Below are positions 1-64,000 of a stretch of 64,000 bases of DNA, piece by piece. The stretch is from Salinigranum rubrum. Lineage in GTDB: Archaea > Halobacteriota > Halobacteria > Halobacteriales > Haloferacaceae. Position 1 is the stretch's first letter; each line of letters opens with the position of its first letter. The translations under genes were made by a program, and so were the position numbers. The DNA is taken from assembly GCF_002906575.1 (NCBI RefSeq), contig NZ_CP026309.1, positions 3,286,001-3,350,000 of the forward strand. The letters are read 5' to 3'. Under the pieces are notes generated by a model. That model was given only the letters and a program-made list of their open reading frames with translations. It searched no databases and had not been told where the DNA came from.

Positions 1-49
1 AAGCGAGCCGGCGTGTGGGGTAATCGTGGGAGACGACGAAGTGGAGTCG

Positions 50-526
50 ATGACGACACGACCACGCGACGTCAGAGTGGAGTTCCTGTACCTCGACCGA
101 GAAACCTGCGAACGGTGCCGCGGAACGGAGGCGGCCGTCGAGAGCGCGCTTTCGGCCGTTCGACCCGCGCTCGCGCTCGCCGGCGCGGGCGTCGTTCTCG
201 ACCGCGTCCACGTCGACTCGGCGGCAACGGCCGAGAGGGTCGGACTCGAAGTGTCACCGACGGTCAGGGTCGACGGTCGGGACGTCCAGGCGGAGTTCGA
301 GACCTCCGACTGCGGCTGTGCGAGCGACGAGTCGGTTCCCTGTCGGGTCTGGCGGTACGACGGACGGACCACCGAACGCGCCCCAGCGAGTCTCGTCGCC
401 AACGCGGTGCTCAGCGCGGCGTATCAGGTCGAGTCGACTGACCGTGGCGGTGACGACCCCACCGACCGTCGGGAGGTGACTCGACCGGTTGAGAGGTACT
501 TCGAGAGCGACGAGCCGTGCTGCTGA
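50..526 (+). CDS. DUF2703 thioredoxin-like Cys-rich protein
   Basis: Small cytoplasmic protein of 158 residues in the DUF2703 family, proposed to be thioredoxin-like; the substrate is unknown. A beta-strand leads into a CERC motif (C20, C23), as in a thioredoxin active site. Further cysteines lie at 88, 90 and 98, and the chain ends in a Cys-Cys pair (157-158), so it could bind a metal or metalloid or do thiol exchange. An in-frame ATG at 26 would add eight residues; the ATG at 50 is preferred because homology-like sequence starts just after it. The upstream gene lies outside the window. A link to arsenic or mercury handling is possible for the family but not shown here. Confidence 0.75.
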   Translation: MTTRPRDVRVEFLYLDRETCERCRGTEAAVESALSAVRPALALAGAGVVLDRVHVDSAATAERVGLEVSPTVRVDGRDVQAEFETSDCGCASDESVPCRVWRYDGRTTERAPASLVANAVLSAAYQVESTDRGGDDPTDRREVTRPVERYFESDEPCC

Positions 527-565
527 CCCGAGAGTACCTCGCCGCAGTTCGGTGAGGACGGCAGG

Positions 566-1132
566 TCAGCGCCCTGCGAGCAGTAGCCGGAGGTGTCCGA
601 TCCACGGGACGGCGGCCTGTCCCTTGCCAGTAATCCAGGCCTCTCGAACGACGGCCATCCCGCCGGCCTGGTCGTAGTAGTCGTTCGCGTCGCCTTTGGT
701 CACGTAGCCGTCGTGTGGTGCCGGGCAGTGTGCGAGTTCACGGCAACTGTCGACCGACGCGGGGAGGTACTCGGAATCGGCCTCGTCGTACCAGTTCTCG
801 CCGCGGTCGACGCGGAGGTGCGCACGGTGGATGACCAGCCCCTCGTGCGACGGCGAGTCGAAGACGAGGACGTCGCCGCGCGCACCGAGCCGTCGGTACT
901 CCGCTGCGGCAGCGTGGGTGGCAACAGGCGCGCCTGAGGGGGGCGCGAACCGCTCCGTCGCCGTCACGTACACGAGGTCGCCGCGTTCGAGGTGCGGCTC
1001 CATGCTCCCTGACTCGACGGCAACGAACGGGGGCCAGACGCCGGACGCCGCGAGCACGAGGCTGAAGACGAGCAAAACGGCGAGCGCGGGGGCGACGCTC
1101 CGTAGTCGTTCGGCGCGTGTTGGAGGGACCAC
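566..1132 (-). CDS. Signal peptidase I, archaeal (S26B) type
   Basis: Membrane-bound signal peptidase that cleaves Sec signal peptides at the outer face of the membrane; 188 residues with a GTG start. One N-terminal membrane helix (about 12-34) is followed by the SGSMEP box, with catalytic Ser43. The archaeal/ER type uses His instead of Lys, and a VIHR box gives His102. The third box, KGDAND, supplies the acidic residue (D148 or D151). The short length is normal for haloarchaeal Sec11-like enzymes. It is convergent with the DUF2703 gene and codirectional with, but well separated from, the methylthiotransferase gene. Confidence 0.88.
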   Translation of the reverse strand: MVPPTRAERLRSVAPALAVLLVFSLVLAASGVWPPFVAVESGSMEPHLERGDLVYVTATERFAPPSGAPVATHAAAAEYRRLGARGDVLVFDSPSHEGLVIHRAHLRVDRGENWYDEADSEYLPASVDSCRELAHCPAPHDGYVTKGDANDYYDQAGGMAVVREAWITGKGQAAVPWIGHLRLLLAGR

Positions 1133-1211
1133 ACCGGCCGGTCGCGCGTCGAAGGCAAGAGGACAACGGTCTCACGCGAGACGGTGACGGAACGCCCGAG
1201 GCGCGTGACGC

Positions 1212-2462
1212 TCAGACCGGCTTCGCGAACGCGTACACGGTCTGGTGGCCCGTCACCTCGACCTCGCAGAAGTCACCGGGTTCTAATCCATAGTCGGAAG
1301 CGTTCTGGACGATGATCTGCCGGTAGGCCTCGTCGCGGCACTTCACCGAGTCGCCGGTTCCCTCCTCGACGACGAGCACCTCGTGGGTGGTACCGACCAT
1401 CGCCTCGTACGCCTCGGCGACGACCGCCATCTTCAGCTCGGACATCTCCTTCGAGCGTTCCTTCTTGACGGTGCCGCCGAGCCCCTTCAGCTTCGCCGCG
1501 TCGGTGCCCGGGCGCTTCGAGAAGCGGGTGACGTTGATCTTCTCGGGGCGGGTCTCGCGGAGGAGCGCCATCGACTGCTGGTGGTCGACGTCCTCCTCCG
1601 TGGGGTAGCCGACGATGAAGTCCGTCGAGAGCGTCCAGTAGTCGAGGTGAGCGTCGAACGTCTCGCACACCTCGACGTACTCCGACACTTGGTGCTGGCG
1701 GCGCATGTGCCCCAGGACGGAGTTCGAACCGGACTGCACCGGCGCGTGGAGGAAGTTGTAGAGCTTCTCGTTCTCGGCGAACACCCGGGCGAGGTCCTCG
1801 CGGATGCCGTGGACGCCCTTCGGGTTGGCCATCCCGACCCTGACGCGGAAGTCGCCGTCGATGTCACAGATGCGGTCGAGGAGTTCGTGGAGCGTTCGTT
1901 CCCCCTGATCCCAGCCGTAGACGCCGGTGTCTTGGCCCGTGATTCGGAGTTCCTTCGCGCCGGCGTGGACGAGCGCGCGCGCCTTCTCGACGTTCTCCTC
2001 GACCGAGGGGGAGTCTATCTTGCCCGTCGCGTGCTTCGTGATGCAGTACGAGCAGTCGCTCATGCAACCGCGGGCGATGGGGAGGATGCCGACGACGCCG
2101 TCGAGGACGGGTTCGACGCCCGGCCCGGGCGTGGGACACTCGCCGTTCGTCACGGCCGAGGGAACCTCGTCCCAGTGGAGAATCTGGGCGTCGACGCTCT
2201 CCTCGCGGAAGAGGTCGCCCTGGGCGAGCGCCATACAGCCGGTGACGATGAGGTCGGCGGTCTCCGTTTCGAGTTCTTTGGCCCGGCGGAGCATGTTCCG
2301 TTCCGTCTTCTCCACCACGGTGCAGGTGTTCATGATGGCGACGTCGGCCTCTTCTGGCCCATCGACGCGGTAGTGGCCCGCGTCGCGGAGCGCCGACTCG
2401 ATCTGTCGGCTCTCGCCTCGATTGGACGTACAGCCGTACGTCTCGATGTGATACCGAGCCAT
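1212..2462 (-). CDS. tRNA N6-threonylcarbamoyladenosine (t6A37) methylthiotransferase
   Basis: Radical-SAM enzyme that adds a methylthio group to t6A37 of ANN-decoding tRNAs (archaeal/eukaryotic e-MtaB, CDKAL1-like); 416 residues. The N-terminal UPF0004 domain carries cluster-binding C11, C47 and C76. The radical-SAM motif CMSDCSYC gives C133, C137 and C140. The C-terminal part (about 350-416) fits a TRAM RNA-binding domain. The frame could extend 34 residues upstream, but MARYHIETYGC is the family's usual N-terminus, so I start at 2462. An A-rich patch at 2493-2498 (T-rich on the coding strand) could be its promoter box. Confidence 0.92.
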   Translation of the reverse strand: MARYHIETYGCTSNRGESRQIESALRDAGHYRVDGPEEADVAIMNTCTVVEKTERNMLRRAKELETETADLIVTGCMALAQGDLFREESVDAQILHWDEVPSAVTNGECPTPGPGVEPVLDGVVGILPIARGCMSDCSYCITKHATGKIDSPSVEENVEKARALVHAGAKELRITGQDTGVYGWDQGERTLHELLDRICDIDGDFRVRVGMANPKGVHGIREDLARVFAENEKLYNFLHAPVQSGSNSVLGHMRRQHQVSEYVEVCETFDAHLDYWTLSTDFIVGYPTEEDVDHQQSMALLRETRPEKINVTRFSKRPGTDAAKLKGLGGTVKKERSKEMSELKMAVVAEAYEAMVGTTHEVLVVEEGTGDSVKCRDEAYRQIIVQNASDYGLEPGDFCEVEVTGHQTVYAFAKPV

Positions 2463-2759
2463 TCGCTTCGTGGGCGCTTGCCGGCCGGCGGGCAAAAGCA
2501 CGACGGTCTGTCCGTTCGGGATGGGGGTGTGAGAACGGGGGTGAGCGGGGCGAACGGTCAGCACGTGGGGGGGCGAACCAGAGCACGACGCGGTGTGCTG
2601 ACGGCGAGTGAGCGCACACGCGCTCCGGGCCGCGTCGCGGTCGAGGTCAGGTCACAGCGGGTGTGGCCGCGGCCTCCGACATAAACTCGGGGGCGGGAGG
2701 TTCACGCCAGGTAGCGGCGAGGAGAAGACACTTGTCCGTTGCACGGACAGTCGGAACCG

Positions 2760-3953
2760 ATGCCCTCCACGCAGACGAGACGGCGGTTCCTCGCGGCCTG
2801 CGGGGCCGCCTCCCTGGGAGCCGCCGCCGGCTGTCTCGCTGACGACGGACACGACGCTGCGGCCGACGCCGCCGGCGACCGAACCGACTGGCCGACCGCC
2901 GGCCACGACGGGGCGAACACGAACTACGTCCCCGGGGCGAACACGATTCGCGGTGTCTCGGAGGCTCGGCGGGTCGACGACCGACTCGGGAGCGCCCAGC
3001 CAATCGTCGCCGACGGCACGCTCTACCTCGTCGGCGACACCCTCCGGGCACTCGATCTCGACAGCGGCGAGACGAACTGGGAGGTCGCCCCGGAGGACGG
3101 ACAGGGGAACTTCTGGGCGGCACCCACGGTCAGGGATGAAACGGTCTACGTCGCGAACGGTCACCAGCGCGTCCACGCCATCGACGCCACGAGCGGCGAG
3201 AAGCGGTGGACGACGGCGGTCGACGTCGGGTCGTACGTGACGCCTCGGCTGGACGACGACGGCGAGGCGGTGTACGTCGGCGGCGAGGGACACGTGAGTC
3301 GGCTTGACGCCGAAACCGGGGACGAAGAGTGGTCACACGACCTCTTCGGCCAGGTCCGCCAGTCCGTGGCAGTCAGGCGCGGCGTCGTCTACGCGGTCAC
3401 CGAGGGCGGCGAACTGTACGCGCTCGACGAGTACGGCGACGGCTACTGGCGGGTCGACCTGCCCGCGAAGTGTCAGACGCCCCCGACGCTCGCGGGGAGA
3501 CAGGTGTTCGTCGGCACGTTCGACGGCTTCGTCCACGCCGTCGACACGGCCCGGGCGAACCTCGCGTGGTCCACCGAGGTCGGCGGGTTCGCCAAGGGCG
3601 GCATCGCCGTCGCCGACAGTACTGTCTACGCCGACGGCGGCCGGAGTCTCCACGCGCTCGACGTCGACAGCGGGGAGAAGCGGTGGGCGTTCGACGTCGG
3701 TACCACCGGCGACCACACGCCCGTCGTCGCCGGCGACACCGTCTTCACGACCGGTGACCGCCTGTACGGGCTGAAGCCGGGCGGAGGCTTCTCGAACGGA
3801 ACGATCCGCCAGGAAGCGCTCCGCTTCTCGCACCCGACTGGCGGCTACGCCGGGCCCATGAGCGTCGCCGACGGCCGCGTGTACGTCACTGCACGGCTGG
3901 GCGACGCCGAGGGGAACCAGACGACGACGCTGCTGGTGCTCGAACCGGCGTAA
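2760..3953 (+). CDS. Tat-exported PQQ-like beta-propeller lipoprotein
   Basis: 397-residue exported protein of the PQQ/WD-like beta-propeller type (outer membrane BamB-like fold in bacteria, function unknown in haloarchaea). The N-terminus has a twin-arginine signal (RRRF, 7-10) and an archaeal lipobox ending at Cys25, so it should be a lipid-anchored cell-surface protein. Repeats of the form LDxxTGExxW recur about every 40 residues (for example ALDLDSGETNWE and AIDATSGEKRWT), as expected for propeller blades. The start at 2760 puts the RR motif close to the N-terminus; an ATG at 2739 is less likely. No partner genes are adjacent. Confidence 0.88.
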   Translation: MPSTQTRRRFLAACGAASLGAAAGCLADDGHDAAADAAGDRTDWPTAGHDGANTNYVPGANTIRGVSEARRVDDRLGSAQPIVADGTLYLVGDTLRALDLDSGETNWEVAPEDGQGNFWAAPTVRDETVYVANGHQRVHAIDATSGEKRWTTAVDVGSYVTPRLDDDGEAVYVGGEGHVSRLDAETGDEEWSHDLFGQVRQSVAVRRGVVYAVTEGGELYALDEYGDGYWRVDLPAKCQTPPTLAGRQVFVGTFDGFVHAVDTARANLAWSTEVGGFAKGGIAVADSTVYADGGRSLHALDVDSGEKRWAFDVGTTGDHTPVVAGDTVFTTGDRLYGLKPGGGFSNGTIRQEALRFSHPTGGYAGPMSVADGRVYVTARLGDAEGNQTTTLLVLEPA

Positions 3954-4053
3954 AACGGGACGATGAGCGAAGGAGATTCGACGCGGGCCGAGGCGTTCCT
4001 GACCGTCGCCCGCGAGGGGGGCGACGAACTCCTCGCGCTGGCGTGATGCTCGG

Positions 4054-4734
4054 TTACTCCTCGTCTTCGTTCTCGCTCTCGCTCTCGTTCGCGTTTTCGT
4101 CCGCGGGGAACCCCTCGACGATGGCCACGCCGGAGGACGCGCCGATGCGTTCGGCACCCGCGTCGAACATCGCCCGTGCCTCCTCGTAACTGCCGACGCC
4201 GCCGCTCGCTTTGACGGGCAGGTACTCGGCCATGAGTTCGACGTCCTCCACCGTGGCTCCGCCGTCGGCGAACCCGGTCGAGGTCTTGACGAACGCGGCG
4301 TCGGCGTCGCGGGCGAGTTTGCAGGCGCGGTGTTTCTCCTCTCTGTCCAGAAGCGCCGTCTCGATGATGACCTTCACCGGGATGGGGACGGCGGCGACGA
4401 CTTCTGCCAACTCGTCGCGCACCTCGCCGTCCTCGCCGGCGTGGAGGCGACCGACGTTGACGACGACGTCGAGTTCGTCGGCGCCGTCGCGCCAGGCCGT
4501 CGCCGCCTCCTCGCGCTTGGCGATGGTGGCGTTCTGGCCGTGGGGGAAGCCGATAACCGTCGCGAGGGTGAGGTCGGGTGCCTGCTCGCGTGCCGCCGCG
4601 ACGTAACACGGCGGGATGCAGGCGTTCATGCCGTGTGCCTCGGCCTCGTCGACGACGCGCTCGACGTCCGACGGTCGGGTCTCCGGGCCGAGGACGGTGT
4701 GGTCGATGCGGGCGGCGAACTCGCTCCGATTCAT
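4054..4734 (-). CDS. deoC: Deoxyribose-phosphate aldolase
   Basis: Class I aldolase (226 residues) that splits 2-deoxyribose-5-phosphate into glyceraldehyde-3-phosphate and acetaldehyde, the last step of deoxynucleoside catabolism. The Schiff-base lysine lies in FVKTSTGF (K150); the second lysine is in VKASGGV (K175) and the catalytic Asp in [10 protein letters not shown]. The C-terminus is a run of Glu/Ser/Asn repeats, typical low-complexity acidic tail. A TTTTTATG box at 4758-4764 on the coding strand is 24-30 nt from the ATG, giving a leaderless transcript. A nucleoside phosphorylase and PfkB kinase lie within 3 kb. Confidence 0.95.
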
Positions 4735-4824
4735 AGCCCGAGAGAGGCGAACCGGTCATAAAAACGCCGGGGGTAGGGAGGGAAGAACGCAAGTGGTTTA
4801 CTCCGAGGTCACGGTCGCTTTCGC

Positions 4825-5652
4825 ATGGCGATGCCGCTTCTCCAGTTCCTCCCGGAGGGGTTCGCCCTCCCGCCACTACCGTATCTGATCGCACTTGCGG
4901 TCGGCCTCGGCGTCGTCGCCGTCGGCGCGACCAGTCGTGACCTCGCGGTCGACCGGCGGCACGTCGTCGCGTTCGTGCCGTGGATTCTGGCCGGGTCGTG
5001 CGCCCACGCGCTGTACGTCGTCGACGCCCTCCCCGCCCTGCTCCGGCCGCTCGGGGGGACGCCCGCCGTCTACGCCACCGTCGCCGTCGGCGCGGGCCTC
5101 ACCTGGCTCGCGGCCGACGCCGCCGTGGACGCCGAGACGACACCGCAGGTACTCGGTTACGTCGGCCTCGCGGCGGTCGTACCCACCTGTGCGACGGGCA
5201 TCGCCGTCGGCCTCTCCCGTGGGACGTTCTCGCCGCTGTGGTCCACCGTCGCGCTCGGGGTGAGTCTCGCTGTCGGGGCGGCGGCGTGGGCGCTTCTCAC
5301 CCGTCTCGTCCCGCGCGTCGAACACACCGGCCGGGTCGGCCTCCTCGCCCTCTTGGCCCACGCCGTCGACGGCGTGTCGACGGCTGTCGGCGTCGACGTG
5401 CTCGGCTTCGGCGAGCGTACCCCGCTCTCGCGGTACATCATCGAGTTCGCGGCGGGGCTGCCGACCGAGCCCCTGCTGGGGAGCGGCTGGCTGTTCGTCC
5501 TCGTAAAACTCGCGCTGGTTGGCGGCGTCGTCGTGCTCTTCGCCGACCTGATGGAGGAAGACCCCCGCGAGGGGTCGCTGCTGCTCGGCGTCGTCGCCGC
5601 CGTCGGACTGGGCCCGGGCGCGCACAACCTGTTGCTGTTCGCCATCGCGTGA
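4825..5652 (+). CDS. DUF63 family integral membrane protein
   Basis: 275-residue polytopic membrane protein of the archaeal DUF63 family; function unknown. About seven to eight hydrophobic segments are visible, starting at residues 18-37 and ending near 250-275. The conserved AHxxDxxST-like stretch (LLAHAVDGVSTAVGVD, about 174-189) in the middle of the protein is typical of the family and puts charged residues inside the membrane. It is divergent from deoC. A GTTTACT box at 4796-4802 is 23-29 nt before the ATG. Confidence 0.82.
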   Translation: MAMPLLQFLPEGFALPPLPYLIALAVGLGVVAVGATSRDLAVDRRHVVAFVPWILAGSCAHALYVVDALPALLRPLGGTPAVYATVAVGAGLTWLAADAAVDAETTPQVLGYVGLAAVVPTCATGIAVGLSRGTFSPLWSTVALGVSLAVGAAAWALLTRLVPRVEHTGRVGLLALLAHAVDGVSTAVGVDVLGFGERTPLSRYIIEFAAGLPTEPLLGSGWLFVLVKLALVGGVVVLFADLMEEDPREGSLLLGVVAAVGLGPGAHNLLLFAIA

Positions 5653-5787
5653 TAGTTCGCCGGTGAAGAGCCACCAGGCAACCGACTTCGGGTGTGTGGT
5701 TCCGACAGGGCTTTCGTTGGTCTCCGAGTCCCGCGACTCGTGTTCGCACAGGCGAGGGCGTCCGAGTCGCCGACGGCGGGGTCGCTA

Positions 5788-5830
5788 GGATGAGGATGCG
5801 GTCTCACCGCGCCCGTGTGTCGCGCGGTTC
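5788..5830 (-). repeat. End fragment of dispersed intergenic repeat
   Basis: About 40 bp match the right end of the element at 59092-59415: the 18 bases CACCGCGCCCGTGTGTCG are identical, and the neighbouring TGAGGATGCGGT resembles TGTGGCTGCGGT there. Only one end is recognisable, so this is a remnant or solo end. Confidence 0.6.
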
Positions 5831-5928
5831 GGTCGTACCCACCGACCACCCGAGGACACGAACCACCGAGACGAACCTCGCCACCCCGACGGCTCGAACG
5901 TAAACGCCCCGCTCGGGTGACACAGACG

Positions 5929-5935
5929 TTTTAAC
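5929..5935 (+). promoter_or_regulatory. TATA-like box for PfkB gene
   Basis: GTTTTAA located 33-39 nt upstream of the ATG at 5968, implying a very short leader of about ten bases. Confidence 0.5.
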
Positions 5936-5967
5936 ACCCGCCGCTGACTGGTACGAGAGAGACAGCC

Positions 5968-6915
5968 ATGCCGCGCGTCATCTGTGCGGGGCACGTCAAC
6001 TGGGACGTGACGCTGCACGTCGACGACCTGCCCGCCCCCGACGGCGAGGCGCAGGTCCGTGAGGTGCAGGCCGCGGGGGGAGGCAGCGCGGCGAACGTCG
6101 CCTGCGGCCTCGCGGGGCTCCGGCTCGATGCCGCCCTCCTGGGGAGCGTCGGCGGCGACTCCCACGGCACGGAGGCGCGGCACGAACTCGCCGCCGCCGG
6201 CGTCGACACGACGGGCGTACAGGTGGTTCCGGACCGCCCGACGGCCGTGAAGTACATCGCCGTCGACGACCACGGCGAGGTGATGATCTTCGGGACGCCC
6301 GGCGCGAACGAGGCGTTCGACACCGACGCGCTGTCGGTCGACAGCATCGACGGCGCGGACCACCTCCACCTCACGGGCCAGTCGCCGACGACGGCGCGGC
6401 GCCTCGCCGCCCTCGCCGGCGACCTGGGGCTCTCGGTGAGCCTCGACCCCGGCCGACTCGTCGGCGAACGCGACTTCGGCGCGGTGCTCGACCGGGTCGA
6501 CGTGCTCTTCCTCAACGGCCGGGAGGCCGCCCTCGCGCTCGCCGACGGGCGGGAGTCGGCCCGCGACGACGCGGGCGCGGGCCTCGGAATCGAGAGCGAG
6601 ACCCGCGCGGTGGTCATCAAACGCGGTCCGAACGGGGCCGAGGTGCGAACCGACAGCCGGCGGTACACGCACCCGGGGTTCGCCGCCGACGTCGTCGACA
6701 CCACGGGAGCGGGCGACGCGTTCGCCGCGGGCTATCTCGCCGCGACCCTCGACGAGGCGAGCGTCGAGGACGCGCTGACGGTCGGAAACGCCTGCGGTGC
6801 GCTCGCGGCCGAGACGCGAGGCGCGCGCGCGGAGCTCTCGTGGGGGGCCGTCGAGACGATGCGGGCCCGCGGGGTCGAGGTCGAGCGCGAACCGGTCGGC
6901 GAACACGGCGAGTGA
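5968..6915 (+). CDS. PfkB-family sugar/nucleoside kinase
   Basis: 315-residue ribokinase-fold kinase. The glycine-rich substrate motif is at 36-45 (AAGGGSAANVA) and the PfkB signature DTTGAGDAFAAGY carries the catalytic Asp250 and the anion hole. Its nearness to a nucleoside phosphorylase (7273) and DeoC suggests a substrate derived from nucleosides. Haloarchaea use a PfkB-type ribose-1-phosphate kinase in the non-carboxylating pentose bisphosphate pathway, and that role is my inference here. Ribokinase, or another sugar kinase, is the alternative. The family is certain; the substrate is not. Confidence 0.85.
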   Translation: MPRVICAGHVNWDVTLHVDDLPAPDGEAQVREVQAAGGGSAANVACGLAGLRLDAALLGSVGGDSHGTEARHELAAAGVDTTGVQVVPDRPTAVKYIAVDDHGEVMIFGTPGANEAFDTDALSVDSIDGADHLHLTGQSPTTARRLAALAGDLGLSVSLDPGRLVGERDFGAVLDRVDVLFLNGREAALALADGRESARDDAGAGLGIESETRAVVIKRGPNGAEVRTDSRRYTHPGFAADVVDTTGAGDAFAAGYLAATLDEASVEDALTVGNACGALAAETRGARAELSWGAVETMRARGVEVEREPVGEHGE

Positions 6916-6924
6916 AGGGGAGAG

Positions 6925-7104
6925 TCACCTGCCGAGGACGGCGAGTCCGCCTGCGACGGCGAGCACCGCGACGAACAGCCCCGTCCCGACCGCGAACGTG
7001 AGGTCCACACCGGCGACGTACGCGCCGAGCGCGACGACGACGCCCGCGGCGAGGGCACCACCGAACAGTCGGTCGACCGGGAGTCCGTCCGTGTCGGCGT
7101 CCAT
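6925..7104 (-). CDS. Small two-helix membrane protein
   Basis: 59-residue hypothetical protein starting MDADTDGLPVDRL. Two hydrophobic segments (about 15-34 and 38-56) fill most of the chain. A longer frame extends upstream, but that part is Arg-rich and runs into the phosphorylase promoter, so the ATG at 7104 is used. It lies between the PfkB and phosphorylase genes on the other strand. Function unknown. Confidence 0.6.
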   Translation of the reverse strand: MDADTDGLPVDRLFGGALAAGVVVALGAYVAGVDLTFAVGTGLFVAVLAVAGGLAVLGR

Positions 7105-7242
7105 ACCATCTCCCGGGACGCGGGTGACAAGAATCGTCCGGCCGTTTCGTCCGGTAGTCGTGTCGTCCGTCGGTCGCTTCGTCCGCCGAGCCGAGTCCGC
7201 CACCCGGTCGCATCGTCCGGTCGGCGGGTGGCATCCACGCGG

Positions 7243-7248
7243 TTTTTT
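7243..7248 (+). promoter_or_regulatory. T-tract promoter box of nucleoside phosphorylase
   Basis: TTTTTT 25-30 nt upstream of the ATG at 7273, the position of a TATA box for a leaderless transcript. Confidence 0.5.
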
Positions 7249-7272
7249 CATCTCCGCCGCCGGACGCCGAGT

Positions 7273-7998
7273 ATGGGCAAACAACCGCACCTCCTCGTCG
7301 AGGAGGGCGACGTCGCGGACCTCGCGCTCGTCCCGGGCGACCCCGGTCGGGTCGAACGCATCGCGGACCGCTGCGAGGACGTCGAACGCGTCGCGAGCAA
7401 CCGGGAGTACACGGTCGTCAACGCCACCTACGAGGGGCGTCCGGTGACCATCTGTTCGACGGGAATCGGCTGCCCCTCGGCGGCCATCGCCGTCGAGGAA
7501 CTCTCACGCGTCGGCGTCGAGACGTTCGTCCGCGTCGGCACTACGGGCGCGCTCCAACAGGGCATCGAAATCGGCGACATGATCGTCGCCACGGGAGCGG
7601 CGAAGAACGAGGGCACCTCCAAACGGTACGAACCGGCGGAGTTCCCCGCGGTACCCGACTTCGAGGTCCTCCGCGCGCTGGTCGACAGCGCCGAATCGAG
7701 AGGCGAGGAGGTCCACGTCGGCCCCATCGTCTCCGACGACGCCTACTACGCCGAGACCGACGAGTACGTCCGCGAGTGGGAGGAGGCGGGCATCCTCTCG
7801 GTGGAGATGGAAGCCGCGACGCTGTTCACGCTCGCCCGGCGGAAAGGCCTCCGCGCCGGCGCCATCTGCACCGTCGACGGCAACCTCGTCGAGGGGACGC
7901 AGAAGGGCGCCGACTCCGACGAGGAACTCCCCGAGAAGGCGAAGAACAACGTCGAGCGGGCCATCGGTATCACCCTCGACGCCGTCGCCGACCTCTGA
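7273..7998 (+). CDS. Nucleoside phosphorylase (uridine/guanosine type)
   Basis: 241-residue hexameric-type nucleoside phosphorylase of the NP-I (Udp/DeoD) family; phosphorolysis of nucleosides to base and ribose-1-phosphate. Visible motifs are the phosphate-binding PGDPGRV near residues 21-27, the central VRVGTTGALQ, and the substrate-binding SVEMEAATLF. Family members in haloarchaea act on uridine or guanosine; I cannot tell which. Together with the PfkB kinase and DeoC it forms a nucleoside-degradation block. The start at 7273 follows a T-tract promoter and leaves no leader. Confidence 0.92.
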   Translation: MGKQPHLLVEEGDVADLALVPGDPGRVERIADRCEDVERVASNREYTVVNATYEGRPVTICSTGIGCPSAAIAVEELSRVGVETFVRVGTTGALQQGIEIGDMIVATGAAKNEGTSKRYEPAEFPAVPDFEVLRALVDSAESRGEEVHVGPIVSDDAYYAETDEYVREWEEAGILSVEMEAATLFTLARRKGLRAGAICTVDGNLVEGTQKGADSDEELPEKAKNNVERAIGITLDAVADL

Positions 7999-8005
7999 GG
8001 CCAGC

Positions 8006-9388
8006 GTGGACCGCGAGACGCTGCTCGCCCGCGTCGCCGCCGTCTGGCAGCGAGCCCGCCGCATCGAGCGCCGCGAACTCGTCGAGTTCCGCCGCTGGGC
8101 CGAGAACACGAACAACCTCATCCACCTCTCGATTCTGCTGTTCGTCCCGCTCCTGATCGGCGGCGTGACGATCATCTCCAACGCCCTCACCGAACTGTCG
8201 TTCCTCCTGTTTCCGCCCCTGGCCTCGGGGACGTACACGCTCTTTGCCGACCCCGAGGGGAGGTACGCCTCCCCGGTCAAGTTCGTCGTCGGACTCACCA
8301 TCGGGGCGTTAGCGGGGTGGATTGCGCTCGAACTCTCCCTTCTCGTCTCCGGCCCGCCCACCGGCACGTTCGGCGTCCTCCCCGCGGCGGCCACGCTCTC
8401 TATCCTCCTCACGGGCGGGACGACGTGGGCGCTCAACGTCGAGGAACCGGCGGCGTTCTCGACGGCGCTGCTCGTCCTCGTGACCAACCGCGCGAGCCCA
8501 CAGTCGTACGTGCTGAGCGTCGCCGTCTTCGGGACGCTCGTCGCCGGCGTGTTCTACGTCTGGCGCGAGCAGTTCTACGAGAAACGCGCCCGCTACCTCT
8601 ACAGCACCGTCTCCGCGGACGACCGGGTGCTGGTCCCGATGCGCGGCCCCGACTGGTCCGCGGAGACGACCGCCGCGTTCGGGACGCGCCTGGCCGCGGC
8701 TCACGACGCCGGGAGGGTGGTCCTCCTCGGTTTCGTCGAGGGCGGCGGCGAGGACGAGAACGGGGAGACGACGGCGGTCACCGACCACCTCGAATCGGTC
8801 GCCGAACGCGTCAGGGAGTCGGGCGTCGCCTGCGAGGTGGTCGTCACGGAGGGCGAACCCGTGACGGCGACGCTCCGGGCCGTCCGCGACACCGGCTGTG
8901 ACCTCGTCGTGACGCCGTACGAGGCGGACGACGGCGCGCTCACCGAGTTCGTCCGCGGCGTGTTCGGCGGGCCGTCCGACGCCATCGCGTTCCGCGCGGT
9001 CGACGACGACTGCGACTGGCGGCGCGTGCTCGTTTTGGTCGCGCGTCCCGGCGACACCGCCCACGCGATGATCGACTTCGCCGAGCGACTCGTAGGCGAA
9101 AGGGGAACGCTCAGCGTCTGCACCTGCATCGGAACCGAGGTGGAGCGCCGACCGGCGGAGACGCGACTCGCGAACCTCGTCGAGACCGTCGACCGCCCCG
9201 TCGAAACGCGCGTCGCCCGGTCCGAGGTGACGTCGTACATCACCGCGAACGCCGGGGCGTACGACCTCGTCATCATCGGGTCGAGCGGCGACCGCTCCGC
9301 CGCGTCTCGGTTCGTCTCGCCGCCCACGTTCGAGCGGATCGCGGAGGTCGAGACGGACGTCGCAGTGGTGGACCGAGGGGACCCGTGA
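8006..9388 (+). CDS. HPP membrane domain fused to universal stress domain
   Basis: 460 residues, GTG start seven bases after the phosphorylase stop, so probably cotranscribed. The N-terminal half (about 30-190) has five or so hydrophobic segments and the HPP-family pattern SFLLFPPLASGTYTLF. The C-terminal half (about 205-455) has two soluble USP-like segments, ending in DLVIIGSSGDRSAASRF. HPP proteins are implicated in nitrite transport in plants and cyanobacteria; here the substrate is unknown. The fusion suggests that nucleotide or stress signals control the membrane part. Confidence 0.8.
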   Translation: MDRETLLARVAAVWQRARRIERRELVEFRRWAENTNNLIHLSILLFVPLLIGGVTIISNALTELSFLLFPPLASGTYTLFADPEGRYASPVKFVVGLTIGALAGWIALELSLLVSGPPTGTFGVLPAAATLSILLTGGTTWALNVEEPAAFSTALLVLVTNRASPQSYVLSVAVFGTLVAGVFYVWREQFYEKRARYLYSTVSADDRVLVPMRGPDWSAETTAAFGTRLAAAHDAGRVVLLGFVEGGGEDENGETTAVTDHLESVAERVRESGVACEVVVTEGEPVTATLRAVRDTGCDLVVTPYEADDGALTEFVRGVFGGPSDAIAFRAVDDDCDWRRVLVLVARPGDTAHAMIDFAERLVGERGTLSVCTCIGTEVERRPAETRLANLVETVDRPVETRVARSEVTSYITANAGAYDLVIIGSSGDRSAASRFVSPPTFERIAEVETDVAVVDRGDP

Positions 9389-9397
9389 GTCGGCCGG

Positions 9398-10738
9398 TCA
9401 GATAGCGGGCGAGTTAGGACGGACTGTCATCGAACGGTCGGCCGCGGGGGGCGCGCGACCCCGGTCGTTGAACTCGACGACGACCGCGACGTCCCGGCCG
9501 GTCTCGGTCGCGATCGCGGCGGCGATACGTTCGGGAAGCTGTGGATAGGCGGTGTCGACCGGACGGTTGACGGTGACCATCACCGACTCGCCCTCGGACG
9601 GGGTCAGGCCCAGCCCGACGCCGATATCCGCTCGGACGCGGACCAGTTCGACGTCGTCGTACTCGGGACGTTCGATAACGCCCTCGACGGACTCCGTGGC
9701 GGCCCGTTCGAACGCGATCGGACCGGCCAGCAACGTCGACGCCGTGACCAGCAGGCCCGCCAGAACGACGATGGTCACGACGGTCTCCCACTTCTGCCAG
9801 AGAACCGCCAGCCCGTCGGCCTCGGCCCAGTCGGGCGGTCGGTAGCCGAGATACCACAGCACCGCGAAGGCCGAGAGGTTGACCGCGACGGCGTTCACTA
9901 AGAGTAACAGCCCGGCACCGAGTGCGATGTTCGGAGAGCCCCACGCGATGCCGATGCCGACGGCGGCCGCGGCCGGAACGAGCGCGGCGGCGATCATCAC
10001 GCCGACCAGCGACACCGGGAGCGCCGTCGCGAGGGCGAGTGCCCCCGCCGCGCCGGCGCAGATGGCGACCGCCAGTGTCAACAGTCCCGGCGAGACGCGA
10101 CTCGCGACCTGACTGACGTTTCCCACGGAGAGCAACGAGGAGACGAACCCGCCGCGTTTCAACAGGAAGCCGAACGCCGCCGCACCGCCGATGGCCAGCG
10201 CGAACCCGAGCACCTGCGAACGGAACCCGACCAGGAGCATCCGGCGGTCGTCCAGGACGATTCCCACGCCCGAGATGAGTGCCGACCCCACCTGCGGGGC
10301 GATCACCATCGCGCCGACGACGACGGCCGGCGAGTCGAGGAGCAGTCCCGCGGTGGCGACAATCGTACTCAGGAGCGTCAGCCCGTAGTAGGTGAGGTTG
10401 TTGCGGTGCATCCCGAGGGCCTTTCCCCTGATCTCTTCGGGGGCGACGGAGTCGTCCTCCTCGGGGCCAGCGACGAACCGGTCCTCGAGTTCGTTGAAGT
10501 GTGCGGTCTTCGCCGTCTCGGTGGCCGTGATGATCGTGTACTGACTGTCGTCGAGGCCGGCCGCTCGAAGCTCTTCGAGGATGTACTCGACGGCCTGCGT
10601 CGGCAGCGGAAACTCCAGAAGGACGGTCTCTTCGGCGGTCGCGCTCTGCGTGACAACGTAGTCGATGGACTCGTCGTCGAGGACCGCGAGAACCCCGTCC
10701 AGGTCCTCCTCGGGGACCACCACCTTGATCTGGCGCAT
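9398..10738 (-). CDS. TIGR00341/DUF389 family membrane protein
   Basis: 446-residue protein of unknown function. Residues 1-85 are a soluble ferredoxin-like domain (MRQIKVVVPEEDLDGVL), followed by the family's signature LDSPAVVVGAMVIAPQVGS and about eight further hydrophobic segments, then an extracytoplasmic or cytoplasmic C-terminal domain with two proline-rich strands. The ORF can start nine residues upstream, but the ATG at 10738 matches the usual N-terminus. It is convergent with the HPP-Usp gene (nine-base gap) and codirectional with the Kch channel gene. Confidence 0.88.
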   Translation of the reverse strand: MRQIKVVVPEEDLDGVLAVLDDESIDYVVTQSATAEETVLLEFPLPTQAVEYILEELRAAGLDDSQYTIITATETAKTAHFNELEDRFVAGPEEDDSVAPEEIRGKALGMHRNNLTYYGLTLLSTIVATAGLLLDSPAVVVGAMVIAPQVGSALISGVGIVLDDRRMLLVGFRSQVLGFALAIGGAAAFGFLLKRGGFVSSLLSVGNVSQVASRVSPGLLTLAVAICAGAAGALALATALPVSLVGVMIAAALVPAAAAVGIGIAWGSPNIALGAGLLLLVNAVAVNLSAFAVLWYLGYRPPDWAEADGLAVLWQKWETVVTIVVLAGLLVTASTLLAGPIAFERAATESVEGVIERPEYDDVELVRVRADIGVGLGLTPSEGESVMVTVNRPVDTAYPQLPERIAAAIATETGRDVAVVVEFNDRGRAPPAADRSMTVRPNSPAI

Positions 10739-10837
10739 GTGTCCACCCACAGACACCGCTCGCATTACACTGGCGGTACCGAGATTCGGGGCGGGTGCGC
10801 GAGTCGCGGAAGGGAGACGGACGCGACGGTGAAGCCG

Positions 10838-12076
10838 TCAGCGGTCGCCCGGTTCGGACCCGCCGTCCGGGTCAGCGCCACCCGAGGCTTCCGCTCCGTC
10901 CCCCTCTTCGTCGACCGGATGCTCTTTCGACGGCTTCTCCTCCATGACCTTTTGTTCGACCCGCTCGGAGTCGCCGCCGAGCGCCGACTCGGCCATCAGG
11001 TGTCCTCCCAGGGTGGTCGGGCTGATGACGGTGTCCGCGCCGGCGCGCTTGAGTTTGTCGACGTTCTCCCTGTTCGAGGCCGCCGCGACGATTCTGACCT
11101 CCGGATTCAGTTGTCGTGCCGTGAGGATGGCCAGCGCGTCCTCGGCGTCGTTGTTGGTGGCGACGACGACGGCGCGGGCGGTGTCGACGCGGGCGCGCTG
11201 GAGCGATTCCGCGTCGCTCGGGTCGGCGGTGAAGACGTCGACGTCGCGGTCCGAGAGGATCCGGGCACGTTCTGTGTCCCGGGTGATGACGACGTACGGC
11301 GCCTTCGACGCGAGTTCTTCGAGGATCGGTTCGGTGAGGTCCCCGTAGCCGAGCACGAGGACGTGGTTTTCGAGGAGGTCGAGTTGTGTTTCGGTCATGC
11401 GTCCGAGTGCTTTCGAGAGGCGTGCTTCGATGGCGGGCGTGAGGAGGACACCGAGCGCCACCGCGAACGAGGAGACCGTCACGAGCAGGACGGACATCCC
11501 GAACAGGCGCGCGATGGGGGTCGAGGGAGTGATGTCGCCGTAGCCGACCGTCGACCCGGTGACCAGCGCGAAGTAAAACGCGTCGACGAGGTTGTCGAGG
11601 CCGTTGAACTGCTCGCGGAGCGCGTAGGCGCCGACGGTCCCGTACGTCTGTGCGCCGATGATGGCGGCGAGGGCGGCCAGTTCCGTGGCGGAGAGGTCGA
11701 GGTCGCGGTGGAACCGCTTGCGGTTGAACCCGAGCACGAGGAACGCGACGACCGACAGCGCGACGAGCGGGACGGCGCGCTCGTTCGACTGGAGCGCACC
11801 CTGTGCGGCCGTGACGGGAAACAGCACCATCGTCGCGTACCACGCCGCGCGGAGCCCTCGCCGGAGGCCGAACGCGCTGGCGAGGAGCAGAAAGCCCGTG
11901 AGCGCTCCGGTGAAGCCGGCGATGATCGGGACGAACTCGGGGACGAGCGCCGCGATGGGACCGATCGGGCGCGGCGGCGCGCCGATGTTGGCGATGCCAG
12001 TGACGACCGACGCGATGGCGACGGCGAAGGTCAGCGCCACCGACGCCCGTCCACCGATCCACTGGCGACTGACCAT
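10838..12076 (-). CDS. Kch-type potassium channel with RCK/TrkA-N domain
   Basis: 412 residues. Four or five hydrophobic segments occupy 10-145, the pore helix and selectivity filter are GSTVGYGD (filter TVGYGD, 176-181), and an inner helix follows. The cytoplasmic RCK/TrkA-N domain begins near 233 with VLVLGYGDLTEPI, a variant of the GxGxxG dinucleotide-binding loop. The C-terminal 35 residues are a Glu/Ser/Gly-rich tail. The frame runs 98 residues further upstream, but those are Arg-rich with no family likeness; the ATG at 12076 has a TATA box at 12101-12108. It is divergent from three TrkA-C proteins. Confidence 0.88.
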   Translation of the reverse strand: MVSRQWIGGRASVALTFAVAIASVVTGIANIGAPPRPIGPIAALVPEFVPIIAGFTGALTGFLLLASAFGLRRGLRAAWYATMVLFPVTAAQGALQSNERAVPLVALSVVAFLVLGFNRKRFHRDLDLSATELAALAAIIGAQTYGTVGAYALREQFNGLDNLVDAFYFALVTGSTVGYGDITPSTPIARLFGMSVLLVTVSSFAVALGVLLTPAIEARLSKALGRMTETQLDLLENHVLVLGYGDLTEPILEELASKAPYVVITRDTERARILSDRDVDVFTADPSDAESLQRARVDTARAVVVATNNDAEDALAILTARQLNPEVRIVAAASNRENVDKLKRAGADTVISPTTLGGHLMAESALGGDSERVEQKVMEEKPSKEHPVDEEGDGAEASGGADPDGGSEPGDR

Positions 12077-12096
12077 ACCCGTGGTTGGGTCGACTC

Positions 12097-12111
12097 GCTG
12101 TATTAAACAGC
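12097..12111 (-). promoter_or_regulatory. Palindrome covering the Kch promoter
   Basis: GCTGT-ATTAA-ACAGC has perfect 5-bp arms. Its AT centre is part of the TATA box (TTTAATA on the coding strand), 25-32 nt before the ATG. GTCGAC hexamers flank it on both sides. A repressor bound here would cover the TATA box. Confidence 0.5.
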
Positions 12112-12538
12112 TCGGTCGACGCGACGCCGATGCCGGCCCGGTCGGCAGCGGTCCGGAGCGACTCCAGAGTGAGGCGACACCGGTCAGCCGCGTCCTGAGC
12201 GACGACGACATGCCCGAAACGAACGGACTGGGGGTTCGAGAGCGCGTGAGAGACGTCGGCTCACGGGTCCCGTCCATCCTGTACGCGGAGGCGAGACGAC
12301 GAGATCGCCGAGCGGACCGTCGACGCCGATGGTGACGGTTACGTGCGGAAAGACGGTCGCCTCGCGCCACGTCATCGCACTCGCGAGTCGGAGCAGGAGC
12401 GAGTGGCCCGCGCGGGCCGAACCGGAGACGGATGGATGGTAGGCGGCGCTCGGAACCACTCGGTGACGCTCGGGAGAGTCCGTCTCCTCACGACCGACGG
12501 GACGGATCGGGGGACGGACCGACGGTGCGGGACGTAAC

Positions 12539-12545
12539 TTGTATA
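12539..12545 (+). promoter_or_regulatory. TATA-like box of first TrkA-C gene
   Basis: TTGTATA 25-31 nt upstream of the ATG at 12570. A degenerate copy (GGTATC, around 13872) stands at the same distance before the second paralogue, so the duplication seems to have included the promoter. Confidence 0.5.
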
Positions 12546-12569
12546 CCGACCGCACGAGTGAACGGGGGT

Positions 12570-13781
12570 ATGGCTTCGCTCCCGGTCGAGATTCTCTTCG
12601 GACTCTATCTGGGAATCCTCACGGGGATCATCCCGGCGCTGGTGTCGGGCGTCCTCGGCTTCCTGTTCAAATACGTCACGAACGTGACCATCCCCGGGCT
12701 CGGCGTCGTCGTCCTCTCGCTCGCCATCGCGGGCGCGAACGGCGGACTCATGGCGCTGAACGATCCGACCATCATCGGCTCCGGCGGGCGGTTCGTCGTC
12801 GCGATCATCGTCGTCCTGATGCTCTCGCTGTACGCGCACAGCCAGGGCGACAAACTGGGCGCGTCGGTGCCGCGACGGCTGAACCTCCGGAAGCTCACGG
12901 CGCGGACGCTCAACACGGACGTGGTCGAACTCGTCGGCGGGCGCGGTCAGGTCCGCGTCACCGTCTCCGGCGACGTCGGCGACATGGAGGGCTACCCCGC
13001 CCTCCCCGCGGACCTCCGCACGAGCATCCGCGACGGCGAGTGGACGTTCCCGGTCGACGTCCCGCTCGTCGAACTCGAAACCCGGTTCGCCGACCGCCTC
13101 CGCTCGGAGTTCGACCTCGCCGACGTGTCGGTGCGTCTGGACGAGAACGCCCGCGCGACTGTGAGCGCCGCACCGCCCGTCGGTGCGCTCTCGAAACGCA
13201 TCCCCGCCGGCAAGCGTGCGGTGTCCGTGAACGCGCTGCTGCCGACCGGCCTGGCAGCCGGCGACGACGTCGACGTCGTCGCCGGCGACCGAACCGTCTC
13301 CGGAACCGTTCTCAGCGTCGCGGGCGGGTCGAAGGCGGCGAGAGAGTCGGCCACGACCGACGGCGGGGTCGACACGGACGCGCCGGCACCCGCCTCGGCT
13401 TCGACCGCACCGGGCGGAGACGGCCGCGTCACGCTCGCGGTCACTCGACCGGACGCGGAGACCCTTCTCGGCGTGTCGTCGGCCGAACGACTCGTCGTCA
13501 ACTCCCACGGCGTCCGCCGCGAGTTCGAACTCATCTCGCTGCTCCGGCGCAGCGGCCGCCGGTTCCGCACGCTGACGGTGCGTGAAGGCGGTCTCCTCGA
13601 CGGTGTCACGGTCGGAGAGGCGGCCGTCCGCGACAGCTACGGCGTCGCCGTCTTCGCCGTCCGCCACGAGGGGACGTGGCGGATCGCACCGCGCGGCGGA
13701 CAGGCCGTCGCCGCCGGCGACAGCCTCGTCGTCGTCGGGACGCGCGAGGCGCTGGGCGCGTTCGAGGAGGCGGTTGCGTGA
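12570..13781 (+). CDS. Membrane-anchored TrkA-C (RCK-C) protein, copy 1
   Basis: 403 residues. Three hydrophobic segments (about 5-25, 35-60, 68-88) anchor a cytoplasmic region. A middle soluble domain (about 100-240) contains the block shared with copy 2, then a variable Ser/Ala/Thr linker (about 250-285), then a TrkA-C/RCK-C domain (about 290-400) whose pattern FELISLLRRSGR...LTVREGG resembles ligand-binding RCK-C modules. It likely senses a ligand such as a cyclic dinucleotide or NAD(H) and regulates K+ flux with the neighbouring channel; this role is inferred. The ATG at 12570 is supported by the promoter at 12539. Confidence 0.8.
   Translation: MASLPVEILFGLYLGILTGIIPALVSGVLGFLFKYVTNVTIPGLGVVVLSLAIAGANGGLMALNDPTIIGSGGRFVVAIIVVLMLSLYAHSQGDKLGASVPRRLNLRKLTARTLNTDVVELVGGRGQVRVTVSGDVGDMEGYPALPADLRTSIRDGEWTFPVDVPLVELETRFADRLRSEFDLADVSVRLDENARATVSAAPPVGALSKRIPAGKRAVSVNALLPTGLAAGDDVDVVAGDRTVSGTVLSVAGGSKAARESATTDGGVDTDAPAPASASTAPGGDGRVTLAVTRPDAETLLGVSSAERLVVNSHGVRREFELISLLRRSGRRFRTLTVREGGLLDGVTVGEAAVRDSYGVAVFAVRHEGTWRIAPRGGQAVAAGDSLVVVGTREALGAFEEAVA
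12921..13135 (+). repeat. 215-bp block identical to 14252-14466
   Basis: Read base by base, this stretch of copy 1 is identical to the corresponding part of copy 2, synonymous positions included, while bases on both sides differ. The first mismatches are at 12920/14251 and 13136/14467. A second identical run of about 91 bp lies at 13221-13312 and 14550-14641. Confidence 0.85.
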
Positions 13782-13900
13782 GCCACCCGACGCCTGCGGT
13801 CGGGGCTCGCCGCCGGCCGCTCGGTGCCCGAGACGCGTCGGTTCGAGAGCCCCGTGGAGGGGGTCGGAACTGGTATCCCGACGGCGCGAGTTGTTCGACT

Positions 13901-15114
13901 ATGGCTTCGCTGCCTATCGAGGTGCTCTTCGGACTCTACCTGGGCATCCTCACGGGGATCATTCCCGCGCTGGTGTCGGGGATACTCGGGTTCGCCTTCA
14001 AATACATCACGGGTGTCACCGTTCCCGGCTTCGGTGTCATGGTGCTGGCGCTGGCCATCGCGGGCGCGAACGGCGGACTCATGGCGCTGTCGGACCCGGC
14101 ACTCATCGGCTCCGGCGAACGGTTCGTCGTCGCGATCATCGTCGTCCTGATGCTCTCGCTGTACGCGCACAGCGAGGGCGACAAACTCGGTGCATCGGTG
14201 CCGCGACGGCTGAGCCTCCGGGAACTCACCGAACGGACCCTCAACACGGATGTGGTCGAACTCGTCGGCGGGCGCGGTCAGGTCCGCGTCACCGTCTCCG
14301 GCGACGTCGGCGACATGGAGGGCTACCCCGCCCTCCCCGCGGACCTCCGCACGAGCATCCGCGACGGCGAGTGGACGTTCCCGGTCGACGTCCCGCTCGT
14401 CGAACTCGAAACCCGGTTCGCCGACCGCCTCCGCTCGGAGTTCGACCTCGCCGACGTGTCGGTGCGCCTGGACGAGAACGCCCGCGCGACCGTGAGCGCC
14501 GCCCCGCCGAGCGGCGCGCTCTCGAAGCGCGTCCCACCCGGTAAGCGCGCGGTGTCCGTGAACGCGCTGCTGCCGACCGGCCTGGCAGCCGGCGACGACG
14601 TCGACGTCGTCGCCGGCGACCGAACCGTCTCCGGAACCGTCCTGAGCGCGAAGACGAACGAGACGAGGGCGGAGACGGTAGCGACCGACGGGGGGTCGAC
14701 GCGGCCGCGTCGGCACCGGTGACCCCGGTCACCCCGACGACGGCGGGCGGAGACGGCCGCGTCACGCTCGCGGTCAGCCGACCGGATGCGACCGCCCTCC
14801 TCGGCGTGTCGTCGGTCGACCGCCTCGTCGTCAACTCCCACGGCGTCCGCCGCGAGTTCGAACTCATCTCGCTGCTCCGGCGGGGTGGACAGCGCTTCCG
14901 GAAGCTCACCGTCCGTGAAGGGGGAGCGCTCGACGGCGTCACGCTCGGCGGGGCGGCCGTCAGGGACAACTACGACGTCGCCGTCCTCGCCCTCCGCCAC
15001 GAGGGGACGTGGCGGGTAACGCCACGCGGGTCACAGTCGGTCGGGGCCGGCGACGACCTCTTCGTCGTCGGCCGACCGGACGCGCTCACCGCCTTCGCGG
15101 AGGTGGTCGCGTGA
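13901..15114 (+). pseudogene. TrkA-C protein copy 2, broken by a frameshift
   Basis: Paralogue of the preceding gene. Frame 1 (13901-14722, 273 residues) has the three membrane segments and middle domain; the TrkA-C domain continues in another frame (14719-15114, 131 residues, GTG start). The break is at a G6 run, 14690-14695; a seventh G would restore a 404-residue protein collinear with copy 1. The upper frame's stop overlaps the lower GTG start as GTGA, so coupled translation into two chains is also possible. I favour a base-calling error or recent frameshift, as two other genes here share the pattern. A further GTGA overlap joins it to copy 3. Confidence 0.78.
14252..14466 (+). repeat. 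215-bp block identical to 12921-13135
   Basis: Partner of the identical block in copy 1; see there. The spacing between the two starts is 1331 bp. Confidence 0.85.
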
Positions 15115-16400
15115 GCGGTCTCGTCTTCCTCCAGAACGTCTCGCTCGACAGCCCGACGCTCGTCGAGGACGTCGCGCGGCTCCTGGCGTTCGTCTTCGCC
15201 GCAGGAACCGTCTCGGGGCTCTCGGCGCTCGTCTTCCGGTGGTACACCCGCGAACCGGTCCCCCTCGGCGTGTCGACCGTCCTCGGGCTGTCGGTCGTCG
15301 CGCTGTATCTCAACACCGTCGGCCTGTTCAGCCAGCTCGTCGTCGGTCGGGGGGCGACCATCTTCGAGTTCGACGCGGTCGTGTTCAACGTCGTCGCCAT
15401 CGGGCTCGCGGCGTTCGCGACGCCGGTCGGACGGCGCGTGGGTGACCGCGTGGCGACGGACGTCTTCGCCGTCGCCGGCGCGAAGGAACTGGACGCGGAG
15501 GTGTCGCGCATCGTCCGAACCGTCGGGCGGGTCACGGCGGTGACGCTCCCCGAGGCCGACGACATCGAGGACATGGAGAGCTACGACCCCGTCTCCGCCG
15601 AACTGAAAGAGGAGATGGGCGCGAAGACGCTGCTGTTCCCGAACCGGCTCACCATCGAGGAACTCCGCGACAGGCTCATCACCCGGCTGAAGGACGACTA
15701 CCGCGTCGGCTACGTCGACGTCGAACTCACCGAGCGGGGGGTCGTCGAGTATCTCGCGGTCGGGAGCCGGGCGGCGGGACTCGGGCCGACGCTCGGACAC
15801 GGAACGGTCGCCCTCTCGCTCCGCGCCGACCCGGCGAACGCCGCGAGCCCGGGCGACCTGGTTCAGGTGTGGCGACCCGGCGGCGTCGACCCCGAACCGC
15901 CGGAGAGCGACGACACCGACGGCGTCGATCCGACGGAGCCAGCGGAGGGGACGCGTCGACCGCCCGAACGGCTCTTCACGGCGGAACTCCGGGCGACGAA
16001 CGGCGACGTCGTCACGCTCGCCGCCGACGCCACGGACGTCGGGAAGGTCGACGCGACGACGACGTACCGGCTCGTCTCGCTCCCGGCCGAACCCCGTGCG
16101 GACCGGGAGTTCGCCTCCCTGCTCCGCGTCGCCGACGAGACGATGGCCGCGGTCACCGTCCCCGAGGGCTCCGAAATCGTGGGGGAGACGCTCGGGTCGC
16201 TCGACGTGACCGTCGCCGCGGTCCGTCCCGCCTCGGGGACGGTCCAGGCCATTCCGACGCGCTCGCGGCTCATCGAACCCGGGGACACGCTCTACGTGGT
16301 CGCCCGACCCGAGGTGCTCCGACGGCTCGAAGCGCGGACCAGCGTCGTCGTCGAAGTGCCACCCACCGCGGCGGAGGCGATGGAAGCCCCCGCCGACTGA
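15111..16400 (+). CDS. Membrane-anchored TrkA-C protein, copy 3 (diverged)
   Basis: 429 residues with a GTG start inside the stop of copy 2 (GTGA), so translationally coupled to it. Residues 18-105 contain three hydrophobic segments; 125-240 match the middle domain pattern of copies 1-2 (DMESYDPVSAELKEEM against DMEGYPALPADLRTSI) and 310-420 a TrkA-C domain. It is much more diverged than copies 1 and 2, so it is the older relative. The frame extends 34 residues upstream, but that part overlaps copy 2. Probable subunit of the same K+ regulatory assembly. Confidence 0.8.
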   Translation: MSGLVFLQNVSLDSPTLVEDVARLLAFVFAAGTVSGLSALVFRWYTREPVPLGVSTVLGLSVVALYLNTVGLFSQLVVGRGATIFEFDAVVFNVVAIGLAAFATPVGRRVGDRVATDVFAVAGAKELDAEVSRIVRTVGRVTAVTLPEADDIEDMESYDPVSAELKEEMGAKTLLFPNRLTIEELRDRLITRLKDDYRVGYVDVELTERGVVEYLAVGSRAAGLGPTLGHGTVALSLRADPANAASPGDLVQVWRPGGVDPEPPESDDTDGVDPTEPAEGTRRPPERLFTAELRATNGDVVTLAADATDVGKVDATTTYRLVSLPAEPRADREFASLLRVADETMAAVTVPEGSEIVGETLGSLDVTVAAVRPASGTVQAIPTRSRLIEPGDTLYVVARPEVLRRLEARTSVVVEVPPTAAEAMEAPAD

Positions 16401-16543
16401 CGCTCTCTCGAACCGGAACGTCGAACCGTCGGACGGCGAGTGACGCCGCGAGAGGACGAACGGGGACAGCCCGCGAGTGAAAGATATTTCTCCAAGACGA
16501 GTCCGAAAAAACGCTTTACGTCGACGGTGGCAATCCGGAGGCG

Positions 16544-17221
16544 ATGTCTTCGCGTTCGGACCTGGTCCAGACGAACGACGACCAGCGACTCGCCACGGGA
16601 ACAGAGCCCGCGACGGACTCACGCATCGGGAGGGTCGGCCGCTGGCTCTGGACCAGCGGGTACCAGGGGCTCGCGCAGGTGTTCCTGCTCTCGGCGCCGG
16701 TGCTGTGGCTGGCGTTTCGGTCACCACGGTCGGGTGAGACGGTCAAATCGACCGCGCTGGTGCTCGTCGTCGTGACGCCGCTCGTCGTCGGCGCGTTCCG
16801 GGAGGGCCTCCTCACGGCGGGGCGGCCGTGGCCGACCATCACGAGCGCCCGCCTCTCGTTCGCCGGCGGGTACTGGTCGATATTCAGGCGGGGCGTCCTC
16901 CTCAACCACACACTCGGCGTCGGCATCTACGCGGGGGGAGCCGTCGGGGTCCTCACGGGGTCGCTCGCGGCCGCCGTCGGCGTCGGCCTACCTCTCGTCC
17001 TCGTCGGCGTCGCGCTCGTCCCCTGGCTCACGCCCGAGACGCCGCGCGCGACGGCCGGCCGGGTCGGGTACGCCGTCGTCGCGCTGAGCCTCGCGTTCCT
17101 CGTCAGTGCTCCCCTGTCGGGCAATCCTCGCTTTCGGACCGCGCCCGCCGCGTTCGCCCTCCTCGCGCTCGTCTCGGTGGTCGACCTCCGTCCGTGGCGA
17201 CTGCTCGACGAGCGCCGGTGA
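16544..17221 (+). CDS. Hypothetical membrane protein
   Basis: 225 residues, not recognised. A soluble start (1-30) is followed by hydrophobic segments at about 40-58, 66-84, 120-145, 150-168 and 175-195, then 198-215. No catalytic motif is visible. GGAG at 16537-16540 sits three bases before the ATG, and a CTTTAC box lies about 30 nt upstream, so both a short-leader and a leaderless reading are possible. It precedes SAMP1 on the same strand with a 53-base gap. Confidence 0.7.
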   Translation: MSSRSDLVQTNDDQRLATGTEPATDSRIGRVGRWLWTSGYQGLAQVFLLSAPVLWLAFRSPRSGETVKSTALVLVVVTPLVVGAFREGLLTAGRPWPTITSARLSFAGGYWSIFRRGVLLNHTLGVGIYAGGAVGVLTGSLAAAVGVGLPLVLVGVALVPWLTPETPRATAGRVGYAVVALSLAFLVSAPLSGNPRFRTAPAAFALLALVSVVDLRPWRLLDERR

Positions 17222-17247
17222 GTCCGGTCGCCCGGGACGCAACCCTC

Positions 17248-17252
17248 TTTTT
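17248..17252 (+). promoter_or_regulatory. T-tract promoter box of SAMP1
   Basis: TTTTT 23-27 nt before the ATG at 17275, consistent with leaderless transcription; it could equally end the transcript of the upstream gene. Confidence 0.4.
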
Positions 17253-17274
17253 CCACCGCGGCCCGAGAGTGGGT

Positions 17275-17559
17275 ATGGAACTCGAGTGGAAGCTGTTCGC
17301 CGACCTGAAAGAGTACGCCGGCAGCAGTCGCGTGACCGTCGAAGTCGACGAGGACGCGACCGTCGGTGACGCGCTGTCGGCCCTGGTCACGGCGAACCCG
17401 GGGCTCGACGGGCGTGTGTTCGACGAGAACGGGACGGTGTACGACCACGTGAACGTCCTGCGAAACGGGGAGAACGTCGAGACGGCCGGCGACGGGCTCG
17501 AAACCGAACTCGAAGAAGCGGACGAACTGGCGTTGTTCCCGCCCGTGAGCGGGGGCTGA
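17275..17559 (+). CDS. samp1: Ubiquitin-like small archaeal modifier protein SAMP1 (MoaD family)
   Basis: 94 residues with a beta-grasp fold, ending in Gly-Gly as required for adenylation by the E1-like UbaA and isopeptide linkage to lysines. Sequence features match Haloferax SAMP1: start MELEWKLFADLKE, central YDHVNVLRNGENV, and ending ELALFPPVSGG. In Haloferax this protein tags targets and also donates sulfur for molybdopterin synthesis as MoaD. The long upstream reading frame is a shadow; the ATG at 17275 gives the family's N-terminus. A MoaB-type protein is encoded at 49690. Confidence 0.92.
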   Translation: MELEWKLFADLKEYAGSSRVTVEVDEDATVGDALSALVTANPGLDGRVFDENGTVYDHVNVLRNGENVETAGDGLETELEEADELALFPPVSGG

Positions 17560-17577
17560 GCGGGAGAGACAGAGAGG

Positions 17578-18429
17578 TTATTCGTCGGGGCGCGGCAGCG
17601 CGGTGAACAGCGTCTGGACGACGGTAAAGGGGTCGTAGAGGGACTGGTGACACTGGCAGTAGACGTGGTTCGCGTTGCCGAACTTCGCGGCGTCGGCCGA
17701 CTGCTTCCAGCCGGGGACACAGCAGAAGTGGGTGCACTTGTTGAGCCAGGCGAGGAACCCCTCCTGCGTCGCCGCCTCGAAGAAGCCGCCGACTTCGGGC
17801 GCCTTCTGCTCGACGACGGGGCTCTTGATGACCTGGATGGGCATCGTGTCCTCGGAGTCCTGCGACCGCCAGGTGCCGGTGGCGGGCTTGCCGATGCCGG
17901 GGTCCCCGATGCCGTTGCCCCACTCGCGGTAGTCGGAGAAGTCGTCGACGTGGAGCTTGTCGCCGGCGCTGTACGTCTCCTGTTGCCACGTGTAGGCGCC
18001 GGAGTCCGAGCGGAAGAAGTTGTCAGCCTCGGCCGACGGGGCGAGCTGTGGGTACGACTGGACGCCGCAGTACTGGAACCACTCCGAGGAGTACGCAACG
18101 CCGCTCCCGCGGAAGTTGTCGGTCTCGGCGACCTCGATTTCGACACCGTTCTGCGTCTCGGTCTGCACGTCGGGCCAGACGCCCTTGAGGTAGCCCTCGG
18201 AGTCGATCTCGACGGGGATGAGCGGCATGCCGCGCGGGGCGGGGCCGGCCGTGTTCTCGATGGCGTACGCCTGCGTCGGGCCGCCACCCGCACCGGGGGA
18301 GGTCGTCGCGGAGTTGACGGTCGCCGAGCCGGCGGCACCGACACCGGCGAGCGCGGCGCCGCCGACGACGCCTTTGACGAACCGGCGACGGCCGGACTCT
18401 GTGGGGTACTTGTCGTCGCTATCGCTCAT
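17578..18429 (-). CDS. Rieske iron-sulfur protein, Tat-exported
   Basis: 283 residues. A twin-arginine signal (GRRRFVKGVVGG, about 13-24) targets it to the outer face of the membrane as a cofactor-bearing protein. The Rieske ligands are in CTHFCC (from about 232) and CQCH (from about 258), giving two Cys, two His and the disulfide pair. A haloarchaeal menaquinol oxidase/bc1-like complex normally also has cytochrome b genes, but none are adjacent here. The start at 18429 has a T-rich box at 18453-18457. It is convergent with SAMP1 (18-base gap) and divergent from ppc. Confidence 0.87.
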   Translation of the reverse strand: MSDSDDKYPTESGRRRFVKGVVGGAALAGVGAAGSATVNSATTSPGAGGGPTQAYAIENTAGPAPRGMPLIPVEIDSEGYLKGVWPDVQTETQNGVEIEVAETDNFRGSGVAYSSEWFQYCGVQSYPQLAPSAEADNFFRSDSGAYTWQQETYSAGDKLHVDDFSDYREWGNGIGDPGIGKPATGTWRSQDSEDTMPIQVIKSPVVEQKAPEVGGFFEAATQEGFLAWLNKCTHFCCVPGWKQSADAAKFGNANHVYCQCHQSLYDPFTVVQTLFTALPRPDE

Positions 18430-18452
18430 ATCGGAACCTTGGAGCCGCCGGT

Positions 18453-18457
18453 AAAAA
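18453..18457 (-). promoter_or_regulatory. T-rich promoter box of Rieske gene
   Basis: AAAAA on the plus strand (CTTTTTAC on the coding strand), 24-28 nt before the ATG at 18429. Confidence 0.5.
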
Positions 18458-18633
18458 GGGTGACGAAGTGCGTGACCAGGCGGCGTGACCCGACCGTCGT
18501 CCGGGAGAACCGCTCGGCCGAGCCGGGCAGCGCTTTCCGACCCGGCCGCGCTCACGAGCCCTACAGAGACCTCGATACGGTACGTACAGGTGTTACTCGC
18601 GAGCGAGGCAATTTTTCGACCGAAACTCGTGGG

Positions 18634-18639
18634 TTTTAC
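18634..18639 (+). promoter_or_regulatory. TATA-like box of ppc
   Basis: TTTTAC, 26-31 nt upstream of the ATG at 18665. Confidence 0.5.
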
Positions 18640-18664
18640 ACGGGGGACTACGTACCGGGCCGAT

Positions 18665-21355
18665 ATGGAACTGCACACCAGAGACGTCAGGCAGGACGTC
18701 CGGGAGCTTGGTGCGCTCCTCGGTGACGTTCTCGAAGACCAGTCGTCGACGGCGGCGTTCGAGACGGTCGAGGACCTCCGAACCTCGGCGATTGCCTACC
18801 GGGCCGGGGAGACGGAGTCGCGACAGTCGCTCCACGACGTCGTCGACCGACTCGACCCGGACAGCGAGAGCGCCGTCGCACGCGCGTTCACCACCTACTT
18901 CGAGCTGATCAACCTCGCAGAGGAGCGCGAACGGGTCCGCGCGAACCGCGAGGCGTCCCAGGCACGGACGCTCGAGGACAGTCTCGAAGAGACGGTCGAA
19001 GCGCTCTCGGAGGCCGACGCCGACACCGAGGACGTCCAGGCGATTCTCGACGACGTGCTCATCGAGCCGACGTTCACCGCTCACCCGACGGAGGCGCGCC
19101 GGAAGACGGTGAAGGCGAAGCTCCGTTCCATCGCGCAGGACCTCGAAGTCCTCGACGAACGGCGGATGACCGACAAGGAGGCCGACCAGCGCTGGAAGGA
19201 GGTCGACGCCGAGGTGACGAGCCTCTGGCAGACATCGCAGGTGCGGGACCGCCGGCCCGAACCGCAGGACGAGGCGCGGAACGTCCAGTGGTACCTCGAG
19301 AACATCCTCTTCGACGTCGTCGGCGAGGTGTACCAGGAGTTCGAGGACGTCGTCCACGAGGAGTACCCCGACGTGAGCGTCCCGAAACTGTTCGAGTTCC
19401 GGTCGTGGGCCGGCTCCGACAGGGACGGCAACCCGTTCGTCACGCCGGAGGTGACGACCGACACGCTCGAACGCCAGCGCGACGTCGTCATCGCGAAGTA
19501 TCTCGACGCGCTGAAGCGCCTGTCGGGCGTGCTCAGCCAGGACGGCCGACGCGTCGACGTCGGCGACGCGCTCCGCGAGTCCATCGAAGCCGACCGGGAA
19601 CGGCTACCGGTCGTCGGCGAGGAGGTCGAGGCGCGCTACCCCGACGAGCCGTACCGGCAGAAGCTGAAGCTGATGCGCGAACGGCTGCGACGCATCTCCG
19701 ACGTCCGCCCCGACGGCTACACCGACCCCGCCGAACTCCTCGAAGACCTCGACGACATCCACGAGAGCCTCTGTGCGACCGGCGCCGAACAGGTCGCCGC
19801 GACGTACGTCGAGCCGCTCCGCCGGCAGGTCGACACGTTCGGCTTCACCCTCGCCAGTCTGGACCTCCGCGACCATCAGGAGAACCACACCGAGGCCGTG
19901 AGCGAGGCGTTCGCGGAGGTCGGCGTCGACTACGACGCGATGGACGAGGACGAACGGGTCGAGGTGCTGACCGAGGCCGTCCTCCAGAAGGAACGACTCG
20001 TCGACCTCGACGAACCGGGCGACGTGTCGGACACCGCCGAGCGCGTCCTCCGACGCTTTTCGAAGCTCGGCGACTGGCAGCGCGAGTACGGCGTCGGCGC
20101 CATCGACACGTACTGCATCTCGATGACCGAGGAACCCTCACACGTCCTCGAAGTGCTGTTCCTCGCCGACCAGGCCGGCGTCGTCTCCCTGCCCGACCAC
20201 TGCGGGCTCGACATCGTCCCCCTGCTGGAGACCGAGAGCGCGCTCAACGGCGCGCGGCGCATCATGGGCACGCTGTTCGAGAACGAGGCGTACGAACAGG
20301 CCCTGGCCGCGAGAAACGACGTCCAGGAGATAATGCTGGGCTACTCGGACTCGAACAAGGAGAACGGCTTCCTGGCCGCGAACTGGGACCTCTACAAGAA
20401 CCAGCGTCGGTTGGCCTCGATCACGGAGGACTTCGGCGTGACGATGCGGCTGTTCCACGGCCGCGGCGGTTCGATTTCGCGGGGTGGCGGCCCGATGAAC
20501 CGCGCGATGCTCGCGTTGCCGAACGAGACGGTCACCGGCCAGATCAAGTTTACCGAGCAGGGCGAGGCCATCGCCGAGAAGTACGCCAACCCTCGAATCG
20601 CGGAGCGCAACCTCGAACAGATGCTTAACGCGCAGGTGCGTGCGCGACGCAACGCCATCCGCCAACCCGAGGAGGAGGTGCCCGAGGAGTGGGCCGACGC
20701 GATGGACACGATGGCGGCCGCCGCGCGCGAGGAGTACCGCGCGCTGCTCGAATCGGAGGGGTTCGTCTCCTACTTCGAGCAGGCCACGCCCATCACGGTC
20801 ATCGAGGATCTCAACCTCGGCTCCCGCCCCGCGTCGCGGTCCGGAGAGCGGACGGTCGAAGACCTCCGCGCCATCCCGTGGGTGTTCTCGTGGACGCAGT
20901 CACGGTGTATCCTCCCCGGCTGGTACGCGCTGGCGTCCGGCATCGAGGCGTACCTCGAAGAGGGTGACGTCGAGACGCTCAAGGAGATGTACGACGAGTG
21001 GCCGTTCTTCCGGACGACGCTCGACCGTGCGACCCTCTCGCTGGCGCGGACGGACGTCGAGATCGCCGCGGAGTACGCCGACCTCGCCGATTCGGAGCTT
21101 CGGGAGTCGTTCTTCCCGCGCCTCTCCGACGAGTACGACCGCGCCGTCGACCACGCGCTCACCATCTGTGGACGCGACTCGCTCCTCCAGCGCGAGTGGC
21201 TCGAAGAGAGCCTCTCGCGGCGGAACCCCTACGTCGACCCGCTGAACTTCCTCCAGACGCACCTGCTGGCGCAGACGCACCGCACGCCCGAGGAGGAACA
21301 GACTCTCCGACTCACCGTGAAGGGCATCGCCGCCGGCATGAAGAACACGGGCTGA
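18665..21355 (+). CDS. ppc: Phosphoenolpyruvate carboxylase
   Basis: 896-residue PEPC that carboxylates PEP with bicarbonate to oxaloacetate, an anaplerotic step. Length and motifs fit the classical (bacterial-type) enzyme rather than the short archaeal PpcA: TAHPTEARRKT with catalytic His near 140, GYSDSNKENGFLAANW near 559, and the mobile loop FHGRGGSISRGGGP near 597. The C-terminus MKNTG matches the conserved end. The frame extends 60 residues upstream, but those codons overlap the promoter region of the divergent Rieske gene, so the ATG at 18665 is used. Confidence 0.96.
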   Translation: MELHTRDVRQDVRELGALLGDVLEDQSSTAAFETVEDLRTSAIAYRAGETESRQSLHDVVDRLDPDSESAVARAFTTYFELINLAEERERVRANREASQARTLEDSLEETVEALSEADADTEDVQAILDDVLIEPTFTAHPTEARRKTVKAKLRSIAQDLEVLDERRMTDKEADQRWKEVDAEVTSLWQTSQVRDRRPEPQDEARNVQWYLENILFDVVGEVYQEFEDVVHEEYPDVSVPKLFEFRSWAGSDRDGNPFVTPEVTTDTLERQRDVVIAKYLDALKRLSGVLSQDGRRVDVGDALRESIEADRERLPVVGEEVEARYPDEPYRQKLKLMRERLRRISDVRPDGYTDPAELLEDLDDIHESLCATGAEQVAATYVEPLRRQVDTFGFTLASLDLRDHQENHTEAVSEAFAEVGVDYDAMDEDERVEVLTEAVLQKERLVDLDEPGDVSDTAERVLRRFSKLGDWQREYGVGAIDTYCISMTEEPSHVLEVLFLADQAGVVSLPDHCGLDIVPLLETESALNGARRIMGTLFENEAYEQALAARNDVQEIMLGYSDSNKENGFLAANWDLYKNQRRLASITEDFGVTMRLFHGRGGSISRGGGPMNRAMLALPNETVTGQIKFTEQGEAIAEKYANPRIAERNLEQMLNAQVRARRNAIRQPEEEVPEEWADAMDTMAAAAREEYRALLESEGFVSYFEQATPITVIEDLNLGSRPASRSGERTVEDLRAIPWVFSWTQSRCILPGWYALASGIEAYLEEGDVETLKEMYDEWPFFRTTLDRATLSLARTDVEIAAEYADLADSELRESFFPRLSDEYDRAVDHALTICGRDSLLQREWLEESLSRRNPYVDPLNFLQTHLLAQTHRTPEEEQTLRLTVKGIAAGMKNTG

Positions 21356-21533
21356 CTCCCACTCCAGGGACGAACCGTTCACGCCCGTCGGACGTTCGTC
21401 GACCGAACCGCGCCGAGTCCGAACACCGAAGCGGAGGCGAGGACGACTCTCGAATCTGACACTCGTGAGGAACGCGACGCGGCGCGGCCGCTCGGTGGGA
21501 ACAAACGAGAAGACGCCGAGGCGACGCCCGTCG

Positions 21534-21701
21534 TCAGCGGTTGTGGACGTCGTAATCGTGTCCGCACTCGGGACAGGTGTGCCGAGCGAGGCGGTACTCC
21601 TGTTTCAACCGACGGCGAACCCCACCAATGCGTCCGTTTTCGGTCGTCGGTGCCTCAATCCCTTGCCCACAGTACGGGCAAGCCACCATGGCAGTCCCCA
21701 T
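21534..21701 (-). CDS. Small CPxCG zinc-finger protein
   Basis: 55-residue protein too short to be seen in a long-ORF search. It has two CPxCG knuckles, CPYCG (C8, C11) and CPECG (C43, C46), separated by a basic RRRLKQEYR stretch: the haloarchaeal small zinc-finger (mu-protein) arrangement expected to bind one zinc. A start at Met5 would give 51 residues. It is preceded by an AT-rich stretch with TATA-like TTATATGG, so it is probably a leaderless, strongly promoted gene. Function unknown; related haloarchaeal proteins affect motility, biofilm or stress. Confidence 0.72.
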   Translation of the reverse strand: MGTAMVACPYCGQGIEAPTTENGRIGGVRRRLKQEYRLARHTCPECGHDYDVHNR

Positions 21702-21715
21702 GTCTACCGTGTTGA

Positions 21716-21739
21716 ATTATATTACCCATATAATTTTTG
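21716..21739 (-). promoter_or_regulatory. AT-rich promoter of small zinc-finger gene
   Basis: Overlapping AT-rich boxes (TATAATT and AAATTATATGG on the coding strand) 15-38 nt before the ATG at 21701, inside the most AT-rich ~100 bp of the window (about 21705-21800). Confidence 0.55.
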
Positions 21740-21954
21740 ATTATTCACTCTGACTGTCTTTATCACGGGGGTAAACAGGTAATAATTACGGTTATGTGAC
21801 GAGAATCTTTGTTCGGTCGGTGTCGACCCGACGGCGACCGGGGCTGGTCACACGCGAGGAAGTCGGCGGGGACCGACACGGCCGCGCCGGGAACGACACG
21901 AACACGACGAGAACGACAGGGCTAACCGACGCCGGGTCGACCTCTCGAACCCCG

Positions 21955-22878
21955 ATGCGTCGCCGTCCCCACCTCCTGTTCGTCGTCGCCGCGCTCGCGT
22001 TCGGGACGGCGTTCGTCGGCATCAAGGCCGGCGTGGCGACGCTCCCGCCCGTCCTGTTCGCCGCGCTCCGGTTCGACCTCGGTGCGGTGCTTCTCCTCGC
22101 CGTGGTCTTCCTGCGACGGGGTGTCGGCGCGTCGCTGCCGCGGACTCGGGGGGACCTCCTCGGCGTCGGCGTCGCCGGCGTCTTCCTCGTCACGCTCAAC
22201 GGCGTGTTGCTCTTCGTCGGTCAGCAGTTCACGACGAGCGCCGCCGCGGCCGTCATCTACGGCGTCGTCCCGCTGGCGACGGCGCCGTTCGCCGTCGTCG
22301 TCCTCCGGGAGCGCCTCTCGCCCGTCGGACTTCTGGGGCTCGTCGTGGGGTTCGCCGGTCTGGTCGTCGTCGTCCAGCCGTCTCGTGGGGTGCTCGATGG
22401 CTCGGGCGTCGGCGAGGCGCTCGTCGTCGTCGCGGCGCTCTCCGTCGCCCTCGGGAGCGTCCTCCTCAGACGGCTCCGCCCGACGGTCTCGTCGCTCGCG
22501 CTGACCGCGTGGGCGATGGTCGTCGGCGCCGTCTGTTCGCACGCGGTGAGCCTCGCGCTGGGCGAACCGCTCGACGTGACCTGGACGCCCGTCGCCGTCG
22601 CCGCCGTCGTCTGGCTCGGAACCGTCTCGACCGGCTTCGCGTTCCCGGCGTACTTCGCGCTCATCCGGGAGGCCGGGCCGGTGAGGGCGAACCTCGTCGC
22701 CTACGTGGTTCCCATCGTCGCCGCCGTCTCCGGCGCGCTCGTCCTCGGGGAGTCCATCGCCGTGACGACCGCCGTGGGCTTCCTCGTCGTGCTCTGTGGG
22801 TTCGCGTTGCTCGAACACGAGGCGCTCCGGCGGGACGTGCGGGAGGCGCTGGACCGGGACCGGACGGCAGACCGATGA
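21955..22878 (+). CDS. EamA-family (DMT) transporter
   Basis: 307-residue ten-helix drug/metabolite transporter. The two EamA halves are residues about 3-140 and 150-290, each with five hydrophobic segments; the pattern FxALRFDLGAVLLL in the first half and GPVRANLVAYVVPIVAAVSGALVLGE in the second are family signatures. The substrate is unknown. The frame is open for 53 residues upstream but those are charged; the ATG at 21955 begins at the first helix. The stop at 22876 is followed directly by a tandem repeat. Confidence 0.88.
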   Translation: MRRRPHLLFVVAALAFGTAFVGIKAGVATLPPVLFAALRFDLGAVLLLAVVFLRRGVGASLPRTRGDLLGVGVAGVFLVTLNGVLLFVGQQFTTSAAAAVIYGVVPLATAPFAVVVLRERLSPVGLLGLVVGFAGLVVVVQPSRGVLDGSGVGEALVVVAALSVALGSVLLRRLRPTVSSLALTAWAMVVGAVCSHAVSLALGEPLDVTWTPVAVAAVVWLGTVSTGFAFPAYFALIREAGPVRANLVAYVVPIVAAVSGALVLGESIAVTTAVGFLVVLCGFALLEHEALRRDVREALDRDRTADR

Positions 22879-22969
22879 GACCGGTCGTCCGATAAGACCG
22901 GATAAGACCGGTCGTCCGATAAGACCGGATAAGACCGGTCGTCCGATAAGACCGGATAAGACCGGTCGT
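22879..22969. repeat. 27-bp tandem repeat, 3.4 copies
   Basis: Three perfect copies of a 27-base unit start at 22879, 22906 and 22933, plus 10 bases of a fourth. The unit contains GACCGGTC, its own reverse complement, and ends in GACCGGATAA. The array starts at the base after the transporter stop codon and ends three bases before the stop of the convergent aldo/keto reductase gene, filling the convergent gap. There are no spacers, so this is not CRISPR. Confidence 0.95.
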
Positions 22970-22972
22970 GGA

Positions 22973-23794
22973 TCAGGCCGCGTTCCACGGCGCCGACGGG
23001 AAGTCGACGATCCGCTCCTCTCGACCGGCGAGGCCGTCGATTCGCTCGACCTCCTCGCTCGACAGGTCGAGGTCCATCGCCGCGAGGTTGTCGCGGATGT
23101 GCTCGGGCGAGGCCGCCTTCGGGATGGGGACGACGTTCTCCTTCGACGCGAGCCACGCCAGCGACACCTGCGCCGCGGTGGCGTCGTGGGCTTCGGCGAC
23201 CTCCTGGAGGACGGGCACGTCCGCGACCTGGTTGCGGGCGATGGGGCAGTACGCGACGAGGTAGTGGTCGTGTTCCTTAGCCAACTGGTGCAGGTCGCGC
23301 TGCTGGAGCAGCGGGTGCATCTCGACCTGGTGGGCGAACAGGTCGCGGTCGAGGCGCTCGATGGCCTCCTCCAACTGGGAGGGCAGGAAGTTCGAGAGAC
23401 CGACCTCGCGAACGACGCCGTCGTCGACGAGGTCGTCGAGGGCGGGGAGCGTCTCCTCGGGGTCGTACGCGTCGGTCGGCCAGTGGACGTACAGCAGGTC
23501 GATGGCGTCGAGACCGAGACGGTCGCGGCTCTCGCGCGCGGTCGAGACGGCGTCGTCGTAGCCGGTGTTGTCGGTGTCGAGTTTCGTGGCGACGACCACG
23601 TCGTCGCGGCCGACCTCGCCCGCATCGAAGGCGTTCGCCAGCCCTTCGCCGACGAACGACTCGTTGTCGTACATCTGAGCGGTGTCGACGTGGCGGTAGC
23701 CGACGTCGAGGGCGGTCTCCACGGCGGAGGCGCACTCGTCGCGGTCTGTCATCCGGTACGTGCCGAGGCCGATATCGGGGAGTTCGAGGGACAT
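22973..23794 (-). CDS. Aldo/keto reductase
   Basis: 273-residue NAD(P)H-dependent reductase of the AKR superfamily (2,5-diketogluconate-reductase-like subgroup). The catalytic tetrad is visible: D37 and Y42 in DTAQMYDNE, K71 in VVATKL and H104 in LYVHWP. The nucleotide-binding end has VVPIPKAASPEHIRDN. It lacks adjacent metabolic partners, so the substrate is open. It is convergent with the DMT transporter across the tandem repeat. Confidence 0.92.
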   Translation of the reverse strand: MSLELPDIGLGTYRMTDRDECASAVETALDVGYRHVDTAQMYDNESFVGEGLANAFDAGEVGRDDVVVATKLDTDNTGYDDAVSTARESRDRLGLDAIDLLYVHWPTDAYDPEETLPALDDLVDDGVVREVGLSNFLPSQLEEAIERLDRDLFAHQVEMHPLLQQRDLHQLAKEHDHYLVAYCPIARNQVADVPVLQEVAEAHDATAAQVSLAWLASKENVVPIPKAASPEHIRDNLAAMDLDLSSEEVERIDGLAGREERIVDFPSAPWNAA

Positions 23795-23886
23795 CTGTGG
23801 GCGTCTCGGGGGACGGTTTCGAGGGAGTCAAACCCACTGGTTTCCAGCCGCGAGGCCGCGCGGGGGCCGACCGGGACGGAGGTCGG

Positions 23887-24729
23887 TCACACCACGCGAA
23901 CCGGGTCGATACCGTACTCGTCGGCCACTCGCTCCAGTTCTCGCGCCCGCGGCGCTAGCTCCTCGGGGGCGTGCGAGTCGGTCCCGAGGGTCAACTCGAC
24001 GCCGTGGTCGAGGAGCACCTCCAGAAACTCGGCGGTGGGGTGAACGTCGCCGTAGTCGTCGAGGACGCGCCCGGCGTTGATTTCGGGTATCGTCGACGAG
24101 TCGCGGAACGCCGCCGCGAGTCGGACGTAGTCGTCGCGGGAGAGCAGGCCCCGAAAGGCGGGGTTGCGTTCGAGCAGGTCGGGGTGGGCCGCGACGTCGA
24201 ACAGTTCCGACTCGGCGAGCGCGACGAGTTCGTCGACGTAGCGCGCGGCGAAGTCGCGGCGCTCCGCCTCGGACTTGCGGCCGAAGTAGCTCTCGAAGTG
24301 GACGTTGACGCCGTCGAGGTAGTGGACGCTCCCGATAGTGTAGTCGAAGGCGGCCTCGTCGAGGAACCGTTCGATTACGGATTCGTCGCGGGGGTCGTAG
24401 TCCATCTCGATCGCGTCGTAGAGCGGGAGGTCGAACCGCTCGCGGAAGGCGTCGAGCGCCTCCCGGCGGCGCTCGTACGTCCGGTCGAGGTTGTACCCCA
24501 TCCGCGCGCGGGTGTGCTGAGCCTCCTCGCGGTCGGAGACGGTGCAGTGGTCGGCGAAGCCGACGGCGTCGAACCCCGCTTCCTCGGCGGCGCGAGCCAT
24601 CGACCAGAGGAACCGGCCGTCGGAGTAGTTCGAGTGGACGTGGTAGTCGGCGATTGGCACGCCCGGAAGTAGCGACGGGAGGGTGGAGAACCTGTCGGCG
24701 ACGTCCGCAGGCACTGGACGTTCGTCCAT
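23887..24729 (-). CDS. PHP-domain phosphoesterase, histidinol-phosphatase-like
   Basis: 280 residues with the PHP metal site: HVHSNYSDG (H30, H32), ADHCTVSD (His near 61), IEMDYDP (Glu), and the late TDSHAPEE box. This layout is that of HisK-type histidinol-phosphate phosphatases (histidine biosynthesis, step eight) rather than of polymerase PHP domains. No other his genes are nearby, so a different phosphoester is possible. An ATTATG box at 24751-24756 is 22-27 nt from the ATG. Confidence 0.8.
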   Translation of the reverse strand: MDERPVPADVADRFSTLPSLLPGVPIADYHVHSNYSDGRFLWSMARAAEEAGFDAVGFADHCTVSDREEAQHTRARMGYNLDRTYERRREALDAFRERFDLPLYDAIEMDYDPRDESVIERFLDEAAFDYTIGSVHYLDGVNVHFESYFGRKSEAERRDFAARYVDELVALAESELFDVAAHPDLLERNPAFRGLLSRDDYVRLAAAFRDSSTIPEINAGRVLDDYGDVHPTAEFLEVLLDHGVELTLGTDSHAPEELAPRARELERVADEYGIDPVRVV

Positions 24730-24826
24730 CGTGTCGTGTCAGTTCGAGACATTATGCGGCTCGTGAGCCGATGACACCCGTGGTCCCCTCCGAAACGATT
24801 TTCAGGAGTGGTTGCGGATGGTCGGT

Positions 24827-26485
24827 ATGCCGAAGGAACCCGAAACAGGGTACGACCCGACGCTGGGTCGGAAGTTCGTTTTCGTGACGGGGGGTGTGAT
24901 GTCCGGGCTCGGAAAGGGGATAACCGCCGCGAGCACCGGGAGACTGCTCGCCAACGCCGGTTTCGACGTCACCGCCGTGAAGGTCGACCCGTACCTCAAC
25001 GTCGACGCGGGGACGATGAACCCCTACGAGCACGGGGAGGTCTACGTGTTGAAAGACGGCGGCGAGGTCGACCTCGACCTGGGTAACTACGAGCGCTTTT
25101 TGGGCGTGGACATGACCTCGGATCACAACGTCACGACCGGAAAAGTGTACAAACACGTCATCGAGCGCGAACGCGCCGGCGACTACCTGGGGAAGACGGT
25201 CCAGATCATCCCCCACATCACCGACGACATCAAGCGCCGCATCCGCGAGGCCGCCGAGGGGTCGGACGTCTGCATCGTCGAGGTCGGGGGGACCGTCGGC
25301 GACATCGAGGGGATGCCGTTCCTCGAAGCGCTCCGGCAGTTCGCCAGCGAGGAGAGCGACGAGGACCTGCTGTTCATGCACGTCACGCTCGTCCCCGACT
25401 CGAAGAACGGCGAGCAGAAGACCAAGCCGACCCAGCACTCGGTGAAGGAACTCCGCTCCATCGGCCTGCACCCGGACGTCATCGTCGGCCGGAACGAGCG
25501 GAGACTCGACGCCGACACGAAGGAGAAGATCGCGCTGTTCTGCGACATCCCGACCGAGGCGGTGTTCTCGAACCCCGACGTCGACGACATCTACCACGTC
25601 CCGCTGATGGTCGAGGACGAGGGCCTCGACGAGTACGTCATGGAGCGACTGGCGCTCGCCGGGGAGGCGCTCCCACACGCCGAGCGCGACAACCGCTGGC
25701 GCGAACTCGTCACGCGAGCCAGAGCGGAGGACGAACCGGTCGAGATTGCGCTCGTCGGCAAGTACGGGCTCGAAGACGCGTACATGAGCATTCACGAGTC
25801 GCTGAAACACGCCGGCATCGAACTCGGCGTCGAGGTCGACGTCAACTGGGTCGACGCCGAGAAGATGCGCGAGAACCACCGCGAACGCCTCCGGGCGGCC
25901 GACGGCGTCATCGTCCCCGGCGGGTTCGGCGTCCGCGGAACCGACGGGAAGGTCGAGGCGGTCCGTCACGCCCGCGAGAACGGCGTCCCGTTCCTCGGAC
26001 TGTGTCTGGGCTTCCAGATGGCCGTCGTCGAACACGCGCGAAACGTCCTCGGGTTGGCGGGCGCGAACTCGGCGGAACTCGACCCCGGCACCCCTCATCC
26101 GGTCATCGACATCCTCCCCGAACAGAAGGAACTCGACGACATGGGCGGGACGATGCGGCTGGGCGCCCACGAGACGGAGATCGAACCGGGCACGCTCGCG
26201 GCAGAACTGTACGGCGACTCCTGCGTCGAGCGGCACCGCCACCGGTACGAGGTCAACCCCGAGTACATCGGACGGCTCGAGTCCGAGGGGCTCGTCTTCT
26301 CGGGGACCGCGGGACCGCGGATGGAGATCCTCGAACGCGACGACCACCCGTTCTTCTTCGGGACGCAGTTCCACCCCGAGTTCCGCTCGCGGCCGGACCG
26401 GGCGTCGCCGGCGTTCGTGGGCTTTCTCGACGCGGCCATCGACGAACGCGACGCGAAGGCCGAGAGCGAGGAGGTGACCGCCTGA
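24827..26485 (+). CDS. pyrG: CTP synthase
   Basis: 552-residue amidotransferase that makes CTP from UTP, ATP and glutamine. The synthase domain has SGLGKG (26-31) and [18 protein letters not shown]; the glutaminase domain has the nucleophile in GLCLGFQ (Cys near 392) and the His-Glu of QFHPEF. The ATG at 24827 gives the family's MPKEP start; an upstream ATG (24812) is less likely. It heads a three-gene operon with guaAB and a small ORF, overlapping the next start by one base. Confidence 0.97.
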
Positions 26486-27402
26486 TGGTCGACGCCGAGG
26501 CGTTCATCGAGGAGGCGGTCGCCGAGATCAGAGACGAGGTTGGAGACGCCCACGCCGTCATCGCCCTCTCGGGCGGCGTCGACTCCTCCGTGGCGGCGAC
26601 ACTGGCGTACGAGGCGCTCGGCGAGAACCTCACCCCGGTGTACGTCGACACCGGCCTGATGCGGAAGGGCGAGACCGACCAGATACGGGAGACGTTCGCG
26701 TTCATGGAGTCCCTGGAGGTCGTCGAGGCTCAGGAGCGGTTCCTCGACGCCCTCTCGGGCGTGACGGACCCCGAGGAGAAGCGCCACGTCATCGGCGAGC
26801 AGTTCATCCGCGAGTTCGAGACGGTGGCGAAAGAGAGCGACGCCGACTACCTCGTGCAGGGGACCATCTACCCCGACCGCATCGAGAGCGAGGGCAACAT
26901 CAAATCCCACCACAACGTCGGCGGACTCCCCGATGTCGTCGACTTCGAGGGCATCGTCGAACCCGTCCGCGACCTCTACAAGGACGAGGTGCGCGACGTG
27001 GCCCGCGAACTGGGGTTAGAGGAGATCATCTCCGAGCGAATGCCGTTCCCGGGTCCCGGGTTGGCGGTCCGGGTCATCGGAGAGATCACGGCCGAGAAAC
27101 TCGAAGTCGCCCGCGAGTCGTGTCACATCGTCGAGGACGAGGTCGAAGCCCACGAACCGTGGCAGGCGTTCGCCGCCGTCATCGGCAAGGCCACCGGTGT
27201 GAAAGGCGACAACCGCGTCCACGGCTGGGTCGTCTCCGTGCGCTCGGTCGAGTCGCGCGACGGGATGACCGCGCGGGCGCAGGAACTCCCGTGGGAGACG
27301 CTCCAGCGCATCCAGTCGCGGATAACGGGGACGCTCCCCAACGTCGCCCGCGTCGTCTACGACGTCACACACAAACCGCCGGCGACCATCGAGTACGAAT
27401 GA
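26485..27402 (+). CDS. guaAB: GMP synthase ATP-pyrophosphatase subunit
   Basis: 305-residue subunit B of two-subunit archaeal GMP synthase, converting XMP to GMP with ammonia from a separate glutaminase subunit. The PP-loop SGGVDSS is at 29-35, and the dimerisation-domain motif [10 protein letters not shown] is in the second half. Its ATG shares a base with the pyrG stop (TGATG). The glutaminase partner subunit is not in the window, as is common in archaea. Pairing with pyrG puts two purine/pyrimidine amination steps in one transcript. Confidence 0.96.
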
Positions 27403-27728
27403 GCGCAGGAGTGACAGTCGTCATCGCGGGTGCGGACGACGAAGGGGTCGCGGCGGCGCTCGAAGCCGCCGGGGCCGAGGTGCGCAGAGTCGACGGCGTC
27501 GCGACGCAGCGGTCGCTCGCGGCGGTGGATATCGCCGACGCGGACGTGCTCCTCCTCACAGATATGGACGACGCGACGGCCATCTCGGTGGCGAAGGACG
27601 CGAACCCCGACGTGCGCGTGGTGACGTACGCCACCGATTCGCTCCCGGAGTTCGCCCGCGCGCAGGCCGACCTTGCGCTCGACCCCGCGCTGTTCAGCCC
27701 GGAACTCGTCGCCGACGAACTGGTGTAA
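27399..27728 (+). CDS. Small conserved protein cotranslated with guaAB
   Basis: 109 residues, start overlapping the guaAB stop as ATGA. The chain alternates hydrophobic beta strands and helices ([22 protein letters not shown], then [14 protein letters not shown], then [11 protein letters not shown]), resembling a Rossmann-like/receiver-like or TrkA-N-like minimal fold, without a clear GxGxxG. It has no catalytic motif. The tight coupling to guaAB suggests a role in nucleotide supply or regulation, but this is inference. Confidence 0.72.
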
Positions 27729-27796
27729 CGCAGGGACCCGGCAGGGTTCGCGGCCATCGGGTAGTTTCTTGCGGCGCGTCGTCGAACACCGACCCG

Positions 27797-28246
27797 ATGA
27801 CACTTCTCGTCCCGTTCGACGACTCGCCCCTCTCGCGTGCGGCGCTGAAGCGCGCGAGCGAGTTCGCGGCGTTCATGGACACCGAGGTGGTGGCGCTGAC
27901 CGTCATCCCCGACGACACCGACTACGCGACGGAGCGTGGCTGGCTCACCGAACAGACGCCCTCGACCGTCGAGGCCATCGCCGCCCGCCTCGAAGAGAAG
28001 GCGCACGGGATCGCGCCGAACGCCCGCTTCCGCTACGAAACCCTCGACGGCGACGACGACCCCGTGGCGACGACGACGCTCGACGTCGTCCGGAAGGTCC
28101 GCCAGGTCGCCCACGAGGAAGAAGCAGAGATCCTGTTCGTCGGGAGCGAGAACGCGGGCCGGGTCACCAGTCCGCTCTCCAGCGTCGGCAACCCCCTCTC
28201 GGAGGACGCCGCGTACGACATCCACATCGTCCGTCACGCCGACTGA
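27797..28246 (+). CDS. Universal stress protein (UspA family)
   Basis: 149 residues, single Usp domain. The N-terminal strand MTLLVPFDDSPLSRAALKRA fits the family; a C-terminal glycine-rich loop, GSENAGRVTSPLSSVG, replaces the usual ATP-binding GxGxxGS and looks altered, so nucleotide binding is doubtful. A T-rich box (TTTCTT) lies about 30 nt before the ATG. It stands alone after the pyrG operon and is one of several Usp domains in the window. Confidence 0.82.
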   Translation: MTLLVPFDDSPLSRAALKRASEFAAFMDTEVVALTVIPDDTDYATERGWLTEQTPSTVEAIAARLEEKAHGIAPNARFRYETLDGDDDPVATTTLDVVRKVRQVAHEEEAEILFVGSENAGRVTSPLSSVGNPLSEDAAYDIHIVRHAD

Positions 28247-28329
28247 GTCGGAGGGACGCGCGCGAGCGGGTCGCCTCCGGGGACCCCGACGACACCATCC
28301 GACGGGCACGAAGTCGACGCTTTGCCCGA

Positions 28330-28359
28330 GTTAATCGGCGTTAATTCGCGTTAATCGGC
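28330..28359. repeat. Three phased 10-bp direct repeats
   Basis: GTTAATCGGC, GTTAATTCGC and GTTAATCGGC follow without gaps, so the same GTTAAT box recurs each helical turn on one DNA face. It lies between a Usp gene and the secreted protein gene, 72 bp before the latter's ATG. Confidence 0.75.
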
Positions 28360-28430
28360 GCCGAGAGCGCCCCAACTCGGGTTTCCTTCCGGCCGGGTTG
28401 AAACCCCTCCGACCCACAGGACCGGGTGCG

Positions 28431-28895
28431 ATGAACGCGAAGCGAACCGTCGCCGTCGCGCTGGCCGCACTCCTCGTATCGACGGGTGTGGTCGCCGCGA
28501 CACCCGCTGGACAGGCAAGCAGCCACGCGAACGAAGCGGCCGCGGAGGCGGGCACCGACGCTGAAGTCGGAGCGGACGCCGAGAGAGCGAGTGAACGCGC
28601 TGACTCCGGCGCGGGTCAGGGCGCGAACGCGACCGCCGCAACCAGTGCGGCATCCGACGCCCGGGGCGAACGCGGTCCGCCCGAACGCCTCCCCGCGCAG
28701 GTGCCCGGCCACGTGAGCGAGATTCACGACACCGTCGACTCGTTCCTGTCGGGCGACCTGGCGGGGAGCCTCGGCGAGGCGCTCTCGGGCGTTCTCGGTG
28801 CAGACGGCGAATCGGCCGACAGCAGCGAGAACGCCGACGCGACTGCCGAGGTGGGAGCGAGGACGACTGCGACACCCACGACCACCCCGGCCTGA
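28431..28895 (+). CDS. Secreted low-complexity protein
   Basis: 154 residues, not recognised. A Sec-type signal peptide (MNAKRTVAVALAALLVSTGVVAATPA) is followed by an Ala/Glu/Asp/Ser-rich, low-complexity segment with one more ordered patch, LPGHV-SEIHDTVDSFLSGDLAGSLGEAL-like, near residues 85-120. The tail ends TTATPTTTPA, a Thr/Pro-rich stretch common in glycosylated surface proteins. Start chosen at the ATG before the basic n-region. It is preceded by phased direct repeats. Confidence 0.68.
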   Translation: MNAKRTVAVALAALLVSTGVVAATPAGQASSHANEAAAEAGTDAEVGADAERASERADSGAGQGANATAATSAASDARGERGPPERLPAQVPGHVSEIHDTVDSFLSGDLAGSLGEALSGVLGADGESADSSENADATAEVGARTTATPTTTPA

Positions 28896-29141
28896 CGCGG
28901 TCGACCGCCACGACACGCGGGGCACAGCGCCGCCAACGTCCATCTACATCCGCGCCGCATCCACACCCGCGCCGACGACTCGGCCCTCCCGGCCACCCGT
29001 TCGCCGTACGGCCCGCCCAGCGTGGTCTACCTATCTGGGGAGAGGAGTGACACCACGCTCGGGCGACCGACGGACGTCCCCCGTCGACGGACGGCGAACG
29101 GGCCGGACAGAGCGCCGAGTCGACGGGGAGGACCCGTACGC

Positions 29142-29147
29142 TTTTTT
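29142..29147 (+). promoter_or_regulatory. T-tract promoter box of cupin gene
   Basis: TTTTTT 23-28 nt before the GTG at 29170. Confidence 0.45.
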
Positions 29148-29169
29148 CCGCGTCCCCGAGGGAGGAGTC

Positions 29170-29499
29170 GTGACGCTCGACAGACTCGACCTCGACGACC
29201 TCACGCCCGGGGAGGGCGAGGTCCAGACCGCGGAACTGGTGGTGACCGACGACGTGCTCGTGAAGGCGTTCGCGCTCGGCCCCGGCGCGACGCTCGAACC
29301 GCACGAACACGGCGACAGCACGAACGTCTTTCACGTCCTCGACGGGGAAGTGACCGTCATCCAGGGCGACGAGGAAGAACGGGTGTCGGCGCCCGGCGTC
29401 GTGCTCCACGAGCGCGGCGTCTCCCACGGCGCGCGCAACGATGGCGACAGCGTCGTCGTGTTCACCGCCAGCCTCTGCCCGCTGCCGGGGTCGGGGTAG
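29170..29499 (+). CDS. Single-domain cupin protein
   Basis: 109 residues. The first cupin motif is PHEHGDSTNVFHVLDGE, with two His near 43-45, and the second is PGVVLHERGVSHGARN, so a metal could be bound by three His. Proteins of this size and type are dioxygenase-like or sugar-binding; substrate unknown. The GTG start at 29170 is supported by a T-tract 23-28 nt upstream. An RFAP-synthase-like gene follows 56 bp downstream. Confidence 0.82.
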   Translation: MTLDRLDLDDLTPGEGEVQTAELVVTDDVLVKAFALGPGATLEPHEHGDSTNVFHVLDGEVTVIQGDEEERVSAPGVVLHERGVSHGARNDGDSVVVFTASLCPLPGSG

Positions 29500-29555
29500 C
29501 GTTCGGTGGAAGAGCGAAATCCGAACGAACTTACGCCCGCTCTCGAAGAGGAAGT

Positions 29556-30539
29556 ATGGACGTGCGGGTCTCGACCGGCGGTCGACTCCACTTCGGCTTC
29601 ACCAACCTGAGCCTGTCGCACGAACGGCTCTACGGCGGCCTCGGGGTTGCACTCCGCGAGCCACGCACCGTCGTCGCCGCGGCGCCCGCCGAGGGCGTCC
29701 ACTGTGACGACGCGGACGCGCGCGACTACGCCCGGCGGGCGGTCTCGTTGCTCGACGTGTCCGGCGCGAAGGTGAGCGTCGAGCGTCGCCTCCCCGGCCA
29801 CGTCGGCGTCGGGAGCGGCACCCAGTTGGCGCTCGCGACGCTCTCGGCTATCGGACGGGCACACGGCGTCGAACCCTCGGTCAGGGACCTCGCGCCGGAA
29901 CTGGGTCGTGGGGGACGCTCGGGCGTCGGCGTCGCGACGTTCGAGCGAGGGGGGTTCGTCCACGACGCGGGCCACCCGACGGCGCGTTTCACCACCTCGC
30001 GGCCGGCCGACGGCGACTGGACCGTCCCGCCGGTGGCGGCGGCGCACACGGTACCCGAACACTGGCGCTTCTTGCTCGTCCTCCCGGCGCTCGACCCCGG
30101 ACGGAACGGCGAGGCCGAGGACGCGAGCATGCGCGCCGTCGTCGAGCGGGCCGACCCGACGCTGTCGAACCGCATCGCGGGCGTCCTGATGCGACAGGTG
30201 CTCCCGGCCATCGCGACGGGCAACGCCGAGACGTTCGGTTCCGCGGTCGAGGAGGTCGGCCGACTGAACGGCGCGTGGTACGCCGACGAGCAGGGCGGGA
30301 CGTACCGTCCGCCGGTCGGCCAGTTGGTCGCGACGCTCTCGGAGACGACGGGCGTGTTCGGCGCGGGGCAGTCCTCGTGGGGACCGGCCGTCTACGGCAT
30401 CACCGACGAGACGAACGCCGACCGGGCGCGCGAGGCCGGCGAAGAGGCGCTGGCCGAAGCCGGCGTCGACGGGCGGGTGCAGGTCGTCCGCGGGCGGAAC
30501 CGCGGCGCGGTCGTCGAGACCGCCGAGAATCACGATTGA
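29556..30539 (+). CDS. Beta-ribofuranosylaminobenzene 5'-phosphate synthase-like GHMP protein
   Basis: 327 residues of the GHMP superfamily, most like MptG, which joins PRPP to 4-hydroxybenzoate-type substrates in methanopterin synthesis. The start MDVRVSTGGRLHFGFTNLS and the glycine-rich loop PGHVGVGSGTQLALA (near 83-97) match. Haloarchaea use folate-type carriers instead of methanopterin, so the role here is open; possible alternatives are another pterin or an aromatic ribosylation. A CTTACG box 26 nt before the ATG is a likely promoter. Confidence 0.83.
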   Translation: MDVRVSTGGRLHFGFTNLSLSHERLYGGLGVALREPRTVVAAAPAEGVHCDDADARDYARRAVSLLDVSGAKVSVERRLPGHVGVGSGTQLALATLSAIGRAHGVEPSVRDLAPELGRGGRSGVGVATFERGGFVHDAGHPTARFTTSRPADGDWTVPPVAAAHTVPEHWRFLLVLPALDPGRNGEAEDASMRAVVERADPTLSNRIAGVLMRQVLPAIATGNAETFGSAVEEVGRLNGAWYADEQGGTYRPPVGQLVATLSETTGVFGAGQSSWGPAVYGITDETNADRAREAGEEALAEAGVDGRVQVVRGRNRGAVVETAENHD

Positions 30540-30585
30540 GTTTCGGCGGGTACACGCTCTTGTACTCTCGGCTCACACGGGGGGT

Positions 30586-31422
30586 ATGAACAGCGTCCCG
30601 TTCGGCGTCTCTCGGCTCGACTCGCTCATCGGCGGCGGCGCCCCGCCGGGCTCTGTGGTCCTCCTCGCGAGCGAGTCGGGTGCCGGGGGCCGAGAGTTCC
30701 TCTACACCAGTGCGGTCATCAACGCCATCGCCGCGGTCGACGCGGACCTCTTCGAGCTGTATTACGGCTCGCTGCAGGGCGAGGCGACGACGCCGCCCGA
30801 GGTGCACTACGTCTCGTTCACGACCGAAGAGGAGTACCTCGCCCGACAGATGAACTTCACGATGGACGACGAACTCGTCGAGCGCGCGACCGCACGGATC
30901 GAGTTCGTCGACTTCTCCAGGGAGTACTTCCACCCGAGTCCCGTCCCCCGGGAGTGGTATCTGGGCGAGGCGAGCGCGCTCCGTGACCTCGGGTCGGGCG
31001 AACAGTGCGGCGACGTCCTCGAAGCGTTCGGGACCTACCTCTCCGAGCACGCCGCGGGCAACCTCGTCGTCGTCGACTCGGTCACCGACCTGGTCGCGGC
31101 CGACGCGGACGAACTGTCGTGGAACGACGTCGCGCTCCTCCTGAAAGGGCTGAACAAGGCCGCCCACCAGTGGGGCGGGCTCATCTTACTGCTGGTGAAC
31201 CTCGAAACGCTCAGCCCGGCCGAACTCGGCCTGATGAAGGACGCCACGAGCGGGACGTTCCTCTTCGAGTGGGAGTCGGGCGGCTCGAAACGCGCGCGGA
31301 CGATGGTCGTCCAGGAGTTCCGCGGCGTGTTATCACAACTCGAAGACGAGAACATCGTCCAGTTCGAAACCGAGATACACGACGGCGGGTTCGATATCAG
31401 CGACGTCCGCAAGATTCGATAA
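30586..31422 (+). CDS. KaiC/RecA-like protein (HTR-like) with a degenerate P-loop
   Basis: 278 residues, a single RecA-like domain of the HTR-like/KaiC group. It opens with the KaiC pattern GVSRLDSLIGGGAPPGSVVLL, but the expected Walker A has become SESGAGGREFLY (29-40), lacking the conserved Lys and Thr/Ser, so ATP hydrolysis is unlikely. The Walker B position is NLVVVDSVTDLV. It begins a codirectional run with a coiled-coil zinc protein, a four-Cys protein and TFS. A sensory or scaffold role is possible but not shown. Confidence 0.8.
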   Translation: MNSVPFGVSRLDSLIGGGAPPGSVVLLASESGAGGREFLYTSAVINAIAAVDADLFELYYGSLQGEATTPPEVHYVSFTTEEEYLARQMNFTMDDELVERATARIEFVDFSREYFHPSPVPREWYLGEASALRDLGSGEQCGDVLEAFGTYLSEHAAGNLVVVDSVTDLVAADADELSWNDVALLLKGLNKAAHQWGGLILLLVNLETLSPAELGLMKDATSGTFLFEWESGGSKRARTMVVQEFRGVLSQLEDENIVQFETEIHDGGFDISDVRKIR

Positions 31423-31435
31423 TTGGCGGCCAACG

Positions 31436-31441
31436 TTTATA
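31436..31441 (+). promoter_or_regulatory. TATA box of coiled-coil zinc protein gene
   Basis: TTTATA, 28-33 nt before the ATG at 31469 and only 10-15 nt before the GTG at 31451. This spacing decides for the later start. Confidence 0.55.
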
Positions 31442-31468
31442 AGCAGTGGCGTGAACCCACAGGAAGAG

Positions 31469-32362
31469 ATGGCCGGAGAACCGGAAGAGACGCTACCCGA
31501 CGAGCTTCAACGGTGGGTAGACGAACAGGTCGCCGCGTCGGACGACGAGCCCGCAGACGTCATCTCCCGAGCGGTGACCCTGTACCGCCTCGTCGAGGAG
31601 CACGCGGCGTCGGCGGGCGGCGAGACGCCACCGGTCGGCGACATCGAATCGGACCTCGAACGACTCGCCGACCGGGTGTCCACGCTGGACGACCGCGTGG
31701 GGAACGTCGAGAACGGCCTCGACGACCGTGTCGGCGCCGTCGAGGACGACTTCGACGAGAAGATCACCGACATCCGCGAGCGCGTCATCCAGGTGAAGCG
31801 CGAGGCCGACGCGAAGGCCCCGAGCGACCACGACCACGAGGAGCTTCGAGAGCGGGTCGAAAGCCTCGGGACGCGGGTCGACCACGGCTTCGAGAACTAC
31901 GAGGAGGTCCTGTCGTATCTCACCGACGAGACGGACGATCTCGACGACAAGGTCGGGCGACTCGCGGGGGTCGTCGTCTCGCTACGCAAACGGACCGCAC
32001 GGGCCGAACGGCAGGTCACGCGACTGGACGCCGCGGCCGACCTCAAGCGGGTGGCGAACCGTCACGGGACGACGAAAGCGAAGTGCGAGGAGTGCGGCGG
32101 CTCCGTCGCCATCGGCCTCCTCACCGAGCCGACGTGTCCCCACTGTGAGAGCGGGTTCGTCGGCGTCGAACCCGCCGGTCGGCTGTTCGGCTCCGGGACG
32201 CTCGTGACCGGCCGGCCGCCCGCGCTGATGGCCGGCGACGATCCGGCGGAGGCCAGCGGCAACGGCCACGGGCGGCGTCAGCACGAGGGTGAGAACGGGG
32301 ACGGCGAGAACGCACACGCGGACGGCGCGGCGGAACTCATGGAGGGGTCACGGAATGACTGA
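31469..32362 (+). CDS. RHH-like, coiled-coil and zinc-ribbon protein
   Basis: 297 residues with three parts: a region like a ribbon-helix-helix (about 9-45, LPDELQRWVDEQ...ISRAVTLYR), a long heptad coiled coil (about 58-195, with repeated LDDRVGxVExxLDDRV), and a zinc ribbon CEEC...CPHC (206-226). A low-complexity Gly/His/Glu tail ends it. A GTG at 31451 would add six residues, but the TATA spacing favours the ATG. It overlaps the next start by eight bases. It may be a DNA- or RNA-bound scaffold. Confidence 0.75.
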   Translation: MAGEPEETLPDELQRWVDEQVAASDDEPADVISRAVTLYRLVEEHAASAGGETPPVGDIESDLERLADRVSTLDDRVGNVENGLDDRVGAVEDDFDEKITDIRERVIQVKREADAKAPSDHDHEELRERVESLGTRVDHGFENYEEVLSYLTDETDDLDDKVGRLAGVVVSLRKRTARAERQVTRLDAAADLKRVANRHGTTKAKCEECGGSVAIGLLTEPTCPHCESGFVGVEPAGRLFGSGTLVTGRPPALMAGDDPAEASGNGHGRRQHEGENGDGENAHADGAAELMEGSRND

Positions 32363-32978
32363 GGGCGCGGGCGACCCACAGGAACCGAGAGCGGACGAGG
32401 ACCCGCTGGGCGACCTCGCACGGCGAGTTCGCGAAAAGCGCGACGAGCAGTCCCAGAGCGGACGGGAGCGCGAGGACGACACGTTCGGCGCACTCGACGA
32501 CGCCGAAGAGGGGACCCCCGACCTCGGCGACGCGGGCGACGCCGACGCCGGCGCGGACCGCGAGGGTAACGAACTGTTCGAGGAGATGGACGTCTCCGAC
32601 GTCGACACCGACGCGGTCTGGGAGTCCGTCCTCGACGAATCGGACGACCTCATCGGAGACGCCACGCCCGGCGTCGACGTCGGGCAGGCGACTGCGGCCG
32701 ACGTGGAGTCGACGGTCGGCGACGACCACATCGTCCCGAAGGACGACTACTGCGAGTCGTGTCACTTCTTCAGCGCCCCGCCGGCGGCCGAGTGCTCCTA
32801 CGAGGACGCGGCCATCGTCGAAGTCGTCGACATGGAGCAGTTCCGGGTGCGCAACTGTCCCGTCGTGGCGGGCCTCGTCGACACCGACGGCGCGGTCTTC
32901 GAGCGGGAGGAGGGGGGCGACGAGGGTGACCTCGCCGAGGCTGACGGCGGTGTCGCCGAGGAGACTCCGAGCGACTGA
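32355..32978 (+). CDS. Acidic four-cysteine protein
   Basis: 207 residues, not recognised. Residues 1-120 are extremely acidic and disordered-looking. A compact domain (about 125-175) has CESC (C133, C136), C147 and C168 in DDYCESCHFFSAPP...CSYE...RVRNCPVV, a probable single zinc or Fe-S site. Its ATG lies in the last codons of the preceding gene, so the two are translated together. The following gene is TFS, 26 bp downstream. Confidence 0.7.
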   Translation: MTEGAGDPQEPRADEDPLGDLARRVREKRDEQSQSGREREDDTFGALDDAEEGTPDLGDAGDADAGADREGNELFEEMDVSDVDTDAVWESVLDESDDLIGDATPGVDVGQATAADVESTVGDDHIVPKDDYCESCHFFSAPPAAECSYEDAAIVEVVDMEQFRVRNCPVVAGLVDTDGAVFEREEGGDEGDLAEADGGVAEETPSD

Positions 32979-33004
32979 TGTGTGCCCGGTTCTAAGGCGA
33001 GGGC

Positions 33005-33334
33005 ATGCAGTTCTGCGACGACTGCGGTTCGATGATGGTCTCGCAGGGCGGCGAGATGGTCTGTACGAGCGACGACTGCGGAGGAACGTCCGAGAAGGAC
33101 GCTGACCTCGCCGCCCAGTACACCTCGACCGAGTCACAGACCGACTCGGAGGTCATCGAGACCAGCGAGGAAGCGAACTTCGAGGGGAAACCCACCGCCA
33201 AGGACGTGACGTGCGAGAAATGCGGCCACGGCGAGGCGTGGTACACCATCAAACAGACCGCCTCCGCGGACGAACCGCCGACGCGCTTCTTCAAATGTAA
33301 AGACTGTGGGTATCGGTGGCGCGAGTACAACTAA
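33005..33334 (+). CDS. tfs: Transcription factor S (TFS)
   Basis: 109 residues, archaeal TFIIS/RPB9-like cleavage factor for RNA polymerase. The N-terminal zinc ribbon has CDDC (C4, C7) and CTSDDC; the C-terminal ribbon has CEKC and CKDCG. The catalytic acidic pair lies in SADEPPT between the ribbons' second knuckles, as needed to stimulate RNA cleavage during arrest. No clear promoter lies close to the ATG (nearest T-rich patch 8-15 nt upstream), so it may be transcribed with the upstream run. Confidence 0.93.
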   Translation: MQFCDDCGSMMVSQGGEMVCTSDDCGGTSEKDADLAAQYTSTESQTDSEVIETSEEANFEGKPTAKDVTCEKCGHGEAWYTIKQTASADEPPTRFFKCKDCGYRWREYN

Positions 33335-33391
33335 CACAGTAGACGCGAGGAACGTGCCGCCCTCCAGACCGGGACCCGAGGACGCTCCCGG

Positions 33392-33397
33392 TTTTTT
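33392..33397 (+). promoter_or_regulatory. T-tract before UspA gene (promoter box or tfs terminator)
   Basis: TTTTTT located 26-31 nt upstream of the ATG at 33423 and 58 bp after the tfs stop. Position fits a leaderless promoter; archaeal termination at T-runs could also use it. Confidence 0.45.
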
Positions 33398-33422
33398 GTC
33401 AATCGAACGAAAACACGGGGGC

Positions 33423-33854
33423 ATGTACGACGAGATTCTGATCCCGACCGACGGGAGCGACGCGAGCGAAGTCGCGGTCGAGCAGGGCGTCGCAGTCGCG
33501 GCGCGGTTCGACGCGCGCGTCCACCTCCTGCACGTGGTCGACGTCCGGGCGGAGATGGCCGCCTCGGGCGTCGGTGACATCGCGGACGACCTGACGGAGA
33601 CCCTCGACACGATGGCAAGCGACGCGCTCGACGCGGCGGAGGCGTTGGCCGACGGCGCGGGCGTCCCGTACGAGCGCGAGGTGCTCGAAGGCTACCCCCA
33701 CGACGCCATCGCCGAGTACGCCGCCGACAACGAGGTCGACCTCGTGGTCGTGGGTGCCAGCGGCCGGTCGGGAGTCGCCGAGCACCTCCTCGGGAGCACG
33801 ACCGAGCGCGTCGCTCGCACGGTCGGGACGTCGGTGCTGATCGCCCGAGCGTAG
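33423..33854 (+). CDS. Universal stress protein (UspA family)
   Basis: 143 residues, complete single Usp domain. The first strand is MYDEILIPTDGSDASEVAV and the ATP loop is VVGASGRSGVAEHLLGSTTERV near 107-128, matching GxGxxGxxxxxxGSxxxxV, so nucleotide binding is expected. It follows TFS by 88 bp with its own T-tract promoter. This is the most typical Usp in the window. Confidence 0.92.
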   Translation: MYDEILIPTDGSDASEVAVEQGVAVAARFDARVHLLHVVDVRAEMAASGVGDIADDLTETLDTMASDALDAAEALADGAGVPYEREVLEGYPHDAIAEYAADNEVDLVVVGASGRSGVAEHLLGSTTERVARTVGTSVLIARA

Positions 33855-33882
33855 CGTCTCGAAGGCAGACAACCAGCGAGAG

Positions 33883-34449
33883 TCACCGGGAGGAGTCCTC
33901 ACGCACGCCGTCGAGCGCCCGCGCCAACTCCTCGGCCCCGTCGAACCACAGAATCAGGTCCCGACCGGTGTCTCGTTGGAGCCTGACCCCGCTCTCGCCG
34001 GAGAGCACGTATCTGACCTCGTCGCCGTTCCAGTCGATCCAGTCGCGGCCGAGGTTGACTCGGCGGAGCGTGAGTCGCGAGTCGGGGCGCTGGTACAGTC
34101 GTTCCACGCCGGCGAGTTCGTCGACGGCGACCACGCGGTCGCGGCGGTGCCACGGTCGGACCCGGTATCGAAGCTCCCGGCCGGCGAGTTCGATGTCGAG
34201 CCTGAGGCGGTCGAGGAGGACGAGGGGGCCGAAGAGGAGAGCGGCCGCGAGCGCGACGACCCACCACGGGTCGTTCTCGATGAACGTGAGCGCGGCGACG
34301 AGCACGAGTACGGGGACGGACGTGACCGCGACGAACAGCGTGAGCGCTCGCGAGACGAGCGGGAGAGTCGTCTCGTATCCGCGTTCGGGACCGCTCTGAG
34401 CCGTGGACGGAGACGCGAGCACAGGCTGGTAGTACGTGGAGAGACACAC
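33883..34449 (-). CDS. Membrane protein with PH-like domain
   Basis: 188 residues, GTG start. Two hydrophobic segments (about 35-58 and 62-82) are followed by a soluble beta-rich segment (IELAGRELRYRVRPWHRRDRVVAVDELAGVER), reminiscent of the bacterial PH-like (YdbS/DUF304) pattern and ending near residue 180. No catalytic residues. It is the downstream member of a minus-strand pair with the 34570-35583 gene, separated by 120 bp. Confidence 0.62.
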   Translation of the reverse strand: MCLSTYYQPVLASPSTAQSGPERGYETTLPLVSRALTLFVAVTSVPVLVLVAALTFIENDPWWVVALAAALLFGPLVLLDRLRLDIELAGRELRYRVRPWHRRDRVVAVDELAGVERLYQRPDSRLTLRRVNLGRDWIDWNGDEVRYVLSGESGVRLQRDTGRDLILWFDGAEELARALDGVREDSSR

Positions 34450-34569
34450 AACCGTTTCGCCCGAATCGGACGAGTCGAAGCGCGTCGTCCCGAGACGTCG
34501 GCGGGGAGACGAGTCGGCGGCGGACGAGCCAGAACGTCGGTGAGCACAGGTCGGAGTGCCCGAGGACGC

Positions 34570-35583
34570 TCACTCGGGAGTGAAACGGTAGCCGTACGTC
34601 GCGAGCGGGAGCGATCCGAGCCAGCCGACGACGAGCAACGGAACCGCGATGGCCCCGGCGAACCCGCCCACGGCGACGAGCGGCGTACCGACCCCGACGA
34701 CGGCTGCGAGGACCGACGTGGCGGCGAGACGTCCCCACGCACCGGTTCGGAGACAGGAACCGGCGAACAGTCCGAGCGCGGCGACCCCGCCGACGAACGG
34801 AACGAGCGTGAACCGCATCGCGAGCGAACCGCTCCCCACGAGGGCGGTGAACGTCCACGAGACGAGCAGCGTGCCGACGACGACGCCGAGGGCGACCCGC
34901 TCGTCGAGCGGCTTCGACGTGTCGCGCGAGCGGAGCGCCGCGAGGAGGCCGAGCGCGGCGACGACGTACGCCCGGCCGACCGGGGCGAGGACGAACCCGC
35001 CGAACGCCGCGAGAAGCCGGCCGGCGAGCGCGCCCTCCGCCCGCGTCCGCACGAGGTAGTACGTCCCGTCGCGGACGACGAGCCCCGGTTCGACGAACGC
35101 CTCCGACCGCATCGACCCCTCGCGGACGACGCGTTGGACGTCCGACGAGGCCGAGGCGTAGGGCGTCGCCACCGCCTCGGCGACCGCCGCACCCGCCGTC
35201 GGGTCGAGCCGGATCGTCGCGCGTGTGGTCTCCTCGGAGACGTTCAGGTCGAGCCGGTAGTACTGCCCGTCGTACACCGCGTACCGGGCGTCCATCCCGT
35301 CCAACTGGATGTGCAGTTCGGGCGGAACGCTCCCCTCGAACCGCCCCGTCCGGGCGGCGGTGTCGACGGGCTCTCGGACGGCTGCCGAGTCGTCGGCGAG
35401 GCGGGAGTCGAGGTTCACCACGTCGGGGTCGACGTCGGCAACTGCCGTCGGACTGGCGGCCGGATCGACCTCGCGTGCGACGTACTCGGTTCGGAGCGAC
35501 GTCGCCGTGCCGACGCTCGCGCTCAGGAGGAGGCCGGCGACGAGGAGCGTCACGACTGCCGCGTACCGTCGTCCGGGGACCAT
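34570..35583 (-). CDS. Hypothetical exported/membrane protein
   Basis: 337 residues, not recognised. An N-terminal signal-like helix (8-28) precedes an extracellular domain (30-190) with mixed beta strands. Then five or so hydrophobic segments (about 195-330) end in YGYRFTPE. The predicted layout is an outer domain with a membrane-spanning C-terminal half. It may form a unit with the PH-like gene downstream, which is only inferred from order. Confidence 0.62.
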   Translation of the reverse strand: MVPGRRYAAVVTLLVAGLLLSASVGTATSLRTEYVAREVDPAASPTAVADVDPDVVNLDSRLADDSAAVREPVDTAARTGRFEGSVPPELHIQLDGMDARYAVYDGQYYRLDLNVSEETTRATIRLDPTAGAAVAEAVATPYASASSDVQRVVREGSMRSEAFVEPGLVVRDGTYYLVRTRAEGALAGRLLAAFGGFVLAPVGRAYVVAALGLLAALRSRDTSKPLDERVALGVVVGTLLVSWTFTALVGSGSLAMRFTLVPFVGGVAALGLFAGSCLRTGAWGRLAATSVLAAVVGVGTPLVAVGGFAGAIAVPLLVVGWLGSLPLATYGYRFTPE

Positions 35584-35657
35584 ACGGGCACGTAGTGACG
35601 TGTCGACGTATCATCGTGTCGGCTGACGAGTGCCGGGACCTGTGGTCCGGTGGCGGA

Positions 35658-36245
35658 CTAGAGTGCCTCGACCAGGAACGGTCCGACCTCGTCGGCAACC
35701 TTCCCCGCCTGCCCGACGAAGAAGTGGTCGGCCGGGAGTTCGACCACCTCGCCGCCCCGTTCTCGAACGGCCTCGACGACCGGTTCCCACTCGACGGTCG
35801 TATCGCGAGCGCCGTAGACGACCTGCAGGGGGGAAGAGAGCGTCTTCACCGCCGAAACGGCGTCCAACTCGTCCGAGAGCCGGCGGGCGGGCGCGAGGAC
35901 GCTCACTGCCCCCGCCTCGCACTCGGTGGCCGCGACGAGCGAGACGGCCCCGCCGAAACTGTAGCCGAACAGCCCGACGCGAGCGTAGCCGAGTTCGTCA
36001 CGGGCATGAGCAACCGCGTTGGCGGCGTCTCGGACCTCACCCTTCCCCTCGGCCCACGGGCCGTAATCGATGCGGAGGCAGTCGACGTCCGAGTCGACGA
36101 GCCTTCGAGAGACCGCGCGGAGGCGTTCGTCGGTCCGCGAGCCGCGGTGCTGGGGATGGGGCGGGCAGGCGACGACGCAGGCGTCGCCCGAGTCGCCGTC
36201 GAGCGTCGCGCGGACGTCGCGACCACCGCTCACGAGAACGTCCAT
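35658..36245 (-). CDS. Alpha/beta hydrolase, small
   Basis: 195-residue hydrolase of the dienelactone-hydrolase-like group. The catalytic triad is readable: S96 in GYSFGG, D148 in VYGARDTT and H174 in LPADHFF. The oxyanion region is PPHPQHRGSR near 28-37. Haloarchaeal homologues are called hydrolases of unknown substrate. It sits alone on the minus strand between the membrane pair and PspA. Confidence 0.88.
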   Translation of the reverse strand: MDVLVSGGRDVRATLDGDSGDACVVACPPHPQHRGSRTDERLRAVSRRLVDSDVDCLRIDYGPWAEGKGEVRDAANAVAHARDELGYARVGLFGYSFGGAVSLVAATECEAGAVSVLAPARRLSDELDAVSAVKTLSSPLQVVYGARDTTVEWEPVVEAVRERGGEVVELPADHFFVGQAGKVADEVGPFLVEAL

Positions 36246-36341
36246 ACGGGGCGGACGGGCGGCCGGGTGAAAGTCACTCCGCCCCGTCCCGAGGGCGAAG
36301 ACGGCGGAGGGCGACTGACTCGTCGTCTAGGCCACGTGAGG

Positions 36342-36347
36342 TTTTAA
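36342..36347 (+). promoter_or_regulatory. TATA-like box of PspA gene
   Basis: TTTTAA 26-31 nt upstream of the ATG at 36373. Confidence 0.5.
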
Positions 36348-36372
36348 CCCGAGGGTACCCAAGAGAAGGCAT

Positions 36373-37224
36373 ATGGGAATCCTCTCACGCGCGTCGTACG
36401 TCATCCGGTCGAAGCTGAACGCCATCCTCAACCGAGCGGAGGACCCCTCCGAGACGCTGGACTACTCCTACGAGAAGATGCGGGACGAACTCCAGCAGGT
36501 CAAACAGGGAATCGCGGACCTGACGACCCAGAAGAAGCGCCTAGAGATACAGAAGCGCCGACTCGAAGAGAACGTCGAGAAGCACAACGAGCAGGCCCGG
36601 GAAGCCGTCCGCCAGGACCGAGAGGACCTCGCACGGCAGGCGCTGGAGAAGAAGCAGTCGAAGATGGAGCAGATCGAGCAGCTAGAGACACAGATCGCCG
36701 ACCTCCAGGAGACCCAGGACAACCTCGTCGAGAAGAAGGACAAACTCCAGTCGCGCATCGAGGAGTTCCGCACGAAGAAGGAGACCATGAAAGCCCGGTA
36801 CGAGGCCGCAGAAGCGTCGTCTCGGGTCTCGGAAGCGATGACGGGCGCCGGCGACGAGATGGCGGACGTCTCCCGCGCCATCGAACGGGCCGAAGAGCGG
36901 ACCGACGAGATGGAAGCGCGTGCGGCGGCGATGGACGAACTCGAAGACACGGGGGCGTTCGACGACGCGCTCTCCGACAAGGACTCCATCGACCGCGAAC
37001 TCGAGGCCGGTCGCGCCTCCAGCGAGGTCGATTCCGAACTCGAGACGCTGAAGGCGGAACTCGGCAAGTCGTCCTCGTCCCCCTCCTCGTCGGCGGACGC
37101 GGACGCCGACGCAGACGTCGAGGTGGAGGCCGAGAGCGAACCCGAGACAGAGAGCCAGGGAGGGAACGACGACCCAGCCGTCGAGGCGGAGTTGGAGGAG
37201 CTGAAGAACGAGGAAGACGCCTGA
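36373..37224 (+). CDS. PspA/IM30 family ESCRT-III-like protein
   Basis: 283 residues. Start MGILSRASYVIRSKLNAILNRAEDP is the family's membrane-binding amphipathic helix. Residues 25-225 form long coiled-coil helices (KKRLEIQKRRLEENVEKHNEQA). A low-complexity acidic tail (about 225-283) includes Asp/Ala repeats. PspA polymers repair or remodel membranes under stress; here it may protect the haloarchaeal membrane. No PspF or PspB/C-type partner is nearby. Confidence 0.92.
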   Translation: MGILSRASYVIRSKLNAILNRAEDPSETLDYSYEKMRDELQQVKQGIADLTTQKKRLEIQKRRLEENVEKHNEQAREAVRQDREDLARQALEKKQSKMEQIEQLETQIADLQETQDNLVEKKDKLQSRIEEFRTKKETMKARYEAAEASSRVSEAMTGAGDEMADVSRAIERAEERTDEMEARAAAMDELEDTGAFDDALSDKDSIDRELEAGRASSEVDSELETLKAELGKSSSSPSSSADADADADVEVEAESEPETESQGGNDDPAVEAELEELKNEEDA

Positions 37225-37233
37225 GTCGACGAG

Positions 37234-38873
37234 ATGACCGGAGACCCCGCAGGGCGAGAGGAGCGGGAGGGACCGCACGGAGGAAGCGACGCCGCGGAGT
37301 CGACCGAACGAGCGGACCTCGTCGCCACGATCAGTCGGTCGCTCGACGCCGAGACGCGCGTCGAGTTCGACCGACGCGTCGCCGAGCAGGCGCTTCGGCT
37401 GGCGCGTGACTGTCGGAACGGCCGTCTCGACACCGGCGGGTACGCCATCGGTCTCGAACTCGAGGCGTACGCGGTCGACGGGGAGGGACGGCCGACGGCG
37501 GTTCCCGACGCCGTCTTCGCGGAGGGCGAGTGCGGGAAGGAACTCGGCGTCCACAACGTCGAACTCCACACCGACCCCGACCGCTTCGCCGAGAGCGGCC
37601 TCCGAAACCAGCGCGCGGCGCTTCGAGAGCGGTACGAGCGAGCCAGAGAGAGCCTCGCTGCCCACGACTGTACGCTCGTCCTCGACGCGATGTGGACCGT
37701 TCCCCCGCGGAGGGGAGCGCGGCGTATCTCGGAGCGGTCGAGGAGACCGACGGCGTCCGCGTGGCACGGAACATGCGGACCGACGCGCGCTATCACGCGC
37801 TGGACAACGAGACGATTCGGCGGGCCGGCGGCGCCGTGACCCTCTCGGTTCCCGGCGTCGACCACGACTTCCCCTCCATCCTGGTGGAGTCGCTCGCGAC
37901 GTCGATGCAGCCGCACCTCCAGATCCCCTCGGGCGAGGACTTCCCGACGTACTTCAACACCGCCATCCGGACGCTCGGACCCGTTCTCGCGCTCGCGACG
38001 AACTCGCCGTTCCTACCCGCGGACCTCTACGACGACGTCGCCGGTGACGAGGGGCATCGCGTCGTCGACGAGACGCCGCACGAACTCCGGGTGGCGGTGT
38101 TCGAGGGGTCGATGAACGCCGCCGCCCCGCCGGGAGCCGGCAAGGTCCGCGTGCCGCCCGACCTCGAAACCTTAGAGGAAGTGGTCACGCGACTGGTCGC
38201 CGACGAGACGTACGCGCCGTTCCTCTCGGAGCCGGACCCCGAAGAGGAGTACCCCGACCCGTTCCCGGAACTGACCCACAAGCGCGGGACGTACTGGCGG
38301 TGGGTGCGGGCGGTCCTCGGCGGACAGATCCCACAGGGAGCCGACGGCGACGACCTCCGGGCCTCGGTCCGGCTGGAGTACCGTCCGCTGCCGACCCAGC
38401 CGACCGTCGACGAGACGATGGCGCTGGACGCGCTCGTCGTCGGCTTGCTCCGCGGACTCGTCACGAGCGACCACCCGCTCCCCTCGCTCCCGTGGGACGT
38501 GGCCGAGCGGACGTTCTACCGCGCGGTCGACGCGGGACTCGACGCCGACCTCGCCTGGGTCGACGCCGCGGGCGAGCGAACCGAGGAGCGAGCGCGCATC
38601 TACCGGGAACTGCTCGCGTACGCCCGTCGCGGCCTCACCGACGCGGGCGTCGACGGCGCGACGGCCGACGAGTTCCTCCACCCTATCGAACGCCGGTACG
38701 AGACCGGACGGACGCCGAGTCGCTGGAAGAAGGACGCCGTCCGCGCCCGTCTCGACGAGGGCTCGTCGCTCCCGGAGGCCATCGTCGGGATGCAACACGA
38801 GTACTACGAGCACGCGGGCGGCGACCCGGTCGTCGAGTGGCCGTGGCCCGGTGTCGACGGCGCAGGCCGATGA
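37234..38873 (+). pseudogene. Glutamate-cysteine-ligase-like protein, broken by a frameshift
   Basis: Frame 1 (37234-37839) has GLELEAYAVDGEGRPTAVP and CGKELGVHNVELHTDP; frame 2 (up to 38873) continues with MQPHLQIPSGEDFPTYFNTA, ALATNSPFLPADLY and an HEYYEHAGG end. Together about 546 residues resemble the GCS2/carboxylate-amine ligase superfamily. The join is at a C5 run, 37702-37706; a sixth C would give one collinear protein. The two frames overlap between 37530 and 37839. The downstream F420 oxidoreductase starts in its stop (ATGA). The substrate is unknown; gamma-glutamylcysteine is the haloarchaeal thiol, but a separate typical GshA is expected elsewhere. Confidence 0.72.
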
Positions 38874-39913
38874 GTGAGAGCGACCACGGCCGGGCGACGC
38901 TCGGCGTCCACCTGCCGGTCGCCGCCCAGCCCTCGCTCGACGGCCTCGTCGACGTCGCACTCCGGGCAGAAGAGCGCGGGTACGAGCGCGTCTGGATGCC
39001 CGAGACGTGGGGGCGAGACGCGGTGACGGCGCTCGCCGTGATGGCCGAACGGACGGACGAAGTCGGTCTCGGGTCGAGCCTGTTCAACGTCTACTCGCGG
39101 TCGCCGACGCTCGTCGGACAGACCGCGGTCACCCTGCAGGAGGCCTCGGAGGGTCGGTTCCGGGTCGGCGTCGGCCCCAGCGGGCCGGCGGTCGTCGAGC
39201 GCTGGCACGGCGTCGACTTCGACCGGCCGCTCAGACGGACCCGCGAGTACGTCGAGATACTCCGTCGGGTGTTCTCCGGCGAGACCGTGCGCTACCGCGG
39301 CGACTGCTTCGAACTCGACGGCTTTCGGCTGCGCTGTGGGCCGCCCGAGACGCCGCCGCCGGTCGACGTCGGCGGGATGGGACCGAAGGCGGTCGAACTC
39401 GCGGGGCGGTTCGCCGACGGCTGGCACGCGCTCATGTGTTCGCCCGACGGCCTCCGAACGCGGCTCGCGGACCTCGAACGCGGCGCGTCCCTCGGCGACC
39501 GCTCGGTCGACGAGGTCCACACGACGCTCGTCCTCCCCTGTGCGGTGAGCGGCGGAGACGACGACGAGGGAGGCGAAGGGCGGGCGTGCGGCCTCGTCAC
39601 CCAGCACGTCGCGTTCTACGTCGGCGGGATGGGCACGTTCTACCGCGACGCGCTCGACCGCCAGGGCTATCCCGCGACCCGCGCGCACGAGGCGTGGCAG
39701 AACGGCGACCGCGAGGAGGCACTCGCCGTCGTCGAGGGGTTCGTCGACGACCTCGCGGTGTCGGGGACGCCCGCGGAGGCGCGAGAGGCGCTGACTCGCT
39801 TCCGGGGGATAGACGGCCTCGACGAGGTCGCCATCGCGTTCCCGCGTGGGGCCACCGACGGCGACGTGGCGGCGACCGTCGCCGGACTGGCACCCGAGCG
39901 CGGGGGCGACTGA
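38870..39913 (+). CDS. F420-dependent LLM-class oxidoreductase (TIGR04024-like)
   Basis: 347 residues, flavin/F420-type TIM-barrel monooxygenase or dehydrogenase of the luciferase-like family. Family features: VWMPETWGRDAVTALAVMAE near 41-60, GVGPSGPAVVERWHG near 99-113, and VDVGGMGPKAVELAGRFADGW. The ATG sits in the stop of the GCS-like gene, so they are cotranslated. The coupling suggests that the ligase and the oxidoreductase act in one pathway, but its product is unknown. Confidence 0.82.
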   Translation: MSESDHGRATLGVHLPVAAQPSLDGLVDVALRAEERGYERVWMPETWGRDAVTALAVMAERTDEVGLGSSLFNVYSRSPTLVGQTAVTLQEASEGRFRVGVGPSGPAVVERWHGVDFDRPLRRTREYVEILRRVFSGETVRYRGDCFELDGFRLRCGPPETPPPVDVGGMGPKAVELAGRFADGWHALMCSPDGLRTRLADLERGASLGDRSVDEVHTTLVLPCAVSGGDDDEGGEGRACGLVTQHVAFYVGGMGTFYRDALDRQGYPATRAHEAWQNGDREEALAVVEGFVDDLAVSGTPAEAREALTRFRGIDGLDEVAIAFPRGATDGDVAATVAGLAPERGGD

Positions 39914-39991
39914 AGCGCGGACCCGGCGTCGAACCGACCGGGAGCGACCGTAATCAGCGGAGCTTTGGCCCGTCATACACAACGGTGGTGC

Positions 39992-41035
39992 ATGCCCTCC
40001 GACGGAGAGGACGCCCCAAGCGACACTCTCAGAGAGCGCGCCGGGACGAACCGGCTGAAGCTCTGGGTGCTCCTCGACGCCGACCGTCGTCTCGTCGCCG
40101 GACTCCCCCTCGCGTTGATCTTCGCCGCGCTCGTCGTGCTCGGCGCGATAGACCCCGCACCGCTCCGGGCGGCGGCGAACAGCAAGGACCCGATCGAGAC
40201 GCTGTTCCAGGCGCTGACGACGGCCATCATCACGGGCGTGACGCTCGTCGTCTCGCTCAACCAACTCGTCCTCTCACAGGAACTGGGTCCGCTGGGCGAC
40301 CAGCGCGAGCGGATGAGCGGTACCATCGAGTTCCGCCGGGACGTGGCCGACGCCCTCGACGTCCCCGCGACCCCGCCGGAACCGTCGGCGTTCCTCCGGT
40401 CGCTCGTCGACAGCATCGGCAACCGGGCGCGTCGACTCGGCGAACTCGTCGAGGATTGTGCGGACGAGGAGGCGCGCGAGCGCGTCTCGGCGTACGCCGA
40501 CAGCCTCACGACGAACGCCGACGAGGTCACCGACACGCTCGAAGACGAGCAGTTCGGAACGTTCAACGTGCTGAGCGGGGCGCTGAACTTCAACTACTCG
40601 TGGAAGATATACGAGGGGCAGCGGATCGAGGGGGAGTACGAGTCGGTGCTCTCAGCGGAGTCGCTCGACGCGATTGACGATCTGATTCGGACGCTGCGCT
40701 TCTTCGGGCCCGCACGCGAGCACATCAAGACGCTGTACTTCCAGTGGGAACTGGTCAACCTCTCGCGGAGCATCCTCCTCTCCGCCGTGCCCGCGCTCGT
40801 GGTGAGTATCGGCGGCATCCTCTACTTGGACAACCCCGCGTCGCTCACCGGAACGTTCCTCGGCGTCGACGTCCTCATCTGGGTCGTCGTCGCCGCCACC
40901 GTGGTCTCGCTCGTCCCGTTCATGGTGCTCTTTGCCTACGTCCTGCGTATCGCGACGGTGGCGAAGCGGACGCTCTCCATCGGCCCGTTCATCCTCCGGC
41001 CGACGAACCGCGACGAGACGCTCGAGTGGGAGTGA
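39992..41035 (+). CDS. Hypothetical four-helix membrane protein
   Basis: 347 residues, not recognised. Hydrophobic segments lie at about 31-55, 72-95, 265-282 and 298-322, with a long charged loop (about 100-260) between the second and third. The loop has helix-forming DLRRTLRFFGPAREHIK. The pattern resembles conserved haloarchaeal proteins of unknown function. The start is the ATG at 39992, nine residues into the open frame. It is convergent with the DgcA-like gene. Confidence 0.66.
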   Translation: MPSDGEDAPSDTLRERAGTNRLKLWVLLDADRRLVAGLPLALIFAALVVLGAIDPAPLRAAANSKDPIETLFQALTTAIITGVTLVVSLNQLVLSQELGPLGDQRERMSGTIEFRRDVADALDVPATPPEPSAFLRSLVDSIGNRARRLGELVEDCADEEARERVSAYADSLTTNADEVTDTLEDEQFGTFNVLSGALNFNYSWKIYEGQRIEGEYESVLSAESLDAIDDLIRTLRFFGPAREHIKTLYFQWELVNLSRSILLSAVPALVVSIGGILYLDNPASLTGTFLGVDVLIWVVVAATVVSLVPFMVLFAYVLRIATVAKRTLSIGPFILRPTNRDETLEWE

Positions 41036-41057
41036 CGGAAGGGGGCCACCCGTCGCG

Positions 41058-42092
41058 TCAGCGCGGTTCCGCGCCCGTCCCGCTCCGGTCGTCGGGCAGA
41101 CGAATCTCGCCACCGGAGAGGTCGAGGCCGTCGTACTCGTCCGCTGCGAGGAGGAGCGCCCCGTCGAGGTCCGCGTAGTCGAGCAACGGCGCGAGGTGGC
41201 AGGCGGCCGCGATGGCGGCGTTCGTCTCGACCATGCAGCCGAGCATCACCTCCAGCCCGTGGGCGCGTGCGGCGTGGATCATTCGCCGAGCCTCGCGGAG
41301 GCCGCCGCACTTCATCAGCTTGAGGTTCACGACGTCGCAGCAGTCGGCCACCTGCGGGACGTCCGCGAGCGTCTCGACCGACTCGTCGACGGCGACCGGT
41401 ACCGCCGAACGCTCGTAGACGTACCGCAGGCCGTCGGGGTGTTCGGCGGTCACCGGTTGTTCGACGAACTCGACGTCGTGCTCGGCCAGAAGAGAGGACT
41501 TCTCGACGGCCTCCCGCGGCGTCCACGCCTCGTTCGCGTCGACGCGGAGCGTCGCGTCGGGGGCGGCCTCGCGGACGGCCTCAAGCAACTCTTCGTCCCG
41601 CTCCGTGCCGAGTTTGAGCTTCAACACCGGATAGCCCGCGTCGACGGCGTCCTCGGTCTTCTCGCGCACCCGGTCGACCGAGTCGAGACCGATGGTGAAG
41701 GAGGTGAGCGGGCACTCGTCGGCGTCGAGGCCCCACAGCCGGTAGAGCGGAACGCCCAGGCGCTTGGCCGCGAGGTCGTGGAGGGCGATGGAGACGGCCG
41801 CACGTGCGGCGGGGTTCCGTCGAACGCGCGCTTCCATCCGGTGCTCGATGCGCTCGATGGCGTGGGGGTCGCCCACGGATTCGGCCTCCTCAACGAGCGC
41901 GGGGAGGACCGCCTCGACGGTGTCGACGGTCTCGCCGTAGTGCGGCGAGGGGGCGGCCGCGCCGTGGCCGGTCATCCCGCCCTCGTCGGTGAGGCGAACG
42001 ACGACGTTCTCCGCTTCCTCCTGGGTCCCCCGGGAGATGGTGAAGTCGTCCGCGAGCGGGAGCGAGACCCGCTCGAACTCGCCCGTGATCAT
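41058..42092 (-). CDS. Dipeptide epimerase-like enolase superfamily enzyme (DgcA-like)
   Basis: 344 residues, MLE/enolase fold. Catalytic and metal residues are visible: KLKLG with K158 and K160, DANEAW with D185, EQPV with E211, DES with D236. Annotation pipelines call this L-Ala-D/L-Glu epimerase. Its coupling to a DUF1611 protein (four-base ATGA overlap) matches the DgcN-DgcA pair reported for D-glutamate catabolism in marine bacteria and haloarchaea: DgcN acetylates D-Glu and DgcA racemises the product. I favour that role. Confidence 0.85.
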   Translation of the reverse strand: MITGEFERVSLPLADDFTISRGTQEEAENVVVRLTDEGGMTGHGAAAPSPHYGETVDTVEAVLPALVEEAESVGDPHAIERIEHRMEARVRRNPAARAAVSIALHDLAAKRLGVPLYRLWGLDADECPLTSFTIGLDSVDRVREKTEDAVDAGYPVLKLKLGTERDEELLEAVREAAPDATLRVDANEAWTPREAVEKSSLLAEHDVEFVEQPVTAEHPDGLRYVYERSAVPVAVDESVETLADVPQVADCCDVVNLKLMKCGGLREARRMIHAARAHGLEVMLGCMVETNAAIAAACHLAPLLDYADLDGALLLAADEYDGLDLSGGEIRLPDDRSGTGAEPR

Positions 42093-43147
42093 CGTCCTCT
42101 ATCGCCCAAGAGCGCGTCCAGCACCTCGTCGGCGTCGAAGCGGATGGGGTCCGCCGCGGGGCCGCCGATGCTCGATCCGAACTCGTCGAGGGTCGCACGC
42201 GCCTCCTCGTCGGCGTCGATAGCGGAGGTGTTGACCGCGCCGGCGACCACCTCGCCGGGGTGGACGGGAGCCGCGAGGTCCTCGTAGAGGTCGACGTACG
42301 TCTCGGGGCTCGGGATGGCGGTGTCCTCGTAGCCGTGGATGGCGTCGCGTCCGGCGACGTGGCACAGCACCATCGCGTCGGGCATCGACCCGTGGAGGAT
42401 GCCGCAGGTGACCGCCGAGTACGCGGGGTGGATGATGCTCCCCTGCCCCTCGACGAACAGCACGTCGTGGTCGTCGCCCTTCTCCAGGATCATCTCCTCG
42501 ACCGCACCTGCCGTGAAGTCAGAGACGACGCGGTCGATGGGGTTGCCCCACCCGGCGATCATGATACCCGTCTGTCCCGTCGGGATGAACGCGGCGTCGA
42601 CCCCCCGTTCCTGGGCCGCTCGCGTCAGTTCGAGCGAGACGGTCATCTTGCCGACCGAGCAGTCGGTTCCGACCGTGAGGACGACGTCGGCGTCGACTTC
42701 GCTCGCCCGCCCCTCGGCGACGGTGAGGTCGGGATGGGGCTTCCGAACGTCGTGGATAGTCGCGCCGTGTTCCTCGGCGAGAGAGGAGAAGTCCTCGTCC
42801 TCTCCGAGGAAGTAGTGGAGGCCGGCGATGACGTCGATTCCCTCACGGAGGGCGTACTCGACGTCGTCGCGCCACGACTCGTCGAAGCCGCCGCCGATGG
42901 GGGCGATGCCGACCACGAGCGCGTCGACGTCGCCGAGTTCGAGCGCGTCGGCCATCGACTCGACGACGGGGGCGTCGCGGTCGTCGGGGATGGAGATGTG
43001 GTCACTGACTCGCGTGCCGGGGTTGGCTCGGTCGAGGACGGCGGCGACGTCGTAGTCGGCGTAGCGGATGACGCCGGTCGCCGTCTTCGCGCGACCCGGG
43101 AAGAGGTCGTGCGCGAGGACCGCGACTCGGCTCGGTTGGGCGTTCAT
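42089..43147 (-). CDS. DUF1611 P-loop protein, D-glutamate N-acetyltransferase-like (DgcN)
   Basis: 352 residues. Residues 1-150 form the N-terminal DUF1611 region; a P-loop-like TVGTDCSVGKMTVSLE is at 158-173; GDDHDVLFVEGQGSIIHP and the CGILHGSMPDAMVLCH stretch follow. Members were long listed as unknown NTPases; work on D-amino-acid catabolism identifies them as DgcN, which N-acetylates D-glutamate. Upstream member of the pair; its stop TGA overlaps the ATG of the epimerase. Confidence 0.83.
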   Translation of the reverse strand: MNAQPSRVAVLAHDLFPGRAKTATGVIRYADYDVAAVLDRANPGTRVSDHISIPDDRDAPVVESMADALELGDVDALVVGIAPIGGGFDESWRDDVEYALREGIDVIAGLHYFLGEDEDFSSLAEEHGATIHDVRKPHPDLTVAEGRASEVDADVVLTVGTDCSVGKMTVSLELTRAAQERGVDAAFIPTGQTGIMIAGWGNPIDRVVSDFTAGAVEEMILEKGDDHDVLFVEGQGSIIHPAYSAVTCGILHGSMPDAMVLCHVAGRDAIHGYEDTAIPSPETYVDLYEDLAAPVHPGEVVAGAVNTSAIDADEEARATLDEFGSSIGGPAADPIRFDADEVLDALLGDRGR

Positions 43148-43278
43148 ATCGGCCCCACGAGGAGGCCGTTCTTAAATTGGGTTCATCGCTGTCGCGGGTG
43201 GTCGACGTGTGGGTGTCGTACGCGGTCGAGTCGCACTGGGAGTCATGACGAACGGCGCTGACGGGACGACGGCCGAGC

Positions 43279-43573
43279 GGTACACGGACGCAGTGAAGCC
43301 TCGCCCACCGAAGCAACTCCGTTGCTTCGAGCCGTTCGCTCGTTTCACTCGCGAAGACCCCCCAGCCGACTCCCTCGCTCGCTTTGCTCGGTCGGTCGCC
43401 CCTCGCGCGCGAGTCACGCGGCGAGATCGCGTGACGTCACGCACCACCGCCCCGTTAGTGGCGGTGCGGTCGGCGCGCGGGAGCGAGTGAGTGAAACGAG
43501 CGAGCGGCGCGCGAGGGTCGGCTCGCGCCTCCGTGCGCGAGCCACCGGCTGGGGAGGAGTGAGGCTGCGGTCC
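43279..43573 (-). repeat. Dispersed intergenic element, copy A
   Basis: Read on the minus strand, 43401-43573 lines up with 59110-59280 of copy B: CGCAGCCTCACtCCTCCCC, GGCTCGCGCACgGAGGCGCGAGC and CTCGCCGCGTGACTC are shared (lower case marks differences). The left part keeps GGTACACGGACGCAGTGA (43279-43296), which matches the flank of copy B. Contains a GAAGCAAC hairpin that copy B lacks. Confidence 0.75.
43310..43328. repeat. Perfect hairpin in copy A
   Basis: GAAGCAAC-TCC-GTTGCTTC, an 8-bp stem with a 3-base loop, inside the repeat element. Confidence 0.7.
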
Positions 43574-43845
43574 ATCACCCTAGTAACGCCGCAGTCTCCC
43601 TGACTCAGCGAGACTGTCGGCAGCGCATTGTCTCCCACCCTTCGGTACGTACGTTCTCTAGACGAACCAGTCCTCATCAAACCGGACGAACGTTCAAGTA
43701 CCGAAACGCGGCCACCACGACGCGTGACGTAACGACGACCGCACGGCTGCTGCGGGTGCCCGGCACGACGCCGTGCGGGAGGGGAGTGCCGGCTGTCCGC
43801 CTGATCGAACGGAGTCCCGAGTGAAGCACTCGACCCGAACGCGAC

Positions 43846-44750
43846 TCACAGCAGCGACAACTGCGCCGTGAAGAAGTCGTCGACGGCGGCCGCGAAGGCC
43901 TCCTCGGGGTCGCCGCTGGCGTCGACGCGTGCCAGGAAGTCGGCCCGTTCCTCGAACGCGCCGAGGACCGTCCTCTCGCCGACGACGACCAGTCGCTCGG
44001 GGGAGAGGAGAGTCCATCGAGCGCGTCGAGCGCCTTCTCGACGTGTTCGTCGACCTGGGCGTCCCGACGGCGCTCGAAGCGTCCCTGTGAGAACCCTCCC
44101 TTCGAGTGGGCGTTCTTGACGTCGCTCTCGACCGCCTCGACCACGGACCACTCTTCGGCCCAGTCGCCGACGCTGTACGTCCCGACGACGAACAGGTCCG
44201 AGCGGACGAGCGCGAGCGCGTCTCCTGGCTGAGGGAGGAACCACGCGTCGTCGAGTTCGAAGCCGTCGCTCCACGTCACGAACGGATCGGGTGCCATCGG
44301 CGCGTCGAGCGTGACGGCGACGAGGCCGGCGTCGTCGACACAGACGAGACACGGGGCGGCGCGGCGCACCAGCGGCGCGCGGTCGCCGACAGCGGTCTCG
44401 ACGGTCTCGGGGAGGCCGTCGGGTTCGACGGCGGCGGTGAGCGCCCCTTCGGCGTCGGTCTCGACGGAACGAAGCCGGGCGAGCACTGACCGGATTCGGG
44501 CGCGGGAAAGCGTGTCCCGCCCGCGGAACGACACCTCCTCTTCTTCTCCGGCCGCCGCCAGTCGCCCTTCGAGGTCGGCGATGCGGTCTTCGAGTCGGTT
44601 GACCCGCTCTTCGGCCTCCTGTCGCGCTCGGACCGCCTCGGCGCGGCGCTCGGATTCGGCCTCGTATCTGGCTTCGAGGTGGCCGACCTCCGCTTCGAGG
44701 TCGGCGATACGCGCTTTCAACTCGGCGCGACCGAGCAACTCGTCGAGCAT
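43846..44750 (-). pseudogene. Archaeal Vms1/VLRF1-family release factor, frameshifted
   Basis: Starts MLDELLGRAELKARI with a coiled coil (about 5-70). The VLRF1 release-factor-like region contains HSKGGFSQGRFERRRD with the conserved Gln222, which family members use to hydrolyse peptidyl-tRNA on stalled ribosomes. The frame breaks at a G5 run on the plus strand (43999-44003, C5 in the gene); a sixth C gives LSSPPERLVVVGERTVLGAFEE and leads to the natural end at 43846. As written the frame instead runs on to 43677 with Arg/Ser-rich junk. A CTTATA patch (TATAAG on the coding strand) at 44775-44780 is 25-30 nt from the ATG. Probably intact in reality. Confidence 0.8.
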
Positions 44751-44774
44751 GGAGTCGAAAGGTCGGGGAGGGCA

Positions 44775-44780
44775 CTTATA
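44775..44780 (-). promoter_or_regulatory. TATA box of Vms1 gene
   Basis: TATAAG on the coding strand, 25-30 nt before the ATG at 44750. Confidence 0.5.
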
Positions 44781-44840
44781 CCGTCCGACCCCGGTATCAG
44801 TGAGTGAGAGCCAGGGCCGGGGTGGGGAGGGTGAATCGGG

Positions 44841-45188
44841 TCAGCGGCCCTCGGACGGAGCCCACCCCGAGTACCGGAGGAGTTCGACGGCCCGGTCGGC
44901 CTTCGCGAGGAGGACCTCCCGTCTGTCGGGGAGGTCGCCCGGGGCGAGCGGGTCGGGGACGGCGAGTGTCCCGGTCGGGACGCTGTCGTCGCCGAGGACG
45001 GGGAAGTGGCCGCCGTTTTCCAGTTTCATCACCAGCGGGGCGTCCGTGCGTTCGATTCCCTCGCCCGTGGTGTAGAGGTGTTCGTTGACCCGTACGTGGT
45101 CGTCACGGTGGATGACGGCGTGGTCGCCGCCGTGGGGTTCGACGTACAGGCGTCCGAGGTAGTAGCCGCTTGAGAACTGTTCGAACAT
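44841..45188 (-). CDS. DUF5802 family protein
   Basis: 115 residues, conserved haloarchaeal protein of unknown function; MFEQFSSGYYLGRLYVEP is its typical start, so the ATG at 45188 is used, not the one nine bases upstream. Beta-strand-rich core (RLYVEPHGGDHAVIHRDDHVRVNEHLYTTG) followed by a helix. A strong T/A-rich box (TTCTATAAAAAAGG on the coding strand, near 45238-45252) stands about 55 nt upstream, implying a leader of about 25-30 nt. Confidence 0.75.
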   Translation of the reverse strand: MFEQFSSGYYLGRLYVEPHGGDHAVIHRDDHVRVNEHLYTTGEGIERTDAPLVMKLENGGHFPVLGDDSVPTGTLAVPDPLAPGDLPDRREVLLAKADRAVELLRYSGWAPSEGR

Positions 45189-45385
45189 GCTGTGCAATAC
45201 GTTGCCACACTACGAACAGACAAAAGCGTTGTCGTGACCTTTTTTATAGAACCACACGTCCACCGGCCTCGAATATCCGGATCGAGAATCAGACGCGGGA
45301 GAATCGAGACGAACGAGGGGATTCAGCGCGTGAAGAAGCGAGACGAGCGGGCGGGACGAGTGGAGTGGACGGAACGGGACGCACG

Positions 45386-46882
45386 TTACGACCGCCAGTA
45401 CGACGGGGTGAGGAGGACCAACACGGGGATGATCTCGATGCGACCGAGCCACATGAGGAACGTCATGACGAGTTTGGTGCTCGACGGGAACGACTCGTAG
45501 TTCGCGAAGGGGCCGGCGATGCCGAAGCCCGGTCCGACGTTGAAGAAGGTGGAGGCGGCCGCGCCCATCGCCTCGAACTCGGTGACGGCGAGTTGAACAC
45601 GGGAGGCGTCGACGACGACGAAGATGGTGGCGAAGATGAAGAAGACGAGCGAGACGAGCGTGTACGCGTAGATGTCGCGGATGGTCGCCTCCGAGACGAC
45701 CTGTCCGCTCAGCCGGACGGGGCGGACGACGGAGGGGTTCGCCACGGTGAACAGGTCCCGACGGAACGCTTTCAACACTACGAGCCAGCGCAGCGCCTTG
45801 ATCGAACAGGTGGTGCTCCCGGCCATCCCGCCGATGAACATACAGACGAACAACAGGTGCTTGGCGGCCGACGACCAGAGGTTGAAGTCCGTGCTCGCGT
45901 ACCCGGTGGTGGTCACGATGGAGACGACCTGAAAGAGCGAGTGTCGGGCGATGGCCTCCGGGTTCGTGTGTGGGCCGCCGTCGACGAAGAGGATAGCGGC
46001 GATGGCGACCGAGAAGAACGCCAGCACGCCGAGGTAGAAGCGGAACTCCTCGCTCTCGCGCAGTCGTTCCGTCCTCCCCTGGAGCGCGAAGTAGATGAGG
46101 ACGAAGCTCGTCGCTCCGACGGCCATGAACGGGATGACGGCCCACTGGACCGCGGGCGAGAAGGCGGCGAGGCTCTCCGCGCGCGGGGAGAAGCCGCTCG
46201 TCGAGATGGTGGTGAAGGCGTGCGTGACCGCGTCGTACAGCGTCATCTCGGGGGCCAGCCCCACGAGGTGGAGGCCGTAGAGAACGGTGACTTGGAGCGC
46301 GGTCAACCCGAGATAGAGCTTCCAGAGGAGTGCGGCGGTCTCGGAGATGCGGGGAGTGAGCTTGTTGATGTCCTGGGTCTGGGTCTCGGTTTCCATGAGC
46401 TGAGCACCCCCCACCGAGAGTTGCGAGAGGACGGCCGTGGCGACGACGAGGATGCCGATGCCGCCGAGCCACTGGAGCGTCGCCCGCCAGAGGAGCACCG
46501 CCCGCGAGTGGCGGTCGAAGTCGACCATGACCGTCGCGCCGGTCGTGGTGATGCCGCTCATGCTCTCGAACAGCGCGTTCACCGGTTCGGCGAGTGCGCC
46601 CTCGCCGGCGAGGACGAACGGGACGCTCCCGACGAGGGCGGCGCTCAGCCAGGTCAACGAGACCATCAGGAACCCCTCCCGGATTCCGAGCGAACTCGAG
46701 TCGGTCAGCCGTTCGAGCGCCCCGCCGAGAAGGACCGTCCCGACCATCGGGACGAGGAAGGGAAACGGGGAGGTGCCGTCGAGGAGTGCGAGCGCGAGCG
46801 GAAGTGCGAGCGGCACCCACAGCCACTTCAGGATAGTACCAACCAGTCGACAACTGACGCGCCACTCGATGCGGGTTTTCAT
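45386..46882 (-). CDS. TrkH-family potassium uptake protein
   Basis: 498-residue K+ transporter subunit. Four pore-loop repeats are visible, each with a conserved filter Gly: SGITTTGATV (near 109), STSGFSPRAE (near 220), TTTGYASTDF (near 319) and NVGPGFGIAG (near 448). Between them lie about ten hydrophobic segments. Haloarchaea accumulate molar KCl, so this would feed the salt-in strategy; the TrkA-C proteins and Kch channel at 10.8-16.4 kb may be regulators. No TrkA-N gene is adjacent. Confidence 0.94.
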   Translation of the reverse strand: MKTRIEWRVSCRLVGTILKWLWVPLALPLALALLDGTSPFPFLVPMVGTVLLGGALERLTDSSSLGIREGFLMVSLTWLSAALVGSVPFVLAGEGALAEPVNALFESMSGITTTGATVMVDFDRHSRAVLLWRATLQWLGGIGILVVATAVLSQLSVGGAQLMETETQTQDINKLTPRISETAALLWKLYLGLTALQVTVLYGLHLVGLAPEMTLYDAVTHAFTTISTSGFSPRAESLAAFSPAVQWAVIPFMAVGATSFVLIYFALQGRTERLRESEEFRFYLGVLAFFSVAIAAILFVDGGPHTNPEAIARHSLFQVVSIVTTTGYASTDFNLWSSAAKHLLFVCMFIGGMAGSTTCSIKALRWLVVLKAFRRDLFTVANPSVVRPVRLSGQVVSEATIRDIYAYTLVSLVFFIFATIFVVVDASRVQLAVTEFEAMGAAASTFFNVGPGFGIAGPFANYESFPSSTKLVMTFLMWLGRIEIIPVLVLLTPSYWRS

Positions 46883-47083
46883 CGGCTCGACCGGCTGTTC
46901 GGGTCGACGGTCGTCGGCGTCCCGTCGGCGGCGGCCGTCGTCACTCGCACCGCTTCCCCTCCGGACCTGCCGCGTGGCGCGTAGTCATCGTCTGCCGGTA
47001 CTGGCGCCTCCGTCGTAAAAACCGTGTGGGCGTCGGGGGGAGAGGACCGTAACCACCATCTCTCCCGCCCCCTCCGGGCGCGT

Positions 47084-47836
47084 ATGGACGACGCCGCCCC
47101 CGACACCGACACGCCGAACCACGCCGACCGGGCGATCCGTGCGACCGCGACGGAGAACTGGCAGACCGCGGGCGAGCAGTACACGCTCGCGGCGTACGGG
47201 ACGCTCGCCGGCCACGAGGGGTTCCGCCGCGAGGCGTTCGACGGGGAGCGAACGTCGGCGGGAACGGCGGTCTGTCACCTCGTTCGCGCCGGGCTATGCT
47301 ACCGGCTCGCCGGGGTCGAAGCGGCCGCGCGCAACAGAGCGATGCAGGGTGCGCTCCTCGCGGTCGACCAGAAACGGGTGCGAGACGGCGTCGACGCGGC
47401 CGCGTGCGACGAACTCCTCGGCCACTGTCGGACCCTGGCGAGCGAGGCGGAGCGGGCGACCGAGGCGTACGACCGGGCCGCAGCGGGGTACGCCGCCGCC
47501 GACGTCGACGACCCGGCCGGTGCGACGACGCGCCCGCTCCTGCAGGCCGGAACCGACCTCGTCACGCACCTCTCTCGCCCCGACGACGTGGGCTGGGACG
47601 ACATCCACGGAACGGGAGGTGACGCCTTGCAGCGCCGGGTGCGGTTCGTCCGCAGTCGCGTCCGCGAGTTGCTGGCGGCGCGAGTCGAAGCGAGAAAACT
47701 GTACGCGCCGCGGGGGTCGACCGAGTACGGCGTCGACCGGTTCACCTGCCCCGACTGTGGCTCACACGACGTGAACTACGTCGCCGAGACGGTGCTGTGT
47801 CTACGGTGTAACGCGGTCGTCGAGGAGCGGTCGTAG
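47084..47836 (+). CDS. Hypothetical protein with C-terminal zinc ribbon
   Basis: 250 residues, not recognised. Residues 20-200 look all-helical, with TPR-like repeats (ATENWQTAGEQYTLAAYGTLA, then CHLVRAGLCYRLAGVEAAARN). A zinc ribbon at the end has CPDCGSHDV and LCLRCN with four Cys (near 227, 230, 242, 245). The start at 47084 follows the divergent TrkH promoter region; 20 residues can be added upstream but are basic and unlike the rest. Confidence 0.7.
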   Translation: MDDAAPDTDTPNHADRAIRATATENWQTAGEQYTLAAYGTLAGHEGFRREAFDGERTSAGTAVCHLVRAGLCYRLAGVEAAARNRAMQGALLAVDQKRVRDGVDAAACDELLGHCRTLASEAERATEAYDRAAAGYAAADVDDPAGATTRPLLQAGTDLVTHLSRPDDVGWDDIHGTGGDALQRRVRFVRSRVRELLAARVEARKLYAPRGSTEYGVDRFTCPDCGSHDVNYVAETVLCLRCNAVVEERS

Positions 47837-48172
47837 GGCGTTGCGGAGGGTCGAAGCGTGTGACCGGCGTTTGGGTGGCGGACGCGAAAACGCACCCGGC
47901 GTCCGTATCGGAGAGGGCGTCGGCCAGAGGCAACGAGGCGGTGACCGAACGGTACGCGGGCGCGGTGTCCGCCTCACGCCTCTCCAGTCGGTCGCTCGCG
48001 CACGGAGCAACGGAGTCGCTTCGGCAGGCGAGCCCACACCGCCCTGGCGACCGCGCGGTCTCCACCCACGTAACTCCGAACTCGGTCACGGACACGAGAG
48101 GACGTAAGCGACGCCCACGCTCCGCACGTCCACGTTTCCGAACGACACAGCGCGAACGGTTCGGACGATAAC
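47837..48172. other. Intergenic region with repeat-family end
   Basis: 336 bp without a gene, containing copy C of the repeat family (47950-48003). The rest has no recognisable structure. Confidence 0.55.
47950..48003 (+). repeat. Dispersed intergenic element, copy C (one end)
   Basis: CGGTACGCGGGCGCGGTGT then GCCTCACGCCTCTCC and GGTCGCTCGCGCAC match the left end of copy B (GTACACGGACGCGGTGA, GCCTCACACCTCCCC, GATCGCTCGCGCAC). No clear second end follows. Confidence 0.6.
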
Positions 48173-48535
48173 TCACCGACGGCGACTCGCCGCCATCGAC
48201 CACACCGCCGTCAGACCCAGAAGAAGCGCCGGAAGGAGCGGGAGAACGAGCATCGCGACGATGAACGACAGGCCGGCCTCGCCGGGAAGCGCGGGTCGGA
48301 GGTAGATGACCCCGGGAACGACGAGAAAGCACAGCACGACCGTCGCGACCAGCACCCAACCCCGGTTGCCGAAGCCGGTGGGCTCGGGACCGGGGAGGGG
48401 AGCGCGCGTTTCGGGGTCGGAGTCAGCCTCGACGTCGGGGTCGGCGGCAGCGTCCGTGTCCGTGTCCTCCTCGGAATCGCCGTCGTCGACCGCGCCGGGT
48501 CGGTGGACGTACCCCTCGTCGGTTTCAGAGCTCAC
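48173..48535 (-). CDS. Small haloarchaeal membrane protein
   Basis: 120 residues, GTG start overlapping the end of the quinone oxidoreductase gene by 11 bases. Residues 1-52 are acidic and disordered; two hydrophobic segments follow (about 60-82 and 88-112) with a basic end. Conserved type in haloarchaea, no function known. Translation probably depends on the upstream gene. Confidence 0.65.
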   Translation of the reverse strand: MSSETDEGYVHRPGAVDDGDSEEDTDTDAAADPDVEADSDPETRAPLPGPEPTGFGNRGWVLVATVVLCFLVVPGVIYLRPALPGEAGLSFIVAMLVLPLLPALLLGLTAVWSMAASRRR

Positions 48536-49565
48536 TATCCGGCTTTACGACCACGCTGCCAAAGCCTTCACGCTCTTCGAGCATCTCGTGGGCGCGGGCG
48601 GCCTCGCTCATCGGGAGGCTCGCACGGACGTGCGACTCGAACGTCCCGTCCCACACGAGCGGGAGGACGTCGTCGATTTCGCCGGGCGTGGCCATCGTCG
48701 ATCCGATCACCGACAGCTGATTCCAGAAGATGCGGTTCAGTCCGGCGCCGGGGTTGCCACCGGTGGTCGCGCCACAGGTGACGATGCGGCCGCCCTTCGC
48801 GAGCGACTTCAGCGAGTCCGGATAGGTGGCGTCGCCGATGTGGTCGACGACCATGTCGACGCCGCGCTTGCCGGTCATCTCTCGAATCTCGTTCGCGAAG
48901 TCCTCGTCCTCGTAGTTGATGACGTGGTCGGCGCCGCAGTCTTCGGCGTAGGAGAGCTTCTCGTCCGTCGAGGCCGTCGCGTACACCTCGGCACCGACGT
49001 AGTCGGCTATCTGGACCGCCGCGTGGCCCACGCCGCCCGAGGCACCGAGGACCAGCACGGACTCGCTCGGCCCGAGTTCCCCCCGCGAGATGAGCATCCG
49101 CCACGCGGTCTGGAACACCAGCGAGGCCGACGCCGCCGTCTCCCAGTCGACGTGTTCCGGGACCGCGACGAGGTTCTCCTCAGGGACCGCCGCCAGTTCG
49201 GAGTGTACGCCTCTGATGTGCTCGCCGATGAGGTGGTAGGAGACGCACATCGACTCCTCGCCGTCGCGGCAGAACTCACACTTCCCGCAGTACTTGCCGG
49301 GCTGGACGGCGACGTGGTCGCCGACCTCGAACCGGGTGACCTCGTCGCCCACGTCCTGGACGACGCCCGCGCCGTCGCTTCCGGGGATGTGCGGGAAGTC
49401 GAGGTCGATGATGGGCAACCCACGGCGGGTCCAGACGTCGAGGAAGTTCAACCCGCCCGCCTTGATGTCGACGAGGACCTCGTCGCGTTCGATTTCGGGG
49501 TCGGGAAAGTCGCCGTACTCGATGACGTCACGGTCGCCGTGCTCGGAGAACTGAACGGCCTTCAT
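48525..49565 (-). CDS. Zinc-type quinone oxidoreductase / alcohol dehydrogenase-like (MDR)
   Basis: 346-residue medium-chain dehydrogenase/reductase. The structural zinc lobe is CGKCEFCRDGEESMC (near 94-108); the Rossmann loop is LGASGGVGHAAVQ near 171-183. A catalytic-zinc Cys equivalent to C46 is replaced (FLDVWTRRG), as in quinone oxidoreductases, so it is likely an NADPH:quinone or enone reductase. A 48-residue upstream extension is rejected: a GTTTTATTA box at 49587-49595 is 22-30 nt before the ATG at 49565. Confidence 0.88.
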   Translation of the reverse strand: MKAVQFSEHGDRDVIEYGDFPDPEIERDEVLVDIKAGGLNFLDVWTRRGLPIIDLDFPHIPGSDGAGVVQDVGDEVTRFEVGDHVAVQPGKYCGKCEFCRDGEESMCVSYHLIGEHIRGVHSELAAVPEENLVAVPEHVDWETAASASLVFQTAWRMLISRGELGPSESVLVLGASGGVGHAAVQIADYVGAEVYATASTDEKLSYAEDCGADHVINYEDEDFANEIREMTGKRGVDMVVDHIGDATYPDSLKSLAKGGRIVTCGATTGGNPGAGLNRIFWNQLSVIGSTMATPGEIDDVLPLVWDGTFESHVRASLPMSEAARAHEMLEEREGFGSVVVKPDSEL

Positions 49566-49586
49566 CGTCGGAGGCTCAAACCACAG

Positions 49587-49595
49587 TAATAAAAC
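49587..49595 (-). promoter_or_regulatory. TATA box of quinone oxidoreductase
   Basis: GTTTTATTA on the coding strand, 22-30 nt before the ATG. Confidence 0.55.
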
Positions 49596-49689
49596 AGTAT
49601 GGTTACGCGTATCGACGCCCGGTTGTTCGACGGGTGTCGATAGCGAGCGAGGGACGGGAGTTTTGTCGAGCGGCCGAGAACGGACGGTC

Positions 49690-50319
49690 ATGAACGACGA
49701 CCCGCTCACCGGACGCGACGAACACGAACTCGACGGCGGCCACGACGACGATGACCATCGTTCGCACGACCACGACCACGACGACGGCCACGACCACGAC
49801 GACGGCCACTCTCACGACCACGACCACCACCATCACGACGTGGAGACGCTGGGCGTGGCCGTCCTCACCGTCTCCTCGTCGCGCTCGCTCGACGACGACC
49901 CGGCGGGCGACGCCATCGCTGCGGCGTTCGAGGACGCGGCTCACGACATCGCCACCCGGGACCTCGTCGGCGACGAGTACGACACGGTCCAGTCGTCGCT
50001 GTCGAGGCTTACGAAACGCGACGACGTCGACGTCGTCGTCTCGACCGGCGGGACCGGAGTGACACCGGACGACGTGACGGTCGAGGCCGCGGAACGACTG
50101 TTCTCCAAGGCGCTCCCGGGGTTCGGCGAACTCTTCCGGCGGGAGTCGTACGACGAAGTCGGCGTCATGGTGGTGGCGACGCGAGCGACGGCGGGCGTCG
50201 TCGAGGGGACGCCCGTGTTCTGTCTGCCGGGAAGCGAGAACGCCGCGCGGCTGGGAGCCGAAATCGCCGTCGAGGCGTCCGGTCACCTCGCGGGACTGGC
50301 ACGGCGAGACGACGAGTGA
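49690..50319 (+). CDS. moaB: Molybdopterin adenylyltransferase-type protein with a His-rich N-terminus
   Basis: 209 residues. Residues 50-209 are a MoaB/MogA fold, with STGGTGVTPDDVT (near 120) and LPGSENAARLG near 180. Residues 10-50 are a His/Asp-rich extension with 15 His in 40 residues. MoaB/MogA activate molybdopterin before metal insertion. A T-rich box (TTTTG) at 49661-49665 is 25-29 nt before the ATG. The His-rich part could bind Zn, Ni, Cu or a Mo/W donor; this is inferred. SAMP1, which can serve as MoaD, is elsewhere in the window. Confidence 0.85.
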   Translation: MNDDPLTGRDEHELDGGHDDDDHRSHDHDHDDGHDHDDGHSHDHDHHHHDVETLGVAVLTVSSSRSLDDDPAGDAIAAAFEDAAHDIATRDLVGDEYDTVQSSLSRLTKRDDVDVVVSTGGTGVTPDDVTVEAAERLFSKALPGFGELFRRESYDEVGVMVVATRATAGVVEGTPVFCLPGSENAARLGAEIAVEASGHLAGLARRDDE

Positions 50320-50377
50320 GGCGACGGGCTGGACGACGTCCAGTCACCAGTCGGGACGGTATCTAACGAGTGAAAGA

Positions 50378-50387
50378 TTATATAAAG
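50378..50387 (+). promoter_or_regulatory. Strong TATA box before GDPD gene
   Basis: TTATATAAAG, the best TATA match in the window, in an AT-rich patch; 80-89 nt before the ATG, so the leader is about 55 nt. Confidence 0.65.
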
Positions 50388-50453
50388 AGATACTCGACAT
50401 CACCGGATATCAGCTTGTTTTCAGTACCTCCGGGAGTTTTCCCGTGGGGGAGC

Positions 50454-50460
50454 GGAGGAG
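50454..50460 (+). promoter_or_regulatory. Shine-Dalgarno site of GDPD gene
   Basis: GGAGGAG six bases before the ATG at 50467, a classical SD on a leadered transcript, unusual for this genome. Confidence 0.6.
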
Positions 50461-50466
50461 TCACCG

Positions 50467-51537
50467 ATGCCCGACAGAGACACGACGCTCAATCGGCGAA
50501 CGTTCGTCAAGGGAACCAGCGCCGCTGCGGTCGGTACGGCGGTCACGTCCGGTGTCGCGTCCGCGCAGCAGGCCGCGGAAGGAGAGGACGAAGCGGCGGA
50601 CGACGACGGCGAATCGAGCGGGGTGACGCTCGTCGCTCACCGCGGGTTCGCCGGCGTCAACCCGGAGAACACGGTCGGGGCAGTACGGAACGCCTCGCGC
50701 GGCTGGACCCCCGAGCGACGGCAGCGGCTGACGGACGTGCTCCGCTCGAACGTCCAGTCCGTCGGCGACGGCGAGGTCGTCCTCGACTACGACGAGGACC
50801 TGGTCGAACTGTTCCGTGACGTCCGGCGGGGCGACCTCCCCGAGATGACACAGCGGAAGGCGGACATGATCGAAATCGACGTCATGCCCTGTGGGACCGG
50901 CGAAATCGTCGTCTTCCACGACAGCCAACTCTCCAGTCGGGACGGGGGAACCCAGGGACTGACCGACGCGGAGGGGACCGTCTGGGAGACCGACCGCGAG
51001 ACGGTGACGTCCGCGGAGGTGCTCGAAAGCGGTGAGACGGTCCCGCTGCTCACCGACGTGATGGACGCCATCCCCTCCGAGGTCGGCGTCAACCTCGAAT
51101 TCAAAGAGAGAGGGAACATGTCCTGGACCGAGTTCGCCGACGAGACGCTCTCGATCGCCGCCGACTACGACAACGAGATACTCGTCTCGTCGTTCGCCGA
51201 AGGAGCCGTCGCCGCGGTCGCCGAGAACTACCCGGACGTCCCCCTCGCGTACCTCTTCTGGAACGATATCGAGGCCGGCGTCGAGGTGACGGACGAGTAC
51301 GACTGCGACGCGATGAACGTCCCGTACAACATGGTTCAGGGAGCGCCCTTCTTCTCCGACGACATCGGCTTCGACAACATCCCCGAGGGGGGATACGCCG
51401 ACGTCGACCTCGTCGCGGCGGCCGACGAGAGGGGGATCGACCTGAACGTCTGGACCGTCCAGAGCTGGTATCAGGCCGAACAACTGGTCCAGGCCGGCGT
51501 CGACGGCCTCATCTCCGACTTCCCGAACGTGCTGTAG
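50467..51537 (+). CDS. Tat-exported glycerophosphodiester phosphodiesterase-like protein
   Basis: 356 residues. A twin-arginine signal (NRRTFVKG, 9-16) is followed by an acidic linker and a GDPD barrel: HRGFAGVNPENT (H58, E67), EIDV (E136, D138), FHD (H151), EFKE, and the closing NVWTVQSW and GLISDFP. Family enzymes hydrolyse glycerophosphodiesters. Between PENT and EIDV are about 66 residues instead of the usual 15-20, so an insertion covers the active-site rim. A strong TATA box and SD precede it, indicating a well-expressed gene. Confidence 0.87.
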   Translation: MPDRDTTLNRRTFVKGTSAAAVGTAVTSGVASAQQAAEGEDEAADDDGESSGVTLVAHRGFAGVNPENTVGAVRNASRGWTPERRQRLTDVLRSNVQSVGDGEVVLDYDEDLVELFRDVRRGDLPEMTQRKADMIEIDVMPCGTGEIVVFHDSQLSSRDGGTQGLTDAEGTVWETDRETVTSAEVLESGETVPLLTDVMDAIPSEVGVNLEFKERGNMSWTEFADETLSIAADYDNEILVSSFAEGAVAAVAENYPDVPLAYLFWNDIEAGVEVTDEYDCDAMNVPYNMVQGAPFFSDDIGFDNIPEGGYADVDLVAAADERGIDLNVWTVQSWYQAEQLVQAGVDGLISDFPNVL

Positions 51538-51624
51538 TTGCACACGAGCCGCGATTCGACCGATCTGTCTGTTCGTGCTTCGTCTCGCTCTCGCGCGAAT
51601 CGCGCGTTGCCGGCAGTGACGGCC

Positions 51625-51631
51625 ATTTAAG
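51625..51631 (+). promoter_or_regulatory. TATA-like box of ilvD
   Basis: ATTTAAG, 24-30 nt before the ATG at 51655. Confidence 0.5.
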
Positions 51632-51654
51632 CGTCCGGGGCGCAACTCCCGACC

Positions 51655-53412
51655 ATGAGCCAGCAGGAGCCTCCCGAGCAGACACGGGACGACGCCGAGC
51701 AGTTCTCCGGACGGAAGGAGCGGGACCTCCCGAGCCGCGACGTGACGGAGGGCGCCGAACGGGCGCCACACCGGGCGATGTTCCGCGCGATGGGGTTCGA
51801 CGACGAGGACCTCTCCTCGCCGATGGTCGGCGTCGCCAACCCCGCCGCGGACATCACGCCGTGTAACGTCCACCTCGACGACGTCGCCGACGCGGCCATC
51901 GAGGGGACCGACGGCGCCGGCGGGATGCCCATCGAGTTCGGCACCATCACCATCTCGGACGCCATCTCGATGGGGACCGAGGGGATGAAGGCCTCGCTCA
52001 TCTCTCGGGAGTTGATCGCCGACTCCGTCGAACTCGTCGCCTTCGGCGAGCGGATGGACGGCCTCGTCACCGTCGCCGGCTGTGACAAGAACCTCCCCGG
52101 CATGATGATGGCCGCCGTCCGGACCGACCTCCCGAGCGTGTTCCTCTACGGCGGGTCGATCATGCCCGGCCAGCACGACGGCCGCGACGTCACCATCGTC
52201 CAGGTGTTCGAGGGCGTCGGCGGCTACGCGCAGGGCGAGATGAGCGCCGAGGAACTCGACGACCTCGAACGCCACGCCTGCCCGGGTGCGGGCTCTTGCG
52301 GCGGGATGTTCACCGCGAACACGATGGCGTCGATCTCCGAAGCGCTCGGGTTGGCGCCGCTCGGAAGCGCCGGGCCGCCCGCCGAACACGAGTCGCGGTA
52401 CGACGTCGCCCGCGAGGCGGGCGAACTCGTCCTCGACTGCATCGAGAACGACCGCCGTCCCTCGGAGATCATCTCCCGGAAGTCGTTCGAGAACGCCATC
52501 GCGCTGCAGACGGCCATCGGCGGCTCGACGAACGGCGTCCTGCACCTCCTCGCGCTGGCACGGGAAGCGGGCATCGACCTCGAAATCGACGACTTCGACG
52601 CCATCAGCGAGCGAACCCCCAAGATCGCCGATCTGCAACCCGGCGGTCAGCGCGTCATGAACGACCTCTTCGAGGTCGGTGGCGTCCCGGTCGTCATCCG
52701 CCGCCTCCTCGAAGCGGGACTGTTCCACGGCGACGCGATGACCGTCACCGGGCGCACGATAGAAGAGGAACTCGCGACGCTTGACCTCCCGGACGACGAC
52801 GACATCGAGACGGACTTCCTCTACACGGTCGAGGAGCCCAAACAGAAGGAGGGTGCCATCAAGATACTCCGAGGCAACCTCGCGCCCGACGGCGCGGTCC
52901 TGAAAGTGACCGGCGACGACGCGTTCCACCACGTCGGCCCCGCCCGCCTGTTCGAGAACGAGGAGGACGCCATGGAGTACGTCCAGGAAGGCGATATCGA
53001 GTCGGGCGACGTCATCGTCATCCGCAACGAGGGGCCACAGGGCGGCCCGGGGATGCGCGAGATGCTCGGCGTCACCGCCGCCGTCGTCGGTCAGGGTCAC
53101 GAGGAGGACGTCGCGCTCATCACCGACGGGCGCTTCTCGGGCGCGACGCGCGGGCCGATGATCGGACACGTCGCCCCCGAGGCCTCTGTGGGAGGACCCA
53201 TCGCCCTGCTCGAAGACGGCGACGAGGTCACGGTCGACATCCCCGAGCGCGAACTCTCGGTCGACGTGAGCGACGAGGAACTGGCGCGGAGACGCGAGGC
53301 GTGGGAGCCGAAGCCGCCGAACTACACGAACGGCGTGCTTGCGAAGTACGGACAGGCGTTCGACTCCGCGGCGAACGGGGCGGTCACCAACCCCGGCGTG
53401 AAGCGGGACTGA
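51655..53412 (+). CDS. ilvD: Dihydroxy-acid dehydratase
   Basis: 585-residue Fe-S dehydratase in branched-chain amino acid synthesis, making 2-keto acids from dihydroxy acids. Fe-S cysteines are in [10 protein letters not shown] (near 63), [12 protein letters not shown] (near 142) and [16 protein letters not shown] (near 210). The length and the conserved GRTIEEEL and [12 protein letters not shown] motifs match the family. It has a leaderless-type promoter at 51625 and no ilv neighbours here. Confidence 0.96.
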
Positions 53413-53542
53413 ATCGGGAAATCCGGGTCGAACACGAAGCGAACACGGGCGCAGTGTCTCACGGCCCGGTCGGCCGGCAAACGGGACGGAGGGCACGCGC
53501 AGGCAGCGTCTTGAGCGTCGTCCGCCCGGTAGTGAGGGACCG

Positions 53543-54184
53543 GTGACCGAAATCGTCGAACTCTCCGTCTCGGACGACGAGTTCCTGCTCGGGCGGACGC
53601 TCGCCGACGCGCCCGACGTGCGTATCGAACTGGAACGGATTATTCCCACGGGAGAGGCGGCCGTCCCGTTCCTGTGGGTACGCGGGACGGACCTGAGCGC
53701 GTTCGAGCAGGAGGTCGTGGCGAACGAAGCGGTCGCCGCACTCGACCGCCTCGACCGACTCGACGGCTGGTCGCTCTACCGTATCGAGTGGGACGACACT
53801 CCCCACAGCCTCCTGCAGGGAATCGACACCACCGGCGGTGCGATTCTGGAGGCCAGACGCGACGACGACTGGACGTTCCGGCTTCGCTTCCCGGAGCGGG
53901 GCTCGGTCTCACGGTTTTACGACTACTGCAGGGAGCAGGACGTCTCGATCCGTATCGAACGGAGTTTCACCCTCGCCGAGAAGAGCGAGGTCGGCCGTCA
54001 GTTCGGCCTCTCGCGGGAACAGCGTGAAGCCCTCCTCCTCGCGCTCCGAAAGGGGTACTTCGACACTCCCAGCCAGACGTCACTCAGTGCTCTCGCCGTC
54101 GAATTCGACATCTCGGAGCAGGCGCTCTCGAATCGGATTCGGAGAGGGACGAAAACGGTCCTCGGGGAGGCGTTGCTGAGCTAA
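53543..54184 (+). CDS. Bat-type HTH transcriptional regulator
   Basis: 213 residues, GTG start. An N-terminal sensing domain (1-150; GAF/BAT-like with WDDTPHSLLQGIDTTGG) precedes the HTH_10 domain, 155-210: GLSREQREALLLALRKGYFDTPSQTSLSALAVEFDISEQALSNRIRRG. This is the family of haloarchaeal bacterio-opsin activator homologues. The next genes are a small HTH-like ORF and a zinc protein, likely its neighbours in regulation. The ligand is unknown. Confidence 0.86.
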   Translation: MTEIVELSVSDDEFLLGRTLADAPDVRIELERIIPTGEAAVPFLWVRGTDLSAFEQEVVANEAVAALDRLDRLDGWSLYRIEWDDTPHSLLQGIDTTGGAILEARRDDDWTFRLRFPERGSVSRFYDYCREQDVSIRIERSFTLAEKSEVGRQFGLSREQREALLLALRKGYFDTPSQTSLSALAVEFDISEQALSNRIRRGTKTVLGEALLS

Positions 54185-54368
54185 GATGCCGTGCTCGACG
54201 ACGGAACCGGGCGGCGTCTACGGCGGTTCATCCGGGAGAGAACAGATAAACGGGTTGTTGTATCAACGGATATCGTCATACTCCCCTGAGCGAGACGTGC
54301 AGACGTTCCCGATGCCCGCACTCTCTTTCACCGGACGTGCAAACCCGGAACCGACCGACCGAGTGACG

Positions 54369-54560
54369 ATGGACCTCGCGGGCGACCCCCGTCGAATCGT
54401 CCTAGCGCACTTCGGGGAACCCACGGACGAGACGGCGTCCGTCGACGCCCTCGTCGAGCACGTCGTCGACCGCCCGGGCGGAGCCTCGACCCGAGGCGAG
54501 GGTCGGCGACAGCGGCACCACGTCCACCCGGCCGTCGAGGAGGGTGCGGTAGCGCAATGA
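54369..54560 (+). CDS. Truncated small HTH protein (DUF7344-like)
   Basis: 63 residues from the ATG at 54369. DPRRIVLAHFGEPTDETASVDALVEHVVD resembles the winged-helix start of haloarchaeal DUF7344 proteins, and QRHHVHPAVEEGAV looks like their HHVHLPALEEAG-type recognition motif. Members usually continue with a further beta wing; here a stop follows at once, so it is short or decaying. An ATG at 54312 would add 19 residues. The stop overlaps the next ATG (ATGA). Confidence 0.55.
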   Translation: MDLAGDPRRIVLAHFGEPTDETASVDALVEHVVDRPGGASTRGEGRRQRHHVHPAVEEGAVAQ

Positions 54561-54730
54561 CGCCGGAAGACCGGCCCTCGTCCGGTGGCGAGCCGTCACG
54601 ACTCGGAACCTGTGCCAACTGCGGTCGTGTGTACCCGCTTCAGGCCGGTGGGGACGCGTTACGGCCGATCGGGACCGACGGGAGCTGCCGCTGCGGAAAC
54701 GACGAGTTCGAGCCGCTCCCCGACGGGTAG
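54557..54730 (+). CDS. Small zinc-ribbon protein
   Basis: 57 residues, start in the stop of the DUF7344-like ORF (ATGA). Cysteines C19 and C22 (TCANCG) and C44, C46 (CRCG) would form one zinc site, with VYPLQAGGDALRPIGTDG between. It is too short for usual gene finding. Coupling to a DNA-binding-type gene suggests a regulatory role. Confidence 0.62.
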   Translation: MTPEDRPSSGGEPSRLGTCANCGRVYPLQAGGDALRPIGTDGSCRCGNDEFEPLPDG

Positions 54731-54880
54731 TCTCCTGACCGGACCACGACGGCCAGGCCGAACGGTCCGGAGGGGGACGTCGCACGAGGTGACGAGGACT
54801 GGCGGAAGCGACAGACACGACGTGACCGATCGTCTCCAACGAGTCGACGGGTATGACGTTCACGACGACCGTAGATACTG

Positions 54881-54886
54881 TTTAAG
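54881..54886 (+). promoter_or_regulatory. TATA-like box of 37-residue protein
   Basis: TTTAAG, 29-34 nt before the ATG at 54915, consistent with leaderless transcription. Confidence 0.45.
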
Positions 54887-54914
54887 CGTCCGGACAGCGT
54901 ATCCCGGCGCAGAA

Positions 54915-55028
54915 ATGTCCGCCTGGAAATGCGACAGGTCGTGCCCGCACTGTCACTTTTACTGCACGCTGGAGCCGAACCACATGAGCTTCGAGCACCG
55001 CTGTACCGACGGTCACACCTGGATGTGA
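54915..55028 (+). CDS. 37-residue Cys/His-rich protein
   Basis: Five Cys and five His in 37 residues: C6, C10, C13, C17, C30 and H12, H14, H23, H28, H34. The arrangement SCPHCHFYC...FEHRC is zinc-finger-like, and the ending GHTWM is unusual. Leaderless promoter at 54881. It could be missed by standard annotation. No homologue comes to mind. Confidence 0.6.
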   Translation: MSAWKCDRSCPHCHFYCTLEPNHMSFEHRCTDGHTWM

Positions 55029-55126
55029 GTGCGGCACCGGCGCCCTGAAGGGGGTCGGCTCGCTTCAGACGAACGGGAACGGAACGAAGGTTCAAGAGCG
55101 CCCGCGGTGTAGGGTTCGATTGGACT

Positions 55127-56269
55127 ATGGATATCTCTGACATCGCCCTTCCTGATTTCATCGAGGTGGACGCGAACAAGCGCCTGGGGAAGATCCGGTC
55201 TATCTTCGACCGGGAGAACCCGAAGGGCCTCATCGTGACCAACGACGGGAGCTACGTCGGAGTCATCGGCGAAAAACAGCTCGTCAAGTCGCACGTCGAG
55301 GACAACACCAAGGCGGCGGCGCTAGTGCGGTCGGCGCCGAGGATCGACCGACACGAGGACGTCCGAGAGGTGGCGCGGATGCTCGTCGAGGGCGACGTGA
55401 AGCTGGCCCCGGTGTACGAGGGCGAGAAACTCGTCGGCGTCATCACCGAGGACGCCATCCTCGAAGCGGTCATCGAGAACCTCGACGCGCTGATCGTCGA
55501 GCAGATATTCACCGAGAGCGTGGTCGAAATCGGCGAGAAGGACCGTGTCGGACGGGCCATCAACCTCCTCCGCGAGCACGGCATCTCGCGCATGCCGGTC
55601 ACGGACGAGAGCGGGCGACTCACGGGCGTCATCACGACCCACGACATCGTCGACTTCGCCGTCCGCAACGACCACAAGCAGGGGAAAGGTGACCGCCGCG
55701 GCGACATCGACCGGATGCTCGACCTGCCGGTGTACGACCTGATGACGAGCCCCGTCATGACCACCACGCCGAAGACGTCGGTCCGTGACGCGGTCGAGCA
55801 GATGCTCGAGAACGACATCGCCGGGCTCATCGTCACGCCGGCCGACGACGACAGCGTCGTCGCCGGCGTCCTGACGAAGACCGACGTGCTCCGTGCGCTC
55901 ACCTTCACCGAGGAGGAGCGGATGGACGTGCAGGTCACGAACGTCTCGCTGCTCGACACCATCTCCCGCGAGGAGATCACGAACTCGATCACCGAGGTGG
56001 TCGACAAGTACCAGCAGATGCAGGTCCACCACGCGCACGTCCGGTTCCACGAGCACAAGGAGAAGCTCCGCGGGACGCCGCTCATCCAGTGTCAGATCCG
56101 GCTCCGAACCAGCCACGGACAGGTGGCCGGTTCGGGTGAGGGCTACGGCGCCGAACACGGCTTCCACGTCGCGCTCGACAAACTCGAGCGGAACGTGCTG
56201 GAGATGAAGGGCGTCAACGCCGACGAGCGCTACCGCGGTCAGTTGCTCAGAAAACTGGGCGACCTGTAG
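55127..56269 (+). CDS. CBS-domain protein with HPF/S30AE-like C-terminus
   Basis: 380 residues. Four CBS modules occupy residues 5-65, 65-125, 130-190 and 195-270 (ISRMPVTDESGRLTGVITTHD is module three). The last 95 residues (EVVDKYQQMQVHHAHVRFHEHK...HVALDKLERNV) resemble the ribosome-hibernation HPF/S30AE fold. Archaeal ribosome-dimerising proteins with CBS domains are known, so a ribosome-stalling sensor of adenylates is my inference. CBS modules commonly bind AMP/ATP. Confidence 0.82.
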   Translation: MDISDIALPDFIEVDANKRLGKIRSIFDRENPKGLIVTNDGSYVGVIGEKQLVKSHVEDNTKAAALVRSAPRIDRHEDVREVARMLVEGDVKLAPVYEGEKLVGVITEDAILEAVIENLDALIVEQIFTESVVEIGEKDRVGRAINLLREHGISRMPVTDESGRLTGVITTHDIVDFAVRNDHKQGKGDRRGDIDRMLDLPVYDLMTSPVMTTTPKTSVRDAVEQMLENDIAGLIVTPADDDSVVAGVLTKTDVLRALTFTEEERMDVQVTNVSLLDTISREEITNSITEVVDKYQQMQVHHAHVRFHEHKEKLRGTPLIQCQIRLRTSHGQVAGSGEGYGAEHGFHVALDKLERNVLEMKGVNADERYRGQLLRKLGDL

Positions 56270-56361
56270 GTCCCGGCTCGGCGACCCTGCTCGCCCGGCC
56301 GCGCGAACGGGGGGTCGGTCCCGCCGAAACGGCTACTTTGTCAGCTAGCGTACCGGTTCGG

Positions 56362-58239
56362 ATGAGTCGCGAATCCGTCTCCGGAGCGATCACCGGCGCA
56401 GTACGGTATCTCTTCGACGACCGCGACGAGGCCGTCACGACCGTCGTCATCGGCGGACTGCTCACGTTCTTCTCGTTTCTCGTCGTTCCGCAGGTGGTCG
56501 TGCTCGGCTACGTCGTCCGGGTGTTGCGGGCGGTCGAGGACGACGAGCGGGCACCGACGTTCGACCGGGTGGGCGCGCTCCTCCGGGACGGGGTGTACGC
56601 GTACGTCATCTGGCTCGCGTGGATGCTCGTCCCGCTGGCCGTCGACGTCGGACTCAACGGCGGGAGCCTCGCGCCCGGGCAGGCGACCGGGTGGCTCCTC
56701 GGCTGGCTGTTCGCACCCGGCGTCGTCGCGCTCGCCGCGGAACTGGGGAGCCAGCAACCCGGCTTCTTCGAGTGGTACCGGTCGTGGGAGCCGTACGTCG
56801 TGTTCGCGCTCGTTCTGTACGTTCTGCCCGCGGCACTGGCCAACTTCGCCGCCAGGGGGACACTCCGAGCGGGCTTCTTCGACGACGGGCTGAAGCGGCA
56901 GGTCGACTGGCTGCTCGCACGCCTCCGGTCGCAGTCGCCCTCGGCGGCCGACCTGCTCCAGCGCGTCGCCGACCTCGTGCTGGGTGACGAGTCGTTCTCG
57001 CCCGTCCGACACCTCCGCACGCGGACGTACGCCGTCGGATGGCTCGGCTTCGCCGGGTTCTACCTGGCGGCCGAGGCGCTCCTCAGGCTGTTCCTCGTCC
57101 TGCCGAGCGTCGAGGGGGTCGAGTGGGTCGGGCTGCTGTACCTCCTCGTCGCCCTCCCCGCGTACTTCGTGCTCAGAATCGCCGGCTGGGTGCTCGTCGG
57201 CAGCGCGTGGGCGGCGATTCGGGCGACCGCTGGCGCGGAACCGCTCGCGGACGAGGGGAGCGAAGGAGAGTCGTCGGTCGTTGAGGCGGCGAACGAGGAG
57301 CGCGAACAGGGTCCGGCGGCCGCCGAGACGACGACCGAGAGACCCGTCTCCGTCGTCGGCCTGCCGCTGAAGACCGTCCTCGCGGGAGGGCTGCTCGTCG
57401 CGTTCGGCTTCCTCGTCCTCCCGTCGGTCCTCGTGGCGGGCTACCTGCTCCGCGTCCTCCGCGTCGACGAGGACTCGCCCGTGCCGTCGTTCGGCGGCGT
57501 TCGGGCGCTCCTCGCCGACGGCCTCCGGGCGTACGGGGTGTGGTTCGTCTACGCGGTCGTTCCCCTCTCGCTGCTGTCGGTGCCGCTCCTCGGTCGGCTG
57601 GACGCCGCAAGCCCGCTCGAGACGCTCGCCGTCTGGGCGTTCGTGTCGGGTGCCGGTCTCCCAGGGGGGTTCCCGGCGGTTTACCTCGAACTGGTCGTCG
57701 CGTTCGCGGCGGTGTTCGCCCTGCTCGCGCTCGCGGCCGGTGCGCCGGCGGTCGCGGCGGTGCTCGTCGAGGTCCCGCTCGGACTCGGAGTCGCGCTCGT
57801 GCTCGCGAGCCTCTACGTCGTCCCCGCGGCGTTGGTCGCGGTCGCCCGCGAGGGGAGGCTCCGGGCGGGCTTTGCGCCCCGTCGACTCCTCACGACGCTG
57901 CGGCGGCCGGCGTACGCGACCCGCTGGATCGGAGCCACGGGGCTGTCGCTCGTCGGCTGGGCGCTCGTGCTCGGGGCGACCCTCCTCCCGGGCCATCCGC
58001 GTCTCGCCGGGCGCTCGCTCGTCGAACCAGTCGCCGGACTCGACGGAGTCAGTCTCTTCGCGCTACCGACGTCGGTCGACGCTCTCGGCTTCTGGGCGGC
58101 GTTCCTCTGTGCGGGCGCCGTTCACTTCGTGGTGCTCGTCGTCGCCTGCCGGTTGGTCGGGCGAGGCGCGGTCGAGCGCGACCCCGAGCCGATTTTACGA
58201 GTCGGCGAGGAGGGCGAAATCGACGGTCCCGTTTCGTAG
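56362..58239 (+). CDS. Tandem DUF4013 membrane protein
   Basis: 625 residues with two related halves. Each has the pattern GGLLTFFSFLVVPQVVVLGYVVRVLRAVEDDERAPTFD or GGLLVAFGFLVLPSVLVAGYLLRVLRVDEDSPVPSF, then further hydrophobic segments, so an internal duplication is visible. About twelve membrane segments in all, with a linker rich in Glu/Ala/Thr near 300-330. Function unknown. Start at 56362, just after the TATA-like TACTTTG. Confidence 0.84.
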   Translation: MSRESVSGAITGAVRYLFDDRDEAVTTVVIGGLLTFFSFLVVPQVVVLGYVVRVLRAVEDDERAPTFDRVGALLRDGVYAYVIWLAWMLVPLAVDVGLNGGSLAPGQATGWLLGWLFAPGVVALAAELGSQQPGFFEWYRSWEPYVVFALVLYVLPAALANFAARGTLRAGFFDDGLKRQVDWLLARLRSQSPSAADLLQRVADLVLGDESFSPVRHLRTRTYAVGWLGFAGFYLAAEALLRLFLVLPSVEGVEWVGLLYLLVALPAYFVLRIAGWVLVGSAWAAIRATAGAEPLADEGSEGESSVVEAANEEREQGPAAAETTTERPVSVVGLPLKTVLAGGLLVAFGFLVLPSVLVAGYLLRVLRVDEDSPVPSFGGVRALLADGLRAYGVWFVYAVVPLSLLSVPLLGRLDAASPLETLAVWAFVSGAGLPGGFPAVYLELVVAFAAVFALLALAAGAPAVAAVLVEVPLGLGVALVLASLYVVPAALVAVAREGRLRAGFAPRRLLTTLRRPAYATRWIGATGLSLVGWALVLGATLLPGHPRLAGRSLVEPVAGLDGVSLFALPTSVDALGFWAAFLCAGAVHFVVLVVACRLVGRGAVERDPEPILRVGEEGEIDGPVS

Positions 58240-58252
58240 TTCTGTCCTCCCG

Positions 58253-58933
58253 TCAGAACTCCTCGACCGCTTCGAGTCCCGCGTCCGTGATCTGGAACGT
58301 CGCCGTCTCGCCCGCCGGCTTCGACCCGTGCTTTTCGAGGGTGGCCCGCCGTTTCCCTCCCCGGAACCGGTCGAGGCGGAGGACGACGCCCGTCCAGTGT
58401 TCGAGCGTGTTCCCCCCCAGCGGGCGCACCCGGTCGGCGTCGGGGTCGGTGAACACCTGGTTCGTCACCAGGACGGCGAGGTCGTGCCGACGGGCCAAAG
58501 AGAGCAGGTGGGTGACCTGTCGGGCGACCCGACGGAGCGCCTCGCCCTCGTCGCCGTCGTATCGCTCCAGTCGGTAGAAACCCGTCGCCGAGTCCAGCAC
58601 CACGAGGTCCGCGCGCTCGGCGAACTCCGCGACGTCGCGGACCGCCTGTTCCTGTTCTTCGAAGTCGTGGGCGTTCGAGACGATCACGCGGGAGGCGACG
58701 TCGTCGACGTCGCCGACCGCCGCGGCGACCTGCTCGAACCGCGCGGGCGACAGCCCCTCGGTGTCGACGTAGACGGCGAAGCCGTCGACCGCCGCGCGGA
58801 CGGCGGCACAGAGCGCGACGTTGGTCTTGCCGGCGGCTGGCGGGCCGTACACCTGGGTGACGGTCCCGCGTTCGAGCCCGCCACCGAGGAGGTCATCGAG
58901 CGGCTGACAGCCGGTCGGAAGGGGGTCGCTCAC
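58253..58933 (-). CDS. radB: DNA repair and recombination protein RadB
   Basis: 226 residues, GTG start. RecA-fold ATPase core with Walker A GPPAAGKTN (30-38), Walker B LVVLDSATGF, and no N-terminal helix-hairpin-helix domain, which separates RadB from RadA. RadB is a RadA paralogue that assists homologous recombination in euryarchaea. It is convergent with the DUF4013 gene (13-base gap). Confidence 0.93.
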   Translation of the reverse strand: MSDPLPTGCQPLDDLLGGGLERGTVTQVYGPPAAGKTNVALCAAVRAAVDGFAVYVDTEGLSPARFEQVAAAVGDVDDVASRVIVSNAHDFEEQEQAVRDVAEFAERADLVVLDSATGFYRLERYDGDEGEALRRVARQVTHLLSLARRHDLAVLVTNQVFTDPDADRVRPLGGNTLEHWTGVVLRLDRFRGGKRRATLEKHGSKPAGETATFQITDAGLEAVEEF

Positions 58934-59020
58934 ACCGTGAGGTAGCGTCGCACCCCGATTTAATCCCTCGCATCCGGCGTGTGTCGCGGTCGGGGCGAGC
59001 GAGGGGGAGAAATAGAGAGG

Positions 59021-59077
59021 GTTTGAGTGTGCGAGTGATCAAGAGTTTGAGAGTCTGAGAGTGCGAGTGATCGAGAG
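59021..59077. repeat. Two near-copies of a 25-bp motif, period 32
   Basis: GTTTGAGTGTGCGAGTGATC at 59021 and GTCTGAGAGTGCGAGTGATC at 59053 each continue with (A/G)AGAG and differ at three of 25 bases. Confidence 0.75.
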
Positions 59078-59091
59078 AGACAGTAACCGCG

Positions 59092-59415
59092 CAGTACACG
59101 GACGCGGTGACCCGCAGCCTCACACCTCCCCACCCGATCGCTCGCGCACAGAGGCGCGAGCGCCCCCTCGCGCGTTCACTCGCTCACTTCGTTCGCTCGT
59201 TCGTCGCGCGCCGACTACTAACGTAGTACGGTGGCGCGTGCCGTCACGCGGTCTCGCCGCGTGACTCACGCGCGAGGTCTTCACGGACGCAGTGAGTGAA
59301 GGCTTGAATCGACGGAGTCGCATCAGCGGATGACCCAGTGACCGAACAGAGTGAGGTCACGAAGGAATCGGCTGGGGAGGGTGTGGCTGCGGTTTCACCG
59401 CGCCCGTGTGTCGTG
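59092..59415 (+). repeat. Dispersed intergenic element, copy B, with terminal inverted repeats
   Basis: Left end CACGGACGCGGTGA then CCGCAGCCTCACACCTCCCC (59112-59131) is inverted at the right end: reading 59412 to 59368 on the minus strand gives ACACGGGCGCGGTGA, then ACCGCAGCC and CACCCTCCCCAGCCGA. About 320 bp, no ORF of note. Copy A (43279-43573) is its inverted homologue; C and D are single ends. The form is that of a non-coding miniature element (MITE-like), but no target duplication is clear. Confidence 0.75.
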
Positions 59416-59634
59416 TGGTCACTCCGCTCTTCGTGACACCGCCACCAACGACGCTCTTCCGGACACCGTCACTGACGACTCGTCACCAGATACTGCTCAG
59501 TTCGCTCACCGTACTGCACGCCTATCGCAGATGAAACGAGGGGACGACCGAGACGAGCCGAAATCACCCCTCCGATGCCCACTCAGACGACCGTCACACC
59601 GCGGCGAAACCGACATGAACGACCGTTACTAATT

Positions 59635-59654
59635 TTTACTCAGGTTTGAGTAAA
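59635..59654 (+). promoter_or_regulatory. Perfect 20-bp palindromic operator
   Basis: TTTACTCA-GGTT-TGAGTAAA has two perfect 8-bp arms around a 4-base spacer, 11 bp upstream of the TATA-like box of the UspA gene (59666) and 43 bp before its ATG. Confidence 0.65.
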
Positions 59655-59665
59655 TTCTCCGGAAG

Positions 59666-59672
59666 GTTTATT
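59666..59672 (+). promoter_or_regulatory. TATA-like box of UspA gene
   Basis: GTTTATT, 25-31 nt upstream of the ATG at 59697. Confidence 0.55.
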
Positions 59673-59696
59673 GCACACGCCCTCGAATAGTGAGAT

Positions 59697-60194
59697 ATGA
59701 GCCAACAGCCAGTACCGAAGACGACGAAGAAACAGTCCGGTCTGAACAGCGTCCTCGTGGCCCTCGGCCCGGAGGACGAAGAGCGCGTGACGCGACTCGC
59801 CGAGGAGGCCATCGACATCGCCGGCCCCGCCGGGGCGACAGTCGTCATCACGCACGTGTTCACCCGCGACGAGTTCGAGTCGCGCGCCGACGCGCTCGGC
59901 TTCGACCGCGAGATGTCCGAGGTCGACGCCGACGACGTCGCCGTCCGGTACTCGCCGGTGCGTGCCCTCGCCGCGAAACTCGACGAGGCGGGCGTCGACT
60001 ACGAGGTCCGCGGCGCGGTCGGCCACTACGGCGAGGAAGTCGTCAAGGTCGCCGACGAACTCGACAGCGACCTCGTGCTGGTCGGCGGACGCAAGCGCTC
60101 GCCCACGGGGAAGGCCGTCTTCGGGAGCGTCGCCCAGGAGGTCATGCTCTCGGCGCCGTGCCCGGTGACGTTCGTCCGCGGAGACACGAAGTAA
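59697..60194 (+). CDS. Universal stress protein (UspA family)
   Basis: 165 residues. A polar N-terminal extension (1-16) precedes LNSVLVALGPEDEERVTRLA; the ATP loop reads LVGGRKRSPTGKAVFGSVAQEVM with the conserved G-x9-GS end. One domain only. Unlike the other Usp genes it has an upstream palindrome (59635-59654), so it is probably regulated by a dimeric factor. A T5 run, 59-ish to 47 bp after the stop (60237-60241), could end transcription. Confidence 0.9.
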   Translation: MSQQPVPKTTKKQSGLNSVLVALGPEDEERVTRLAEEAIDIAGPAGATVVITHVFTRDEFESRADALGFDREMSEVDADDVAVRYSPVRALAAKLDEAGVDYEVRGAVGHYGEEVVKVADELDSDLVLVGGRKRSPTGKAVFGSVAQEVMLSAPCPVTFVRGDTK

Positions 60195-60236
60195 CCGACG
60201 CCGGCCGGTTCCGACCGACGACGACGTTCGGCCTCG

Positions 60237-60241
60237 TTTTT
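60237..60241 (+). terminator. Possible T-run terminator after UspA gene
   Basis: TTTTT about 43 bp beyond the stop codon; archaeal polymerase often stops at such runs. Weak evidence. Confidence 0.3.
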
Positions 60242-60312
60242 CAGCCGACCCGATTCGTGAGCGGCGCGACCCGCTCGGTACGTTTTACCCCGCGTGTGAC
60301 GAACCGCGAGCC

Positions 60313-61059
60313 GTGATCGTCGTCGCCACCGCCGATTTCGAACTCTACCACGAGGCCGTCGCCGAACTCCGCGACCGGGGGACCGTCTTCACCACGGTCG
60401 AACCCGGGTCGGAACTCCCCGACCGGACGCGCGTGGTGATCGTCTCCCACGACGACGTCGACGCCGTCGACGTGCCCGAGGGGGTCGAACGCGTCGTGGC
60501 GAGCGACGCTGACGACGCCCGACGCGCCGTGGAGGAGGCGCTCGGCGTGCTCCGGGGCGGCGGCGGACGAACGGTCGTCGGCGTCGACCCCGGGACGCGC
60601 CCGGGCATCGCCGTCCTCGCCGGCGGGATGGTCGTCGCCGCCTTTCACGTCCCGCTCGCGGACGCCGTAAGCGTCATCCGCCGGGAGGTCGACGGCGAGG
60701 CCGACCCGCTCGTTCGGGTGGGGGACGGCGCGCGCCTCCAGGGGAGCCGCATCGTCAACGACCTCGACGACGTGCCCGTCGAACTCGTCGACGAGACCGG
60801 GACGACGCCCTACCTGGGAACCGGCGCGCGGGGGATGGGCGACGTGCTCGCCGCGGTGAACATCGCCCGACTCGACGGCGAACGCGTCGACTCACGCGAG
60901 GTCGAACCCACGCCCGGCGAACTCCAGCGCATCAAGGACGAGTCGCGACAACGCTCGGGCGGCGACCGGACCATCGACGAGGAACTCGCCCGCCGGGTCG
61001 CCAGCGGGGAGTTGAACGTCGACGAGGCGCTCGACGAACACCGCGACGAGACCGGCTAG
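60313..61059 (+). CDS. RNase H-fold (RuvC/YqgF-like) protein
   Basis: 248 residues, GTG start. A first alpha/beta domain (1-85) is followed by VVGVDPGTRPGIAVLAGG (near 95-112), the signature of RuvC/YqgF-type RNase H folds, with an Asp as first metal ligand. A possible late Asp is in GMGDVLAAVNIA. Residues 200-248 are helical and charged. Function unknown; a nuclease role is not shown. Its stop TAG overlaps the LarC stop as CTAG. Confidence 0.72.
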   Translation: MIVVATADFELYHEAVAELRDRGTVFTTVEPGSELPDRTRVVIVSHDDVDAVDVPEGVERVVASDADDARRAVEEALGVLRGGGGRTVVGVDPGTRPGIAVLAGGMVVAAFHVPLADAVSVIRREVDGEADPLVRVGDGARLQGSRIVNDLDDVPVELVDETGTTPYLGTGARGMGDVLAAVNIARLDGERVDSREVEPTPGELQRIKDESRQRSGGDRTIDEELARRVASGELNVDEALDEHRDETG

Positions 61060-62378
61060 TCGTCACCCGCTTCGAGCCGTTCTCTCGCCACGGACTCGGC
61101 CCGCCGAACGACCTCCCGGACGGGGAGGTCGGTGTCGCGGGCGACGGCGGCCGCGTCGTCGTACTCGGCGCTGACGTCGTACACCTCGCCGTCGACGGTC
61201 GACGCGACCTTGACCCTGACTTCGTACCGCTCGCCCGAGACGTCGAGCGTCACCGTCTGGAAGTCGCGTTCGGCGATCCAGCGGTGGCTGGCACCGTGTT
61301 CGCGGACGCCGAGGGTGCCGGTTTCGACGGCGAGTCGGCGCGCGACCCGCTCGGCGTCTTCGGGCTTCACCACGACCTTCACGAGGTGGCCGGGGCGGGA
61401 CTTCTTCATCGTCACCGGGAGGACGGAGACGTCTCTCGCGCCCGCGGCCGCAAGCGACTCCTGCAACCCGCCGAGGACCTCCGGGGTGGCGTCGTCGAGG
61501 TTCGTTTCGAGGACGGTAATCTCGTCACGTTTCAGCCCGCCGGCACCGTCGCCGACGACGGCCCGGAGGACGTTCGGATGGTCGTCGAACGACTTCGTGC
61601 CCGCGCCGTAGCCCGACGCCGCGACGTCAAGCGGGGGGAGCGCGTCGACGCCCTCGGCGAACTCGGCGAGGAGCGCCGCCCCGGTCGGCGTGAGGAGTTC
61701 GTCCTCGACGGGGCCGCCCCGCAGCGACCAGTCGGCGTCGGCCGCGAGTTCGACGACCGCGGGGGCAGGAATCGGATAGGTCCCGTGGCTCATCTCGACG
61801 GAACCGCCGCCGCTCGCGACGGGCGTCGTCACGACGCGGTCGACGTCGAGGTCGTCGAGGAGCAGACAGCAGCCGACGATGTCGGCGATGGCGTCGTCGG
61901 CGCCGACCTCGTGGAAGTGTATCTCTTCGACCGACGTCCCGTGGACGGTCGCCTCGGCCTCGGCGAGGCGGCGCACCACCGCCCGCGCGCGCTTGGTGAC
62001 GGCGTCGTCGAGGCCCATGCCGGCGACCACGTCGAGGACCTCGGCGTAGCTTCGATGCGGACCGGTACCCTCCACGAGGGAGGGTCCGTAGTCGTGACCG
62101 TGTGCGTGGTCATCGTCGTGGTCGTGTGCGTGGTTATCGCCGTGACCGTGCGTGTGTGTGTGGTCGTCGGCCGTGTCGGTACCGGCGGAGTCGCCCACGA
62201 CGACGTCGACGGTCGTCGCCGCGATACCGTTTCGCGTCGTCGTCGAGACCCGGAACTCGACGTCGAGGGCGTCCTCGACGGGCGAGAGGACGGCCGGGTC
62301 GGCACCGGCGGCGACCAGGGCGGCGAGCAGCATGTCGCCGCTGGCACCGGTCCGACCGTCGAAGGCGAGCGTTCGCAT
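61056..62378 (-). CDS. larC: Nickel-pincer cofactor synthesis protein LarC with a His-rich insert
   Basis: 440 residues of the LarC/DUF111 family, which inserts nickel into the pyridinium pincer cofactor of lactate racemase-like enzymes. FDGRTGASGDMLLAAL at 7-22 and IHFHEVGADDAIADIVG are the family motifs; the C-terminal half has VLETNLDDATPEVLGG. Residues 71-96 hold ten His in a His/Asp/Gly run, a plausible nickel store. The frame extends 48 residues upstream but these look unrelated. LarA, LarB and LarE are not in the window. A T-rich box at 62403-62410 is 25-32 nt upstream. Confidence 0.88.
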   Translation of the reverse strand: MRTLAFDGRTGASGDMLLAALVAAGADPAVLSPVEDALDVEFRVSTTTRNGIAATTVDVVVGDSAGTDTADDHTHTHGHGDNHAHDHDDDHAHGHDYGPSLVEGTGPHRSYAEVLDVVAGMGLDDAVTKRARAVVRRLAEAEATVHGTSVEEIHFHEVGADDAIADIVGCCLLLDDLDVDRVVTTPVASGGGSVEMSHGTYPIPAPAVVELAADADWSLRGGPVEDELLTPTGAALLAEFAEGVDALPPLDVAASGYGAGTKSFDDHPNVLRAVVGDGAGGLKRDEITVLETNLDDATPEVLGGLQESLAAAGARDVSVLPVTMKKSRPGHLVKVVVKPEDAERVARRLAVETGTLGVREHGASHRWIAERDFQTVTLDVSGERYEVRVKVASTVDGEVYDVSAEYDDAAAVARDTDLPVREVVRRAESVARERLEAGDD

Positions 62379-62402
62379 GAGTGAGTGCAGACGGGCGACC
62401 CT

Positions 62403-62410
62403 CAAATACT
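62403..62410 (-). promoter_or_regulatory. TATA-like box of larC
   Basis: AGTATTTG on the coding strand, 25-32 nt before the ATG. Confidence 0.5.
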
Positions 62411-62502
62411 GTCGGTCGTAGCACGTACAAACGACAGCGGCGGCGACAGCGCGGGTGCACAGCGCGTGCCCGTGTCGGTAGGGATTAATACCGTCCACGC
62501 AT

Positions 62503-62517
62503 ACCGTGATATACGGT
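62503..62517. promoter_or_regulatory. Short inverted repeat between larC and cdc48
   Basis: ACCGT-GATAT-ACGGT has 5-bp arms and a 5-base centre, about 110 bp before the cdc48 ATG and 52 bp before its likely TATA. Could be an operator, or chance. Confidence 0.35.
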
Positions 62518-62568
62518 GACACACACGCGAACGGCCGCGGAAACGGCTGGTACCCCCCCTAACAAAGC

Positions 62569-62576
62569 ACTTATGA
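62569..62576 (+). promoter_or_regulatory. TATA-like box of cdc48
   Basis: ACTTATGA, 53-60 nt before the ATG at 62629, giving a leader of about 25-30 nt that holds a GGAGG at 62606-62610. Confidence 0.4.
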
Positions 62577-62628
62577 AGCGGCGTCGCCGAAAAACCGACA
62601 TCTACGGAGGAATCCTCGCGGAACAATC

Positions 62629-64000
62629 ATGAACGAAGTGCAACTCGAAGTGGCGAAGGCGTACCCGAACGACTCGGGACGCGGAATCGCCCGTCTCGAC
62701 CCGGACACGTTGCTCCATCTCAAGCTCTCCCCTGGTGACATCATCGAGATCGAAGGTGGTGAGACGACGGCAGCGAAGGTGTGGCGCGCGGACCGGCAGG
62801 ACTGGAACACCGACACGGTCAGGATCGACGGCTTCACGCGGCAGAACGCCGACGTCGGCATCGGCGAGCGCGTGACCATCCGGAAGGCGGACGCGAAGAA
62901 GGCGAACAAACTCGTCCTCGCCCCGCCCGAGGAGGCGTCGGTGCAGTTCGGCTCCGACGCCGCGGGTATGGTGAAGCGACAGATACTGAAACGGCCCGTC
63001 GTCGAGCGCGACATCGTCCCGGTGATGAGTTCGACGAACCACCCGTTCATGCGCTCGCCCGGGCAGGCCATCCCGCTCATCGCCGTCGAGACCGACCCCG
63101 ACGGCGTCTGTCTCGTCACCGAGGACACCGACGTCGAACTCCGAGAGGAACCCATCTCGGGCTTCGAGAAGACCGGCGGCGGCATCACGTACGAGGACAT
63201 CGGCGGACTTCAGGGCGAGATCCAACGCGTGCGGGAGATGGTCGAACTCCCGATGAAGCACCCCCAGATCTTCAAGAAACTGGGCATCGAGCCGCCGCAG
63301 GGCGTGCTCTTGCACGGACCGCCCGGGACGGGTAAGACGCTCTTGGCCAAGGCGGTGGCGAACGAGACCTCGGCGAGTTTCTTCTCCATCGCCGGCCCCG
63401 AGATCATCTCGAAGTACTACGGGGAAAGCGAACAGCAGTTGCGGGAGATATTCGAGGACGCCAACGAGGAGGCGCCCTCCATCATCTTCATCGACGAACT
63501 CGACTCCATCGCGCCCAAACGCGAGGACGTCACGGGCGAGGTCGAGCGCCGCGTCGTCGCCCAGTTGTTGACCATGATGGACGGCCTCGAAACGAGAGGC
63601 CAGGTCATCGTCATCGCCGCGACGAACCGGGTGGACTCGGTCGACCCCGCGCTCAGACGGCCGGGTCGGTTCGACCGCGAGATCGAGATCGGCGTCCCCG
63701 ACGAGGAGGGTCGCAAGGAGATTCTCCAGATCCACACCCGGGGGATGCCGCTCAGCGACGACGTGAGCCTCGACACGCTCGCCGACGAGACCCACGGTTT
63801 CGTCGGCGCCGACATCGAGTCGCTCACCAAGGAGGCGGCGATGAAAGCCCTTCGGCGGTACCTCCCCGAAATCGACCTCGACGAGGAGGACATCCCGCCT
63901 TCGCTCATCGACCGGATGATCGTCAAGCGCGCGGACTTCAACGGCGCGCTCGGCGAGGTCGAGCCGTCGGCGATGCGGGAGGTGCTCGTCGAACTCCCGA
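62629..64000 (+). CDS. CDC48/VCP-type AAA+ ATPase, N-terminal part (runs off the window)
   Basis: First 457 residues of a two-ring AAA+ unfoldase; the rest lies beyond the edge. The N-domain (1-180; [20 protein letters not shown], then [18 protein letters not shown]) is the VAT/CDC48 double-psi barrel. The D1 ring has Walker A GPPGTGKT (230-237), Walker B IIFIDE (285-290) and the arginine-finger region [23 protein letters not shown]48 extracts and unfolds proteins, in archaea often together with the proteasome and SAMP-tagged substrates. D2 is not seen only because of truncation. Confidence 0.95.

Follow-up and report, generated by a model that had tools for sequence, protein, structure and literature searches.

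REPINs have been proposed to move as inverted doublets (PMC3116915), and Y1 enzymes act on single-strand folds (PMC6006769). Among haloarchaeal repeats, SMR-A and SMR-B of Haloquadratum walsbyi are ~80-110 bp long and have inverted ends unrelated to known transposons; they cause no target duplications, copies of one type are commonly >95% identical, and their mobilisation was called enigmatic by the authors (PMC3119063). SMR-A targets PATEs/IS605 elements (PMC3119063). The Haloquadratum PATEs are short, palindromic relatives of IS605-type transposons; they carry variable DNA outside a near-terminal palindrome and have no inverted ends (PMC3119063).

The element analysed here lies between radB and a UspA-family gene in the window, which is the whole 64,000-nt stretch of Salinigranum rubrum DNA that was analysed. 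Like REPINs and BIMEs (PMC3116915, PMC6006769), it is an intergenic inverted doublet of a short palindromic unit that occurs in many copies, also as singlets, and is predicted to fold as a single strand. It differs from them in that its unit is ~110 nt long with two hairpins, conserved unpaired linkers and replaceable hairpin sequences, that it has neither a RAYT nor a GT[AG]G foot, and that its host is an archaeon. Judged by the published description, the nearest haloarchaeal class would be the SMRs, which likewise have inverted ends and no transposase found. No transposon with the element's ends was seen in 78 S. rubrum loci and no target duplication was seen by eye in the aligned ends of these old copies. 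However, the element measures ~140-460 bp, has structured internal units and skewed aprons, and its copies are at most about 86% identical. PATEs share with it a haloarchaeal host, short length, palindromes and variable outer DNA, and would be set apart, again by their published description, by the inverted ends found here. With MITEs it has in common terminal inverted repeats, short length, lack of coding content, an interspersed distribution and empty sites, whereas no autonomous partner (78 S. rubrum loci) or target duplication was seen, structure is conserved beyond the ends, and the related units of other genera have no inverted ends.

An Rfam 15 search of the element returned one sub-threshold snoRNA match and nothing at the gathering score, and a search of 32 kb of Halorubrum loci gave no match. 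The element is not known as a named haloarchaeal one, in agreement with the lack of an Rfam family and with a full-text search of open-access papers, from which the linker sequence was absent. The repeat family is apparently undescribed so far in haloarchaea.

Anatomy of the element

Comparison of 46 ends of homologous copies fixed the true extent of the element at 59086-59419 (334 nt). An earlier note on this DNA had located the element correctly, with inverted ends and no ORF filling it, but had placed its ends 4-6 nt short on each side (59092-59415). The inverted ends start with ACCGCGCAGTACACGGACGCGGTGACCCGCAGCCTCACACCTCCCC at 59086 and their inverted partner ends at 59419; they form imperfect inverted repeats of ~50 nt (ACCGCGCAGTACACGGACGCGGTGA-CCCGCAGCCTCACACCTCCCC and the inverted partner) with small indels, because of which an ungapped repeat finder missed them. 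The overlapping ORFs were short and lay in several overlapping frames, and the element is filled by no real ORF. A single DNA strand of 59086-59424 folded at -109.9 kcal/mol, compared to -78.3 +/- 4.4 for shuffled sequences (z = -7.2). The features of the locus are as follows.

58253-58933, minus strand: radB, one flanking gene
58986-59085, no strand assigned: left apron, C-poor and G-rich, with a tandem duplication of 8/16/32-nt periods (GC skew 0.64 inward, TRF score 94)
59086-59419, no strand assigned: complete element, an inverted dimer (ends from the 46-end comparison, dimer from model R2)
59086-59110, plus strand: left outer terminal block ACCGCGCAGTACACGGACGCGGTGA, which most S. rubrum copies conserve at both ends
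59111-59217, plus strand: unit 1, with linker CCGCAGCCTCACACCTCCCC, hairpin A, CCCTCGCGCG, second arm and CGCGCC tail (R2 match)
59139-59162, plus strand: hairpin A of unit 1 (CGCTCGCGC-ACAGAG-GCGCGAGCG), 9 bp, with covariation across 20 copies
59207-59238, no strand assigned: tail-to-tail junction hairpin CGCGCC-GACTACTAACGTAGTACGGT-GGCGCG, inner part variable
59228-59393, minus strand: unit 2, inverted, with an extended hairpin-A region (R2 match)
59243-59265, minus strand: hairpin C of unit 2 (GTCACGCGG-TCTCG-CCGCGTGAC on the plus strand)
59395-59419, minus strand: right outer terminal block (reverse complement ACCACACGACACACGGGCGCGGTGA), from comparison of the ends of homologous copies
59420-59520, no strand assigned: right apron, C-rich on the plus strand and hence G-rich inward, with a 27-nt tandem duplication (GC skew 0.40 inward, TRF score 75)
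59697-60194, plus strand: UspA-family gene, the other flanking gene

The basic unit consists, in order, of an unpaired linker CCGCAGCCTCACRCCTCCCCAGCC, hairpin A, a short linker (C)CCTCGCGCG, a long hairpin C and a tail GCGCGCCACCGC. The covariance model R2, whose 30 source units all came from other genera, mostly Halorubrum, matched both halves of the element over its full length of 1-111: unit 1 at 47 bits (E 3.5e-9) and unit 2 at 45.2 bits (E 9.1e-9). As these matches lie in opposite orientation, the inverted repeats correspond for the most part to the conserved linkers of two units that meet at their tails; the description of the ends as terminal inverted repeats was therefore right about their inversion but incomplete. 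The tail-to-tail junction was found again in 24 S. rubrum copies, mostly folding as a hairpin. Pairs of units in plus-then-minus order within ~100 nt were present at 22 S. rubrum loci, and the reverse order at none; these 22 tail-to-tail pairs have the arrangement used to define REPINs, in which two inverted units with a spacer lie in intergenic DNA. An element made of a tail-to-tail inverted dimer of a ~110-nt unit is well supported by these results. According to the fold predictions, the two joined units make up a long, imperfectly palindromic sequence, one strand of which can adopt a multi-armed structure.

Copies, empty sites and skewed aprons

BLASTN of the element against its own genome, part of the check that the earlier note had proposed, revealed 69 matches, and R1, a covariance model of the element's left end, gave 101. 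The multicopy, dispersed, non-coding family that the note had suggested is therefore not due to chance. Combined, there were 106 matches at about 84 places, some of the weak ones possibly false, and a family of roughly 80 copies is well supported. All matches were on the 4.25-Mb chromosome contig, the five other contigs (0.72 Mb) having none; under uniform insertion this has a P of about 2e-6 and is unusual for a freely moving element. The copies most similar to the element in the window were ~82-86% identical over most of a unit (blastn), giving no sign of very recent movement. Copies elsewhere in the window, which had also been reported, comprised one full copy and two end-like fragments.

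43272-43597, minus strand: second full copy, also an inverted dimer, with R2 matches at 43467-43571 (minus) and 43359-43450 (plus); its orthologous site is empty in the same-genus genome G001
47942-48059, plus strand: partial copy whose end was matched by R1 (R1 E 1.6e-4; nhmmer E 3.5e-9)
5747-5830, minus strand: weak partial copy (R1 E 9.4e-4; nhmmer E 2e-4)

Across 78 S. rubrum loci there were 30 compact pairs of ends, spaced 139-457 nt apart, and no pair 480-3300 nt apart, so that a longer, protein-bearing version was not seen. The elements were intergenic, with 21 convergent, 33 tandem and 21 divergent neighbour pairs compared to 34, 94 and 49 in the control. A terminator or promoter role was considered from gene orientation, and the neighbours showed no clear preference.

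The radB-uspA site was empty in G001 and G003, two species of the genus that share the radB-uspA gene order (G001 RadB is 96% identical), as was anticipated in the earlier note for a mobile element. A 464-kb block of the S. rubrum genome was for the most part colinear with contig 2 of G001. This block held about 20 copies or fragments, compared to two in the 400 kb of G001 examined, and about 13 sites of the block were empty in G001. Both G001 copies were truncated, at positions matching copies in S. rubrum. From these comparisons, the copies probably spread after the split from the G001 lineage, and parsimony favours insertion in the S. rubrum lineage over loss in the relatives. The ends of the aligned copies, which are old, showed no evident target duplication by eye; the flanks are not alignable base by base to the empty sites.

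The apron, a stretch of ~100 nt beyond each end, was C-poor and G-rich when read inward. An inward excess of G over C was present at 95 of 96 unique ends, with a mean skew of 0.31; it was positive at 46/46 ends and, in a set of 53 ends from other loci, at 98%, whereas 300 control flanks of intergenic regions had a mean of about 0 (sd 0.14). Gene orientation was rejected as a source of the skew, which was equal whether the neighbouring gene pointed towards or away from the element. Strong tandem duplications were found in 12/96 aprons compared to 2/354 controls (p = 3e-7). No common motif was found in the aprons, which resemble one another only in their composition and in being locally duplicated in tandem. 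Immediately beyond the ends, 12 nt (59074-59085 in the window and the equivalent positions at 96 ends) were nearly free of T on the inward strand and had no other consensus. In relatives the skew was weaker (6/7 ends, mean 0.13, a small sample). Comparison of insert length with the empty sites pointed to an excess of about 120 nt, but the gaps of the controls were positive as well (p = 0.06), which is weak evidence for aprons arriving with the element. The aprons offer a measurable footprint of a process acting at the ends.

The unit in other genera and the turnover of its hairpins

Searching with R2 revealed the unit in 34 of 116 genomes and in 12 of the 46 genera sampled across the class, with at least 32 matches in most Halorubrum genomes searched, making it an abundant haloarchaeal repeat. 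Halorubrum was placed in the same family as the host of the window in the genome collection used. Nearly all units of Halorubrum and its allies were singlets (40 loci), whereas two Haloparvum loci held tail-to-tail pairs about 120 nt apart. The outer terminal block was absent from the Halorubrum unit, which is abundant although it lacks inverted ends.

Most Halorubrum loci (L119-L198, e.g. L120, L123, L139) carried a longer palindromic repeat, AAAGCCCCAG...CTGCCCCTTTGAGTCCC(A/G)CCC, directly 5' of the unit, and the unit was often followed by TTTATAAAT-like AT-rich DNA; the unit is therefore part of a larger mosaic there. At one locus of another genus (L063), a related unit was followed by GTGGGACTGAAAGGGGC...GGGGCTTT, a palindromic repeat that resembles the Halorubrum companion repeat.

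Across the copies the linkers and the pairing are conserved and the hairpin sequence is not. An alignment of hairpin A from 20 S. rubrum copies showed 94% of cells paired and eight of nine pairs changed on both sides, with a covariation score of 0.527 compared to 0.117 after shuffling (0/500 shuffles as high). The 27-pair structure of the 30 units from other genera had double changes at 19 pairs, again with 0/500 shuffles as high, although both sets consist of paralogous copies, whose relatedness may inflate such counts. Because of this, orthologous sites were compared: two intergenic sites were followed across Halorubrum species, and units were parsed in 17 species at site 1 and 13 species at site 2, nearly all in the same orientation, the other species having no unit at the threshold used. 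Between species, linker 1 was 94-95% and the tail 91-96% identical, whereas the arms of hairpin A were just 52-54% identical and formed hairpins of 21 to 75 nt, each of which paired.

The 5' hairpin half of one species or copy was then joined to the 3' half of another and the folding energies were compared. Native hairpins A at site 1 had a mean of -20.3 kcal/mol compared to -12.1 for the hybrids, and native hairpins C -15.5 compared to -11.2; the corresponding means were -18.5 and -11.0 at site 2, and -17.2 and -10.9 for hairpin C of the S. rubrum copies. In each of these four comparisons 0/20000 permutations reached the native value. Hairpin C occurred in 21 different versions among the S. 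rubrum copies. Hairpin A had 102 different sequences at 119 unit places, 11 of which recurred at more than one place, including a 30-nt hairpin found at seven. Replacement of whole hairpins is a simpler reading than stepwise change, both being possible. These sites form a natural series in which structure was kept while sequence was replaced at one site, so that selection and cassette exchange can be tested against each other directly.

Proposed mechanism and alternative explanations

The reading we prefer, to which we give a probability of roughly 0.55, is that the family is a non-autonomous interspersed repeat defined by its structure, which is copied in trans, has its hairpin cassettes swapped and leaves the aprons as scars. 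A trans-acting enzyme would recognise the linkers and folded hairpins and copy the dimer into intergenic sites, in a manner similar to REPINs and probably through a folded single strand. After insertion, whole hairpin cassettes would be replaced when units with linkers in common recombine or are copied onto one another, and the strand skew and tandem duplications outside the ends may be scars left where strands were processed repeatedly, or forks arrested, at the folded element. As to a source of the enzyme, the Halorubrum loci had no recurrent neighbouring transposase, only small clusters, and those inspected looked like orthologous host genes. Viral contigs searched with two patterns contained no matches and so gave no indication that viruses carry the repeat. 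A bolder version, in which the family is a new kind of archaeal repeat whose enzyme reads the constant unpaired linkers, actively exchanges the hairpin cassettes and leaves ~100 nt of convergent skew per end, is put forward tentatively and is doubtful.

That units have long been retained at the same sites in Halorubrum, with their orientation unchanged, would agree with a cellular function too. The strong covariation, the conserved linkers and these shared orthologous sites in many Halorubrum species would all be expected of a structured RNA or regulatory element (e.g. terminator, processing, antisense) kept by selection, with species differences arising by recombinational loss and gain rather than transposition. 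However, gene orientation showed no clear preference, Rfam gave no match, and about 13 sites in a single 464-kb block were empty in the close relative G001, which makes this explanation unlikely. We consider a conventional MITE, derived by deletion from a DDE transposon whose transposase would move it via 25-50-nt terminal inverted repeats, to be quite unlikely too: such an origin would account for the short, non-coding, interspersed copies, their inverted ends and their empty sites, but the 78 S. rubrum loci held no longer element with the same ends, target duplications were not evident, the Halorubrum homologue is abundant though it has no inverted ends, and a decaying MITE would not keep its hairpin structure while the sequence changed.

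There is little chance, in our view, that the family spreads and changes passively, by replication template switching and gene conversion at palindromes alone, with no dedicated enzyme and no function. Hairpin cassettes that recur at unrelated places and tandem duplications beside the ends agree with such dynamics, which nevertheless leave unexplained both the near-invariant linkers and the presence at new sites of entire units similar in length. Very little chance is given to a true REPIN, that is REP doublets mobilised by a genome-encoded RAYT (Y1 HuH), even though intergenic inverted doublets, singlets in other genera and hairpins correspond to the published definition (PMC3116915). The sole Y1 protein of the genome is an IS200-like ORF of 133 aa with no unit within 1.5 kb, Y1 was absent from four Halorubrum genomes with at least 32 units (G016, G058, G071, G088), and in place of a GT[AG]G foot the conserved linker ended in CCTCCCCAGCCTC in 30/30 aligned units. 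The earlier suggestion of a MITE- or REP-type family was thus borne out as regards a dispersed repeat with inverted ends, but membership of either class is not established, because neither an evident target duplication nor, in 78 S. rubrum loci, an autonomous partner was found, the identity between copies does not exceed ~86%, and RAYT/Y1 is not associated with the copies.

Other repeats were also seen in the window. A 27-nt unit (GATAAGACCGGTCGTCCGATAAGACCG) was present in three tandem copies at 22874-22969, and two long stretches within 12569-15034, about 1331 nt apart, shared 83-85% identity and resembled a tandem gene duplication.
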